Origin: Botryosphaeria dothidea
Taxonomy: Eukaryota > Ascomycota > Dothideomycetes > Botryosphaeriales > Botryosphaeriaceae
Reading direction: 5' to 3'
Assembly: GCA_011503125.2 (NCBI GenBank)
Contig: WWBZ02000016.1
Coordinates: 1,426,001-1,490,000 of the forward strand
DNA: 64,000 bases
The notes under the pieces are model-generated. The model was not told where the DNA came from. It ran no database searches and saw nothing but the letters and a program-made list of their open reading frames with translations. Position numbers and translations under genes: made by a program. Each line of letters starts with the position of its first letter. Within the stretch, counting starts at the first letter, position 1. This document shows, one piece after another, positions 1 through 64,000 of the stretch.

Positions 1-31
1 GTATTTTCAGTGACTTTGATGACTTCATCAA

Positions 32-1000
32 TCATACATGTTCAAATGCAAGATAAGGAGGTGCGTGCTTACCATCAATCATTTGCTCCGGAGCTGGAGA
101 ATCCGGCTGCTCCTCCGGCGTGGCAGGCTGCACCTCATCGTCCAACGTGGTCAATTTGGACTCTTCCTGCTCATCGTCAGAAGCGGGCTCGCCGTCCGAA
201 CTAGCGTGCCCGCCGCCTTGACTGTCGCTCTCAGAAAGCGTCCGCGTATTCCCGCTCACGGACTCCAGGTACTCGTCCAAGTCAATCACACTGTCGTCTG
301 GGCCAGTGACCTCACTTTCCTGGTCACTTACCTCTTCACCGGCGGGAGCCAGCGGCATCTCCCATCCAGCACCAGCCCCTCCTGCCTCGCTTCTTTCGCA
401 CAGCTTCGCGACGGCGTCGACGAGCGAGCACGCAAACATGCTCTCCAACTCCATGTTCAGGTCGCCCTTCTGCTCGTGCCCGTTCTTGACGAACGCCTCC
501 AGTGCCCCCTTCAGATACCCATCCAGCCACTCGTCTTGCCCCTCAAGATCCCGGAACGCCCGCTCGACATCGCGGATCACGCACCACGCGGGAATGTCGA
601 TGTCTTCGGCCTTCTTCTTGGCGAGGTCCCTCAAGCCGTCGAGCTCGTACTCGGTCGCGGCAGAGTAGGCCAGCAGGGCGCGGTGGTGCTCCCGCTCGGC
701 TTCCTCCTGGTCGAAGGAGTAGGCGAAGGGGGAAGGGCCACGGAGCGTCTGGTAGGTCCCTGTGTAGAGGTAATGAACGAATGTGTGGGCGATGTCGGGG
801 TCGACATTGTAGAGGGCGCGCACGGGTGCGATGTGGGAGGGAGGGTTGCCGGGAATGGCGCGAGTGCCAAAGGAGGCAGTGGTTAGGATGGAGGGAGGTA
901 GCAGGGAACGGGGGATGAGGTAGAGAGGGGCAGTGGGGCAGAAGGATAGGTAGATCGCTTCGCTGACGTATGGACTGATTACAATGTCAACATTTGCCAA
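32..1000 (-). CDS. BTB/POZ-like hypothetical protein, 3' end possibly beyond the window
   Basis: The reading frame encodes 322 residues. The first ~130 (start MANVDIVIS, then a VAHT/IAHTFVHYLYTG-type strand-helix segment around residue 70-80) resemble fungal BTB-like proteins, which act as protein-interaction modules or cullin-3 adaptors; this is family resemblance, not proof. The last ~110 residues are acidic and low complexity. Near the end the minus strand reads GATG|GTAAGCACG with the exon edge at about 73, a good 5' splice site. The TGA at 32 may therefore lie inside an intron, with the last exon outside the window to the left. The start is the first ATG of a long open frame and was not checked by any acceptor upstream. 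The long opposite-strand frame at 38-886 is a GC-rich shadow. Confidence 0.6.
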   Translation of the reverse strand: MANVDIVISPYVSEAIYLSFCPTAPLYLIPRSLLPPSILTTASFGTRAIPGNPPSHIAPVRALYNVDPDIAHTFVHYLYTGTYQTLRGPSPFAYSFDQEEAEREHHRALLAYSAATEYELDGLRDLAKKKAEDIDIPAWCVIRDVERAFRDLEGQDEWLDGYLKGALEAFVKNGHEQKGDLNMELESMFACSLVDAVAKLCERSEAGGAGAGWEMPLAPAGEEVSDQESEVTGPDDSVIDLDEYLESVSGNTRTLSESDSQGGGHASSDGEPASDDEQEESKLTTLDDEVQPATPEEQPDSPAPEQMIDGKHAPPYLAFEHV

Positions 1001-2314
1001 TGGAATAAAGATGTAGTACAGGCCTCATCGTTGGCGACGTACGATTCAATGGGTCTGTTATCGCAAGCTGAGTGCTCAAGCGGTGTAGGTGGAGGGAGAG
1101 TTCCGGTAAGGCTTGTAGCACCTCCTGGTTTGGGAACCTTAGGCATATTGGCAAACAGCTCTTTGGATCCAAAGTTCGGGGCTTGGCTTGGGGGTTTTGT
1201 CGTTTACGATACAGAAAGAGAAGGATAGAGGAAGAGGAAGGGAAGGAGACGACTCAGGAAAAGCTCGCTGAGGGGCTTTTTATCTCCTTTGATATTGCTC
1301 CAGCCAACCGTGATGGCGCTGCCCCGCCTTGTTTGCGCAATTGTGCTCTCATATCGTTGATTAGTGCCACGATGGAAGCCTTCGGCTTAGGGATGCAGCC
1401 TGCTCTCAACAGCCACTTGAACGTGCATCACTATCGGGAACACGACCTTGCCGCAGGCAATTGGATTGCGCGCTCACATTTAAGGCTACGTGCATGGACT
1501 TTGCCAGCCTTTTCTTGGCGGCTGCCTTGCAAGTGTAACTAACGGTCGAGACTCATATGACGCTGATGTTGTGGAACGATCAAGTGGTTGCGGGGTCGAT
1601 GTTTGTCAGCTTTCTCACCATCCAATAGCGCTATTGAGGCTCTGCGTTCTTAACGCCATACCTGATCGCCCCCAAATTTTTGCCAGGCAGGCTTACTGAC
1701 ATCATCGGGGCTTATGCGATATTGCAGCCTTGATCGATATAGACGCTCCAATATTTTAAAGAGGCCTCTTGTCGATCCTGGTAGGGTCGGTGTGCCTGCT
1801 ATATCCGGTAGTGTCAAATCTTGGTTGTGAAACAGCTTGCAAGCATGGGCAAAATTCCGCAGTGAGACACCAATCGAACATTAACTTGCAAGCTGGATGA
1901 ATGCGGCGGCTCCGAGCTTATTCGTCTTTGAGGCATTGAAGTGATCTGGTACAGAGGGAATCGACCGGTCGTATAGCTGAGGTCTATTCGGAATTTTCAA
2001 GAGAGACGAGGCATGGAGAAGTCGAAATCAAAGCGGGGGGAGATTCATGCATTGTAGTTTGGATCGACATGTCCAGTAGTCTCCATTCCTTCCTGCTGGC
2101 TAGCAACTCCATGGTTCTGACCCTTGGAAAGTTCATCGTCGCAGAGTGTTTGAAACTGGAACTCGTATCTTTTGCACCAAACCAAAAATTGCTTCATGAG
2201 TGGCGCCGTTGACCACCTTTGGATATCTCTCTCCGCCATTAGTAATTAAACCTTAAGTAGGACGTCTCCGCCTGATCTCATGCTGTGGTTTCTGTGCTTT
2301 CAATGGCAACGCGA
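1001..2314. other. intergenic, no supported gene
   Basis: Upstream of the BTB-like gene and downstream of the aquaporin stop. Only short frames without codon-like composition occur. I see no repeat arm, tRNA or clear promoter element. Confidence 0.6.
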
Positions 2315-3566
2315 TCAATTCTGGGGCTCGAGAGTACCTTCCTCGGCACTAGGACCTTTGTGGTAGGTGTCGGCCTCGAGGGAGTTGTTGGAGTGATTCG
2401 CAGGGCTGGTTGAGTACACAGATGCAGTCTGCCCGGCGGTCGATTGAAGGCGAGAACGCCGCATGTGATCGCTTGAAGGGCGCGAAGACGGAACAATGGC
2501 AGATGTTGTGACTGGTTGAAGAGCAGGAATATCAGTAGCACCATCATAGCTCGAAGAGTTGGGCGCTCTGTGTCCAGCATGGGGATCCTCGTCCGCATAA
2601 AAGACCTCCGCATCGCCTCTGTTGAAGTCGGCACCAGGATTCGACGTCTCATACTCCAAGGCCTTGATAAGGCGGTACATTCCGACAGCAAGTAGGGCGC
2701 CCAGCGCCGGGCCAACCCAGTAAATCCAGTGATAGCCGTTGAAAGTATGGAGAATGACATCAGGACCAATTGAGCGAGCGGGATTAAGGCTTCCGCCAGT
2801 GAAATATACACCTAGAGTCGTCAGTGTTTGAGTTGAAGCAAAGTAGTTTTGGCCGTACCTGCAAGCTGTGTTATGAAGAGGCACAGACCGATTCCCACAG
2901 GTGCCAGGAAAGTGCCCTTGTGCTTCTCTGCTGCAAGCATGAAGATGGTGAAAATGAGCATGGCAGTGAGAAACATTTCGATGAAAAGCCCGCGGACAAT
3001 TGAGGTATCTGAGCCGAGAGTGGTGCGAACATTGAGGGGCCCGGGGAAGAGGCAGGAGACGATGCCGGCAGCGGCAATGGCGCCCACGATCTGAGTCAAG
3101 ATGACCAAGAAGCCTCTGATCCAACCAACAGCTCCGATCAAACACAAGCCCAGAGTGACCTGGATGACCTGTCAGCACTGTGCCAGAGTAGAGAAAAAGG
3201 CATTCATACGGCAGGATTGAACAAACCACCCGAGATACGGAAGAAGACCCAGACGTTGACAGCAAGAGAGAATCCGAAGGCCAGACTGATGTAGAGGAGA
3301 ACAGGTACATTTGGATATTGATTGACAGAGCCGTCGACTATCGCAGCACCGGCAGCAGCAGCATTGGCAACTTGAGTAGCGGCAAAGGCAAAGAACAGAA
3401 ACAGAAAGGTGCCAGTGAACTCGCCAATCATGGCAATAATGTGGTTCCGGACATTGGTAGGCAGCCAGCTCAGACCATGGACGCGACGGGGTGGCGGGCG
3501 TTCACTGGTCTTGACCCTCATGCCAGGTAGGACAATGGGGTTGTCGGCAGGTCTGTTGATATTCAT
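2315..3566 (-). CDS. aquaporin (MIP family water channel)
   Basis: Three exons: 3566-3210, 3168-2859 and 2811-2315, giving 387 residues; the introns are 41 and 47 bp. It is a six-helix membrane channel. The first half contains the motif SGGLFNPAV at about residue 111-119, reconstructed across intron 1 into NPA-V-x-x-T-L-G. The second half has TGGSLNPARS just after intron 2. Both NPA boxes are intact. The residue pair after the second box is R-S, as in water-type aquaporins, where glycerol facilitators have R-D. The N-terminal segment IGEFTGTFLFLFFAFAATQ is the usual first helix of fungal aquaporins. The C-terminal ~120 residues are hydrophilic, serine-rich and probably cytosolic. Both splice sites restore family sequence, so the model is secure. 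Exact substrate (water, small solutes) is inferred from the motif only. Confidence 0.93.
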
Positions 3567-4775
3567 GATGGCTGAGCTTCTACACAGAAGGGAGAAGGTC
3601 AGCTAAATAGGCGGCGGAAGTGAGACATCGAGACCCACCAGGAACGCTCCTCTGTTGCTTTCAGGAGGAGGCGGATAGGAGCGGCGGGCGGATCGAGTTG
3701 AGTGTGTTCACAGGGCTGAAAGGAGCGAAACTGAAGGGATGCGTAGGTGATTCACACAGGTAGTAATGTCACACAGGTATTGTGGATGGGAGGAGATGGG
3801 AGATGGAGGAGAGAGCATGATGGCGAAGAATGAATTGGCTATGTCTACGGCAGGCGTCGAGTGGAAGGCAGGCGCGCATGGTGGGCGGCGTTGCGAGAAG
3901 CAGCAGGCAGGCACAGTTGTTGTTGTGGTCGAGAGATTGGAAGGAGTCGGGCGACGCGGCGGGGCTGGGCTAAAACAGACGTTGCAACGGACGTGCGTGT
4001 GGAGGAGCAATAATGGACGGGCGCAGCAGATCAGTCTGGCGGCGCAGGCTGCCCCCGGCGCCGCTGCAAGCATCCGCCCGATGATGCCATGGGAATGCTG
4101 TGCAGAGCTTGGCCTGTCCGCTGCCCGCCGCCCGCCGCCCGCTGCCCGCTGCCCGCCATCATCCGCCCGCCGGGCCTGCCCCGTCAGCCGACAGGCCCGC
4201 GACAGGTGCAGCCAGGCACACATGCACGGGAAGCAGAGGTAACGTGTCGCGGTAGTGTGCGCGCGCGCCCGGGCGATGGCGGCGCTTCTGGACAGTTCGG
4301 CCGTGCGTGTCGTGTGGGCAGCAGTCATGTGAAGCTCGTCGGTCGGCTGTGTCGCATGCGGCGGCGTGGGCTGCTCTCAGACCGGCGGCCGGGATGCTTG
4401 ACGTGCTAGACTCGCAGCTGTTCGTTCGGCCTGCATCGCCGTGAGAACCCCTGCTCCTATAACGCCTCAGGTCCGCCTGCCAGACCTGACGCCTCCCACA
4501 ACAGCCCTCACGTCTCTCGCAAGCCCGCTGTCTGAAACCCACGCGCCCCAGCCCGCCCGAACTCCACTCGGCCCTTCTCGCTACATCCCCGTCGCCCACC
4601 ACCGCGCCCCGCCCGCGACCTGCTCCGATCAACGACCCTCTCGGGCCTTCCTCCGCGCCCATAACACCTGAGACTCCCCAGATGCTCATCCGACATTAGG
4701 CTCCTCCCAACATCCAGCGGCCCTCCATCTCTCCGCGGCGGGCGTCACGCCTGTCGCCCGACACTCCAGCCCACC
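3567..4775. other. shared upstream region of aquaporin and PA-TM-RING genes
   Basis: GC-rich divergent intergenic region. It contains a short tandem repeat (4120-4157). Open frames on both strands here are compositional shadows. Confidence 0.6.
4120..4157. repeat. 7-bp period tandem repeat (GCYGCCC)n
   Basis: About five copies of a heptamer alternating GCTGCCC and GCCGCCC, within the divergent promoter region. It looks like simple replication slippage in GC-rich DNA. Confidence 0.7.
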
Positions 4776-7584
4776 ATGCGTCCGCTCCGCCTGCTGCTGT
4801 CCTTGGCCTCCTGCGTATTGGCAATTTCCCTCTTCCTCTACATCCCCATACCCGCCACCGACGCCCGTCTATCTACCCACCCCTCCGCCGCTCATAAGAG
4901 CAAGAGCAAGCTACGCGCTCTCTTCTCCTTCTCCGCACCCTCGCTGTTCCCGCCCTCCGCCATAATCAGCTTGACCGATGACAACTCCACCTTCTTCCTC
5001 GCCAGACCTGCTGCGTTTGGTCCTCCGCTGCCCTCCAAGGGCCTCAGTGGCCCGCTCTGGACGGGCAGTGGCTTCGGCGGTGATACTTTGAGTCATGGTG
5101 GTCTCGCTGCAGGCGCCGATGGAGAGCTTGGCTGCAGTGACGTACCTGGCTGGGACGAGAGGCGCGGGAATCGAGGCTCTGGTCCCCAGCTCGACACCAC
5201 CCTGAGGAAAGGCGTCAAAGCTGCTTCCAACGATGCACAGACCTCGAAGGCCAACCGCTTTAGACGCGGCCCCTTGAGCGGGAACCCCGGCGCCATATCC
5301 GCATCCAAGGCTGAATCCAAGGCGCTGGAAGATGACGGAACCGATGACCATTTCCACGATGCCCTGGCCGACACCTGGGTTTCTAAGTCCAAGCCTCAGT
5401 CTTTGAGCAAGCCCGCCTCCGAAGACAGCGACCACGCAGACATTCAATCACTGCAGGAGAGCGCTGAGATCGCTGGCAAGGTAGTGTTGCTCCGCCGGGG
5501 CGGCTGTGGCTTCTTGGAGAAGGTCAAGTGGGCCCAGCGCAGGGGTGGCGTTGCCGTCATTGTGGGCGACGATATCCGCGGCGGACCCCTAGTGACCATG
5601 TACGCGCGAGGTGATACCTCAAACATTACCATTCCAGCTCTATTCACTTCTCATACTACCGCACATCTTCTATCCTCTTTGGTTCCCTCTGGAGGGATCA
5701 TTGAGAACCTTCCCAGTGAAGACTCACTGAAGCTGGGCTTCGGAAAGGCAAGCAAAGCTTCGAAGGCGCCTGCCGGTGGCCCGACCTTCACCTCCTCCGT
5801 AGCGGCTTCGAAACAAACTGCGGTTCGAGCGACAAGCACGAAATCATCGAAGGATTCACCTTTGAACAACGGCGATGTCCACGTGGATGCGGTCAACAGA
5901 CGGAAGCCTGGTTGGATCCGCTCTCTTCTCGCATTCTTCGGGGTAGACTCCAACAAGGGCACGACTGCCGAAGAAAGTAGGAGGCCTCCTAGCAGCGGAA
6001 ACATAGACTGGATTCTCGTGGAAGATTGGGAAGATGAAGAGCCCATGAAACCAAAGGGCGCACCTGCTGGTACTCAAAAAGTCAAGCCGACTTCTTCAAC
6101 CACTCCCGCCAAATCATCTGATGACTTCGTCATAGGCGTGCAGGACTGGAGAGATCCTGATCTGTTGCCTCCCAAAATTGAGTCGACGAGCAAGAACTCC
6201 AACGCACAGTCAACTGGAAAGCAATCCCCTGGTGACACCTCCCCGTCTGGAGGAAATGCTCTTCCTGGAAGCGGAGAGTATTCCGGGCTTGGCGGTGGAG
6301 CTGGTAATGGAAAATCGAAATCTGCATCATCTGTTAAGTCGGATGGTTCCAAGGGAAAAGAAAGCGGAAAGCATGGAGGCTGGCTGAGCAACATGCCCTG
6401 GAACAAGCATTCAGACTCAAAGTCGAAGACACCACCTCCCACATCATCCTCCATCCCGAAGGCCAGCCCGAAGAGCACTCCCACATCCGCGAAGGTTGCT
6501 GCAGAGAGCCAAAGCCCTGGCCTCCGCTCAGATCCTGATCGACATGATGGTCTCTGGGTCACACTCACGCCAACCAGCATGTCCAACAGTCCCTTTTTTG
6601 ATACCCTGCTTGTTCTCGTTGTCAGCCCTTTAGTTACACTCACTGTAGTATACGCGCTTCTACTCCTAAGGTCCCGTATTCGACGTCGCCGTTGGCGGGC
6701 TCCAAAGTCCGTTGTAGAGAGATTACCCGTTCGCACATATCAGACGCTCAACTCGGGCGACAGTTCATTGTCTACTAGCCCTATTGCTACACCTGCAGCA
6801 GGGAGCCCACGGACACCTTTACTGCAATCTTCAAGCTCAGCTCCTACTAATACTCCGCGAAGTCGTCCCCGGAGCAGGACTGCCGGTGACATGCCTTCGA
6901 ACAGCCTGGGCCGCTCAACCAGTCCAGAGGAGAAGGCCGAAACAGGTCTTGCAGCTTGGAGAAGAAAGTACGGTGGTCGTCAGAAGGAGTGCGTCGTTTG
7001 TCTTGAGGAATACGTGGATGGTGTAAGCAGGGTCATGAGTCTTCCTTGCGGTCACGAATTCCACGCTGAATGCATGTGAGTATTTGCACCCTCACTGTTA
7101 TCCGCCTACGCTGATCTGACGTTTTACCAGTACTCCTTGGTTAACGACACGCCGTCGCACATGTCCGATATGCAAGGGCGACGTCGTTCGCAGCCTTGCA
7201 TCCTCATCCCAACCTCATGCTTCAAGCTCATATTCATCAACAAACTCACACTCGCCTTCGCCCTTCCGCGGCTCCACAAGACCGCTTCTTGGCTCTCGCC
7301 GCCATTCTGAAGATGAGGATGAAGACTTCCAAGACGAGACTGCGCAGACACGAAACGACTCGCCTTCTGCCGCCAGACCTATCAGCATCTCTAGTATGGA
7401 AAGCCTTGATGAGCACGACCTTGAGCGTGGACGTCGCCGTGACGAGGACGGTGGCATTGTTTCATGGGCGCGTGATGGAATCCACGATCTACAATCATGG
7501 GCTGGCAGCTTCTGGAGCAACCGAAACGTTAGGGGAAGGAGTGCAGAGAGATTTGACGACGAAGACTTTGATCGAAGCAGATGA
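4776..7584 (+). CDS. PA-TM-RING-H2 E3 ubiquitin ligase
   Basis: Two exons, 4776-7075 and 7131-7584, giving 917 residues. The 55-bp intron (GTGAGT...CCAG) sits inside the RING finger, and splicing it restores the domain. Order of parts: hydrophobic N-terminal signal/anchor (~1-25), protease-associated domain at ~215-305 in the endomembrane lumen, long disordered serine/lysine-rich stretch, one membrane helix at ~605-630 followed by a basic stop-transfer RSRIRRRRW, then a RING-H2. The zinc ligands are visible: C739, C742, C758, H760, H763, C766, C778, C781. Such proteins ubiquitinate membrane cargo on endosomes or the vacuole; the specific target is not visible. The tail after the RING is disordered and acidic. 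Confidence 0.93.
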
Positions 7585-9135
7585 GACATCGGTAGGTTCT
7601 GTACAAGTCTTGGTCTAATCTGTGTGCACTCGTATTGGTCCAGCTCGAGGAAAGGTAGACATGGTGGGAAAACTGTGCTAAAGCAGGAACGTACAATTCT
7701 ACTGGCGGCTCTCTTGTCTGTTTCTTCTCACATGATTAGGCGTCTCGTGAATTCATGGGCACATCTGCCTCGTGGTGGTATTCCAAGTCATGGTAAACTG
7801 TTTGGATTTGCTTCGGCAGCACATCCTTGTTGTTGGAATTTCTTTTTAGCACGTCTCTCTAACGACTTTTTGTTTTCGCTACCTCTCTTCTCTGGAAGGC
7901 ATCTTGTTTAGCATGGCGGCGGAATGAGAAATCGATATCGGCGCCATGCCAAGGCGCGTCATTCACCACTCATCACAGATGATTTCGATCATTTGATCAT
8001 CCACCACATGACTATTGTTCCACTTCCGGCATGACAGAAGTTCATGCTTGTAGCTCAAGGAAGCGGTCCATAACAGGCGTGCCGCGTTATCTGTTCTGCT
8101 TTTGTCGTGTGGGTGAACAGGTGAAGGAGATACTCCTGATAAACCAGAGACATACCCCCATGGGAAGTCGAAGCATTCGTCCGGATAGCTTTGTCACTGG
8201 AAATTCAGTACACTTCTGTTCCGATTAAAGCTTTCACTCTTCGCTTCAGCTATCTTTGTTGAAAGCCACTACTGGTACACAGCCATTTCCCAGCTACATT
8301 TCAAGCAAACGCATCATCTCGAGACGAAACGTCAGCTTCAAACCGCCCGTCACACCCCATGACCGCCTGCACAAGCTCAATCCCACTCATTCAGACTCTT
8401 CATAGCTGGATTCTTGAGCCGTGCAATCTCGCGTCGGAGCGCAGTGTTCGTGGAGGGTACGCATAGTAGGCCGGAGGCGGAGCGTACAGTGTGGGAAAGA
8501 CATGCTAGAAAGAGTGTGATACCGCGGCTCGGCCTTCCTTGGCGGGTAAACCTCTACGCTAAGAAATTACGTGGGAAGGTTTTGGTAGGGACGTCGACGT
8601 CGCTTGGTCTGTGAGATTGATGAACATGGGAAGGCACTGTGGGTGCGCCTGCCTGATTCTCGCAGATCCGAATGCCGGGCCCGTGCAACTTCCATTCTCT
8701 TCATTTCCGGTCATGGGCAATAGAACCAGCTCTGTGCCAGCAGTCATCTAGGATTGGTTCCATGTTATAATCGTCATGCGCGAAATCATGTGGTTGTTGT
8801 AGGCTCTGGCATACCAGTGAATGCTCAGAGGCTCCATGCGCGAGTGGTTGCGCATCTAGTATGAGACCAAATCCGTCGGGGAAAATCAGCCCGTTACGTC
8901 AGGTTTCCAGAACGGCCAAAGGTGGTACATGACTGGAACTTGACGCCTCAGGCGACCCCAAGTGAGAACCCAGGACAGATACGGCGGACCCTGGTACCAC
9001 GGGCAAAAGTGAACTCAGCGTCATCCACCCTACAAATAACAAACATCCTACCATCCCACAGACCCAAGCTCCTTCACACAACTTCAAAGCCAAACCCCCA
9101 AAATTTCTTTCAGCAACCTCACGACTTCTCAAGAA
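7585..9135. other. intergenic; one degenerate foldback repeat, no gene
   Basis: Lies between two plus-strand genes. Apart from the repeat at 8161-8242 I see no conserved coding potential. The segment just before 9136 is A/C-rich, as expected of a 5' leader. Confidence 0.55.
8161..8242. repeat. foldback repeat copy 1 (degenerate)
   Basis: The left arm TGGGAAGTCGAAGCATTCGT matches the family seen best at 40061-40145. The right arm (about 8219-8242) is a diverged reverse complement. Confidence 0.6.
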
Positions 9136-9678
9136 ATGGATAACTTCATGACCCTCACCGCCGCCACGGCCAACGGAATCAAGACTGGATCTACCGCCGG
9201 CGGATGCGGCTGCAATCTCAGCAAGGACGACCGCAAGCCCGGCGGCAACATCCAGACCAGTGACGCTACTCAGCTGAACGGACTCACTCGGACCAGTCGC
9301 GGCGTCCAATTCACACCCGGCAACAAGGATGGCGGCGGCAAAGATAGCGCTACTCAGACCAACGGCCTCACTCCCGACAAGAACAGCCATCTCAACCCCA
9401 AAGCGCCTGCGTTCGCACCCCTGAGCAGCAACCATGCCAATGGCCCCGACACGAGGCTCTGGAGCAAGCCTGTCACGGTTGAATCGCTGACGCAGGAGCT
9501 CGCCAAGGAAAGGCACCAGCGCAGCGCTGCAGAGGCAGAGGCGAAACTAGTGAGGGAGAGCCTGCAGAGGAAGGAGAGTGAGATCAGAGCAGCGGAAGAG
9601 CAGTTGGCCCAGTTGAAGGATATGCTGATCAAGGGAAGGAAGGCCTCGGCGGGAAAAGCACCTTACGAGTCACAGTGA
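9136..9678 (+). CDS. hypothetical protein with C-terminal coiled coil
   Basis: Single-exon frame of 180 residues; I do not recognise the family. The first ~115 residues are polar, with glycine, asparagine and threonine, and with a small cysteine cluster GGCGCN near residue 23-28. Residues ~118-165 are heptad-like and charged (repeated A-E-A-x-L, R-K-E-S-E-I patterns), predicting a coiled coil. The ATG follows an A/C-rich leader (AAGAAATGG context). No signal peptide or membrane helix is seen. Codon use looks like the neighbouring real genes, and the antisense frame at 9354-9632 is its shadow. Confidence 0.6.
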   Translation: MDNFMTLTAATANGIKTGSTAGGCGCNLSKDDRKPGGNIQTSDATQLNGLTRTSRGVQFTPGNKDGGGKDSATQTNGLTPDKNSHLNPKAPAFAPLSSNHANGPDTRLWSKPVTVESLTQELAKERHQRSAAEAEAKLVRESLQRKESEIRAAEEQLAQLKDMLIKGRKASAGKAPYESQ

Positions 9679-10286
9679 ACTTGCTCTTCAAAGCTTGACT
9701 GTCTGAGGTACGGGATTCGACATGGGCAGACGAACTGGTTGGGCGTTGTTGAGACAAAGCTTGCTTCATGAAAGGCGCCTCTGCCAAAGCGATATGCAAA
9801 ATGTCTAGATTGAATTGAGATTCTATCTGATAAAACCGAATGCAATGAGCACAGTGCGTATTACTGATGTAATACAAGAAACGATAATGAAAGCAATTGC
9901 AATTTTCTCCCACATGAAGAGTGGATGAGAGCGTTTGTCCGAATACAAGCGTCAAGGAAGATCTACCACATTCACGTCGGCAGAAGCTTCCATTACATTT
10001 GCAGCACGAACAAGCGTCGCTGACCTGCATGCACCCGGGCCGCCACTTCTTCTTTTGACGAGACGAGAAGATCTACAAACAGCACCCGCGCCTTCTCATC
10101 ACACGAAGCAGTTAACTGCTTTTCGGGGCTGCACCGCCCGTCCTCAAAACCACCAGCTTCATCGCCGACTCAGCACAACCGTCATCCACTCAGCATTGGT
10201 CGCGGCCAAACAAGAGGCAAGCAAATCCTCCTTTTGCTCTTTCTTTCTACGAAACAAGCTAAACTGTACAACACTGTAGTCTCATC
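9679..10286. other. intergenic, nothing recognised
   Basis: 3' flank of the 180-residue gene and 5' leader of the next. No tRNA, repeat arm or convincing frame. Confidence 0.55.
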
Positions 10287-11453
10287 ATGACGCGCTCGCA
10301 CGGGGGCCTTTCTCCTCGTAGACAGCGTCCTACCGCTCTTCAGATCCACCGCCAACATGACCGCCACACCAACCACAACAATCTGCGTCCCCCTTCTTCT
10401 CTTCCCCTGCGCCCTGTTCCGCCTCGTCTTCCCGATCAGCGCTTCGGCAACTCAGAGCGCCCGCACCCGCGTTCCTCACAAGCGTTGCAGCTGAGGCGCC
10501 GCTCTCCGGACAGAGACTACCAGCGGCGCCATGACCGTGCCCGACCTCGCGATCACAACGACTGTCGCGAGGTCGAGCGCTACTCAGACCGCGGTCAGCA
10601 GGGAATGTCCCCTCTTGGTCAGATCCAGAACTTCATGAACCGCCGCAACCCCCTCCAGCTGCAAGGTCCCATTGAGGGCTATCCGCGATTCCAACCCACA
10701 ACGGGTCTTGAGCTGGTTCGGCGTCGCGAGGATGAGCGACGCCTCGCAGACAGCTCCCGCGATCTGGCCGTCCTTCGTAGTGGCGACTTGCAGCCTCTTC
10801 TTCCCTCCGGCTTGTCTCAGCGGTTCTACGAGCTCCAGCGTGCCGCCATGCATGAGCAGAACCGCACGCATGAGCTAACCCGCCTCAACGCGGTCATGGT
10901 CCAGCGCAACAACACCATTAGTGAGGGACAGCTCAAGATCGCCGAGCAGGAGGAGGAGCTCCGCAAGTTACGCAAGACGCTAAAGAGCAAGAACGAGGCG
11001 CTGAAGGGCAGGGCTGAGGCTCTGGACAACAGGACTGAGATGGCGGTTGCACTGCATGAGATCTGCAACCGCCAGCAGGACTTCCTGAGGGAGGCCGCCG
11101 GTAGCCTTTACCCTCCCGGCGGCAGCCAGATGTTGCAGTTCGAGGCGTGGGTCCAGAGCAACGGACTCTATATGGCCCACGCCAAGGAAAAGCTATCTAC
11201 TGGCAAGAAGTGGGAAGATATGACGCAGAAGGCCAATTCCAAAGCTGCGGAGGATATTGATAAACTGGCGCACCTGGCCGCCCAGCATGTCGCGCAGCAG
11301 AATGGACAGCATTCGCAGGCCACTCCCCTAGCTGTCCATCAGTCAAATGAGCAAGCTCCCAACGACGGCTTTGACGATGCACTCCAGCAGCTTATTAACG
11401 ACGTTGTCAGCGATTCTGCTGCTGGACCCAGCAAGGAGGATATGGCTCGTTGA
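10287..11453 (+). CDS. hypothetical basic, coiled-coil protein
   Basis: Single-exon frame, 388 residues, family not recognised. Residues 1-105 are arginine/proline/histidine-rich and disordered (repeated R-R-x-R, HDRH, RDH patterns), suggesting RNA/DNA or phospho-regulated contacts, but that is only composition. Residues ~195-245 form a likely coiled coil (EGQLKIAEQEEELRKLRKTL). A hydrophilic segment with a possible folded part (LHEICNRQQDFLREAAGSLY) follows at ~250-270, and the acidic C-terminus ends DDALQQLINDVVSDSAAG. There is no signal peptide or membrane segment. Confidence 0.65.
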   Translation: MTRSHGGLSPRRQRPTALQIHRQHDRHTNHNNLRPPSSLPLRPVPPRLPDQRFGNSERPHPRSSQALQLRRRSPDRDYQRRHDRARPRDHNDCREVERYSDRGQQGMSPLGQIQNFMNRRNPLQLQGPIEGYPRFQPTTGLELVRRREDERRLADSSRDLAVLRSGDLQPLLPSGLSQRFYELQRAAMHEQNRTHELTRLNAVMVQRNNTISEGQLKIAEQEEELRKLRKTLKSKNEALKGRAEALDNRTEMAVALHEICNRQQDFLREAAGSLYPPGGSQMLQFEAWVQSNGLYMAHAKEKLSTGKKWEDMTQKANSKAAEDIDKLAHLAAQHVAQQNGQHSQATPLAVHQSNEQAPNDGFDDALQQLINDVVSDSAAGPSKEDMAR

Positions 11454-12125
11454 TATGGAGTCTTCATGGGGAGGGAGAAGGGAAATCACTTCAACATAAC
11501 TACTTTGGGAAGGAAGTGTGCAGTGGGTGATGGTCTTACAGCTGATCGAAGGATAGCAGCCAGTAAATTTCCATGCATTCCACTTTCAATTACCTTCGTG
11601 AATCGTAGCATATCGCAGGTTCAAGTAGTCACTTTTGTCAAATGTGGAGGTTCGGTCTGACGGGGAGATGTCACATGCTGTTCAGTTATCATACCAGTGG
11701 TCATGATAGAGATCAGGTGGCAATGGGGCTCTGTATGCAGACAGGAACTCCCTTCTGAAGAAGAGGAAGTAAAGTGATTGGAACACCGGAAAGACAGTGG
11801 CGGTCTTTCATGATCAGGTATTACGTTCACGAACAGCTGAGGCAAACGTGAGCACGAACGCTCAAATGACCCCACGACATTCTAATGCGAGAGTCCGCTC
11901 CAACATTTCCTGGTTAAGTATATTTTGGGATTCTTCCTGATTGATGAGCACATTGCGAAGCGTTTAATAAGAACTTTTTATTCGAACGCCTGGTAATGCT
12001 GTCGATGGCTTGTTAAAATGATTTGGTATACGACTTTTCCGATCCTCCCAAACGCCGCTAGCCAAGTCATGCAAAGAAGTGGTAATCCGGTATGCTAACG
12101 TTGAAGAATTTGGCTGGCCCATCTC
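11454..12125. other. intergenic, convergent 3' ends
   Basis: Between the ends of the plus-strand coiled-coil gene and the minus-strand LRP1-like gene. AT-richer than the flanking exons; no gene or repeat seen. Confidence 0.6.
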
Positions 12126-13036
12126 TTAGGCCTTTGACTTCCTCTTTCCTTTACCCCTCTTCTTTCCACTCTTTGATTCCTCCCTCTTCGGTATCGGACC
12201 CTGTAGCAGTGCCTGGAATGCAGCTTTATGACCCAGAGGCACATGGCTGGACTTTTGCTTCCGGGTGCCGCTGGCCTCTTCAGCCACCTCGCCTTCCTCG
12301 TTCTCTTCTGCTCCCTCCACTGCCTCAGCTTCCATGTCATTCTCTTCGACCTTCTCTTGCTTCTTCCCCTTCTTGGCCTTCTTCTTCTTGTCCTTCACTG
12401 ACGCCTCATCGTCCCACATATCGGCGGCCTTCGCGCGCTTGCTGTTCCTCGTCTCGGGGTTTTCTGCCTCCTGCTCTTCCGCTGAATCTGAGCTTGAGGA
12501 TTCAGATGACTCCTTGGTCTCCCCAGCTTCCTCGACCTTCCTCTTCTTATTAAGCTGCTCAAGCTTCAGCGAAGCCATGGCACGCTCCTTGGCCTGACGC
12601 AGGGCGCGCTCCTTGTCATACTGCTCATTGCCTGCGAGACCGGCTTTGATGAATCTGTTCGCGGCGGCCTTATCGAGTGTCTGGTTGGGCTTGATGGGAG
12701 CTTCTTCGACCTGCTTAATCTTCTGGAAGTACTGGCGGACGCGGGTGAGCTCGGTGAAGACGGCGTGCTCCTTGGCCTTGACACCATTGAGATTGAGATA
12801 TGCTAGAAGCGATGTTAGAAATAACGAAAGTTTTCACTGAGGAGATGAGATTTACAAAAGAGTATGGACTCTATGGCGTAGGTGACCAGGGTGTAGAGCT
12901 TCGCTTTGTCTAGCAGCGGGAGCTTGCTCGCGTGGGCGGACAGGGCGGTCTGGAGCAAAGGTCCGAGGGCGTCCTCCAAGTCATCGATGTTGTCATCCAG
13001 AGCCTCGACCTGCGGGTGCAGATCGGCGGTGTCCAT
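12126..13036 (-). CDS. LRP1: exosome cofactor LRP1/Rrp47 (C1D, Sas10/Utp3 family)
   Basis: Two exons, 13036-12856 and 12802-12126 (53-bp intron), giving 285 residues. The start chosen is MDTADLHPQVEALDD at 13036, because the C1D family begins there; the frame is open 44 codons further upstream. Residues ~5-100 are the Sas10/Utp3/C1D domain. The splice restores ESILF-SYLNLNGVKAKEHAVF, the family hallmark, followed by ELTRVRQYFQKIK. In yeast the protein binds Rrp6 and structured RNA and helps the nuclear exosome trim stable RNAs. The C-terminal ~150 residues are alternately acidic and lysine-rich (KKKKAKKGKK, KKRGKGKRKSK), fitting nuclear import and RNA contact. It is divergent from the ketopantoate reductase gene. 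Confidence 0.9.
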
Positions 13037-13408
13037 GGTGATCTGCGGCGATGCAGAGAGGTGAAAGTGAAAGACGCGGGCGCGTCTCTCGCGAGAAATG
13101 CGCCGGAGCCGGAAAAAAGTGGTGGCGAGGGCGGTGAGGCAGCGGCTGTCACTTTTCGTTGACGACATGCGTCGGAGCTAAGCTTAAGCCCATCTCCCCT
13201 CCCGATTCCATCTCCCTTCTCGCACGCCTCTCTTGCGGCTCCGTCGCCAATGCTGTCGCAGCGCATATAACCGCCACTCCCCCTGCCTCGAGCATCCCCA
13301 GTCTTCAATCTGTCTCTCTTCGCCCATAACTATCCGCTCCCTCGGCTGCGGCCGAGAATACCATGCCGCGCTACAGCATGTCCCACCGGTAGCATCTACG
13401 CCGGCCGG
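13037..13408. promoter_or_regulatory. divergent promoter region LRP1 / ketopantoate reductase
   Basis: 372 bp separate the two starts, so the two genes very probably share upstream DNA. C/T-rich tracts precede the plus-strand start. No specific factor site is claimed. Confidence 0.45.
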
Positions 13409-14914
13409 GTGGCCTTCCCCTCTTCTTCTACCCGTGATCCTTCTCTAGCTGTTCATCTCTCTACAAACTCCATGGCTCGCCGTCATCCTTCCCGATATCT
13501 ACGTCGAAATCTTTCGCCAAATGTCAGTTCTCGCGCAACCGTAATGCCCCCACACGTCCGACATTCTAGTAGCTCCACGTCCCCCCAATCCGACGAACAC
13601 ACCCGCGATGATCGAAACCCGAGCCTTGATGTTCCCCGACGCATCCATATCCTCGGCACGGGCAGTGTGGGCAAACTGATTGCGCATTCGCTCAGCTCCG
13701 TGCCAAGCGCTCCTAAAATTACGCTTCTATTCCACAAACCCTCGCTGATGGAAGAATGGCAAAGAGCTGGGGGGCAAATTCAGTTGACTACTGCTGGTGT
13801 GCCGGAAACCAGAAGCGGATTTGACGCCGAGCTGGCCATGCCCAATCGCCGTGAATTTGGCAAAGAGATCGAGTACAGAGATGATCCCGCGCGCACCTTC
13901 GACCCTGGACTGAAGCGCAGAAGAGGAAACACCCCCGATGGCAGCAGCGCTCCCCGTGGTCTCGGTGCCGACAGTACGGAGCCAATCCACAATCTGATTG
14001 TCACCACTAAAGCGCCCTCGACCGTTGCGGCCATCTCTGCTGTCAAACATCGCCTCTCGTCAACATCGACTATATGCTTCCTGCAAAACGGAATGGGCGT
14101 CATCGACGAAGTCAACAAGAAGCTGTTCCCTGACGAAGCATCGCGGCCAAATTACATGCAGGGCATCATCAGTCATGGCGTACACTCGTCATCTCCATTC
14201 TCAGCTATCCACGCTGGTGTTGGCACCATCCAGCTAGGTCTTCTGCCACGGAACCCGACGGTCGAGTCCCACGACGCCAGCGACACCGCTCCCACCGAGC
14301 CAACCGGCGCGCCCGGCGACCCATCCAACAGCACCTGGGCCCCATCGTCGCGCTACCTGCTCCGCACGCTGACGCGCAGCCCCGCGCTCTGCGCCATCGG
14401 CCTCGCCCCCACCGCCCTGCTCTGCGCCCAGCTCGAGAAGCTCGCCGTCAACTGCGTCGTCAACCCGCTGACGGCGCTGCTCGACGTGCGCAACGGCGCG
14501 CTGCTCTACAACTTCCACCTCACGCGCTCCATGCGCCTGCTCCTGTCCGAGATCAGCGTCGTCATCCGCTCGCTGCCCGAGCTGCGCGGCGTGCCCAACC
14601 TCGACACCCGCTTCGCCACCGCGCGCCTCGAGACGCTGGCCGTGTCGGTCGCCGACAAGACGGGCGAGAACATCAGCAGCATGCTGGCGGACACGCGGCG
14701 CGGATTGCAGACCGAGGTGGAATACATTAATGGGTACATCGTCAGGCGGGGCGAGGAGGTGGGCGTGAGATGCACGATGAATTACTTGATCATGTGCTTG
14801 GTCAATGGCAAGCAGAATGTCGTCCAGCGGGAGATCGATGAGGATGTCACACTGCTTGGGAAGAATGATCCGATCGGGTACTCGATAGGCGAGGGTGGAG
14901 GAAAGAGAAAGTAA
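13409..14914 (+). CDS. PAN5: 2-dehydropantoate 2-reductase (ketopantoate reductase, ApbA/PanE family)
   Basis: Single exon, up to 501 residues. It reduces 2-dehydropantoate to pantoate with NADPH, a step of pantothenate/CoA synthesis. The Rossmann glycine motif ILGTGSVGKL is at about residue 80-90, followed by a long strand-helix region with conserved-looking NLIVTTKAPSTVAAI and FLQNGMGV. The C-terminal helical domain includes QLEKLAVNCVVNPLTALLD, where the family's catalytic lysine lies (K before L-A-V-N), and TARLETLAVS. The first ~75 residues are arginine/serine-rich without acids, which fits a mitochondrial presequence. An in-frame ATG at 13472 (MARRHPSRY) is an alternative start. It is longer than bacterial PanE (~300), as usual for fungal members. 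Confidence 0.88.
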   Translation: MAFPSSSTRDPSLAVHLSTNSMARRHPSRYLRRNLSPNVSSRATVMPPHVRHSSSSTSPQSDEHTRDDRNPSLDVPRRIHILGTGSVGKLIAHSLSSVPSAPKITLLFHKPSLMEEWQRAGGQIQLTTAGVPETRSGFDAELAMPNRREFGKEIEYRDDPARTFDPGLKRRRGNTPDGSSAPRGLGADSTEPIHNLIVTTKAPSTVAAISAVKHRLSSTSTICFLQNGMGVIDEVNKKLFPDEASRPNYMQGIISHGVHSSSPFSAIHAGVGTIQLGLLPRNPTVESHDASDTAPTEPTGAPGDPSNSTWAPSSRYLLRTLTRSPALCAIGLAPTALLCAQLEKLAVNCVVNPLTALLDVRNGALLYNFHLTRSMRLLLSEISVVIRSLPELRGVPNLDTRFATARLETLAVSVADKTGENISSMLADTRRGLQTEVEYINGYIVRRGEEVGVRCTMNYLIMCLVNGKQNVVQREIDEDVTLLGKNDPIGYSIGEGGGKRK

Positions 14915-16610
14915 ACTTAATCAACCGTGATGCTGCGAATCTGAATATTCCTACTTCAATATTGTGATCTACCTCTGATCTTGTGTCGTTGTTGCCTGGC
15001 CCGATTTAGGGGAATAGAATGCTAAGAGGTCGAAAGCAAAATCAGACGCACTCTCTCGTCCGGAGAAGGGGAAGAGCGGCGAGGGCTAAAGAGTTGGCAT
15101 GAAGCATTCGTCGGGATGCAAGTGTGGAAATATCAACTCGACAGCTAAATGTGAGTAAAGAATGGAAAGCCACTGTTCATGACACGATTTCTGATATTCA
15201 ATGTCTATTGTTCATCCTCTCCTTCCCCACAACCTCTTATCAGAAAGCAAAAAAGACGAAACTCAGCAAGCCAAAAAAGAGAGCCAAAACCAACACTTTC
15301 AAAAGCCACCTTATTGTTTTTCTTTACTGAACGTTCATTATCGTACAAGTCTTGTCGTTGCTGCGACGTCTTCTTTTCCCCTTGCCTGAACTTTTCTCCT
15401 TTGCCTTACACCCTCTCTTCTTCAACCAAAAAAAGGTACATGCAATGCGACTTGGTCTTTCTTTTTCAAAGCAAAAAACCCAACGGACCGCTATAAACTC
15501 AAGACCAGGCAGACGTAAGCAGAGGGAAATTTCAAGCAGCCCATTCCTCCTCCATCCTCCTTCCTCCTTCCTCCTTCAAGCGAAATCAACAACAAAGAAA
15601 GAAAAATCCATTCAACCTGCAGTAGTAGTCCCCCACCAATCCCATCGTCTATATTCGTGTAAGGCCCTTGCCTAATCGTCCTAGTCCTTCCCTCCCAGTT
15701 CTCTTATATTCCCTTTCTCTTACCCACCCGTCAAACGCAAAAAAAAAAAAGCAGGGAAGAACAAAACGGGGACGTCTGATCCCCCTTCGCTCTTTAAAAG
15801 AGTTCTCTCCCATCCGTGGTAGTTGATAATGTTGATGATATGCGTGACGTTCGCGAATCCCGTTTCCTCCCATGATGGATTAAAAAAATTCCCGCTGGGC
15901 CATGCGTGCTTCTCCTGAAGAAAAGAGATGCCGCAGTTTGCCCAAATACATTAAAATTGCTTACTGGTAAATGAAGATTGTTCGCGCGAAGAAAATGAAA
16001 GAAGTGATTGTCTCCAGGAGCCTCCCTGCAGAGCAATTTGTTGTGTTGAACAAGACGCGTTGCCAAAGCGTTCGAATTTGAAGAAGAGGAGAGGCCCGGT
16101 TGGAACTGAAGATGCAAAGTATGTATCGTGATGCGCGCATTACAAAGTTCGTATGTTGAGTGCTGATGGCCAAAAAGGTATAAAAGATGTCCACGAAAAA
16201 ACCGGGCCGGTAGGAGAAAAATTCACAAAGGCAACGCGCGCTTCGCTTGAGACTTTCTAGTTCGCCAGGTGGTGTTGCGTTTGGGAACGGCGGTACGGAT
16301 GTTGAAGTTTCCATCCGTATTGCAACTTTACGGCAGCGATGACGCCGAGATGCTGCTGCTGGGCAACGTACGACGGACGAATACGAGGAGGGTTAAACGA
16401 GCAATAAATGCAACGCAGAAAGCAGGACGCGCAAGGGATGAAAACAACGGACGGAATCGACAGGACGCGTAGGAATCGTCAAAGAGCATTAAAACATGCC
16501 CATGGCGAGGAAAGCTGCCGAGCGCGCCATGAGACTAGGTGTCATTAAAAATTGCTGTTAGCCAAAAGGAGGGTTCGCGTGCGCAGAGGGTTAAGAAGAA
16601 ATCTCTTCTC
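14915..16610. other. intergenic, convergent 3' ends, C/T- and A-rich tracts
   Basis: No gene supported. A solo foldback arm lies at 15090-15128, a (TCC/TTCC)n tract at 15546-15580, and an A-run at about 15740-15750. Plus-strand frames here are low-complexity. Confidence 0.6.
15090..15128. repeat. foldback repeat, solo left arm
   Basis: GAAGCATTCGTCGGGATGCA followed by AGTGT matches the left arm of the dispersed foldback family. I cannot find its partner arm. Confidence 0.55.
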
Positions 16611-18823
16611 TCACTCAAAGCCGCCTGGCATCACCGACGCCCGTTTGCTGGAGTCGTCGGTGGCAATAGATTTCTGCTCGTCCTCGTCCTCGTCCTCGGT
16701 CTTTGTTTCTGGCACCGCCGCCTTCTCCGACTGTAACTTCGGGGTCTCAGTCGGTTGTGTTTCGGCATCGGCTCGCTTGTCATCAGCCTCCTTGTCAGCT
16801 TCGGTTTCGACGTCATGCAACTCAAGACTTTTGCGCATTTCGCTTTGGAGTTGCTCGGCGGCTTCCGTCTCAATTCTTCGCTCATCTTCTGAGTCGAGTG
16901 CGATCGCGGAATCCTGCTTTTGCTCAAGAGCATTGTCTCCGTCCGTAAGAGTTATGACAGTCCGGCCGATCTCGATTCTCTTCCCCTGCTTCTCCGAACT
17001 TGAAGGGTCTTCTTTTTCGCCTTGGCCTTCCTGAATCGTCTGATTCTCCGTGTCCGGGGCTGAGTCGACAGCACCCCTTTCATCCTGGTTGAGTCTCAAT
17101 TCGCTGTCGACACTTTGCCTTGGGTCAACCGCCCCGCTTCGCCGCTTCTCCACCGTCGGGCTCTTCGGACTGATATTCGGATGGATGTAGGCGGGCACGA
17201 CTCCGCCGCCAATACGCGCCCAGAACATGCGCTCGCGAAGCCGTACACTCTCCTCCCATGCACTTTTTTCTTCATCTCCGTTTTCGGCGCGCCAATGCCC
17301 GTCGCGGCACAGGCGCAGGAAACCAATGTAATCGCAGCAGCTGCGAACACGAGCCAAACAAAAATCACAAAGTGGATATCGCTGGGCATCCTTCTCATCT
17401 GAAGTCCTGAACCTATGCTTGCGCGCATACGGATCGGTTCCATCCTTGTTCATGACCTTGGAGACCCGGTTTTCGCCACATAGGCTACAGGCAAAAACAG
17501 GGCCACGATACCTAGCGTATGGCGGCTGCGGCTCAATGGTCAAAGAGCCGGCGGTCATGCTGTTGAGAACCGTCCGACGGGCTAGCCAAGAAAGTCCAGG
17601 CGCATTATCCAAACGGAGAGTCGGCTCGATATCCTCGGTCAATGCTCGCTTGTAGAATTTGATTTCCTTCAGAGCGGGCAATATTACACCAGTTTCCTTG
17701 TTAACAGAATTGACCGATTTCGGCAAGGACGTTTCAGAGCTGTTGGTTTGCTGCGGCTGTAGGCTGAGACTGGCGGTTGATATATTCGCTAACGATCCAA
17801 GACCCATGACGTTGAGACCGCCGTAGTTTCCGCTTGCGGTGCGAGAATTCGGTGCTGATATGTGAGTCTTAGCAATTCTCAACAATTCCTGGAATTCGTT
17901 GTACGCTTCAATATCCGAGCGCAAAATCGGACTGATGAGATGATTAAAGTGCAATGGGTGAGCTGGTTCGATATCTTCGTCGTGCGGAGTGTTGGGTGTG
18001 AGACTCGCTTTGTCAGACGCACGGCTTGATCTGTCGGCGGGGACAACGGCCGGTGTTGATGGCGCTGTGGAAACGTGAGTATTCGTGGTAACGGTTGTCT
18101 CTTTGTCGTCGGTTTCCGCGGTCATGGCCGCCATCACATCCTTGAGATCGCGAAGCTGTTCTTGATGAGATGCAAGTAAGGCCTCAGCATCCTTGATTTG
18201 AGTCTTGTAGTGTTCAACTCGCCTCTCGGATGCTTCCGTCTCTTTTCTCGCTGCTGCAACCATCTGCGCATTGGTCAGCACAAGTATTGCACGTATTCAA
18301 CGCCAAGACTTACCGTATTGGCTTCTTGGAATAGTGCAGTCGTGAGGTTCTCGAGCTCGTTCTCAATTCTCTTCTTTTCTTGATCAGCGGCAAACCGAGC
18401 CTTCTTCTCCTCCAGCAGTTGTTTCCGAAGGGTCATCTCCATGTTGTCGTAGTCGTCTTTCTTGACCATGCGCCGCATAATCCGTTCGTGCTCTTGCGCA
18501 TCCGCCTCCAATTGCTCAATCCGGCGGCGTGCCATTTCCAGTTCCGCCCGGGCCTGTTGCAGATTGTCGTCCAGATTGGTTTGATGGTTGATGGCGTTGA
18601 TCAGCTTCGTGCTCAGCGTAGCAACTTCATCGTTCAGGTCGGGATGGCGCGGCGTCTCCGGGCGTTCTGAACTGGTTCCTGGGCGGCCGGGACTCGGGGT
18701 GCGCGGATCAGGAATGGTGTTCAGGACGCCGGATTCCGGGCGGCCGAGAATCGAGCGCGCAGGGCCGGGAGAGACATTGCGTGGCAGAGCCGGGGTCGAG
18801 GTCGACTTGGTGAGGGCCTTCAT
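16611..18823 (-). CDS. SEC2: SEC2-like guanine nucleotide exchange factor for Rab (Sec4 family)
   Basis: Exons 18823-18314 and 18263-16611 (50-bp intron GTAAGT...CGCAG) give 720 residues. The Sec2p/Rabin8 coiled coil is obvious: residues ~65-175 are heptad-rich, and the intron joins LFQEANT to MVAAARKETEASE, the family's conserved end of the GEF helix pair. Sec2 activates the Rab Sec4 on secretory vesicles for polarised exocytosis, essential for hyphal tip growth. A cysteine-containing globular part follows (residues ~430-500: CSLCGENR, CDFCLARVRSCC, typical of fungal Sec2-like proteins). The acidic tail has DEDEDE. The start is uncertain: the frame stays open ~330 bp upstream of the first ATG with protein-like composition, so a further 5' exon is likely. 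Confidence 0.88.
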
Positions 18824-20048
18824 GGTCGAGGTCGTCTTGGACGTCGGCGTGATGGGGCGGCGCTGCGACGACAGTCGGGAGGACGGTGTTAGGCCGCCAC
18901 CGCCATGGCCCCAGCCCCCGACCGTGAAGAAAAAGGAACTGTGTCTTCCGCGGTCAGTATTGTAGTGCGGCCGCTTGGGCGGCGGAGTCTGAGGCGCAGA
19001 GTGAGAATGCTGCAGGGCAAGGCTCGACTTACTCAGCCAGCTTGAACGACGGGTGATCGGCTCAGGAACAAGGAAAGCGCGAGGCCCGTGGGCAAAGGAG
19101 TGACAAGAGAGCGGAGATAGGAGCGTCGGCGTCGGGTGCGACCGGTTTACTCAGGCATGGGCATCGCGCAGACGTGTCGGTGAGAGGGTGAGGAGGGTGA
19201 GTTGTGTGAGCCAGCAGGGCGCGCGGGAGGAAGGGTGCGGGAGGGCGGGAGGACGTTTGGTCGGGGAGGCGTGAGATGAGCGATGATGTATCCAGGCGTG
19301 CGAGCAGCTTGCTTGCGGCGGCTCCCTGGGCTGCTTAAAGTCAAAGCGCGCCGCTTGTCGAATACGATTGGCGAGGCATCCAGCGCCGCCCAACGAGACT
19401 GCGCCTTGCAAGACGGCGGGCCCGCTCTTTACTGCACGGCATGCGCACGCCCGTGACGCCCGTGGGGACTCTGCGGAATGCACCTGCGTCCGCATCGCGC
19501 AGCTCCGCCCGCCCATCTGCCAGCCGGCCTGTTTATTTCTGGCGATGCGGCAACAGCCTCGTTTCGCCCGTTTCCCGCGTGTGCGACGAGTGCGACCACA
19601 CATGCCTGCCCCGAGCCGCGGCCGGCGCTTCCCGTCTGCCGTGCTCGGCGACCTGCCTAGCCAAGCGCGTTGCTCGTGACTCCGTAGCAGTCCAGCCCTT
19701 CGCGCATGCCTATCGCGGCAAGAGATAGTCTGCGAGTCCGCGGCGAAGCTGAACGATTGGCATCGCGTGCGAGCTGAAGCAAAGTCCCCACAGGCCCCCG
19801 GGCAGTAGTCCTTGCCGGCGCCGTGTCTCGACACGCCACGGAACGCCGGCAGCAATTGACGGAGCGAAACAGCGCGGGACGCGCAGCCAACCGCCAGGCC
19901 GCGACGCACGCGGCTGCATCATTCGCCCGCGTGGTCTGCCGTAGCGCTGGCCCCCGCTGCGCCAACGCTGACCCTGCAGTGTTTCCTACCGCAACCTCGA
20001 GCCCCGCCATCCACCACCAGGCACCGCCAGCACAGCCCGCAGATTGCA
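18824..20048. other. divergent intergenic region SEC2 / PDCD5
   Basis: GC-rich. The SEC2 frame continues open to about 19157 without an ATG (see findings). The remaining frames on both strands are GC shadows. No repeat copy or RNA gene found. Confidence 0.55.
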
Positions 20049-20583
20049 ATGTCTGACGCCGATCTTGAAGAGGTGCAGCTCACGCCGCGCGCCCACCCGT
20101 GTGAAACCGCGCGCTGACCTCCCGCAGATTCGCAAGGCCCGCCTGGCCCAGCTCCGCCAGCAGAGCGGCGGCGCGGGCGCCGGCAGTGGCGGAGAAAGCT
20201 CCCAGGAAGACTCGCAACGGTACGCTCCGCCGCCGCCCCTTGGCCCCTCCGCAAGCCCAAGACGCTTCTCGAACACGTCCTGACCTTCCCCCAGTGCTCG
20301 CGAAGCAGAGGCCCGCCAGGCCATCCTCTCGCAGATCCTTCTCCCCGAGGCCGCCGACCGTCTGGGCCGCATCCGCATGGTCAAGGAGTCGCGCGCCAAC
20401 GACATCGAGAACCGCCTCATCATGCTCGCCCGTTCTGGCCAGCTGCGCCAGAAGGTCACCGAGGCCCAGTTGAAGGATATCCTGGGTGCCGTGTCGGAGC
20501 AGGAGGAGAAGCAGCAGGAGAAGATTGTTGTGCAGAGGCGCGGCGGATGGGATGATGATGACGACGACCTGCTGGATCTCTAG
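20049..20583 (+). CDS. PDCD5: PDCD5 family protein (dsDNA-binding/TFAR19)
   Basis: Three exons, 20049-20072, 20128-20219 and 20295-20583, with introns of 55 and 75 bp; 134 residues. Exon 1 is only 24 bp (MSDADLEE). Splicing gives MSDADLEE-IRKARLAQLRQQ, exactly the family start, then a serine/glycine-rich linker. The conserved three-helix core follows (EAEARQAILSQILLPEAADR, then LGRIRMVKESRANDIENRL and an ILGAVSEQE segment), and the protein ends in an acidic tail DDDDDDLLDL. Length is typical (about 125-135). In animals PDCD5 interacts with the CCT chaperonin and acts in apoptosis and chromatin; its fungal role is less clear. Divergent from SEC2 and convergent with COQ4. Confidence 0.93.
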
Positions 20584-21045
20584 GCCTTGTGCTCACGGAC
20601 AAATCGAGGGATACCCTTCTTGCATTTGGTATGGCGTTGGGTTCGGACTCAAGCTTCGGTTGTGGGAATGCTTTGCTGGAGCCTTTTGACCAGGTTAACC
20701 TTCCGAAACGTCCGGAATGAAAAGTTGTTGATCCTCTGCTCCATCGACGTCAAACATCCCGTACGGAGATGCGGTGCGCAGCAGAAAGCGAGATTGATCG
20801 TCGTCATCATACTTATTGGCAAACGCGTGCTCTCAGGCGGGTGTTTTAAGTAGTGCCGACAGCTACCAGCTCGCATCGCATGCTGCAGACCGTGCGTCAT
20901 GTCGTGTCGTGTCCACTCATGGCAAGCTTCATGTAAAGCATTGCGGAATCCACCCGTGCTCGCCTCCCGTGACAGATGTTCGGGGTGTCATTATGTATAG
21001 TTTTCTTACAAAAATGTCTAATATATACCTTATCTGGAGTAAGCA
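20584..21045. other. intergenic, convergent 3' ends
   Basis: 3' flanks of PDCD5 and COQ4; nothing else recognised. Confidence 0.6.
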
Positions 21046-21918
21046 TCAGACGACTGCCGACCGAGCCGCCTCCCGGGCAGCCTTCTCAGCATTTCTCTTC
21101 TCCTTCTCCTGCTTCCTGATATCTCTCAAGTCCGGAGGCTTCTCAATCCCCAATTCGGTCCTCAGCTCATCCACGTCTTTCTCCAGGCACTCCTCCCAGT
21201 AGACGTTGATGACCTCCTTGCTCTTCAAGCCATTCTCCACAGCCCACGGCCCATATATCTTGAGGAACCTCTCCCTTTCCTTCTTCTTCAACGTCAATGC
21301 CGCTGTGATGCTAAGCCCAGTCATTGGCAAGAGCGTGTTCGCGAATTCAAACGCCTTCAGCGCAACCTCTCCCTCCCTGAAAACTGGCAACCCGCAAAGC
21401 GCGTGATAAAAGTCATGGCACTCGCGGTACCGTTGCATGACGTAGGCGCACTCCTCATCGTCAATGTAGCGCACCTGCGCGCGGGTATCCGGGCTGACGC
21501 CCTCGCGATCGAGCCAGCCGACATAGGTACGTCCGACAGTGTTCTCGGGTAGGCCTCGCAGGTATTCGACATTGAGGGATTTTGAAGTGATGCGCGGACG
21601 GTCCCGTAGAATGCGGCGGCCCGTCGGGTCGCGCAGCATGGCGTCGCGTAGGCGATAGATGAAGTAGGGTTGCGCGGTGGCTTCGCCCAGGGCGGCAATG
21701 AGGTCGCCGCGGCGCGGATCAATGAGCGACCACACGGCGGAGCCGACGGCCAGGGCGCCGCGCTCGATCACCGTCAGAGGCACATGGCCGGGGTAGTTTG
21801 GCGGTGGGCGGTTGAGCACGGAGAAGGAAGCACGGGCGTGTGGTGGCAATCGGGTGAGCTGAGCGCAAGGGGAGGCGCAGATGGCCCGGGATAATGGGCG
21901 CTTCAGTGTCGCTGCCAT
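21046..21918 (-). CDS. COQ4: ubiquinone biosynthesis protein COQ4, mitochondrial
   Basis: Single exon, 290 residues. COQ4 scaffolds the mitochondrial CoQ synthome, and recent family work links it to ring decarboxylation/hydroxylation. The metal-binding motif H-D-x-x-H-x11-E is present as [17 protein letters not shown] around residue 165-181. Other family blocks are visible: PGHVPLT near residue 43, [27 protein letters not shown], and GPWAVENG near the end. The first ~35 residues are rich in R, S and A, with two cysteines, and no acids (a mitochondrial presequence). The C-terminal ~25 residues are a charged helix ([19 protein letters not shown]). Start is the only sensible ATG. Divergent from the SET-domain gene with 340 bp between starts. 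Confidence 0.96.
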
Positions 21919-22258
21919 TGTCGCATGGTCAGTGTTGTGAGAGGGAGAGCTCAGGTGGGCAGAGCTGAGGCGATGTTCGACGTCTGATGACAGTGGTTCG
22001 ATTTCCGTTGCAGAGGCAGCTTTATCGATAGCGGGAGAAAAATTGTGGCCGCTATCGGTAGCTCTCGTTCCGCGACACTATTCTGCATTCCTTGGCCCTC
22101 GGCCAAGTTTGTCCTTTAGAGTCCTCTGCATTCCTCACACTCATCACCGACAGCCGAAATGGACCACAGGATTGCCACGTTGCTGTCAAGTCAATAGCGC
22201 CGCCGGTATCACCATCACCGTTCACCCCAACCAAGCTGTCCTTGCTTCACTCTACAAC
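21919..22258. promoter_or_regulatory. divergent promoter region COQ4 / SET-domain gene
   Basis: 340 bp between the two starts. Polypyrimidine and C-rich stretches precede the plus-strand ATG; no specific site claimed. Confidence 0.4.
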
Positions 22259-23761
22259 ATGGAAACGCCCTCGCCCGGTCCCGAACACGAGCACTTCATC
22301 TCGTGGGCAAAAGACCAGCTTGGCGTAACTATCGATGGTGTCACTCCTACCAAATTGCCCGGCAGAGGTCTGGGCGTGCTTGCAACCAAACCGCTGAAAC
22401 AGGGGGACTTGCTGGTCTCCGTCCCGGCCAAATCACTACTGACTATTGAGTCGAAGCACGTCAAAGATGTTCGCCTTCCAAAGGAGGCAACCGTCCATGG
22501 CCGCTTGGCTGCGTATCTCACCTTGACGAGTGCCAAGTGCGATGCGCCGCACCGAATTTGGGAGTCCGTGTGGCCGAAAAAGGAGGAATTTGAGGCCATC
22601 ATGCCGATGAACTGGGAAGAACTTCAAAAGGAGTTGCTTCCGGCCCACGCGAATAGTAGGTCCTGTGCTCCGATATTGATTCTTCATGATTTGCGTGATC
22701 CTTGCTTTTCCTCGCGTTCCTCGGCGATCATTGACCACAGAACTCACCTTGGTCAGGTCTCCTCGAGAAGCAGCAAGCCAAGTTCGAAGTAGATTGGGAG
22801 CTCCTCAAGGACCACCTCCCTGACAAGGATTGTCGCGATCTCTTCACCTACTACTGGATGATTGTAAATACACGCACGTTCTACTGGGACTACCCAACTA
22901 CAACTCGCACGGGGAAGCAGCAGGTCAAGAGACGTAAGCTCGATCCGGATGATTGCATGGCACTGTGCCCGTTCATGGAGTATTTCAACCATGCCGATGA
23001 AGGAGTGGGTGCCTCCCGCTCCGTACCCCTATTATTTGGTTGATGTTGCTAAGTGATCGGAGTGTGCGGTGGACCATGATCTGAAGGGTTTCACAATCAC
23101 CTGCAATCGCGAATACAGTGAGCACCGCTAAATCCCATTTCCCGCGTTCCACCATGATCAGCTAATTTTTGAGTTTGAAGACCCTGGAGAAGAAGTGTTT
23201 CTCTCTTACGGGCCGCACAGCAATGACTTCCTCCTCGTCGAATGTGAGAAAGCTTCGGGCCCTTTTTTCACTCGAAAATCATTGCTAATAGAACCAAGAC
23301 GGCTTCATTCTCGACACCAACAAGTGGGATGAGACGAAACTTGACCACATAATTATTCCCAAGCTTTCCAAAACGCGAAAGGAGGCATTGGATGACCGTG
23401 GCTTTCTAGGGTATTTCATTTTCGCCCTTCATTTCTGCTTGAATGATTCACTAAGGACCTCAGAAACTACACTATCGACCCCTCACAACCTTGCTTTCGC
23501 ACCCAAGTTGTGTTGCGAGCGCTTGCTCTACCCGGGAATAGGTGGCGCGCATTTGCTGATGGCTTTGATGAAGGTGCCGATGAACGGGAGGGCGTCGACG
23601 GGCGCCTGGTGGAAATCCTGAAGCAATACGAGCGCGAGGTAGACAAGGTAAACAAGCAGGTCGAAGATCTCTCTGAATCTGATAGGAGAAGCGTATTGCA
23701 GAAGCGATGGGGCCAAATACGGAACATTGTAGAGGACCTTTTACTGGAGGTTGAGAGATGA
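22259..23761 (+). CDS. SET-domain protein lysine methyltransferase (SETD3/SETD6/LSMT type)
   Basis: Six exons: 22259-22655, 22757-23004, 23063-23117, 23181-23243, 23299-23410 and 23464-23761, giving 390 residues. Every junction restores frame and family sequence (FNHADEG-C-AVDH; REY-N-PGEEVFLSYG; LLVE-Y-GFILDTN). The SET domain runs from about residue 20 (LPGRGLGVLATKPLKQGD) to ~260. The AdoMet/catalytic signatures are the F-N-H-A-D segment at ~209-213 and SYGPHSND-x-LL-x-x-YGF at ~243-258. The C-terminal Rubisco-LSMT substrate-binding part is helical. These enzymes usually methylate non-histone lysines (ribosomal or other); the substrate cannot be read here. The start MET at 22259 was preferred to an in-frame upstream ATG at 22043 because family sequence begins here. 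Confidence 0.9.
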
Positions 23762-25331
23762 ACGGGTACCTGGTGCGATTTTTGGATAGAACCTCGTACT
23801 CCATAAATAGACCGTGCGTGAAGACGTGAGGCTTTTACCTAATCGTCTATACTGCAGCCGTTCTCGTATAGCCATATCGGGATGACGAGTTCTACCCCGC
23901 ATGCTTTTGTTTTTCTAACATCTTTTGAAATACTGGGTGAGCGGAGTATAAAATTATTACAAGAGCAGTGCCATGGCAAGTACATATGCGCATGGGAAGT
24001 TGGCAGTCGTACAGATGCAAATGCTAACAAACTCTGGATGCGCTCATATTCGGGTGAATGCTTCATCTTTCTGTGTGCGTTTGCACTTGTCATATCGACG
24101 TTTTCGAAACCGTCCTCACTATGCGCAAACTAGTGTATGGGAGGTCGTGGAGGTGGATGCCGGTCGGCTTGCTGCGCCGAACAGGTACGTGCGAATGATG
24201 ATGTCAGTACTCTACAAGAGCGTATTGCAACTGATGGCCAGCGACGACGGCCTCTAGAAAGCATAACCTCGTGGGGAGTGGAAGCATTCGTCCGGACGCG
24301 GGTGTATTGCATTTCTAGGAACAGACCGGTCCGGATGAATCCTTCCACTCCTCGTAACTCTCATAATAATAATCTGGCCTTATGGGAAAACCACATTTGG
24401 CGCTAACCATTGCCTGCGATACCCCTCTATATCGATCTGCGGGGAAGCTTATCTGGTCCAGATCCAGTCGCGTGGGCGTACCTGCTGCATCCAGCAGGAT
24501 GGGGTCTATATCGGGCCCTCCGATCTGGATCCTGGCCGACCAATATCGAGTAGCTACACTAACAATTACCGGCATGAATTTGTAATACTCTACCGTGTTT
24601 TGCGCTGTTTCTACTGGTGTGACGATGTATGTATGTGAAAGACCGCAGGTGATATTACTTTACACAGCAGTGTTCAGGCGCTGGTAAACGTGCCTCCACA
24701 TGAGTAGCAGGAATGCTCTTCGGTAAATTTTTAAAAGTAACACTTATACGAGGTCATTGCTATGGAAGGCAGGTTTCAGCCTTGCTTACTGTGTCATCTG
24801 GCTTGTACTTCGGACTCGGTGCGGAAGCATCATGTGCAACGCCATACTACATGTAAGTGGCGCCAATATTATGGCTACTGTCTCAAGAGGCTTCTCTGTC
24901 CGCTGCTTCAAAGTCTCATTTCCTGTGAAAGAGTGTTTTTTCAATACTGCCCTTTTCTACAAATAGATGTCCACCCATATACACATACGCTCCACAGATC
25001 AACCCTTTCAATACTGCACCCATTTCATTAGTAAAACCAAGCGGAAACATCTTTTTTAATAAAAGTTTCATGCTTAAGCTCATAATGGCGCTCCAATCCG
25101 TGCTTTTGGAAGTATTTTGCCTAAAATATGCCCCTGACTGTTCCAGGATCGTAGCACTTGTGGACACTGTTACTATTAGTTCTTTGCCTATTCTTTGGTT
25201 CCCCATGAAGCAGGGTACGCCGGGAAAACTGCGGGGTACGTTGCGGGGACCAAAACGATAAAAGTTTGATGGAGATATAAATTTTTATGATCCAACTCAT
25301 TTTCAACAACCTTCCAATGAAGGCCAACAGC
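23762..25331. other. gene-free, lower-GC DNA with one foldback copy
   Basis: Start of a ~8.7 kb desert. Short frames only, none with family resemblance. It holds the well-preserved foldback at 24272-24352. Confidence 0.6.
24272..24352. repeat. foldback repeat copy 2
   Basis: Left arm TGGGGAGTGGAAGCATTCGT then CCGGACG; right arm (about 24326-24352) is its near-exact reverse complement, with a short spacer. Confidence 0.85.
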
Positions 25332-25419
25332 GGTCTTGTGGTCTAGTGGTATGATTCTCGCTTAGGGCAAACCCTGAGTTGCTTGCGAGAGGCCCCGCGT
25401 TCGATCCGCGGCAAGACCC
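25332..25419 (+). tRNA. tRNA-Pro(AGG): tRNA-Pro (anticodon AGG), ordinary intron
   Basis: Acceptor GGTCTTG pairs fully with CAAGACC (25412-25418); discriminator C at 25419. The D arm GTCTAGTGGTATGAT is uninterrupted. Anticodon stem CTCGC/GCGAG; anticodon AGG at 25364-25366. A 16-nt intron follows position 37 (25368-25383). T stem CCGCG/CGCGG with loop TTCGATC. TTTT at 25424-25427 can stop polymerase III. This is the normal reference for the two interrupted tRNA-Pro genes. Confidence 0.95.
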
Positions 25420-26906
25420 GTGCTTTTGCACTTCTTTTGGATGGTTTGGATACCATCTTTTTGGTGTTGAGCGCCGCAGAAGGATCAGATAGGGGTTTTG
25501 CGTTGCCAGAATGATAGAGAATATTCAATAAAAGCATTGTAACAATGGGGGAATGCATACTTGTTGCTTCCGGCATGACCGGAGCTGAAGAGTGTCTCGT
25601 TTTGGGGTGATCACACAGTCGAGCATTGACCTCTGGGTCGTTGTCCTTCAAAATTTCTCCACAGTTAAAACGGCCATTTCCCCACTGGAGAATCACAGCG
25701 GATCATGAGAACAGCATCGATTAGCTTCCATACGTTCCGGAAACACTTTGGAATCACCGCACCGGTTCAGGATCAGCTGCGCATTCCACACTTTGGACGC
25801 CGCAGTATGAGCCAATGCCGATTTGCGATGCATTGAAACGACGATGCGAATCGACAGACTAATTTTGGGAACAATTGAAGCACGTTCGAAGTGCTCAATC
25901 AAACTCAGGGGCCTGCTCCGTAGGATGGTGGCTGTGTCTGTTGACTGGGAGTCGACTGCCGACAAACCAAAAATTGCAACACGCAAATCTCCACCAACGC
26001 CTGGCATTGCACAGCCTCAAAGCGCTCTTGAGTCTCGACGGTCACGCTCAGCGCGAACGAACTATATTTCATTACATCGTAAGATTCAGGTTTATTCCGA
26101 TTTCGCAACCAGACCGCCCCGACTCCGGCGGATTGGCGGAGGTGATTCGACACATTCAAGGCGTTTCTCACCGCAACCGCCAATGACATCATGGCAATAT
26201 AAAATTCATTGGATCTTAGAATGCTCACACGCCTTCATTTTACTCACGACGTTCGAAGTTATTGACTTTCGCATCGTTACGAGTCTTTCCACTCCACATT
26301 CAGCAACGTCATGAGGATGCATTGATCATTACCTCCGCATTTTGTGCGCGATCGGTGGTAGACACATTACGTATGAAGGTTCCGGCAAGAAGTTTCTGTT
26401 TCTGTGGCTCGGTGACGTCTTGGCGGCTCGTTACCAGACCTCAGGGAATGCAACTTGAGGCCTGGATGAGCCATGGAAATTTTGGTGAATTGAGGAAGGC
26501 TTCGGTGCTGTTTCAGGCTTTCTCCATGTCTGTATGCGCATGTATTACGGTGGAGACGTGGCCGTTGGCTTGGCGGAACGCGTTTCTGTTGGCGCATCCA
26601 GTCCCCTCAACTGTGCACTTCCGAACCACTATCAAGAAATTGGTCTTCTGCACTTCTGTGACCTCTCAAAAAGAAGAGGCAGCTTTGCTTGTTTCTCTTA
26701 TACATATTTGCGCTTGCTCCGAGGTAATACCGGCACTCTCTTACCGCAAGATCGGAATTTCGGCGGTTGCAAGAAGGGGTCATTTTGATATTGTAGCACC
26801 ACCCTATACACAATAGCAGAAGCGGGTTGGGCAAGAGGTAAAGTAGACTCTGGCATTCCGCTGGTGCAAAAAGAATGATGCAAACAGCGTGCGGGAGCAA
26901 AAGGAG
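25420..26906. other. gene-free between two tRNA-Pro genes
   Basis: No coding frame with recognisable features and no repeat copy found. Confidence 0.6.
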
Positions 26907-27027
26907 GGGCTCAGCCGGGGATCGAACCCGGGGCCTGTCACATTTCAAGCTTAGATGCTTTCTAGACCTCTTAAGAGGACTGGGAACACTACCCGAAGCG
27001 ACAATCATACCACTAGACCACTGAGCC
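26907..27027 (-). tRNA. tRNA-Pro(CGG): tRNA-Pro (anticodon CGG), ordinary intron only
   Basis: On the minus strand acceptor GGCTCAG pairs fully with CTGAGCC, discriminator C. The D arm GTCTAGTGGTATGAT is continuous. Anticodon stem GTCGC/GTGAC. The anticodon CGG is followed by G37 and a 49-nt intron (26943-26991) containing the palindrome CCTCTTAAGAGG. T stem CCGGG/CCCGG with TTCGATC. TTTT follows on the minus strand (26899-26902). The 5' flank CGCTTTCAAT and the intron are shared with the interrupted gene at 46446-46675, so the two are paralogues. Confidence 0.94.
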
Positions 27028-29214
27028 ATTGAAAGCGGAGTCCAGAATTGTATCTGGAGCGGCTGGTTTGATGGGAAAGTGAGTTGGGTAAATGTATTAT
27101 GAAGTAGCACCAAAACACGAAATTAGCGTGAATGCGGGACCAAACCCCACCAGAAACAAGCGTAGATGAACGCGGAATGCATATAATGTAAGAAAATATC
27201 CATTCTGATACTTTTTTACTTTAGTATTGATGAAAATACGTTGAGTGTCACTCAGGGGTCATATCGGCTCCCCATATATCCAGAAGCAGTTCAGAGCTCA
27301 ATCCTGGCTTTGAGGCTTGCCATTCCGCACCTGTTAATTAGCTCGGCTGACAGGAATTCATTCGTGACCAAATCTCGAGTAAAACTGTTGCTGTGGATCA
27401 TACTCGCACCAGCCGCAACCCCTTCATAGCACCTCGACAACAATTCTACTTACGGATCACAGACCTCAACTTACAGGTAACGGAACACCGTCTTTCTGGA
27501 GCTGGAATTATCATTAAAATGTCTATTTCTATTTTTTTTGGCGGTATCGGAACTTATTCTGGTGTGTGGCATAGGCGGCGAAAGCTCCGCAATTAGTTTT
27601 TCACTCGTGCACTTGTACTACCGAGACCAATAAAACTCGTATCGAACGGCCTGGGCAATACAATCAGCATGGCGATTCACCTTATGGAATTTTACTCCAT
27701 ACCAGTAGCATGAAGCTGACGCTCCGGGAATTGTCTCCACTTTGCTTCTCGAGATACACATATCCAGGAATAGACCTAGTTTGAGTAAGGGCTACTTCCT
27801 TTCAATCTTTGTCACCAGTCAGCCTTGCCATGGGAATATGGATAAAATCAGACTTCGGAAGAAGCCATAAAGATCAATCCTCCGTAGAGCACCTTTATGA
27901 AGGGTACAAACCTGATTTCTCTGGCCACCAGACATCCTCCATAATACGCAGACATAATAATGGAAAGTCGCAATGGAACATAAATATATGCATGTTCAAG
28001 TGCCGAGACAAGATGACAGACTTGGCCTAGATTTAGTAATCAAGGACAGGGGAGAAATTCTTATTCAAATACAGACCTGAAAGAGTAGGGAAGTTCCCAC
28101 AGAAAGGCGAATACATAATAGAGAAGCAGAACTAGAGAGAAAGGCCAGGAAGGACCTACAATACCTCCCCCTGTTGACCACAAACAGAAATGCCAAGCTG
28201 ATGAAGACGGTTCCGAAGAAATCAAGTAGAAGATTCCTCTCGAGCGCTATCTCGCCTTGTCAATCCAAATCTCAACTGCCAGATCAAGCACTACACTATA
28301 ATCTCATTGATCTTGGATTAAGATAACACCTAGCAATAGTCTTGAATGCTTTCTTGCCCCTTGCCGCCTTTGTAAAGAACTGCATCTGACTTCAACAGTG
28401 TGGTCACGAAAAGCCTACCGGCTTAAAAGTGACTGCGTGTACGTCTTCCGTCATATATTTCCAACGAGACTTCCTTGCCGCAATGCCGTGAGTGCCGGTA
28501 TGGGAGGGGAAATGCAAGGAATTGTCTTTATTCTACTATTCTTCGCTATCGTTCAGCTCTCCCTCAACGGCAAAAGATGGCATCATGAACCGTAATGGAG
28601 AGTTCATTTAGTCGAAAAGTACGTACGTCATTTTGTGCCAGCAAACAACGTGAAAATGAACAACGTTACCGACTCTGACGCCACCGGTCTGTATCCACAG
28701 GTCAATGGTCACTTTTCCGAATGCAAGCGGTGGAACTCACTCAGTATGACCGGCTCAAAACCAATGCTCAAAGTCAATGCTCAAGTGTGGCGGAGGAGTG
28801 ACAAGAATTTTCCGAATGTCTTACTTTGCCACTTTCTGACTGTAACCGGCGTTCGGGATAGTCTTCCGGACTCTTTTGTGCAGAGAGACATCTACCAAGT
28901 TGAATCCAGATGGCTGGCCCTGCTTCGAAGGGCTAAATCTTTCCACAAGTCTCTACTCAATCTTCGTGTCAGAATATTGGGCACTCAACGCCACTACGGG
29001 GTGTGGTATACGAGATTCTCTGCCTGCCCGAAGAAATTGGGCGCACTTCGGTCTTTTGATGTATTTCAACACCTCAAGGTTCAGCCTAGGATTGAGCATG
29101 TCAAATTCAATCGGGATGATGAAATCTCGGAGGTGTTTCAGTCAATATGTCTTTGAAATAACAGTATATGCATTGCCAGGTCCAAGTTGGGACGGAAGCC
29201 TTGCTCTTCATCCA

Positions 29215-29297
29215 TGGGGAGTTGAAACATTCATCCAGATAGGCCTTTCACCGGAAACAGACAACACGTGCGTCCCGACGAATGCTCCAACTACCCA
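29215..29297. repeat. foldback repeat copy 3
   Basis: Left arm TGGGGAGTTGAAACATTCAT and right arm GTCCCGACGAATGCTCCAAC with CTACCCA; arms diverged by several bases but clearly reverse complements. Confidence 0.78.
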
Positions 29298-32195
29298 TGC
29301 CCATCCTAATCTGATCTTCGCGGTCGGCGCTAAAATTCGGCTGCATCACTCTTCTGCTCGATCATCTCTTTGCAAAACCAGTAAAACCCATGCTCCATTA
29401 CAAACGTGTTCCTATAGTAGTAGATACATTTCCAGTATCCCAGATCGTCAATTGTCAAACAGGGGAGCAACACTCTGAGTGATCAATTTAATTTCAGCTG
29501 CCAACCATCGCAAACTGGGCATGCCGCTGCCCGCTACATCCAAGACACCAAACCGTCAGGTATCAGTAAAGCTCCGCAAGCCTGCTACCGGACCTCCCCA
29601 TTTTGTTAATCACTACCATACTTCACCAACCTCTTCCCCGGCATCGCCAGCGCGCGCCTCACGAATGTCGTGCAGCGCGTCGCACGTGCGGAGGTGGTCG
29701 ATGGCTGCTTGCACGATGTCGAAGCCGTTGATGATGGTGGCGGTGGTGGTGGTCGTCGTCGTCGCTGGAGAAGGATCCGGGCTGGTGGTAAAGGAGGAGT
29801 CAGATTAGTGCTGCTGATTGTTGTGGGTATTCATGGTTGCGGAAGCTCGATTAGTATTCTCTGTTCTCAAAGAGGTTCTGGTTTGAGGAAATGAGTATTT
29901 CGCAATAAGAAAAACTGGAGACAGTCGATCTGCCCCAATTTCATAGGAAAGAGTTTGGACTACTTGGTAGAGCGATAGATGATACACAACAAAGAGCATG
30001 GCGCACCGCAAAAATGACGGACTTCCATGGGAAAGTGCTTGAAGAGCTTCTTTGATGGAGTCAATGAACGTGATAGGATGAAGTGCACGAAATTGACAAC
30101 AAATAATGGATATCAGAATGGGGAGTTGCATCACTATCTGCGTGGTCCAACACGTAGGGATCTAGATTACGCGACCGAGGAATGTCATGTAGCTTGAGTG
30201 ATCATGCTATGCTCATTGTGTTTGCGATTATCCTGGACTTGGGATTGACCTCGTATCTATTTGAGGAGCTGGAAAAGATGTTAGTATTAAATCGGCTGTA
30301 CATATTCTACCCATACCTCAGAAGCCTACAAAGTTCGAGTATTCTCTCCAACGTAGCGGCAGCTAGTATTCTAACAGATATATTCTCTTGGCGCTATTCC
30401 GCTGGTCAAGTGCTTCTCCAGTGGGGCATCAATCTGCCTGATTCCCAGTAATTTGCAGGGCCCATATCATAATCAACTTTGCACGCAGATAAGAGGAAGT
30501 GGGGCTTCGCAGTCCTTCAATAATGAGTTGCTGCCGGGAGAGAAATGCGGTGTCATACGGCTACGGCGAGTGTGATATCTAGTGACTGCGGGCTGAGGGG
30601 AAAAAAGCGGATAAGCAGGCATATTATGCAAAAAGGAGACATCACAGCCTGTGTAGGCAGTTAAGTAACCTGCACGGATACCCCTCTCTAGTAATTGTTC
30701 CACCCATGTGTGTTCTGAGAGTAGTGCTTACGTCTCCCACATGCAGACATACAATCTCACATCTGCAGTGCTCTTCTTTCCCTTGTTCTTTGTTGCAGGA
30801 TTGCCTCCGGTATACTATGAATTCGCATGAGATGCAAGAGCCAACCTGAGCCTCAAGGCCTTGACACTTCCCGTAGATCCCACGATCATACTCACCCTGG
30901 CTGTGATCCGCAACAGAACCTTACACGATCAAGGGCCCGGGGTGGACACACATTCACCTAAGAAAAGCCGACAAGCACGACAACTGAAATACGCAGCAAC
31001 GTTGTATGATATACAGTGCCCTTATCCGCACTGGCCATCCTTGATCGTCATATCGCCCAACTTTCCGCCCAACAAAAGAAAAGGGTCGCCCAGGCTAGCG
31101 GCTCGTCTCCGTTACCCGGTTTCAGTTAGATTCAGCGGTTGATCCGGGGAAATGCTAGTTTGCAGTTTCTTTTCAATCCGCGACTTTCTGGAAATTTGAT
31201 CGAACGACGTCTCGGGCGTTCCGAAATGAGCCGTGTGGGTTTATTTTTCTTAGGCTTGTTGTCGTTCGTCGTTTAAGCTTCCGTGTACATACAAAAATAT
31301 TTGGCATCGGTGACAGTTGTCGTTTGCGTCAGACAAGGGTAGTTGAAGCAGTTCGGCCGAGTGCGGCTGCACGGCAGAGCTCTTGACATCCTCATCCAGA
31401 TGAACTGCTTCAGCTCCCGCCAAGGTTTCGTTGTTGTCCATAATACAGCCGTATACATGAAGCAGAGCTGGTGTCCAGAAACAAGCTTGTAATGATAATG
31501 ATGTCTAAGCCTACTATCATCTGCTCCAGTTTTCCATAATTCCCATGGAAAATATTCCAAACGCCTTTCACAACAGAATCGGCGATTGATTACCCACCCA
31601 CACAATGCCGTCAAAGACATTCCCGATCTCAAGGACAGTAGACCACCAAGCCATCCACCGTAAAAAGAACGCAGAGAGGTATCACAGCGAAGCCCGCCAC
31701 CAAAACGAAAATCCAATTTCCTTCCTGAAGCTTCTCCCATACTCGCTTTCCTGGCTGTACACCATCGTCTGCTGGTAGAAAAAAAAAATGACGCTGCGAT
31801 GATTTGATTAAGTGCCAGCTTATTAGTCCGCAAGTGCACGGTGAACGTGTTGACAACGCGGATGGACGCAGCGACAAGAGTAAGAAATATGGAATAGAGG
31901 AAACAACAAGAGAGCCATGAGTGATGAGCGATAAGCAAGTCTTGAGGGTTTGACGCCGGAAACGATGCTTTGATGGACAGCAAGAGAAGCGATATAAAGA
32001 ACAAGAGTACTAAAAAGATACGAAATTCGGAGCTGTGGAGTGGGGCATAGGTATGAGGGTGAGGGTACAGGGTAGAGCACTAGCTTTACCAGGCGATATC
32101 TAATGAGGGGAACGTATTTTGAGGATGAGAAATTGGTACTTCTGCCGCGCGGAAAGATTGAAAACCCCATCCCTGATGTGTCGCAATAAATACAC

Positions 32196-32275
32196 ATGAA
32201 GGGTTGAAGCAGCCATCAGGACAAACGGTCAAAGGGATCTGACATTCACATCCTGACGACTACTTCCACTCCCCA
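32196..32275. repeat. foldback repeat copy 4
   Basis: The right arm TCCTGACGACTACTTCCACT then CCCCA is well preserved. The left arm (GGGTTGAAGCAGCCATCAGG) is degraded. It lies 3' of the EGF-like gene. Confidence 0.7.
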
Positions 32276-32510
32276 TGCGTGAGAACGGCCAGACGGACGC
32301 TGGTGCTAGAGGATGCGGGCAAGTTTCTATCTTTTCGCGTGGTAGGAGTAATGATTTGCTGCATAGCTGCATCCATATATCTTCTGTGAATGAATAAGCA
32401 GTTGACAGCCGCCAAATAAAAGAAACAAATGAAGAAGCCGTCGCTGCCTCCCGTGGTATCAAATCTTCCATACTTCCAACTCCGTTCATTACATTCTTAC
32501 CCCAATGTAA

Positions 32511-35285
32511 TCACTCCACAAGACGTCCAACCTGCGTCCCATTGGGAAGAGTGATGTGCCATTGGCTCAGGTCGATGGCGAAGCTGTTGCCCAGGTTCAC
32601 CGCTGTCGCTGCCGTTGCCTCCTCATCGCCCTGCTCGTACTCGGTGAAGTACGTCTGGAGGTTCTCCTGTGCAGTGACGGCAAAAGACAGGTCGTCGCTT
32701 TCCTGCAAAACGAAGAGAACACCGACACGCGCAAACTGCAGGCGCTTCTTGCTGACGGAAAGGGCCGAAGAAGTGGCTGAGGCTGCAGTCGTTCCTGTCG
32801 GGGTCGCCGAATAGGAGCTGTAGTACACGTTCGAGCTAGCCGGTGAGGAATCGTAGACTATTCCGTACTTAGTGGCGGCATCGTCCGACGAATACGAGGA
32901 CGAGGAGTGATAATCATCCCTAATGGCCAGGAACTTCAGCTCAGGGGGAGCGGTGACAGTCGGAACAGACGAGGAACACGAAGTTGAAGGAGCGTCAGCT
33001 GCGGGCCTGGCGTCATTCTCGAAAACAGCGGGCATAGGCGCAGGGGGAGGCAGATCGACAGAGCGCTTGTTGGATGATGAAACACCGTTGAAGGTGACAA
33101 GCGCGTTCTCAGCCGTACAGCTGAGATTAGAGGACGAGAAGAGGTTGAGAAGCTCCGATCCATTGAGAGGAATCTGGAAGGAATCCGAGGCGGTCGAAAT
33201 GAGAGACGGCATAGCGGAGCCAATCGTGGCGTTTCTTCCTCCGATCCTTGTGGTAGTGCAGCCAGCGTCAGATTCCCTAGTGCAACGGTCTCCGGTGAAA
33301 CCATTGACACACATGCAACTGCAGTGACCACTCGGGTCCACGACGCTACTGCCACCATTTTCGCAAGCAAAGGTCTGCTGGCATTGGGCGAGGCTTGAAT
33401 CGGCGGCCGCGGCGGCTCCGGAGCCACTGTCGTTTTGCTTCGGAAGGACAATTAGGACGATGGGGACAATGACGGCGGCAGCAACCAAGAGAAACAGGAT
33501 GAGCATGAGAATGACAAAGCACCAGACCGGCATGCCACAGCACCGCCGACCTTGTTTCTTCAGATCCTTGTTGGTGCCGTCATAGTCGTGGTGCTCTTCG
33601 TATTGGCCAAGGCCAGATGGCCAGCGGGAGACAGGTCGAGAGCCACCTTGATATCGTTCGCCGGTTGGTGTGCCGATGCCTGGTGGAGGAAAGGCCGTGA
33701 GGATGTCGGACATGGTAGACGCCCTTTGGCCACCCGCCTCCCATGCTTTGTCGTTGGTGCCGCCCTTTTCCCACATTTCCAAGCCAAGACGACTGGCAGT
33801 CTTGCCGCGGTCGAGATTCGAAGCGAGACGGGTAGCGCGTCTGATAAGATCGGGTAAACTGGTAAGACTTCCGCGGGCTTCGGCTTCCCGAACCACATCG
33901 ACGTTCAAGCGAGGCGGGCGCCGATTGCCAACACGATCGGCTAAGGACGATCCTCTCTGAACATTATTGTAACCTGCACCCAGCGCACCACCTCTTTCTA
34001 GGCCGCCTAGAATCTGATCCACTCTCGGGTCTACAGGAGAATCGGGGGTGTTGTTGTCCGAGCGCGCCAGAGGGGACGACTTCATCGGCCTCTTTAGTCC
34101 CATCGAATTCACCGAATCCGAGGATCCTGAAGCTGAGGGTGGGAAAAGGCCCGTTCCGCTGCTCAAAGCCTCGCTATCAGGTCGCGAGGAAGATCGCTGG
34201 CCAGGTTCCCGGGAAATGCCGTATCCAGCAGCAAATGCACCACCGGCAGCCCCAGCTGCCATAATACCCTGCCCTACAGCCCCCTTCTTTTGCTTTTCGT
34301 TGTTCTTTATTATCCTGTCAAAGCTATCCACGCTCTTGATTGTTGTCAACGATGGCTTGCCCCTCTTGCCAAGACTGGCGTGTCTGACAAGCCCGGCTTG
34401 ATCACCGTCGTCAGTCGCCCGCGAAGACCGTCCATCATCGCTTCCACCTATAGTTGAGGGACTAGCCATGGGCAAGTCTTCTTCCGAAGGAGTTGCGTCC
34501 TCGTCAAAGTAGAAGCCCTCGGCATTGGGAATAACGTTGCTTGAAGCAAAGGAATTATGTGACCTGTTCGACTCGGCTTCCTCGACGATTGGCGAAACGT
34601 ACGACATTTGTGAATAATACGACGAAGGCCCTCTCCTGGCAGAAGGGGGCGGTCCAAGATTCGGGCTCTTCCGCGACTGAGGCATGTTCGGCACCGGAAA
34701 ATCCGGGATGGAGCCCAGGGAAGAGTTGGAAGCCATGGATGAAGTCGTTATCGGACGATGTTCTCTGGGAGACGGGTAGTAAGAGGTCGGCGAAAGGGTC
34801 TGGTCATCGTAATCCGAAGGCGACGGGGGCTCGGGCTCGGGCTCAGGCTCTCTTCGCCTGCTGCCCGGCGTCCGAGGCACGGGCGGAGGGGCGAGGTGGG
34901 TGGATTGCGGCTTCGTGGGATCGAGGATGGAAGGGACGTAAGAGGGCCTTGGCGGACGCTGGGGCGGAGGGCCTTTTTGACGCGGCGGGCTGTCCTGGAT
35001 GGGCTGCAGGTTGTCGGGCAGAGGCCAGTTGGGGGCGGGTGAGCGTGAGATGTCCCGGCCGGAACTCGAGGGTGGGGTAGGATTGGCCTGCGGGCGGGTT
35101 GGCGGACGCACATTGTACTGCGACATGGGCAGGGTCGGGCGCGGTGGTTGGCCATAGTAGTCTGCACGGAGATACTGTTCCTGCTCGGCCTGGGCGCGTT
35201 CCCTCGCAGCCTTCACGGAGCCCTTGCGGGTGACATCGTCCCCGCTTCCACCATAGGATGCCCCGGGAGCCCGAGGGTAGCTCAT
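32511..35285 (-). CDS. single-pass membrane protein with EGF-like ectodomain
   Basis: Single exon, 924 residues. Residues 1-~585 are disordered and rich in P, S, R and Y, with no signal peptide, so probably cytosolic. One strong membrane helix (WCFVILMLILFLLVAAAVIV) is at ~588-612, preceded by a CC pair that could be acylated. After it comes a cysteine-rich EGF-like module at ~640-685 (C-x5-C-ENGG-x-...-C-x-C-x-C-x-NGFTGDRC), then a serine-rich ectodomain with several N-x-S/T sites. The topology is therefore type II. Homologous proteins occur widely in filamentous ascomycetes, but I know no established function. A glycine/alanine stretch (~345-360) is low complexity. Start MSYPRAPGASYGG has no in-frame competitor upstream. 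Confidence 0.82.
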   Translation of the reverse strand: MSYPRAPGASYGGSGDDVTRKGSVKAARERAQAEQEQYLRADYYGQPPRPTLPMSQYNVRPPTRPQANPTPPSSSGRDISRSPAPNWPLPDNLQPIQDSPPRQKGPPPQRPPRPSYVPSILDPTKPQSTHLAPPPVPRTPGSRRREPEPEPEPPSPSDYDDQTLSPTSYYPSPREHRPITTSSMASNSSLGSIPDFPVPNMPQSRKSPNLGPPPSARRGPSSYYSQMSYVSPIVEEAESNRSHNSFASSNVIPNAEGFYFDEDATPSEEDLPMASPSTIGGSDDGRSSRATDDGDQAGLVRHASLGKRGKPSLTTIKSVDSFDRIIKNNEKQKKGAVGQGIMAAGAAGGAFAAGYGISREPGQRSSSRPDSEALSSGTGLFPPSASGSSDSVNSMGLKRPMKSSPLARSDNNTPDSPVDPRVDQILGGLERGGALGAGYNNVQRGSSLADRVGNRRPPRLNVDVVREAEARGSLTSLPDLIRRATRLASNLDRGKTASRLGLEMWEKGGTNDKAWEAGGQRASTMSDILTAFPPPGIGTPTGERYQGGSRPVSRWPSGLGQYEEHHDYDGTNKDLKKQGRRCCGMPVWCFVILMLILFLLVAAAVIVPIVLIVLPKQNDSGSGAAAAADSSLAQCQQTFACENGGSSVVDPSGHCSCMCVNGFTGDRCTRESDAGCTTTRIGGRNATIGSAMPSLISTASDSFQIPLNGSELLNLFSSSNLSCTAENALVTFNGVSSSNKRSVDLPPPAPMPAVFENDARPAADAPSTSCSSSVPTVTAPPELKFLAIRDDYHSSSSYSSDDAATKYGIVYDSSPASSNVYYSSYSATPTGTTAASATSSALSVSKKRLQFARVGVLFVLQESDDLSFAVTAQENLQTYFTEYEQGDEEATAATAVNLGNSFAIDLSQWHITLPNGTQVGRLVE

Positions 35286-35719
35286 TGGCGAGGATCGCAG
35301 CTGGTCAGATTATTGCATACGGAGCAACGTGCGATTGGCGAAGAAGTTGCCGAGTAGGCTAGCGTGCAGTTAGATTTGATTGCCTGTGTGGATATGGCGA
35401 CAGCGACTGTTGAGGTGGTCAGAGACACGGACGCGTTGACATGGCGGATGAGTCGTAAAGTGAGTGACATGAAGATCGTAGGCACTCGGACGCAGAAAAC
35501 ACAGGGACAAACGGGTGCAAATTTGGGTTGGCAGAGCGCAGCCCTTTGGAGTGGTCGGCATCATCAGATGCGTCTGAGGCATGCTACATTCTGCGTTGCA
35601 GGTGGACTCAAGACAACGGGCGGACGTACAATGGGCTCGGGGCATGAATTCAATTCCTCAGTCGCTAATCAAACGGCGTGCGTCGGAGAGTCGGACATGA
35701 AGGGACACTAGCGACGAGT

Positions 35720-35767
35720 AGAGCAGAGCAGTGCGGTGCGGTGCGGTGCAGAGCAGAGCAGAGCAGG
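35720..35767. repeat. 5-bp period tandem repeat (GAGCA/GTGCG)
   Basis: About nine pentamers in the order GAGCA x2, GTGCG x3, GTGCA, GAGCA x3, so the array is nearly mirror-arranged. It is followed by a GGT-rich stretch. Confidence 0.75.
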
Positions 35768-37312
35768 AGTGGTGGCGGTGGTGGTGGTGCTGAGTGAGAG
35801 ATGGTGGAAAATCCGGCCCCGCGGAATTAAGGGCTAAAGGTGTACAGATGGAATGGAAGTAGTAAACGACAGACAAGAGAGAAGAGAATCTGAGCGTCAA
35901 GCTCAAGCCCAATGAGGTTCAGATTGGGCTCGGGGGGCGAGGCGGAGAGGCGGGAGAGAGAAAAAGAGAAATGGGAGAGCAGCGGGCGCGGCGAGGCGGC
36001 GGACGGGTAGTTTTTGGCAGCAGTAGCAGGGCTGGCCGGGCAAGCGAGGGCTACGCTGGCTGGTGAAGAGATTGAAGCGGATGGTGCGACGGCCGCAGGC
36101 AGCCCACGAGATTGAGCCTTGCCCGCAGCCTGCCCGCGTGTCGTCGCACGCCTGGCCAATGGCAGCCGCCCCTGGCCCGCGTCTGAGATTGATGGCCGCG
36201 AGATGACGGCCGCTAAGCACAAAATGAGCCCCATGGCCCTGCCAGGAACCCCAAAACCACATCCCCGCCCCGCCGAGCAGCGCGCCCCCCGTGTCACCCG
36301 CCGAGTGCCTGTGTCACCTCAGCCCTCAACGCCGCCCGCAAGACGCGAACACGATCCGCGCCAGCTGCAGCGCGGGCCCCTGCCGCGGCCAGGCCCACAG
36401 CGCGGCCGGCCTGCCTGGGCGGAAGCATGCAGCAGCTCCGTCCGCCCCAGGCACGGCCCACGCCCCAGCCCGCGCAGCGACGAGTAATGAGACTCGCCAA
36501 TTTCTCTCCCCACTGCGCTGCAATATCGCCATCCCGTTCATAGTTAACTCGTCTGACGACACCGCGACTGCTCTATTTCCGGAACACGCCGTCCGCGAGC
36601 TTCAGCGCTGGGCACCGTTATTAAAGGGTCTGGCCCGCCGGGATGCTACTGCACATTGAACATTGTCCTCTCCCCGGCTATCCGCTGCAGCATCACCTAC
36701 ATACACAGGCGACGGCGCTGCGTGAGCTGCATGAACGCGCAGCGCCGCCTCCTGGAGCTTCGGCAGATGCCAGACCCCGGTCTGCAGCCCTCAGATCTCC
36801 CTTCGGCTCGCGGAAGCACCTGCAGCCACGACCACCCGACGCCCACTGCTGCTCACCAGGAACTACTGTCGCCTGAGGCGGCCTCCCTGCCTGTAACTCA
36901 TGTAACTTTGAGCCTCAGCCTGCCCTCTTCCCTCGCCCAGCCACCGCCAATCTGCTGCTGGTAAGCTTACCCTCCGCCTTGGCCGCCAAGCCCAATCCTC
37001 GCATTCCCCCGCCTCCGTCCGAGGCTCCTCGGCCATCCATCTATCTGACTTCGGACTATCTTGATATCGCCGCTTTGTCAGCCCCGAAGCCTGTTTCAGA
37101 GCATGTTGTCTGAATTCCATCATCGCATGATCTCCGCCCTCCGGCAGGGATGTGCTGCTGTACGCGTAGCACAGTACTCCCCTCTGCGCATCCAAATTTC
37201 TGTTGTGCGCGACCTCAACCTCCGCCGTGCTTCCTCTTCCTGACTCTTGCATCTTTGCGCTCTCACGCCTCTCACCGCTTCGCCTTCGTGCTCATACACA
37301 CGACATGGGTTT

Positions 37313-37386
37313 GCATGGGGGGATGGGAGTCATCGTCCGGACCGCTCTCGCACATCCACATCCGGACACCTACTTCTACTCCACAT
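37313..37386. repeat. foldback repeat copy 5
   Basis: Left arm GGATGGGAGTCATCGTCCGG (upstream of it GCATGGGG), right arm ATCCGGACACCTACTTCTAC ending CCACATG; shorter, diverged copy. Confidence 0.68.
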
Positions 37387-37720
37387 GCGTCTTCATTCTC
37401 GCCGATCGCCAGTGCGGTACTAGGCTTATCTACAACGTAAGCATGGTGCTACGTTCGCTGCTACTTAGATGAAAGAGCCTGGCACGATGGGCCGCAGTAC
37501 GTGCATGCGCCCCTTATGCTGTGTTGAAGCACATGTGCTTCGGAGATGGTAGGTCTCTTGGCGCTCTCCTTGCAGCCTGTCCTCTTGCGGTTGTGCTTCC
37601 TGTTCGGGGGGTTTTTAATTTTTTGCGTCATGCCGTTTCCCGCATCCTTCGAATATGGAATCCCGGAAGTCGAGGCAATCAAAGCTGCCTTATCTGTCTC
37701 CGTTCCTTTTTTTCACCATT

Positions 37721-37748
37721 GCGTCCGGATGAATGCTTCGACTGCCCA
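37721..37748. repeat. foldback repeat, right arm
   Basis: GCGTCCGGATGAATGCTTCG then ACTGCCCA matches the right arm consensus. A very degraded left arm may start near 37652. Confidence 0.6.
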
Positions 37749-38064
37749 TGCGGGGTGTGCAATTCCTACGCTTTCCTGAAACTGCCAGTGCAGGCTTCCT
37801 CGACGAGGAAGGCATGCACGATGGAGCTCCTACTGGCTTCTCCACCGGATGAAGTGAGAACATGAGTTCCATTCCAACAACAATTCCTGAACCCATCCGT
37901 ACTGTCCCGGCGTGTCGTCAATATCTCAGCCCTGGAATTCAAGGCGGCACTGTCAACTTGCTTGGATCTACTCGGGAGCAAGTCTTCTTGCGCAATGGCC
38001 GAGATCTTCCGTCGGCCAGCCCTGCAGCACCGCTCACATTGGCTCTGTTGCTGACTGCAAACAG

Positions 38065-39776
38065 AGAGGTTTGAAGTTTCGTCGCTTGGTTCTTGTTCCC
38101 GACGGCTCGACATCGAGCATGTTCCGTCTGATATTGCTGCCAACGGCCCGGAGGGACGTCGCGACACGTCACCGCCAACTCCGCTGAACCTTGCAACCAC
38201 CAGTCCCGCCCCAGGCTCCCAACCACGCAAAACTCTGCTTCGAAACACGCTCCGCAACACTCCTGCCCGACCGGGCTACAACGACAGGCGCGCCGAGCTG
38301 AGAGTCCACCATACTCCAACCCGTACGAACAACCTTTTCGCCCGAGCCAATCACGTCAATCCATCGCCCATTCATGTCGGTCTCCGCGCACGAGACGCCC
38401 AAGAGTCCGACCAAGACGTACCGGCCTTTACTCCGCTCCCTCCTCCTCGCCTCTTTATTCATGATCACCGAATTCCTTACCCTCTGAGGACCGGCCAATT
38501 ATTCCACCCAGATCCCCATCTCTCGCCCATTCCGCCCGCCCTTCGCGTTTCACAGTCCCCACCAACGTGGTCTTCGGTGTTTCGCGCGCGTCAACATGCT
38601 TCACCAATCAGAAGCGTGCTCACAACTACCCAGTCATCTGATTATCAGTCAGACGCTCGCATCGAAGCCTGGTTGGAAAACGTCCGACCGAACCATGTTG
38701 AGATAGACGACATCTCGTCTTCGCCCGGAAACCTGCAGCCGTCTCAGGAACGCAGAGACAGCGTCACCGAGCTCGAAGATCGTCATGCTAGTTCTCAAAG
38801 AAGCTTCCGGCTTGACCATCCCGCTCGTGCACCCGCCGCATTCCTAACCACTAGTTCCTGCGAGGATCTGCACCACTTGCGAACGTGCAACGCAAACGAT
38901 CCCGTCGGCTGGGCCGACTACGGCCCATCATCTCGCTTTCTGGAAGACCCATATCGGGATCAGACAGACCGCACATCACAACCAACACCGCGTCGACCCC
39001 CGCCGTCTCTCTTCCGCGGAAGCAAACCAAACTTTCCCCGTCCCAGCGCCATCCCTGCCCTTCAAACACGCTTGGCACGCTCGATCCCCTCGTCGCCCTG
39101 CCATACCAGCCCAACAAGCTCTCCACGTCTACCCGGCACCGCATCGACACCGGCCCGCCCACCGCCACCGCATCACGGCTCCAGCGAACCAGCTTCATCG
39201 CCTGCGCACGTTGTAGACGGCTCGCCGGGGTGGTGGTGGAGGTGGCACCGCGCGACCACGTCACCAAATGACGGGGACAACGGCGCCGTAGCACAACGGT
39301 CGTCCTCGCTGTCCTCCCCGCTCGCCCCACCGCCGCAGCCTTGCATCACCCTGTCGCCGCCGCCGCCGCCGTCTCTTCAGCCGCCCCACGCGCCGCCGCC
39401 TTCGCCGCCGCGCCTTGTGCATCCCAGCCCGCCGTCGCCGTCGCCTGCCACGCCCGTCGTCGTGCGCAGGCGCCCGAGACAGACGAGTCCGGCCCCGCCA
39501 CCCCCGTGGCCGGTGGCTGATGCGGGGGATCGGGTGGCGCCGCCGCCACTGCCGGTCACGCCGAGGAGGGCTGCCAGGAAGAGTAGGTTCGGCGGAGGTG
39601 CTGGTACTGATGGGGATGGGGAGGGCAAGGGGACGCTGTTGAGTCCGGATGTGTATTTGTGGCGTGGGGATAGCGAGAGGAGGGAGAAATTCAGGGAGAT
39701 GGTCCGGAGGAGGTGCCCAAGCTATTTTGATGAGGATATTGTGGGTGATGGGGAGCGTGGCGAGGAGGATGGTTAG
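38065..39776 (+). CDS. proline-rich hypothetical protein, 5' exon not resolved
   Basis: An uninterrupted frame of 569 codons runs from an acceptor-like site (GCTGACTGCAAACAG, ending at 38064) to the TAG at 39774-39776. There is no ATG in its first ~170 codons, so a short first exon must lie upstream. Splicing ATG 37862-37898 to 38065 keeps frame, but this is only a guess. Composition is clearly coding: basic/proline linkers with TPLNLATTSPAPG and RTGQLFHPDPHLSPIPP, then a long polyproline tract near the middle of the 3' half. A conserved-looking end (SPDVYLWRGDSERREKFREM) carries the stop shortly after an acidic tail. No domain or membrane segment recognised. The minus-strand frame at 39261-40076 is its shadow. 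Confidence 0.55.
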
Positions 39777-40060
39777 GGGAGTGAGGATGAAGGGGCTGAG
39801 GGGCGGCGTGAGCGGGGTCTTGCGGTTGAGTGAATTGAGTGATCGTGGTGGATTGCATTTGGTACGTGTGGATTGGTGGAGTGTTGGCTCTCTTGAGTTG
39901 GCTTGTCGAGTGGCTTGTTGTCTGGTTGGTAACGGTAAGTTTACGGTCTGGTCTTTAAGTGAGAGAAGCACTTTAGCTGGTGCATCAATACAGCTGCATT
40001 CTCTACATATTTCTTCACTGCTTCGATTGAGTCTGGAGATGAGTATACCGGAAATTCTCG

Positions 40061-40145
40061 TGGGGAGTGGAAGCATTCGTCTGGACGTAAGCGTTCACAT
40101 AAAAATTGATGACACTCACGTCCGGACGAATGCTTCCACTCCCCA
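40061..40145. repeat. foldback repeat copy 6, best-preserved type copy
   Basis: 85 bp. Arms 40061-40088 and 40118-40145 are 28-bp inverted repeats with a single mismatch; the outer end reads TGGGGAGTGGAAGCATTCGT. The spacer is 29 bp and AT-rich. No open frame and no obvious target-site duplication. Confidence 0.95.
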
Positions 40146-40167
40146 TGTGTCTATGCGCCTGTCTCTT

Positions 40168-40200
40168 CAAAACTTTTGATCCAAAACTTTTGATCCAAAA
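40168..40200. repeat. 14-bp tandem duplication
   Basis: The unit AAAACTTTTGATCC occurs twice head to tail, followed by AAAACC. It lies 22 bp from the best-preserved foldback copy. Confidence 0.85.
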
Positions 40201-42011
40201 CCGTCCTCAAAGACGTTATCTCTACGTTTCATGGTAGTATCAGTAAGTCAACCGTAAGTTTATCCGTTGACCGATGCGGCGGGAGGAATCGCGGAATTCC
40301 ATGCTTGTAGACCATGACCAAACGAACGTACATACACTCCTATTTTAGTATATCATTACGTGCAGGTGGTGGAGTGGGACGGCCTGGCTCTCGAGAAACA
40401 ATGCTTGAGATGCTTTTCTTCAGTGAGCGTGACGTTGGGGTAGAAATTGGCAAACGCGAGATGACCCGCGATGACCGGAATTGCAGACTCGTCATTTTGA
40501 GGGAAGATATATTTAGGATGACCTATTCATTTTGTTGGATTAAGGCCGAAGAACCTGGCAGGTATTCATTTCACTCGCGGGGATATCCTAGCGTCTCCGA
40601 AGGGTCGGGAGGAGGAAAAGTCGAATTTCAGCCACCACACTCAAGATATTGCTGCCAGATTACACACATGAAATCAATAACGCACTCTGGCAATGTTTCT
40701 AAAGTTGGTAAGGAAGTATAGCAGAGTTAAGTTTTCGGTACTCTTCGATTACGTAATCGGAATTTGACCCTGTGTGATTGTCGCCTTGGGAGTCGAATAT
40801 TATTTTGGTTCCCCGTAAGTAATCCAAGTGCTGGATACAATTTCACAGGCTAAATGGACATTTTGGTAACATTTAAGCCTTGGGTCTGCACTAGTAGCTT
40901 TGGGAATCTATGTCAATGTCTGTCTGATCTTCCGGTAAAGTAGAAGTGAAAATGCAGTTTAGCGATTTAACCGCGTCATTGATCCTTGTTGCTCTCTGAA
41001 TCATCTACGTTTGATTTTCCAAGAGGAATGAAGCAAGACCTAGACGAATACCAAATACCGGCGTGGGTGTTGCTTGAGTGGGGCCACTACGTATACCCCC
41101 AGAGCCCACTTTTGAACACCATCCATTTCAAAATAATAACTCGAACAGCCACAAAAACTACCACCGTGTTCTTTCCGGATGCCCTGTGCCAGAATCGTGC
41201 GACCGGGAGAAGTTGGAGTATTCACCTGGCGGCAGTCATCTAAACAATCCTCTGCACATTCAAGTCCGAATGGAGCACATCCACGTCCCACCCATAACAG
41301 CTTCAACCTCCAAGACCCTCTGAAAACACACATCACTCAGTTTGTTGGAAAAAAAATTCTCCGAGCTCGGCCATATGAATGAATACGCTCTGGATATTTT
41401 GCCTTTTTGATTCCACTTCATAAGGTACCTGGTTTTAGTCCTCTATTCCCCAACACTTCTCGCTGTCCTTTAAATTCGGGCGAATAAGCAAGGCAAAACA
41501 TGCCCTAGTGCTTTGTTGTCGTCTTGATGAGGATGTCACATTTCATAGTCCGAGGGTTCCACTGATGATTGTAAATGTGTCCTGCGCATACTACGGAAAT
41601 GTATATCGTCCCCATGAAGGCATCAGCATGAGCGTTCTCATCATTTGAGAGAGACGCAGGTCACCAGTGCTAATAAACAAGTTCTGGATCACTGGGTATC
41701 ATTGGCAGATATGCTATAAACAGGTGGCATCCAATCTAAAAATCAGCGGAAGTAAGCTGGTCGGCAGTGCATTGGGCAAGAAAGGAACCAAGCCGATCTC
41801 GAACAGCATCCTGCTCCGAACATATACGCATGGACTTACTCAACTGAAAACAATATTGCTGTAACATTTTGAAAAGAAGTAGAGAGTCATCATTATTGAT
41901 GGTGGATGCAAGTATACTGCGTTGTGAATCATGGATGAACATATTGAAGTCATTACCAGTATGGACCATCACCTCTTCATCGCAATGATGATATTTGCTT
42001 AAAAAAGACGT

Positions 42012-42093
42012 AGAGAGTGGAGGTATTCATCCGAGCGCAAATGATAAACGACTTCCAGCACATCCGTATCCGAATAACTGCTTCCATTCTCCA
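42012..42093. repeat. foldback repeat copy 7
   Basis: Left arm AGAGAGTGGAGGTATTCATC and right arm CCGAATAACTGCTTCCATTC ending TCCA. It lies ~30 bp beyond the stop codon of the DUF3176 gene. Confidence 0.75.
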
Positions 42094-42120
42094 TGCGCCA
42101 AAAGACACCAACCCATCCAA

Positions 42121-44323
42121 TCAGTTCCGCACAAACGCCCGATCACCCACCTCATTCCTTTCAAGACGTGCACGCATTTCCTTGGTCAACACGCCAATGT
42201 CGGCGATGTGCTCCGCTCTGAGCTCCTCCTTCGACCATCCTTCCAAACCATGTAGGAGCAGCGGGAGGAGGCTAGACTTCCAAACGGGAGCGCCATGGCG
42301 GGAGTTTGTCCGGATAGCGAGAACCAGGAAGACGGCGCTGAACAGGACCAGAGACACGGGGAGAGCCAACCAAGGCCAGCGAATGACGACGTGTACTTCG
42401 CTCCTGTAAGCCGTTCCGCGGACCATGGTGGTGCTTGGCCTGGTTCGGAGGTAATCAGATATACAGCTGGCGACGTTTTTCATGACTTCAGAGATGTTGG
42501 CAGTATAGAGGAGAGTGCCCGGTCCATGAGAAGGTGTTTCATCAAATCCATATGTGATGTTTAGTACATTTCGAAATATTGAACCAATAACTCCGATGTC
42601 GTAAATGGGGAACTCCGTGAGCTCAGTTGGTTCAATATTGGACCATGCACTGCTGTGGTTGTCAGCTTCGACTTGAAATGAAGGCTCATTCGATAAACGA
42701 GAAGGCTTTAAAGGAGAATCAGTCGTATGAGAGTGCATAAGACCGTTAATCTTCCTTGTGCAGTACCCATCAGCAGATGCTACAATGGACACGTAGTTAC
42801 CGACTCACCACCGAAACATCGTGATGTCGTTTAGCGCACCACCTGAAATGGCAGACATGTGAGTCTAGTAGCCTTGGTTGACATTGGAAAGAGCCATTTT
42901 CGGGTAATTTAGAAGCATTCAGCCGGTGAATGGCCACGTTGATATCTTTCCAAGAACCGATTTCTATCATCGATTTTACTAAGGGTCCTCTCACCAAGTC
43001 CCATTCTACAGGCGGCTTGCCGTTTCTGACGAAAGTATCGATTATTTTGAAACTCGGGGCACCGAGATCGTCCGCGTCCTTTATGGAATAGGTAGCGATA
43101 ACATCCTTTGTAGGTTTGTCATATCCTTTATGGGTTGAATTATGGACGGCGCACTCTGACAGAGACACCTTCGCCGTTACATCCTTGCAAGTGCTGCAAA
43201 GGCCGAGGGAGGAAAAGTTTGGCCACGTACAGTTTCCGGTAGGACAGAGAAATTTATCAGGGCGACTCAAATTGTAAAGACCGTTGTATGTTGCTCCCTC
43301 GAGCCCTATGATGTCGTCATCTTGATGACATGAGCAATTCATAATTTTGGCTTAGTGTATGGAAATCGGTTCGTCGAATCGACACTCACCTAGAAGGCGG
43401 CCGTCGTACCCATAAGCAATTGGAATCTCGCCGTGTGATCCAAAAACCGGCACATCCCTCGTCTCGAACCCGACAATCTGCTGCGCCATCGGCTCCATGG
43501 CCAGCGCAATAAACACGATCATGGCCCCAAGAGATGCTAAGAAGACACTCTTAGTGCCTTTCCGTGACATTAAGAAGCGGAGGCTTCCCCAAGGACCCCT
43601 GCTTGCATCATTGAATGTCTCCAGACGGGCAAGCGAACGCGTATCTTCCTGGAAGTACAGCCATTTCAATTGGCTCATTCCTTCAGCCACAGCCAGCAGC
43701 ATCGAGGTTTTGGCAACGGTGATGAACGTTGATATGAGTGTGTTCGGCGCCATGATAAAGTTCCAACGTGCGAGGGGTTTGTTGTCCAGCCTTGGGAGTA
43801 GTGCAACAATGGCGACAATGCAGCCAATGCTGAGAGCGACACCGCTGAGCTCCCAGTACCACCACCCGTGAAGTCTACGGCGCCAGTGAGAGGCAGCGTG
43901 CTTGCCGGAGGGCGTGGGAGTGATCGAAATGGGCGGAGAACCGGCATTGTCGTTGTAAGGCTGAAGGAACATGGAATTGGCGGTGATGGTAGCGTTCGAG
44001 GAGGTTCGAGAGCGCAGTGATGGCTGTCTGAAAGACAGTGTTCTCGAAGAGGAGGGAGGGGAGACCAGAACGTCAGAGAGGGACCGGGTCGAGAAGCTTT
44101 CGTCGCATTGTCTTTCGAACGACAAACGTGCGGATACCGGTGAGACATCGCCATCGAGCGGGACGTCAAGCAAACGGCCCACTGCTGAAGAACCTAAACT
44201 CTCATTCTGAGCTGGATCCATTGCGGAGAAGGCGTCTGCTGAGGATTTGAGCGAATGTGAGCTGGTGCAAAACCGCGAAGACTTCGAGCGCGAGGCTGTG
44301 GGAGCTGAACTCATCAGTTCCAA
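42121..44323 (-). CDS. DUF3176 family multi-pass membrane protein
   Basis: Exons 44323-43390, 43320-42809 and 42750-42121 (introns 69 and 58 bp), giving 691 residues. The N-terminal ~150 are disordered and serine-rich. Then comes the DUF3176 core: a first helix after HGWWYWELSGVALSIG, LLPRLDNKPLARWNF, a second helix region MAPNTLISTFITVAKTSML, the signature AEGMSQLKWLYF, then FNDASRGPWGSLRFL, and a third helix SLGAMIVFIALAMEPMAQQI. After a ~300-residue loop with N-glycosylation sites and cysteine pairs (CPTGNCTWPNF, CSTC) a last helix follows (WPWLALPVSLVLFSAVFLV), and the protein ends with the typical APVWKSS-LLPLLLHGLEGWS. Function of the family is unknown. The position of intron 2 is my best reading; the first junction is well supported. 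Confidence 0.88.
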
Positions 44324-44574
44324 GGGACAGAGCCATGCTATTTAAAGCTGGCTCCTCAATGTCACGGTGCGCCATTTCATTGTTCGTTGTGTTGCGACAT
44401 ACATTTGACGGTCACACAAGATGGTGACACCAGGAATGGGTAGCATAGCACAAGGCTGAGATCCAGTGCAGAGTATTGCACACCGCTAAGGATTGATTTG
44501 TTGGTTCGTGATATGAAAGATTCAGTCACTGTCATGAGGGCCGCTTCATTAGTACTGTAACAAACCACTATCTC

Positions 44575-44656
44575 GGGGGGTTGAAGCATTCGTCGGGACG
44601 TAAGTGTGTAGGAAGACCGATTACATTTCCATCCAGACGAATGCTTGCCCTCTCCA
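44575..44656. repeat. foldback repeat copy 8
   Basis: Left arm GGGGGGTTGAAGCATTCGTC, right arm ATCCAGACGAATGCTTGCCC ending TCTCCA. About 250 bp upstream of the DUF3176 start. Confidence 0.82.
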
Positions 44657-45830
44657 TGGTAAGTAAGAGCATGTTGCGGTAATACTTGAAGCAGCCTCGG
44701 AAATCATCTGGAGATGGTCTGGAGAGGAGTCGTCGTGTCCCGTACATCTAGGAGTCCTGAGCTATACACGGGTGTCTCTCTGGATACTGTCAATTGGTCT
44801 TTAGAGGAGGATTAAGAATTGCACGGTGATTTGGCTCAGTAGTATGAGTTACCTTGTTTGATGCAGGAGAAGCGATTGCCCCCATTGGCACCTGGGTTGG
44901 CCGTTAGCGTCCTGTTCTATAGCCCCGTTCTCTCCACGAACTCCGCCGCCCCCGAGCAGTAAGTGAAACACTGCCGCAATCAACCCAGATCATGCAACCA
45001 TCAACTTGATCTGAATAGAAGAAAAATCATTATCTTTCCACAAACCTCATTTCCAGTGTCTCTCATCTCCATCAATCTCGCATCCGCGTGGCCCAAGCGA
45101 CCTCGATCTTGCATCACCACCCCGCACACGCCATTCCCCGTGGACGATAGGGCTCTCAACTATATCCCGCTCTACACACTCTCCCCGCCCCGCCCCGTCC
45201 GCCCTGCACTCGCACTCATCCTCCACAACTTCAAACGTCTGAGCAAATCTCGCATGTGATTCCGAGGCACAACTCACCATGCCCCCTCTTTCGTCCTCAT
45301 CACTCTTCCCATTACGTTGAGGGCTCCAAACCTACCTTCCCCATGAGCCAACCCAATCCCAACCACACGCCCAACCGGATGCGGAAACGCGGGCCGAAAA
45401 CCAACGAGATTGGCAACCCCGTCGCCCGCATCTTGCCGAATCCGACCGGGGGCGCCCCTTGTTCCTGGCGATCCTTCGAACCAGGTTCGTCCCAGAAGAG
45501 ACGTGGGGTTTCTGGCGTTTAGTCATGCTGACGAGACCAATTCGAGGGCGCCGTGTACCGAGGAAGCAGGACGGCGAAGCGTGGGCGAAGAAGGAGATAA
45601 GACGCGTTAAGCATTGGGGAAGAGCGGGGTCGGGCGCGGGTTGATCGTTTTGCGGGTCGCGGGGTATTAGCGTCGATGGGGCGGCAAAAACCTTGATGTT
45701 CGTAAAGGATGCTTCTTTTGGCTATCTTGGGGGGGAAAGGGTTAGTAGGAATGGTGCGGCGAGACGGCCGCACGCGGTAGTCGAAGCGTATCTCCGGCAG
45801 GACGCCTGTTTCTAGCAGCACTGATGCGCT

Positions 45831-46117
45831 CTACTTGAGGTATGCATGTTTCTTCGTGGTGATGAGCACCAGCTGTTGGCGGGCTTGCGGTTGTAGTGCT
45901 TCTTCCCAATCGGGGTCTTTTACTGGGGCGGCCAGCGGTTGCGGGTGCAGCTGGCTTATCGTGACCAGCTTCGTACAGGGGAAGCCGCGAAAACCCCTTC
46001 CGTTGCAAACCGAGATTGAGGACTGCATGTCGTACTCGGATCAATGCTGCTGACGAACTCGTCGCCCTTCGTCCAGGGCAGCACCACGCGTTGGCTGCCG
46101 TTGCCAAGGCGCTTCAT
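45831..46117 (-). CDS. possible small two-exon gene, unrecognised
   Basis: From ATG 46117 the minus strand reads MKRLGNGSQRVVLPWTKGDE and continues as coding-like sequence. A second stretch ends ...QARQQLVLITTKKHAYLK with a stop at 45831-45833. The two parts are in different frames, and several GT-AG choices could join them (for example GTTTGC... or GTTTTC... to an AG near 45952-45956), so I do not fix the intron. Predicted product is about 80-90 residues. The composition (tryptophan, lysine, DPDWEEA) is protein-like, but no family is recognised. Confidence 0.25.
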
Positions 46118-46452
46118 GCAGCCGGGAGGATGTTCTGTTCATAGAAGGAAAGAAAGGGGCTGTGGCGGCAGGCAGCGCGCCGGGGGGTGAGGCGCATAAG
46201 AGATCACACGCAGCGTCGTCGTCGACACAGTCGTACGCGTCGTCGTCATCGTTCGCCGTCTCTCACGCGTTCCTGACGCCTTCCAGCGGCCGGGTCAGGG
46301 TCTCTCGCTTAGCACGTTTCGCGGGCCGCTAGTCGCCCACGAAATAAGTCGTGGCCGTTTCCCCATATAATCCCAAATCTTCAGCCCCGAAATCAACCAA
46401 TCACATCAAGCCACTCCGGATATAAATCTGGTCTTCGCTTTCAATGGCTCAG

Positions 46453-46463
46453 TGGTCTAGTGG
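46453..46463 (+). promoter_or_regulatory. polymerase III A box
   Basis: TGGTCTAGTGG matches the A-box consensus. The first base of the D-loop insertion supplies its last G, so the box stays intact despite the insertion. Confidence 0.75.
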
Positions 46464-46512
46464 TAAGTTACATCATTCCGGATGTAAAAATCACAATTCT
46501 AATGCCTAAAAG
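46463..46512 (+). other. spliceosomal-type intron in tRNA D loop
   Basis: 50 nt starting GTAAGTTA, with branch-like TTCTAAT about 10 nt before the end and ending AAAAG. It lies between tRNA positions 18 and 19; deletion rejoins GTCTAGTG and GTATGATT. Confidence 0.72.
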
Positions 46513-46601
46513 GTATGATTCGCGCTTCGGGTAGCGTTCCCAGTCCTCTTAAGAGGTCTTGAAAGCAATATAAGCTTGAACTGTGCGAGGTCCCGGGTTC
46601 G

Positions 46602-46659
46602 GTAAGACTTTCCCAAGTTCGATTCCTGTAGTGGAACCTGTAAACTAACGGACATGAAG
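46602..46659 (+). other. spliceosomal-type intron in tRNA T loop
   Basis: 58 nt starting GTAAGACT, with a perfect CTAAC branch motif (AAACTAACGG) 12-14 nt from the 3' end and ending GAAG. It lies between positions 57 and 58; deletion rejoins GGTTCG and ATCCCCGG. Confidence 0.72.
46616..46626 (+). promoter_or_regulatory. B-box-like element inside the T-loop insertion
   Basis: AGTTCGATTCC matches the polymerase III B-box consensus GGTTCGANTCC at 10 of 11 positions. The host B box is split 15 nt upstream, so this copy could replace it for TFIIIC binding. Confidence 0.6.
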
Positions 46660-46686
46660 ATCCCCGGCTGAGCCCTATAACCGATC

Positions 46687-46691
46687 TTTTT
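46687..46691 (+). terminator. polymerase III terminator (T5)
   Basis: TTTTT 12 nt downstream of the interrupted tRNA-Pro; a second T-run follows near 46718. Confidence 0.7.
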
Positions 46692-47428
46692 GCACTTGTC
46701 TTGTGCTGAAGGGGACTTTTTGTTTTGGAAAGTATTGAATTCGAACTCTTCGGCGTGGGGAAGTGAAGTATGTATACAGATAAACCCTTTGAAGAATACC
46801 ACCGCAATTTAAGCCGAACATTTCAATGCTTTACGCAGTTCGTCCTTTGCCTGCCGTCTGCTAAGGGTATGCTAAAGAACATGCCTTGTGAGACAAGCTG
46901 CCGCACCCTCCTCATACCCGACCCTACCTCCGGCAGGAGCACACGCTCATTCTTCAGCAACACGTTCCTAGCATTTCGAGAAGCTTTCCGCCAAACCCAA
47001 TGACATGAATCCACGCATGAAAACTAGCCACACAACCAATGGCCCAGGACCTACTCAAAGGTCCACACGTATCCCAATTTCAGGCACATCCCATCACCCA
47101 GGGCACAAACACGCCTCACATACCGCTCATCATCACCTCCGCACGCCACACAATAAAGTAACAAGGTTCGGGACAGGAACCGAAAATCCCGACAGCCTGA
47201 ACAATGCGGGGGGTGACGATCCAGCGGAAAGACGTACCGAGACTTTCAAAATGAAACACGCCATCAGGATAAACCCCCAATAAGAAAAAGCCGCTGCATG
47301 AAACAGATGCAAGTGCATTTGTCTCAAGCATTTCTTTTGTGGGGGGAGAAAGGAAGAACCTTGCAGACGGGGAGTGCTGCGGCTCCGAACACGATACTCC
47401 CCACGGGTAAATCAGATAAAGATTATTG

Positions 47429-47505
47429 TGAGAGATTGAAGCATTTGTCCGGATGGAACCGTCACCAGAATCGCAATTACCCATACATCTAGAAGAATGC
47501 ATGAG
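47429..47505. repeat. foldback repeat, left arm clear, right arm degraded
   Basis: TGAGAGATTGAAGCATTTGT then CCGGATGG is a left arm; CTAGAAGAATGCATGAGG may be the remnant right arm. Confidence 0.5.
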
Positions 47506-48049
47506 GTTATGTTTGTTGAAGGTCACCACTCTGAATCGCCGGCTGCGGCACCTCTTTGCATCGCACTTCCGGCAAAACGCCCCTGATAACCCATAACCCA
47601 CCATCACACTCATGCTCTGAGTCTTATCACAACACGGACGACGATCACCATTTCGCCTCGCCTGGGGAGGGAGGTAAAACGCAGTTATCCAACGAATCAT
47701 CCAAAACAGAAGGTAGCAATCCTGCGGAGCAGAAGCGATCCTCCCCACGCATCCAAGTAAACCACTACGACGACGATCACATCTTTCACCCATGAGAACA
47801 AGTTATCTTCCTTTTGTAAAAATTCTCGTCATTGAGACTAGCCAAATCTAACCCAAAAGCATTTGCAGGACGTCTGGCCTATCGTCTGGGGGTTCCTTTC
47901 CCCCCTTCTATGATATCTCTCGTAGTTTTCTTAAAAAACACAAACCATGGCTGATTGTAATCCAAATTCCATTTTCGTTTCAGAGCCCAATTCACTAGCA
48001 CACTCCAGTCATACCCAAAACCTTTTCTTTTGCACAAAAGACAAGCCTC

Positions 48050-51144
<3,095 letters not shown>

Positions 51145-52099
51145 TCATGACGCGCCGACGTGTGCCGACTCCAGGGCCTTGCTTAATGCTTCCTCTTGCC
51201 TCTTCCTCTCCTGCTCCGCAAGAAACTGGGCATAGCGTGACTTCTTGTTGTGGATGCCGCACTCGGACTTCTCGCGGCCCTTCCACCGACCTGCGCGCTC
51301 GTCCTCGCCTTGCGCTACGGGCTGCGTCGAGTGCCAGTCGCCCACGCTCTTGTAGCCTCGGTCGAGGAGCTCGTTGTAGGGGACGTTGTACTTTTCAATG
51401 TAGTTTTTTACATCGCTGAACGACCAGTTGGCGAGAGGATTGACCTTGATCAGACCATCTTCGGCGATCTCGATGATGTCCAGATCTCCGCGCTTGCCGC
51501 CCTGGCTCCTTCTCCTGCCGGTCAGGACAGCCTTGACCTGGAGCTCGGCGTAGGCGCGCTGGGCAGGCTCGACCTTGGCCACGAAATCGTAGAGATCTTC
51601 CTTAGTTTCCCAAAGCCTCTCGCCATGCTTGGCAGCAAAATCCTCGGCCGTCTCGCAACCCGCAGGCTTGTACACGTGAAGGTTGAAGTGGGTGTACCGC
51701 CTCTTGATGCGCTCAACCAGAGTAAGGGTCTCCGAAAAATGGTGAAGGGTGTCGAGGAAGATGAGGTCGACGTTGGTCTTCGTAGGGTTGGGAAGGCGCG
51801 AGAGAATGTCAAGAGTGACAAGGCCACTCAGGCCAAAAGCCGTCGTCTGGAAAAGCGACGGGAGGGTGATCAGGCACCATCTCAGAATTTCTGCATCCCT
51901 TATGTTAGCGGTGCGGCACGGGCGCGGGGTAACAATGAAACGCACCTTCAGGCTCGAGCTTGGCTAATTGTTGGTTGATGAACTTGAGGTGAGCCTTGCT
52001 GAAGAAGATGTCAGGCATAGAAGCCTCGCTCGAGCATCCGCTCGCATAGCCCGACTCAGCCTCCCTTGGAGACTGGCAGTCGAATTGAGAGTCGGACAT
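51145..52099 (-). CDS. MET16: phosphoadenylyl-sulfate (PAPS) reductase
   Basis: Exons 52099-51946 and 51890-51145 (55-bp intron), giving 299 residues. It reduces PAPS to sulfite and adenosine 3',5'-bisphosphate with thioredoxin. The splice restores LEPE-EILRWCLITLPSLFQTT, and the PAPS-binding region continues TAFGLSGLVTLDILSRL and VDLIFLDTLHHFSETL. The C-terminal redox motif is KSECGIH (family K-T/S-E-C-G-[IL]-H), with the single catalytic cysteine and no extra cysteine pairs of the iron-sulfur APS reductases, so PAPS is the expected substrate. The N-terminal ~30 residues are a serine-rich extension. The final 25 are a charged helix. With MET3 it supplies two of the four steps from sulfate to sulfide. 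Confidence 0.96.
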
Positions 52100-53711
52100 G
52101 GTGGGGTCTCGCGTAGATGGCGCAGGGGCTCTGTAGTGGCTTGCGAAGGCTTGTGGCGCGCTTTCCAGCAATTACACCGCGACAATTCAAGATGACTTTC
52201 GACGACGAGAGAGATGTAGGAGTGACGGAGCGAAAGCGGAGAGAGACGACTTAACTGTTCGTGTCTGAGAGTCGCATCGGGCATATAACGCCGGCAGGCG
52301 CCAGCGCCCCGTCTTTGAAATCACAGACCTGAAGGCATCATAAGTTTTCTTGATCACGCAATTTTAGCGTGCCTAAAAGAGCTGTCGTACACAGGGGCCC
52401 TCACGCCCGCCGCCAATCAGCGTCCGCGCTTACAGCCGCATGCCGCTTACTCAAGCGAGATGCTGAGCAATCGAGGCGGCTGCTCCGAGGCGTGTGCCTG
52501 GCTGCCATGATGCCGCCATGTCGTCGTTCGTCGCCCGCCTTGCTCTCGCAGTCTGCGTTGGTGCCAGCCGCCCATCGTCGACGATCTGACGGCGTCAAGA
52601 TGCGGCTGTCGTGCGTATGTTGTCATCCCACGTGCCTTCCACGCCCTTTCTTCAGCCCTATGCAGGCTGGATCCGGGGTTTTCTGGCATCGGGGACGCCC
52701 GGAGAAACCACCTCTGTCCAGCCGCCGAGCTTCTTGCGTGCTCGCCTGTCAGAATAGCGCGAATGGCGCAGTCCAGCCGTACGAGGTGGGGGGTTCTCCA
52801 GGCCCGTCCGCCCTATCCGATCCGACCGGCTGCTGAGTCGGCTCCAAGACCTGTTGGCCGCTGACAATCTCCTCTTACCCGAGAAAATTCGTCCTTTGTG
52901 TCCTAGCTCTTACGACGTCGCATTGTGCGTTTAGAAATTATTGCTGCTGACGGTCGGAGTGTTTGGCTTTCTTTATGCGACGGCTTCCTTATTCCGCCCA
53001 CTTCCGCCCCCAGGAAAGGATCTTCGCGCTACGGCGGACCGGGCCGGCCAGTGATGTAATATTGCCGTTCTGGTCGAGTCAGCCATGGCATCATAACACA
53101 TCTTTCTGTCGTGAGCCTTCAACCCACCCCTTCGAACCTAAATTCCACCTCGCGGCTCAGATCTGGGGTTGATGGGTCTGGTCCAGATCTCCAGTTTCCC
53201 CAGAGCCGGAGGCAGTCCAATCTCAACCTGGATATTCAAGCGAGAGCAGTGACCAATGCAATTTTTCAGCCGTGAAGCTTGTGCTTGATGACGTGCATGC
53301 CGACATACATACAACGGGCATAGGAATCCATTGCTGCATACGGGCATGTATTCACTTGACAATCTCCATTAGCCATGCCAACTCAGAACCTAAAGGGCAG
53401 AAAAATTCCTCAGCACCCCACAGCACCGTCGTGACCAACCGGCATCCAGCAATCACCTCGATCAAAGCGCCAAGCGCCGAAGATCGGAGTTTTAGTGATG
53501 CCGAAAATGCCGACGCATGTATTCCCGATGCGCGAAATATAGGAAATCCCGAGCGCAAGCGTATGGTGGTAAGTATTTTTTGGGAGCTGATGCGTTCAAC
53601 CAAGTCATGATCAATTGATCAGTAATATGATATTTGATCCTATTTCCCAGAGGCCTACACTGCCAAATACCTGTCTCCTATGAAAGCCAATTACTCCTTG
53701 CCGTTCACTCC
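52100..53711. other. intergenic, no supported gene
   Basis: Upstream of MET16 and downstream of the Arb2-domain gene. Short frames only; one chance-level CYS3/MetR-like palindrome at 53085-53094 (see rejected list). Confidence 0.6.
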
Positions 53712-55463
53712 TTAGTCGCCTTCAGGAGCTCCTTTTGCAGCCTCATAGACGTCTGCACCCTCAGGGCCCTCAGGTGGAGCCTCCGGCACATGGAAGACAG
53801 GGTTGCGGTAATTGGGAGTGTTTGCGACAGTCTCAAACCAGGCAAGAATCGAATACTGTGCAAAAGGGAAGATGATCTCGCCGAAGATGCGCTCACCAGA
53901 TGAGAGCATGGGAAAGTAGTGGTAACCCCACTCATAGCTCTTCTCAGGTGTAGTTTTGACCGGTCCGGTGGGAGATTGCAAGATGGAGTCGATTGCAAGC
54001 TGCGAGATGGATGACACAAGGGTATCGGATGCGTGACTGATCAGACTGAGGACTGGTCCGGAACCAGCAGGATCCTCGATCTGCTCCAGCCAGGGAGCTC
54101 CAGGGTGACTGGAAGCCTGCTTCCGATCCTTCACTTCCTCAGGATAGTTGGTGTTGCAGGGGACAGCTACTGGAGTGCTGAACGGCTCCTGAGAAGACAC
54201 CAGTGCACGTGCACGGTGGCGAAGGAAAGCCACGAAGTCTTGGTCGCTGAAAGCTTCTTGGATAGGCGTGGGATCGGTCAAAGCAATAGCAGCTACCCGC
54301 TCCTTATAAAGAGGCCCTGATGGAATCGTCAGCCGTACTATGCTATTTGAAAAGGATAGAGGGAGTTGAGGCACTCGTCCGGGTGTAGACATCCGAGGGT
54401 TCAGTGACACTTCCGCCTGGACAAGTGCTCCAACTCCCAATGAGAATCTCGCCAGGTACTTACACTGCTTGTTCAAGACCCTCAGAACGGCATCTCCACC
54501 GTTTCCAATTCCCACTACGTAAATGTTGGCGTCAGGCGCCACCCATTCCGGATTGTTGACGATATTCTCAAAGGAGCTCTTGACATGCTCGTCAACAGTC
54601 CTATGACCTTCGATCTTGTTGAAGTCAGGGTGGATCCTCCGGATGGGGTGGATACCCGACTCCAGCGGTTGAGAGTCCCATGACTGCTTGGTTAAAGCCT
54701 TGTCCATTCGGTGAGAATACAGCAGTTGACCGGGGTTGAGTACAACCAAGCCGGGGACCTTCCAATCGGCTGGAACCTTGAAGGGTACGTCGTCAGTTAT
54801 GGACACGGGCGTCTTGCTCGCAATCGGAGAATCGAGGCCAGTGTTTGCTCCAAGTTTAGAGATAAGGCTCTCTTTGAGATCGTGCTTCTCCTCACTGGGC
54901 GGTTTTGGGGAAGTCGGAGGAGGAACGTTCGACATGGCAGCAACCGTGGAAGACAACTGGCTGCCTTGCATAGCCTTTGCAAGTGAGACAACCGATGCCG
55001 CATCAATGCCACCTTCTTTGCTCGCAATGCGGTAGGCCCACATGCCAAGGTCCTGAAAGTCGTCGTTGACCACCACAATGATCCTCTTCAGCTTCCGCAG
55101 CTCTTCCTTCTTGGTGACGAAGATTGGAACGCATGGTTCACCAGCGGGCTTTTCGGTGGCGAGGTGAGGCAGGTAAACGGGAGGAATGCCGAGAGCTTTC
55201 ATGCGGTGGTTGACCTCAGCGTTGATGCATACGTGCATGGCTTCACGGAAGGACTCGTTTACGCGATCATTGTTGGACATCCAGAAATTGTAATAGTCGT
55301 GGGGCTTCTTGATGGTTCTGATCTCGGACCTCTCGTCGATGAAGAAACTGGAGGAAGTTAGGTGAGACTCACACTGACGGGCTTGGTGTACGTACCCGAG
55401 CTGCTTGAGGTCTGGTGGGTATGACGGGTCTTCAGGCATTCCAGCCTGGGTCAGCTTGTACAT
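53712..55463 (-). CDS. Arb2-domain protein
   Basis: Exons 55463-55396, 55347-54464 and 54316-53712 (introns 48 and 147 bp), giving 518 residues. Splicing restores the Arb2-family start MPEDPSYPPDLKQLG-FFIDERSEIR and the junction VLNKQ-W-PLYKERVAAIAL. The domain is an alpha/beta-hydrolase-like fold. The nucleophile-elbow region reads VVGIGNGGDAVLRVL, G-x-G-x-G with no serine, so catalysis is unlikely. In fission yeast Arb2 is a subunit of the Argonaute chaperone (ARC) complex in RNAi heterochromatin, and Arb2-like domains also end class II deacetylases; the role here is inferred only. Both introns are multiples of three without in-frame stops, so the unspliced frame is open for 583 codons. Intron 2 contains a foldback repeat. 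Confidence 0.85.
   Translation of the reverse strand: MYKLTQAGMPEDPSYPPDLKQLGYVHQARQCESHLTSSSFFIDERSEIRTIKKPHDYYNFWMSNNDRVNESFREAMHVCINAEVNHRMKALGIPPVYLPHLATEKPAGEPCVPIFVTKKEELRKLKRIIVVVNDDFQDLGMWAYRIASKEGGIDAASVVSLAKAMQGSQLSSTVAAMSNVPPPTSPKPPSEEKHDLKESLISKLGANTGLDSPIASKTPVSITDDVPFKVPADWKVPGLVVLNPGQLLYSHRMDKALTKQSWDSQPLESGIHPIRRIHPDFNKIEGHRTVDEHVKSSFENIVNNPEWVAPDANIYVVGIGNGGDAVLRVLNKQCKYLARFSLGVGALVQAEVSLNPRMSTPGRVPQLPLSFSNSIVRLTIPSGPLYKERVAAIALTDPTPIQEAFSDQDFVAFLRHRARALVSSQEPFSTPVAVPCNTNYPEEVKDRKQASSHPGAPWLEQIEDPAGSGPVLSLISHASDTLVSSISQLAIDSILQSPTGPVKTTPEKSYEWGYHYFPMLSSGERIFGEIIFPFAQYSILAWFETVANTPNYRNPVFHVPEAPPEGPEGADVYEAAKGAPEGD
54360..54439. repeat. foldback repeat copy 9, inside an intron
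   Basis: Left arm GGGAGTTGAGGCACTCGTCC, right arm CTGGACAAGTGCTCCAACTC; about 80 bp. It lies within intron 2 (54317-54463) of the Arb2-domain gene, with both splice sites outside it. Without it the intron would be about 67 bp. Confidence 0.9.
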
Positions 55464-56265
55464 CTTGACGGTTGCTGTGTGACGCGGTGGTCCAGAACAG
55501 CTCAGCGAGTCGAAGTTGAGCCGAACGAGGTGTGGGTGGATGGAGGGTGCGTGCGTTTGTCTTTATGTCGAAGGAACCCAACGGGTAGGCACCTGACGCA
55601 TGCCAAGATGTGACCACATGCAGAAGGAGCACGGGAAGAACTGGAAAGCCCAACTGTGCGGATAACTTGCACGTGGCAATGCGGAGTTAGTCACGGGCGC
55701 AAGGTTAATCTCATCAATAATGGCATTGCCGTCCCCTGTCGGACATGCGGGGTCAAAGTAGACATCTGGACGTGAACATTCCGGAAGGTTTAGGACGCTC
55801 ATATCCAAACAAAAATCCAGCTCTTTATATGTAGCTGCATTTGCTGTTGCTGCGCTTCGAAAGCTCCATAGAAATTGGATGCTGCAATTAAGCCCATGCA
55901 ATCTTTGAGCCGGTGGAGGAATGTTGGAAGAATGGCCGTATGGAACAGAATCCAGGGCATTGAGTCCATCCGCAAAGACACCCAGCATCTTCGAAGAGGC
56001 TTACCGCGTTTCATTGAAGAAGGATCAATAAGAAATGCATAGAGCAGAGAATGCAGAAGTAGGGTTGTAGCATTCATCGGATGGCGTATGTCTAGCGGAT
56101 CATAAGCCAATTTCTTCCGGAAAGGTGATTCGATTTCCCGTAGGCGCAATCGCATAGCCACAAATATTCCGTCCCCCAAACGCCAACCAATGCCTCGTAA
56201 ATGTTCTCGCCCGTAAAACACCGAGTTCGGTAGTGTACAAATATGTTTCCCAGGTCGCCCATGGT
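55464..56265. other. intergenic between two minus-strand genes
   Basis: The frames at 55563-56272 have no family features. A solo foldback arm is at 56059-56086. Confidence 0.55.
56059..56086. repeat. foldback repeat, solo arm
   Basis: AGGGTTGTAGCATTCATCGG then ATGGCG matches the left arm; no partner found. Confidence 0.5.
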
Positions 56266-56816
56266 TTACCAACTGGCCTTCTTGACGCCAGGAATGAGAC
56301 CGGCCAGTGCGTTTGTGCGGAATTGGTACTGTGAGAGTCCAGATCAGCGGTTTGCGGTCTCACAATAGCGCTTCCAATGTTGTGTCTCCAGTTTGCTTGC
56401 GGCAATTGATACCCGGGGTATCCGGAGCAGCTGGGGCCAATAGCAACTTACTCTACCCATTCGAAAGTCGCTCATGATACCTCTGCCCTTGCCGCCCATT
56501 ATACATCTGTTCTTGAACTGAGTGGAGCGAGTGTAGGCGTGCATCTGGGTAAGCTCGAGCTGGGCCTGGGCGCGGACACGCTGGGGCAGGGAAGTATTGC
56601 GGATAATATAGCGCAGAGCTTGCCTATACGGAAAGACCGGGTGAGCATTGCAGTTGGGGGCGATGGAATTGCGAGGCGATGCTGGCGGCGCAGAGCAGGT
56701 GCGGCGTACCTTTCGGGCTCAAACTCGGCGAAGACCTTGCGCTTGGTGTGGTCGCGCAGGTTACGGACATTGATGAAGCTGCCCAGGTCGAGACGGGCGG
56801 CTCTGAACTGCGACAT
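56266..56816 (-). CDS. MRP2: mitochondrial small-subunit ribosomal protein uS14m (MRP2/S14)
   Basis: Exons 56816-56710, 56623-56452 and 56328-56266 (introns 86 and 123 bp), giving 113 residues, the same size as yeast Mrp2. Start MSQFRAARLDLGSFINVRNL. The uS14 signature is complete after splicing: NRCIMGGKGRGIMSDFRMGR, then intron 2, then YQFRTNALAGLIPGVKKASW and stop. The last exon is only 63 bp. It binds helix junctions of the small mitoribosomal subunit head. The CxxC zinc motif of some S14 proteins is absent, as normal for mitochondrial forms. Divergent from the next gene. Confidence 0.96.
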
Positions 56817-57381
56817 GGTTGGCGGACGATGGGCAGAGGTGGGATGGCGGGCGTGAAGGCGGTGGTTGGCGGTGATGATCGGAGGTGTTGCTGAATTGCT
56901 GGCGGCGCGTGCGAGCCCGGAGATGAACCGGCCATTTGCGACGCCTGCCAGAACACCTTCCGCTCAGTCACCACCTCCTTCTTCTCCGTGAGTCATCCTA
57001 CTGGCGACGCATCTATCAAGATGCTTGTACTTATACGTTGCTCAGCCGCGAATCTTCGGACCCCGTCTCATGCCATGTGCGGCCTGTTCGACCTGCCACT
57101 GTGCGAGCGCTAAGTCTCACCAGCACTAAAATTGTTGCCGCCGCTTTCCCCAGCAAATCCAGGGCAGACAGAGCACTCCTTGGCCTTTGCAGTCGACTGC
57201 TATCTGTGTTACTGTTTGATTGACCCGGCCTCGCCTTGGGCCTCTATTGTGCGCCGGCACCTATTCGCCCTCCCCTTTTTGGCCACAGCCGAGAAATCAC
57301 CCCCGGGCCACCAGCAGCCTCAACCCTAAGCTCTCATGCACAAGACCGCCCAACCTTAGATTTCAACAGTTGCGGGTCACC
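56817..57381. promoter_or_regulatory. divergent promoter region uS14m / UFL1-like gene
   Basis: 565 bp between starts; C/T-rich near the plus-strand start. No specific site claimed. Confidence 0.4.
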
Positions 57382-59615
57382 ATGTCTGGTGTCTTCTCCT
57401 TGGATGAGATGCGCGAGCTCGCGCTCGCTTTTCCGCGTGCAAGCACCCATGCCTTTCCCTCGGCCGAGCAGGACGTCCGTCTAATCCCAAGCCTTTCTGG
57501 GGATGGTTTCCTCAGGTCTGATGTCCTCCTGCAACAGCTAAACGAGACCATCGAATCTGGTAAGCTTGGTCCGTCTCGCTTATCTACCCCCATCAAGCCT
57601 GACAGTAATCCAGAGGGTGCAGGACGACTCCCCTTGTCTGAGCTCGCCGCCTCCTTCGATATTTCCAAGGATGAGCTTGCCGCACTTGTCAGAGAGCCTA
57701 AAGCTGAGCTTCTTTTGAGCACCGATGGTCAAAATGTCATCTCCAAGTACGTGCATGGCTTTTCTGCTTCTAGCCATTCCACTAATTCGGTCCAGGGCTG
57801 AGGCAGATCGGCTGCAGGAGAATCTTAAGGAGTTGGTCGAGGGGCAAGTTTTGTATGCTGCCGGTGTTGCCATAGCCAACAACCTGGCCCTTGAGAGCAT
57901 TCACAAACTCATTTCCATGAACCGCTATGGCGCCAAGGGCGATGATGAGAACGTACCAAGACTGGCTCTCCATCCCGAGACTAGCGATTCAAGAGAAATT
58001 CGGAAAGCCATCATCTTCTCTCCATCATACCTTGAAGGTCTTATTGAAGACGCTAGGGCTGTCTTTCAAGAGGCTCAAGAAGCAGAGGTGTACGTGTAAA
58101 TATTTCTGCGGGGTCATGCAATCCATTAACAAGTGCGTAGTACAGAAAGTATACCGCAGGATGGCGTCTTACCAACGCCATTTCTGCAGCTCATCCTTGA
58201 CCGGCTCGGCTCCGGTTTTGATGGTCGCTTTAGCATCACCGACGGGACAGTAGATTTTGCACCGACCACTTATCTAGAGAACCAGCGAGAGGGACAGCTT
58301 GCGGAACTCGTTGACGGCAACATGTCCTCATGCAGCCTCCAGTGGCTGGTCGATCTCCTGCCTGAACAATATCCAGACATCAGCTCAGCGGAAAGATACA
58401 TCCACAGCAATTTCGCCAATGAGATCCTAATCTTCTTCGACACGGCAGTCTCCAAAGCATGGCACGACCGTGTTACGCAAGACCTACTCCAGGCACTAGA
58501 AAGCAAATCCATCGTCAACGTCAGCGTAAGAAATCCCTCCACCATCCCCACCAAGATGGCCCATCTCACACCAAACCCACCAGGACCCCTTCCAAGACCT
58601 CTCCCCCAGCGCCGCCCGCGAAGCCGCCGCCAAAGCTCACGCCGACATCATCTCTGTCGTCCGCCAAATCCGCGAAACGACCGTCATCTCCGAAGGCCTG
58701 TTCCCCTACCTCATCCGCGTCGAGCTGTTCATGGCCATCCAAGACTCCTTCTCCGCCGCCATCGCCGCCCACGCCGAGCACCTCTGGACCAACTCCGACA
58801 AGCTCCCCGACAGCGACCTGACAGCCCAACTCGACCTCCCCACCCTCCTCGCCCCGGCCGCCTCCGCCCTCAACCTGCCCGCCCCCGTCCTCCCCATCCT
58901 CCTCCGCTGCGGCTGCGACGGCAACGCCAAGCCCACCTTCAACACCACCATCGCCCGCCTCGAAGGCGAGGCCGACGCGCAGCTCGCATCCTTCTGGCAG
59001 GACCGCGTCGTCGCGCGCTTCGAGCTCCACGCCGCGGCCGCGGGCGCCGTGCCCGACGCCAAGGTGCGTGCGCAGCTGTCCGAGCTCCTGCGCGACTACG
59101 TCGCCAGGGACCTGGTCCCGGACGCCGTCGCCCGTGCGGAGGCGAAGAACCTGGTGCGCAGCGCGCGCGCGAGGCGCAACGTCCGCAAGCTGGTGGCCGC
59201 GCTGGGCGAGCCGGGCGTGCGGCAGGCGGCGGACGAGCAGGCGCTGGCGGCGGCGAGGGCGTGCTTGCAGAAGTTTGCGGGGAAGATGGAGGCTCCGGCG
59301 TTGAGCGGGGAGGTGAAGGAGAAGAAGGGGGGCTTCGTCAGGGATATGGTGAGGGGGATGCAGAAGGATGGGGACGCGCCGCGGTTGTTCTTGACGTTGG
59401 TGGTGGTGCTGTGGGCGGGGCGGGCGGACGGCGTGGTGTACGCGACGGGGAAGTTTGCGCCGAAGGTGGTGAAGTTGCTCAAGGCGGAGGGGGGATTGGA
59501 TGGGGAGAAGGTGAAGAGGTTGGAGGAGCTGAAGGATTTGGTCAAGGCGGGGGGTGTGGGGGATGCGGAGAAGGAGGAGATGCGGAAGATGGCGGCGGAG
59601 GCGTGGGAGGGTTGA
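57382..59615 (+). CDS. helical protein with distant resemblance to UFM1 ligase UFL1
   Basis: Exons 57382-57746, 57796-58089, 58141-58525 and 58584-59615 (introns 49, 51 and 58 bp, with CTAAT/TTAAC branch sites), giving 691 residues. Almost entirely helical, with no membrane segment. Residues ~75-240 look like consecutive winged-helix units (LPLSELAASFDISKDELAAL; DGVLPTPFLQLILDRLGS), in the same order and spacing as I remember for the UFL1 N-terminal half. A mixed middle region (QWLVDLLPEQYPDISSAERY) and a C-terminal helical repeat region (GGFVRDMVRGMQKDGDAPRL) follow. UFL1 is the E3 for UFM1, a modifier thought absent from most higher fungi, so the match needs a profile search. It may simply be an unrelated PCI/winged-helix protein. 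The 3' third is very GC-rich, producing long antisense shadows (58566-59693). Confidence 0.75.
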
Positions 59616-60053
59616 GGGTTGTTGCTTGGAGTTGCAGCATTGCATTGGGAGGGTAGACTTGTTTCTTTGCTCGTCATCACGGTTTCGGACCATAGATTCT
59701 AATCACATTTCCTTCTGAACGTTGCCGTGTATGCCAAGAGCAGATATCCGTGATGAGTTGGAATTATGGGTTGAAGACAGGATATTAAGTCATCGAATGA
59801 CCCCAAAGTTTGGACGAATGCTCCATGTTTCCAAGAATCATGGGAGATGATCGTGCTGCCGTAGCATTGTTGTAACCTGGTCGCGTACTTTGCTTGTTGT
59901 TGGGCTTTCCCGTCTTGATGTCTAGGACGAATCGAGCGAATCTTCAGGTGGCATGCCAAGCGAATACCAACTTTTTGGCTTGCAACTTACTACAGAGGGG
60001 TGCTATGCCTGGATGTGGTATTTTCGTAGAACCTCAGATTAAGGCTGCCGCTA

Positions 60054-60125
60054 TGGGCAGTCGAAGCACCCATCCAGATGGCTTCGACCCAGCACAGTCG
60101 TGTCTGGATGAATTCTTCGAATTCA
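60054..60125. repeat. foldback repeat copy 10 (degenerate)
   Basis: Left arm TGGGCAGTCGAAGCACCCAT then CCAGATGG; right arm TGTCTGGATGAATTCTTCGA then ATTCA. Confidence 0.6.
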
Positions 60126-61048
60126 CGCGAGGTCAAGTTTGGCAAAGGCCATCATCGCTGATCGCTGGGTATAATGCTCCCTTGTACAAACTTAGGGCAG
60201 GGAAATTGATCCACCGAATTAGGGCTCTATTTGAGTCGGATCAAAAAGATACAGTCACGGTAGAACTGTAGACCCCGCTTGAACAAGCCTCCACATCTGG
60301 TATGGTCTTCGGACAGAAACTCCATCGCAGAGAACTATGGGAAATATCTGGAAAGTACCATCTACGTGTGCTAAGGCGAGTTCCCCCACGTCTACGACAA
60401 GCTTAAATGTTGGTTGAAGGAAAAGCTTGTGAATATAGATATACGCTTATTCGAAGACGAGAGGGTCGCAGAGACATGTTCTATTCTCAAAGTATCGTCG
60501 AGACTGGTACCTGATACTCTTAACCATGAATCTCACATTGACTGAAAGCTCACGGAAGACAATGCCGTAAAGTATTATGCGTCACTCACCAGCCGGAACA
60601 TCCGGCGAACGAAGGACTTTCCGCATCAAGAAACATCTCTGCGAACATCTCACAAACTCGAGCATCTAGTTCAGCCCTGTAGGAGCATGCGGATGCGGAT
60701 TTCCCCGCATGTCATTGCTACCGGGAAGTCTTGGGCTGGGTTGCGTAAAGTTTGGTCACCCCGAGTCAAGGGTTCAGGGGTCAACCACGGGAGAGGTACC
60801 CAAGTTAATATCTTTCCACAACCCGGGAGAAAGGAGCTTTCCACACGCAAACCAGGTATGCGGAATTCTGGCGTCGGAACACCAGTTTTCTCTGTGTTAC
60901 GCAAGGGGCGAAAATGAGTCCTCACAACCACCACACCCCATGGAACACCTTACAGCTACTGCAGACGGGTCAAAAAGGGAACCGCGCCCGCCCGATATCA
61001 TGAAGATGGTTTGAAAGAGCAAAAGGAAGGCACAGGCGGAGCAAAAGC

Positions 61049-61052
61049 AAAA
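61049..61052 (-). terminator. polymerase III terminator (T4, minus strand)
   Basis: TTTT on the minus strand 7 nt after the tRNA-Pro(TGG) 3' end; a second T4 follows at 61043-61046. Confidence 0.6.
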
Positions 61053-61059
61053 GATAATG

Positions 61060-61202
61060 GGGCCCAACCGCGATTCGAACGCGGGACCTCTCGCAATTCA
61101 GGCTTCAAAGCTGTCCCAAAGCGAGAATCATACCTGATTCTGTTAGAATTGATGCATCTTCGTTGGAAAATCATGTTGAACATACCACTAGACCATTAGG
61201 CC
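61060..61202 (-). tRNA. tRNA-Pro(TGG): tRNA-Pro (anticodon TGG) with ordinary intron plus D-loop insertion
   Basis: Minus strand. Acceptor GGCCTAA pairs with TTGGGCC (one G-T pair), discriminator C. The D loop is split between positions 18 and 19 by a 52-nt GT-AG insertion (61134-61185). Removing it gives GTCTAGTGGTATGAT, as in the other tRNA-Pro genes. Anticodon stem CTCGC/GCGAG, anticodon TGG at 61116-61118 (minus strand), ordinary 19-nt intron after G37 (61096-61114). T stem CCGCG/CGCGG, loop TTCGAAT; A box and B box are both intact. T4 terminators follow. It is the only TGG tRNA-Pro in the window; if few copies exist in the genome it should be functional, which would require removal of the insertion. 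Confidence 0.87.
61134..61185 (-). other. spliceosomal-type intron in tRNA D loop
   Basis: 52 nt on the minus strand, starting GTATGTTC, with TTCTAAC (branch A about 9 nt before the end) and ending ATCAG. It occupies the same site as the insertion at 46463-46512 and shares CAATTCTAA near its 3' end with it. Confidence 0.78.
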
Positions 61203-62719
61203 AACTATACAGGAAATTCTGAAGTTGATGGTGGTAGGAAAGGACTGTTGAGTTTATGATGCGTGGAGAACACAGGAAGCGAGAGAGACGACGTTTCCCC
61301 TGTGCGGGGCGGCGTATGAAGCGAGAATTCTGTGTTTCTTTGCCTCGGCTTGTGTTGGGGCTGAGTGATTGGAGCGGTGGGATCCGAAGAGGGCGTAGTG
61401 GATGCACAGTTTGGAGACTTAGTGTAAGGGAGCATCCCCGCCGTTTTTCGCGCCAGAGTTGCGCACGACAATCATTCGATGGGAGGGAAAAAGAGAAAAG
61501 AAAGTGGCGTTTGATTGAGGGTTGATGTGATCTTGAAAAGTGTCAGGGGTGGCAACGCCAGCGGCCGGCGCCAAGTCGACGCTGATTGGCGCGTCGGTCG
61601 GAGCAAATTGCGCGCGGCGCGGACGAAGAAAGCGCAGGCTGTCGACATAACGATTGAAGACTAGAACGAATGACGAAGGTGGTTCGCACCCCGAGGCCTG
61701 GGTGATATGCCTGTGGCTGAAGAGACGGTGAAGTCTGCGTTGCTGGCGTCCGTGAGTGCTGCGGGCTTCCGCGAACGCAAACGCAAGTGATTTCCTTTTG
61801 AGTTTGCTTAGTGCAGGTGAGCTTGAGTGCACACAGCTCGCGCCGGAAGCCAGGCGGTATGTGGTTGGTTCGGGTAGCCCTGCGAAAGTATTCTCGAGCA
61901 CGAATTGGGTACCTTGCCTAGGCGCGAATGCGCTACGCAAGATGCTTAAAAAGTCGGATCTGGTTGAGAGCTTCTATTGGATGTTGCCAAAATACTCTGG
62001 ATGAACTCCTCATCTCTTGTGTGGTCGGTGTCGAGACAATATGAGGCTGGCATGTTGGCCGCAAAAATAGATACGAGCTTTTGTCTTCAGTAGATTGTGG
62101 AAGGGCCCTCGTTTGATCAACCTCAGAGCACGGATGGCCAGATGTCGGGCGGGATGTCCAAAGGGCTAGCATCTGTAACGCATATCCAATGCTAGAGCAT
62201 TCGCCCGAAAGTGAATGTCATCAGTCCTTAGACAGTTACATCTACTCGATGGCTTCAACTCCGGAAGCGCAGAGAGGGCATGGCCATGCTGTACCAACAC
62301 AATTGTACAGAATCAATTTTAGCAGTATTGCAACGTGCCCTTACATAACACCAGTCGTCCAAGTGATAACGTAGGTAGTTTTTTTTTTTTTTTTACGTTA
62401 GAGCAGCTCAAGACATCGAAAAACATCGAGAAACAGAAGTGAGTATTTGAAAAGAATATATTCAACGAGTGGTTATTGGTAGTCTATCCTCTATAGCCAT
62501 TAAATATTTCCTACAGCGCCGTCGTAGAGTATAAGAAATACAAAGGGAAAGTGTGAAAAACGACCTCAAATGACAATGTGGGTAACACCGCATTCATAAC
62601 TCAAGTGGTATCTATATAGCAGAGGGAAAACAAAACGCCGCCCAATGACAAACTTTGGATATACTGCCCATCGTGAAGATGGCTTCACCGTCACTCGTTA
62701 CATAACCTCCAGCTTCATA
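61203..62719. other. intergenic, no supported gene
   Basis: The minus-strand frame 61419-61940 (173 codons) has no family features and overlaps opposing frames. A T-run of about 16 is at 62379-62394. The last part is the 3' flank of the receptor gene. Confidence 0.55.
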
Positions 62720-64000
62720 TCAAGGAAACTCGTCATGCGTCGGGTTACTACTTCCCTTGGTATCAAAGCTGACCCTCTCCTTCTCCGATGACCGCATGCT
62801 GTTCTTGATATGCGTGATACCAGCAATGTCGTTCAACTCCATGGGTTCGCTCCGCACGACCACCGTCGTCTCCGCCTTGACCGTCAACACCGCCGGCGGT
62901 CTCTGTAGATCCGTAACCAGGCGCTCCGTGCTCCCCTGCCAATGTAGCTTGTTTGCATACCTCTCGAAAGGGCACGGGCGGCTGCCGCGACTGTTCTGAG
63001 CGGCGTGCATACTCGCGCGCTTAATACCGGCTTCGATGGTTGTGGTCGTTCCGAAATGCTGGCGGTCCTTCCAGAACGGGAACGGCGATTGGAAGGTCTC
63101 GATAATATCCACTTCAGCCTGAGAGTTGTCGTCCCGAGGTGGTTCGTCGGAGAAGACGAAGACATCTCTGGTCACGCAGTAGACGAGGACGTCGAGCCAT
63201 CCGTTGCTTGTAATCATAGCGCCAGCCAGGCAAAGGTGAGCCAGGCTGGCTTCCTCTCCGACGATGCTCTGAAGACGGGCAGAGGCGAGGGGCAGCGTAC
63301 AGACGACGTACACCAAGGGGTATACAATCATCATGTAGGCGGCTTGGTTTGCTTGGGCGGTCTTGCTCGGGCAGAAATGATTGTTCTTGATGCGCCTGCG
63401 GATGATGTAGTAAAGCGTGCCGTAAAGAAAGATGGTTCCAAATTCAGCAATGAAGATCCAGAAGTAGTGGCCCCAAAGACGAAGCTTGGTATATTTGCTG
63501 TTGACCCAGCACTAATGGGAGAGTCAGTGGTACTCAGAATGGGCATGGGGATGAGGCCTACCCAGGCGCCAGCTCGAACGTAGATATCGTCGGGATGAGT
63601 CGATATGCCGATTACACCGGCCAGGAACACGAAGGCCCAGATAAGAGCACATGCGCCGTAGAAGGTGTAGGGCTTCATTTTGTGGCCGAGGGCTATGCAG
63701 GAAAAGGTGTGAAGGCCGATAGCCACTGCCCACCATCCGCTTGCAAGATCGCCTACAGAAACGAACCATCCTTGGGCGAAGCATGAGGGGGTGTCGACTT
63801 TGATCTCGTCATGGGCGAGCCACTCGATGTTTATGAAGAAGGCGATAGATTGCTGGAAGTCGGCGAGGAGAAGGTTGAAGATAAGGAAAAGGAACTGGTT
63901 TTGGACGCCATGGGCTTTTCTCCTCCACTTGAAGAAGAGATTACGGCCGAGAGCGACGAGGAGAAGGAATGTGGAAACGAGAGACAGCAGGCTGAGGACG
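62720..64000 (-). CDS. fungal seven-transmembrane receptor (Git3/cAMP-receptor-like), 5' end outside the window
   Basis: Partial gene: exon 64000-63562 (enters the window in mid-codon) and exon 63511-62720 (50-bp intron with CTGAC branch). Visible membrane helices: LSLLSLVSTFLLLVALG; NQFLFLIFNLLLADFQQSIA (the typical second-helix block of these receptors); LASGWWAVAIGLHTF; YGACALIWAFVFLAGVIG; then, after the intron joining RAGAW to CWVNSKY, YFWIFIAEFGTIFLYGTLYY; YMMIVYPLVYVVCTLPLASA; and a short final helix with ITSNGWLDVLVYCVTR. The cytosolic tail of ~150 residues is charged. Such receptors couple to heterotrimeric G proteins for carbon or other nutrient sensing through cAMP; the ligand is unknown. 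The N-terminus lies beyond 64000. Confidence 0.87.

What the first reader, a model, noticed from the sequence alone, without database searches (positions are those of the whole stretch)
46446..46675. A tRNA-Pro(CGG) gene carries two GT-AG, spliceosome-like introns besides its ordinary tRNA intron
Seen directly: insertions at 46463-46512 (D loop, between positions 18 and 19) and 46602-46659 (T loop, between 57 and 58) both start GTAAG, hold a CTAAT/CTAAC branch-like motif 9-14 nt from the 3' end and end in AG. Their lengths (50, 58 nt) match the mRNA introns of this window. Deleting both, plus the ordinary intron, gives a tRNA with every stem paired. Ectopic tRNA introns are known in archaea and some algae, but those rely on bulge-helix-bulge cutting; in fungi I know only the position-37 intron. 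mRNA-type introns are known in another polymerase III gene, U6 snRNA of some yeasts, so spliceosomal removal from a tRNA precursor is conceivable. It would be a new maturation route.
Basis: partly seen in the sequence, partly recalled or inferred. Interest (0 to 1): 0.93.

Follow-up and report, generated by a model that had tools for sequence, protein, structure and literature searches.

The report
mRNA-style introns inside fungal tRNA genes
In a plant-associated fungus, several tRNA genes are interrupted by short introns of the kind normally found in messenger RNA, some carrying a replacement promoter element, which suggests that these tRNAs are matured by the spliceosome.

Summary
Confirmed and widened. 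The tRNA-Pro(CGG) gene at 46446-46675 has GT-AG inserts of 50 and 58 nt besides its position-37 intron. A paralog in the same window (26907-27027, minus) lacks exactly these two inserts and keeps the ordinary intron. The genome is Botryosphaeria dothidea. Pattern searches and one splice scan found 17 such introns in 14 tRNA genes: Pro, Ala, Asp, Val and initiator Met. All 17 are 50-61 nt, GTRNG...AG, with a YTRAY branch-like motif whose A lies 9-12 nt from the 3' end; shuffles average 0.8 of 17. None has a bulge-helix-bulge. All 8 introns at 57|58, which destroy the Pol III B box, carry a B-box-like TTCGA; 0 of the 9 others do. Asp introns differ at 10-18 of 53 sites, exons at 0-2 of 76. Interrupted and intact iMet and Pro genes differ by five compensatory stem pairs. 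Best reading: Pol III transcripts spliced by the spliceosome. No RNA evidence and no second species could be examined. Ten full-text searches listed no report of this.

The parts
46421..46426 (+). TATA-like element (TATAAA) about 25 nt upstream of the tRNA
   Evidence: role inferred
46446..46675 (+). tRNA-Pro(CGG) gene, interrupted three times
   Evidence: tRNA recognised only after removal of the two ectopic inserts
46453..46463 (+). A box TGGTCTAGTGG; its last G is the first base of intron 1, so the box stays whole
   Evidence: A-box consensus recalled
46463..46512 (+). Ectopic intron 1 in the D loop (18|19), GTAAGT...CTAAT...AG, 50 nt
   Evidence: absent in paralog 26907-27027
46533..46582 (+). 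Ordinary position-37 intron (register +/-1), shared with the paralog
46602..46659 (+). Ectopic intron 2 in the T loop (57|58), GTAAGA...CTAAC...AG, 58 nt
   Evidence: absent in paralog 26907-27027
46616..46626 (+). B-box-like AGTTCGATTCC inside intron 2, replacing the B box that the intron splits
   Evidence: B-box consensus recalled
46687..46691 (+). T5 run, Pol III terminator-like
26907..27027 (-). Paralogous tRNA-Pro(CGG) without the two ectopic introns, with the ordinary one
61060..61202 (-). tRNA-Pro(TGG) with one ectopic D-loop intron
61134..61185 (-). Its ectopic intron at 18|19, GTATGT...CTAAC...CAG, 52 nt
25332..25419 (+). Intact tRNA-Pro(AGG), 16-nt position-37 intron; the counterpart of three interrupted genes on C5 and C58
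48691..50107 (-). Part of the ATP sulfurylase gene with six mRNA introns used for comparison (50049-50107, 49813-49898, 49732-49784, 49496-49548, 49295-49343, 48691-48739)
   Evidence: gene name by recognition of the protein sequence, from no call

Best explanation
In Botryosphaeria dothidea a set of nuclear tRNA genes carries U2-type spliceosomal introns in the D arm (18|19 or 24|25) and T loop (57|58 or 60|61), in addition to ordinary position-37 introns in most of them. RNA polymerase III transcribes them from internal promoters: the A box stays whole, and where an intron destroys the B box the intron supplies another one. The spliceosome removes these introns from the precursor, the tRNA endonuclease and ligase remove the position-37 intron, and a normal tRNA results. 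Shown here: the sequence anatomy, exact presence and absence among paralogs, conservation of splice signals and B box, and exon constraint. Inferred: Pol III transcription, removal by the spliceosome, and use of the product in translation.
For: (1) An intact paralog lacks exactly both inserts. Asp: 4 interrupted and 3 intact among the 7 genes. Pro(AGG): 3 interrupted, 1 intact found. Val: the T-loop intron is in 1 of 2 distinct genes. (2) 17 of 17 introns are 50-61 nt, with donors GTAAGN/GTGAGT/GTATGT and YTRAY with 9-12 nt after the A; shuffles average 0.8, maximum 5 of 17. Five of six mRNA introns of one gene have the same branch motif at 9-14 nt. (3) Among four Asp introns the longest invariant blocks are CGTTCGAA, GTAAG and ACTAA, and the 3' AG is invariant too, while 10-18 of 53 sites differ pairwise; exons differ at 0-2 of 76 (six pairs, Fisher p 6e-4 to 1.5e-8). 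Pro(AGG): 0 of 88 against 20-30 of 55-56 (three pairs). (4) TTCGA in 8 of 8 introns at 57|58, 0 of 9 other ectopic introns, 3 of 49 non-tRNA donors. (5) Interrupted and intact iMet differ at six sites forming three compensatory pairs; Pro(CGG) at four stem sites forming two, plus one loop site. (6) T4-T11 runs start within 20 nt downstream in all 13 genes measured; T6 for iMet. (7) No 4-bp central helix in 17 of 17.
Against: No RNA data. One genome only; related species could not be searched. All isotypes could in principle be supplied by intact genes or by wobble. Exon identity might owe something to gene conversion. Asp_C47 has a broken T-stem pair. After splicing, ARAGORN named 11 of 13 genes as expected; it called Val_C1 Leu(caa) and Asp_C36 undetermined. 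Signals are not identical to the mRNA introns sampled: 14 of 17 ectopic donors are GTAAG, but 0 of 6 in the ATP sulfurylase gene; 5 of 17 acceptors are AAG, against 6 of 6 CAG there; one of those six is 86 nt and lacks YTRAY. A published B. dothidea strain has a mean intron length of 116 bp (PMC7325678 passages). With a looser B-box pattern (GTTCRA) one D-loop intron, Pro(TGG), also matches and Pro(AGG) C58 drops out.
Confidence: 0.86

Rival explanations
1. The inserts are ectopic tRNA introns cut out by the tRNA splicing endonuclease, as in archaea, Cyanidioschyzon merolae and nucleomorphs.
For: Ectopic D- and T-arm introns cut by that route, or by an unknown route, are known in those groups (PMC4090602 section 5; PMC3978253 passages).
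Against: 0 of 17 introns form a 4-bp central helix in any allowed register, where shuffled introns give about 1.5 of 17 by chance. Uniform GT-AG ends, branch motif and length would be unexplained. A relaxed motif was not modelled in full.
Confidence: 0.05
2. The interrupted copies are pseudogenes: tRNA genes broken by insertions and not used.
For: [quoted passage not shown] Intact synonymous copies exist for Asp, Pro(AGG), Pro(CGG) and iMet. Asp_C47 has a stem mismatch.
Against: Introns diverged while exons did not; the stem differences between interrupted and intact iMet and Pro(CGG) are all compensatory; splice signals and B box are conserved inside the inserts. No intact Ala(CGC), Val(CAC) or Pro(TGG) gene was found with a D arm within 2 mismatches of the pattern; an intact Val gene of the C16 type would have been missed.
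Confidence: 0.05
3. The loci are kept as TFIIIC-binding sites (boundary or insulator elements) and the introns are tolerated because no tRNA is needed.
For: A and B boxes are among the parts preserved, also inside introns.
Against: Acceptor and anticodon stems outside the boxes are preserved and covary, and the splice signals are preserved.
Confidence: 0.03

Closest known systems
mRNA-type introns in the Pol III gene for U6 snRNA (fission yeast and some basidiomycete yeasts; recalled, no call)
   Same: Spliceosomal introns in a short non-coding Pol III gene
   Different: Not a tRNA; internal promoter not known to be replaced inside the intron. The best U6 match of this fungus spans 103 nt over all 105 model positions, so it has no intron
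Ectopic tRNA introns of the Guillardia theta nucleomorph (PMC4090602 section 5)
   Same: Introns in D and T arms of eukaryotic tRNA genes, several per gene; excision seen by RT-PCR there
   Different: 3-24 nt, splicing route unknown; here 50-61 nt with full splice signals
Bulge-helix-bulge tRNA introns of archaea and Cyanidioschyzon merolae
   Same: Introns at non-canonical tRNA positions
   Different: No bulge-helix-bulge here
Canonical eukaryotic tRNA intron at 37/38
   Same: Present in most of the same genes
   Different: Different position, ends and inferred enzyme

Membership tests
U2-type spliceosomal intron | GT...AG ends with donor consensus | tested here: met
   17 of 17 GTRNG...AG; donor GTRNG and AG were part of most search patterns, so this is partly by selection. 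Cases found without a donor in the pattern:
U2-type spliceosomal intron | Branch-point motif at the usual distance | tested here: met
   17 of 17 YTRAY with 9-12 nt after the A; shuffles mean 0.8, maximum 5. Only iMet was found by a scan that required the motif
U2-type spliceosomal intron | Length as mRNA introns of the species | tested here: inconclusive
   50-61 nt against 49, 49, 53, 53, 59 and 86 nt in one gene; published mean 116 bp in another strain; no genome-wide distribution at hand
U2-type spliceosomal intron | Precise presence or absence between paralogs | tested here: met
   Pro(CGG), Pro(AGG), Asp, iMet, and the Val T-loop intron
U2-type spliceosomal intron | Excision as lariat, dependence on the spliceosome | not testable with these tools
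   no RNA data
Bulge-helix-bulge tRNA intron | 4-bp central helix between two 3-nt bulges at the junctions | tested here: not met
   at most 3 of 4 pairs, 17 introns, all registers
Canonical eukaryotic tRNA intron | Position 37/38 | tested here: not met
   positions 18|19, 24|25, 57|58, 60|61
Functional nuclear tRNA gene | Cloverleaf after splicing | tested here: met
   11 of 13 named as expected by ARAGORN after removal; iMet found by the splice scan
Functional nuclear tRNA gene | Pol III A box, B box and terminator | tested here: met
   exceptions: the strict A-box pattern missed the two Ala genes (AGGGG), and the strict B-box pattern missed ProAGG_C58 (ATTCGA) and Val_C1
Functional nuclear tRNA gene | Expression and aminoacylation | not testable with these tools
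   no RNA data

The most novel reading that the evidence does not exclude
A class of eukaryotic tRNA genes matured by the spliceosome, in which T-loop introns carry the gene's own Pol III B box, so that an essential promoter element sits in an intron and is discarded with it. This would link tRNA supply to spliceosome activity and show that uncapped Pol III precursors with tRNA folds are routine spliceosome substrates in this fungus.
Probability: 0.8. Interest if true: 0.95.

Novelty: categorically new. Interest (0 to 1): 0.93.

Why it matters
Nuclear tRNA introns are held to be removed by the tRNA endonuclease and ligase. Spliceosomal introns in tRNA genes would add a second maturation route, show how a Pol III promoter can move into an intron, and give a natural system of intact and interrupted sister genes for studying intron gain and loss. 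Standard tRNA finders can miss such genes: ARAGORN gave nothing for 10 of 13 and a wrong or misplaced call for 3 of 13, so they may be overlooked in other fungi.

Tried and rejected
Rfam on the window found nothing at gathering or E<=1, but it also missed the intact Pro genes, so it says nothing about the interrupted one. On nine held loci it found intact Asp (44 bits) and no tRNA match for interrupted Asp. A trained covariance model of the interrupted genes was not built (calibration forecast too long). The T-stem re-pairing test alone is weak: it passed 4 of the 20 non-tRNA loci by chance, so tRNA identity rests on the whole gene. Donor variants at 57|58 other than GTAAG were hardly explored: one search gave 42 hits (reversed-pattern control 151); 4 of the 42 were read, none a tRNA; GTGAG there was not searched. 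Of the 36 D-loop donor hits, 5 were already in hand (4 of them tRNAs) and 14 more were read (1 tRNA, L125); 17 were not read. CGTTCRGTAAG: 30 hits, 29 checked by script and 1 already in hand; that one, L125, is the only tRNA. GTAAGN7GTTCGA: 15 hits, 7 of them tRNA loci already known (one a duplicate), 8 not. Other isotypes were not searched one by one, so 17 introns in 14 genes is a lower bound. Copies on C78 and C3 that are identical over 3 kb were dropped as assembly duplicates.

Full report
Observation. The sequence at 46446-46675 reads as a tRNA-Pro(CGG) gene with an ordinary position-37 intron and two further inserts, 46463-46512 and 46602-46659, each beginning GTAAG, holding CTAAT or CTAAC, and ending AG. 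ARAGORN sees no gene in the genomic sequence and a tRNA-Pro(cgg) when both inserts are removed.

The natural control. A DNA search of the window's own genome found one relative of this gene: window 26907-27027, minus strand. Its alignment breaks at the two inserts; the two long matching pieces, one of which spans the ordinary intron, are each 89% identical. Leaving out the position-37 introns, the two tRNAs differ at five sites. Four form two compensatory pairs in the anticodon stem (C-G/G-C and G-C/T-A); one is in the variable loop.

Organism. A neighbouring protein matches a Botryosphaeria dothidea record whose contig is 5,551,323 bases long, the length of this contig C12. Identity to that predicted protein is 89% over 95%, and an unnamed protein scored higher (98%), so the species rests mainly on the contig length. 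The next relatives are Macrophomina, Neofusicoccum, Diplodia, Lasiodiplodia and Phyllosticta. The genome held is 51.7 Mb in 78 contigs.

More cases. Pattern searches of the whole genome gave further interrupted tRNA genes. A splice scan removed every candidate intron (GTRNG, 40-79 nt, YTRAY, AG; 533 single, 45 paired) from the 337 kb held and asked ARAGORN for a junction-spanning tRNA. Its 14 distinct results are all tRNA genes, and one was new: an initiator tRNA-Met on C47. The held sequence overlaps itself and was mostly fetched for tRNA-like patterns, so this is no genome-wide rate; in the window alone the single-removal scan gave 1 hit from 67 candidates. The distinct set is 17 ectopic introns in 14 genes. 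At 18|19: Pro(CGG), Pro(TGG), Pro(AGG) x3. At 24|25: Val(CAC) x2 and iMet (label the Val site 25|26; counting from the D stem puts it at 24|25). At 57|58: Pro(CGG), Pro(AGG), Ala(CGC) x2, Asp(GTC) x4. At 60|61: Val. Two Pro genes and one Val gene carry two each. It is a lower bound.

Splice signals. All 17 are 50-61 nt: donors GTAAGT 9, GTAAGA 4, GTGAGT 2, GTATGT 1, GTAAGG 1; branch-like CTAAC 10, CTAAT 5, CTGAC 1, TTAAC 1, with 9-12 nt after the A; acceptors TAG 7, CAG 5, AAG 5. Shuffling intron bodies gives a mean of 0.8 and a maximum of 5 of 17 with such a branch motif; reversed introns give 0. Donors were part of most search patterns; the branch motif was required only in the scan that found iMet. 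Six introns of the ATP sulfurylase gene in the window (gene recognised by eye from its protein) are 49, 49, 53, 53, 59 and 86 nt. Five have YTRAY with 9-14 nt after the A; the longest has none. Their donors are GTATGT, GTGAGC, GTGGGT and GTGCGC, and all end CAG. The match to mRNA introns is therefore close but not perfect, and the sample is one gene. A published strain has a mean intron length of 116 bp.

Not the tRNA endonuclease. No intron in any allowed register gives the 4-bp central helix of a bulge-helix-bulge (0 of 17; shuffles about 1.5 of 17).

The B box in the intron. Introns at 57|58 cut the B box in two. All 8 carry TTCGA near their 5' end: GTTCGA in 7, and ATTCGATTCC in Pro(AGG) C58. 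Shuffles give a mean of 0.1 and a maximum of 2 of 8. The other 9 ectopic introns have no TTCGA, and 3 of 49 non-tRNA donors have one within 60 nt. With the looser GTTCRA, the D-loop intron of Pro(TGG) also matches and Pro(AGG) C58 does not. Introns at 18|19 leave the A box whole because the intron's first G completes it. T4-T11 runs start within 20 nt downstream in all 13 genes measured, and T6 follows iMet. The A-box and B-box consensus sequences are recalled. This pattern is hard to explain unless the genes are transcribed by Pol III.

Are the genes alive? The four Asp introns are homologous and all 53 nt, and differ at 10-18 sites pairwise; the longest invariant blocks are CGTTCGAA, GTAAG and ACTAA, and the 3' AG is invariant. 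Exons differ at 0-2 of 76 aligned sites (72-nt tRNA plus a few bases at the position-37 intron ends). Three Pro(AGG) genes differ at 0 of 88 sites in exons plus position-37 intron, against 20-30 of 55-56 in the D-loop intron. Interrupted and intact iMet differ at six sites, which form three compensatory pairs. Against this: Asp_C47 has a T-stem mismatch, and gene conversion could help keep exons alike. No intact Ala(CGC), Val(CAC) or Pro(TGG) gene turned up with a D arm within two mismatches of the pattern. More diverged copies, and an intact Val gene of the C16 type, would have been missed, and other isoacceptors might read the same codons.

Mechanism. Pol III makes the precursor; the spliceosome removes D-arm and T-loop introns; the tRNA endonuclease removes the position-37 intron. 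Steps and order are inferred. Exact absence in sister genes fits loss through a spliced intermediate or recent gain; the direction was not determined.

Literature. Ten searches of the held open-access library (listings) showed no report of spliceosomal introns in tRNA genes. Of PMC4090602 I read passages and section 5: non-canonical eukaryotic tRNA introns are supposed to be rare, and are known in nucleomorphs (3-24 nt in Guillardia theta, route unknown) and in C. merolae (bulge-helix-bulge). Of PMC3978253, PMC2770079, PMC7325678, PMC12621601, PMC13247085, PMC8216456 and PMC11782384 I saw passages only. PMC7325678 reports 137 tRNA genes in another B. dothidea strain and names small-RNA reads that could test splicing. 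Most subscription papers and preprints are not in that library; the U6 precedent is recalled.

Verdict. I call the novelty categorical because neither a spliceosomal tRNA nor a B box carried by an intron was found described; a stricter reader could call it a new variant of mRNA-type introns in Pol III genes. On rechecking, the mRNA comparison was widened from four to six introns and proved less uniform, so the confidence was lowered from 0.87 to 0.86.

Noticed in passing
L003:607-734 (G000:C47:1330625-1330752, +): A second initiator tRNA-Met gene with a 56-nt GT-AG insert at 24|25; differs from the intact iMet (L030) by three compensatory pairs only.
   Followed up: yes
window 25332-25419, 26907-27027, 46446-46675, 61060-61202: Four tRNA-Pro genes with three different anticodons lie within 36 kb.
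   Followed up: no
L017, minus strand, about 200 nt beyond the interrupted Ala(CGC) gene: A stretch like the 5' half of the Ala tRNA lies inverted beside the gene, without a recognisable 3' half: perhaps a broken inverted copy.
   Followed up: no
G000:C36/C78 (offset about 885,680) and C3/C12 (offset about 1,699,485): Contigs share collinear stretches; the tRNA loci compared are identical over 3 kb, so the assembly seems partly redundant.
   Followed up: partly
L123, L129: A-box-like stretches followed by GT...CTAA-like sequence, but no tRNA fold seen by eye; perhaps tRNA-derived repeats.
   Followed up: no
L067 (G000:C18:304005-304103): A weaker second U6-like match (59.6 bits against 87.3).
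   Followed up: no
window, whole: Rfam cmscan reports no tRNA even for the intact Pro genes with position-37 introns.
   Followed up: partly
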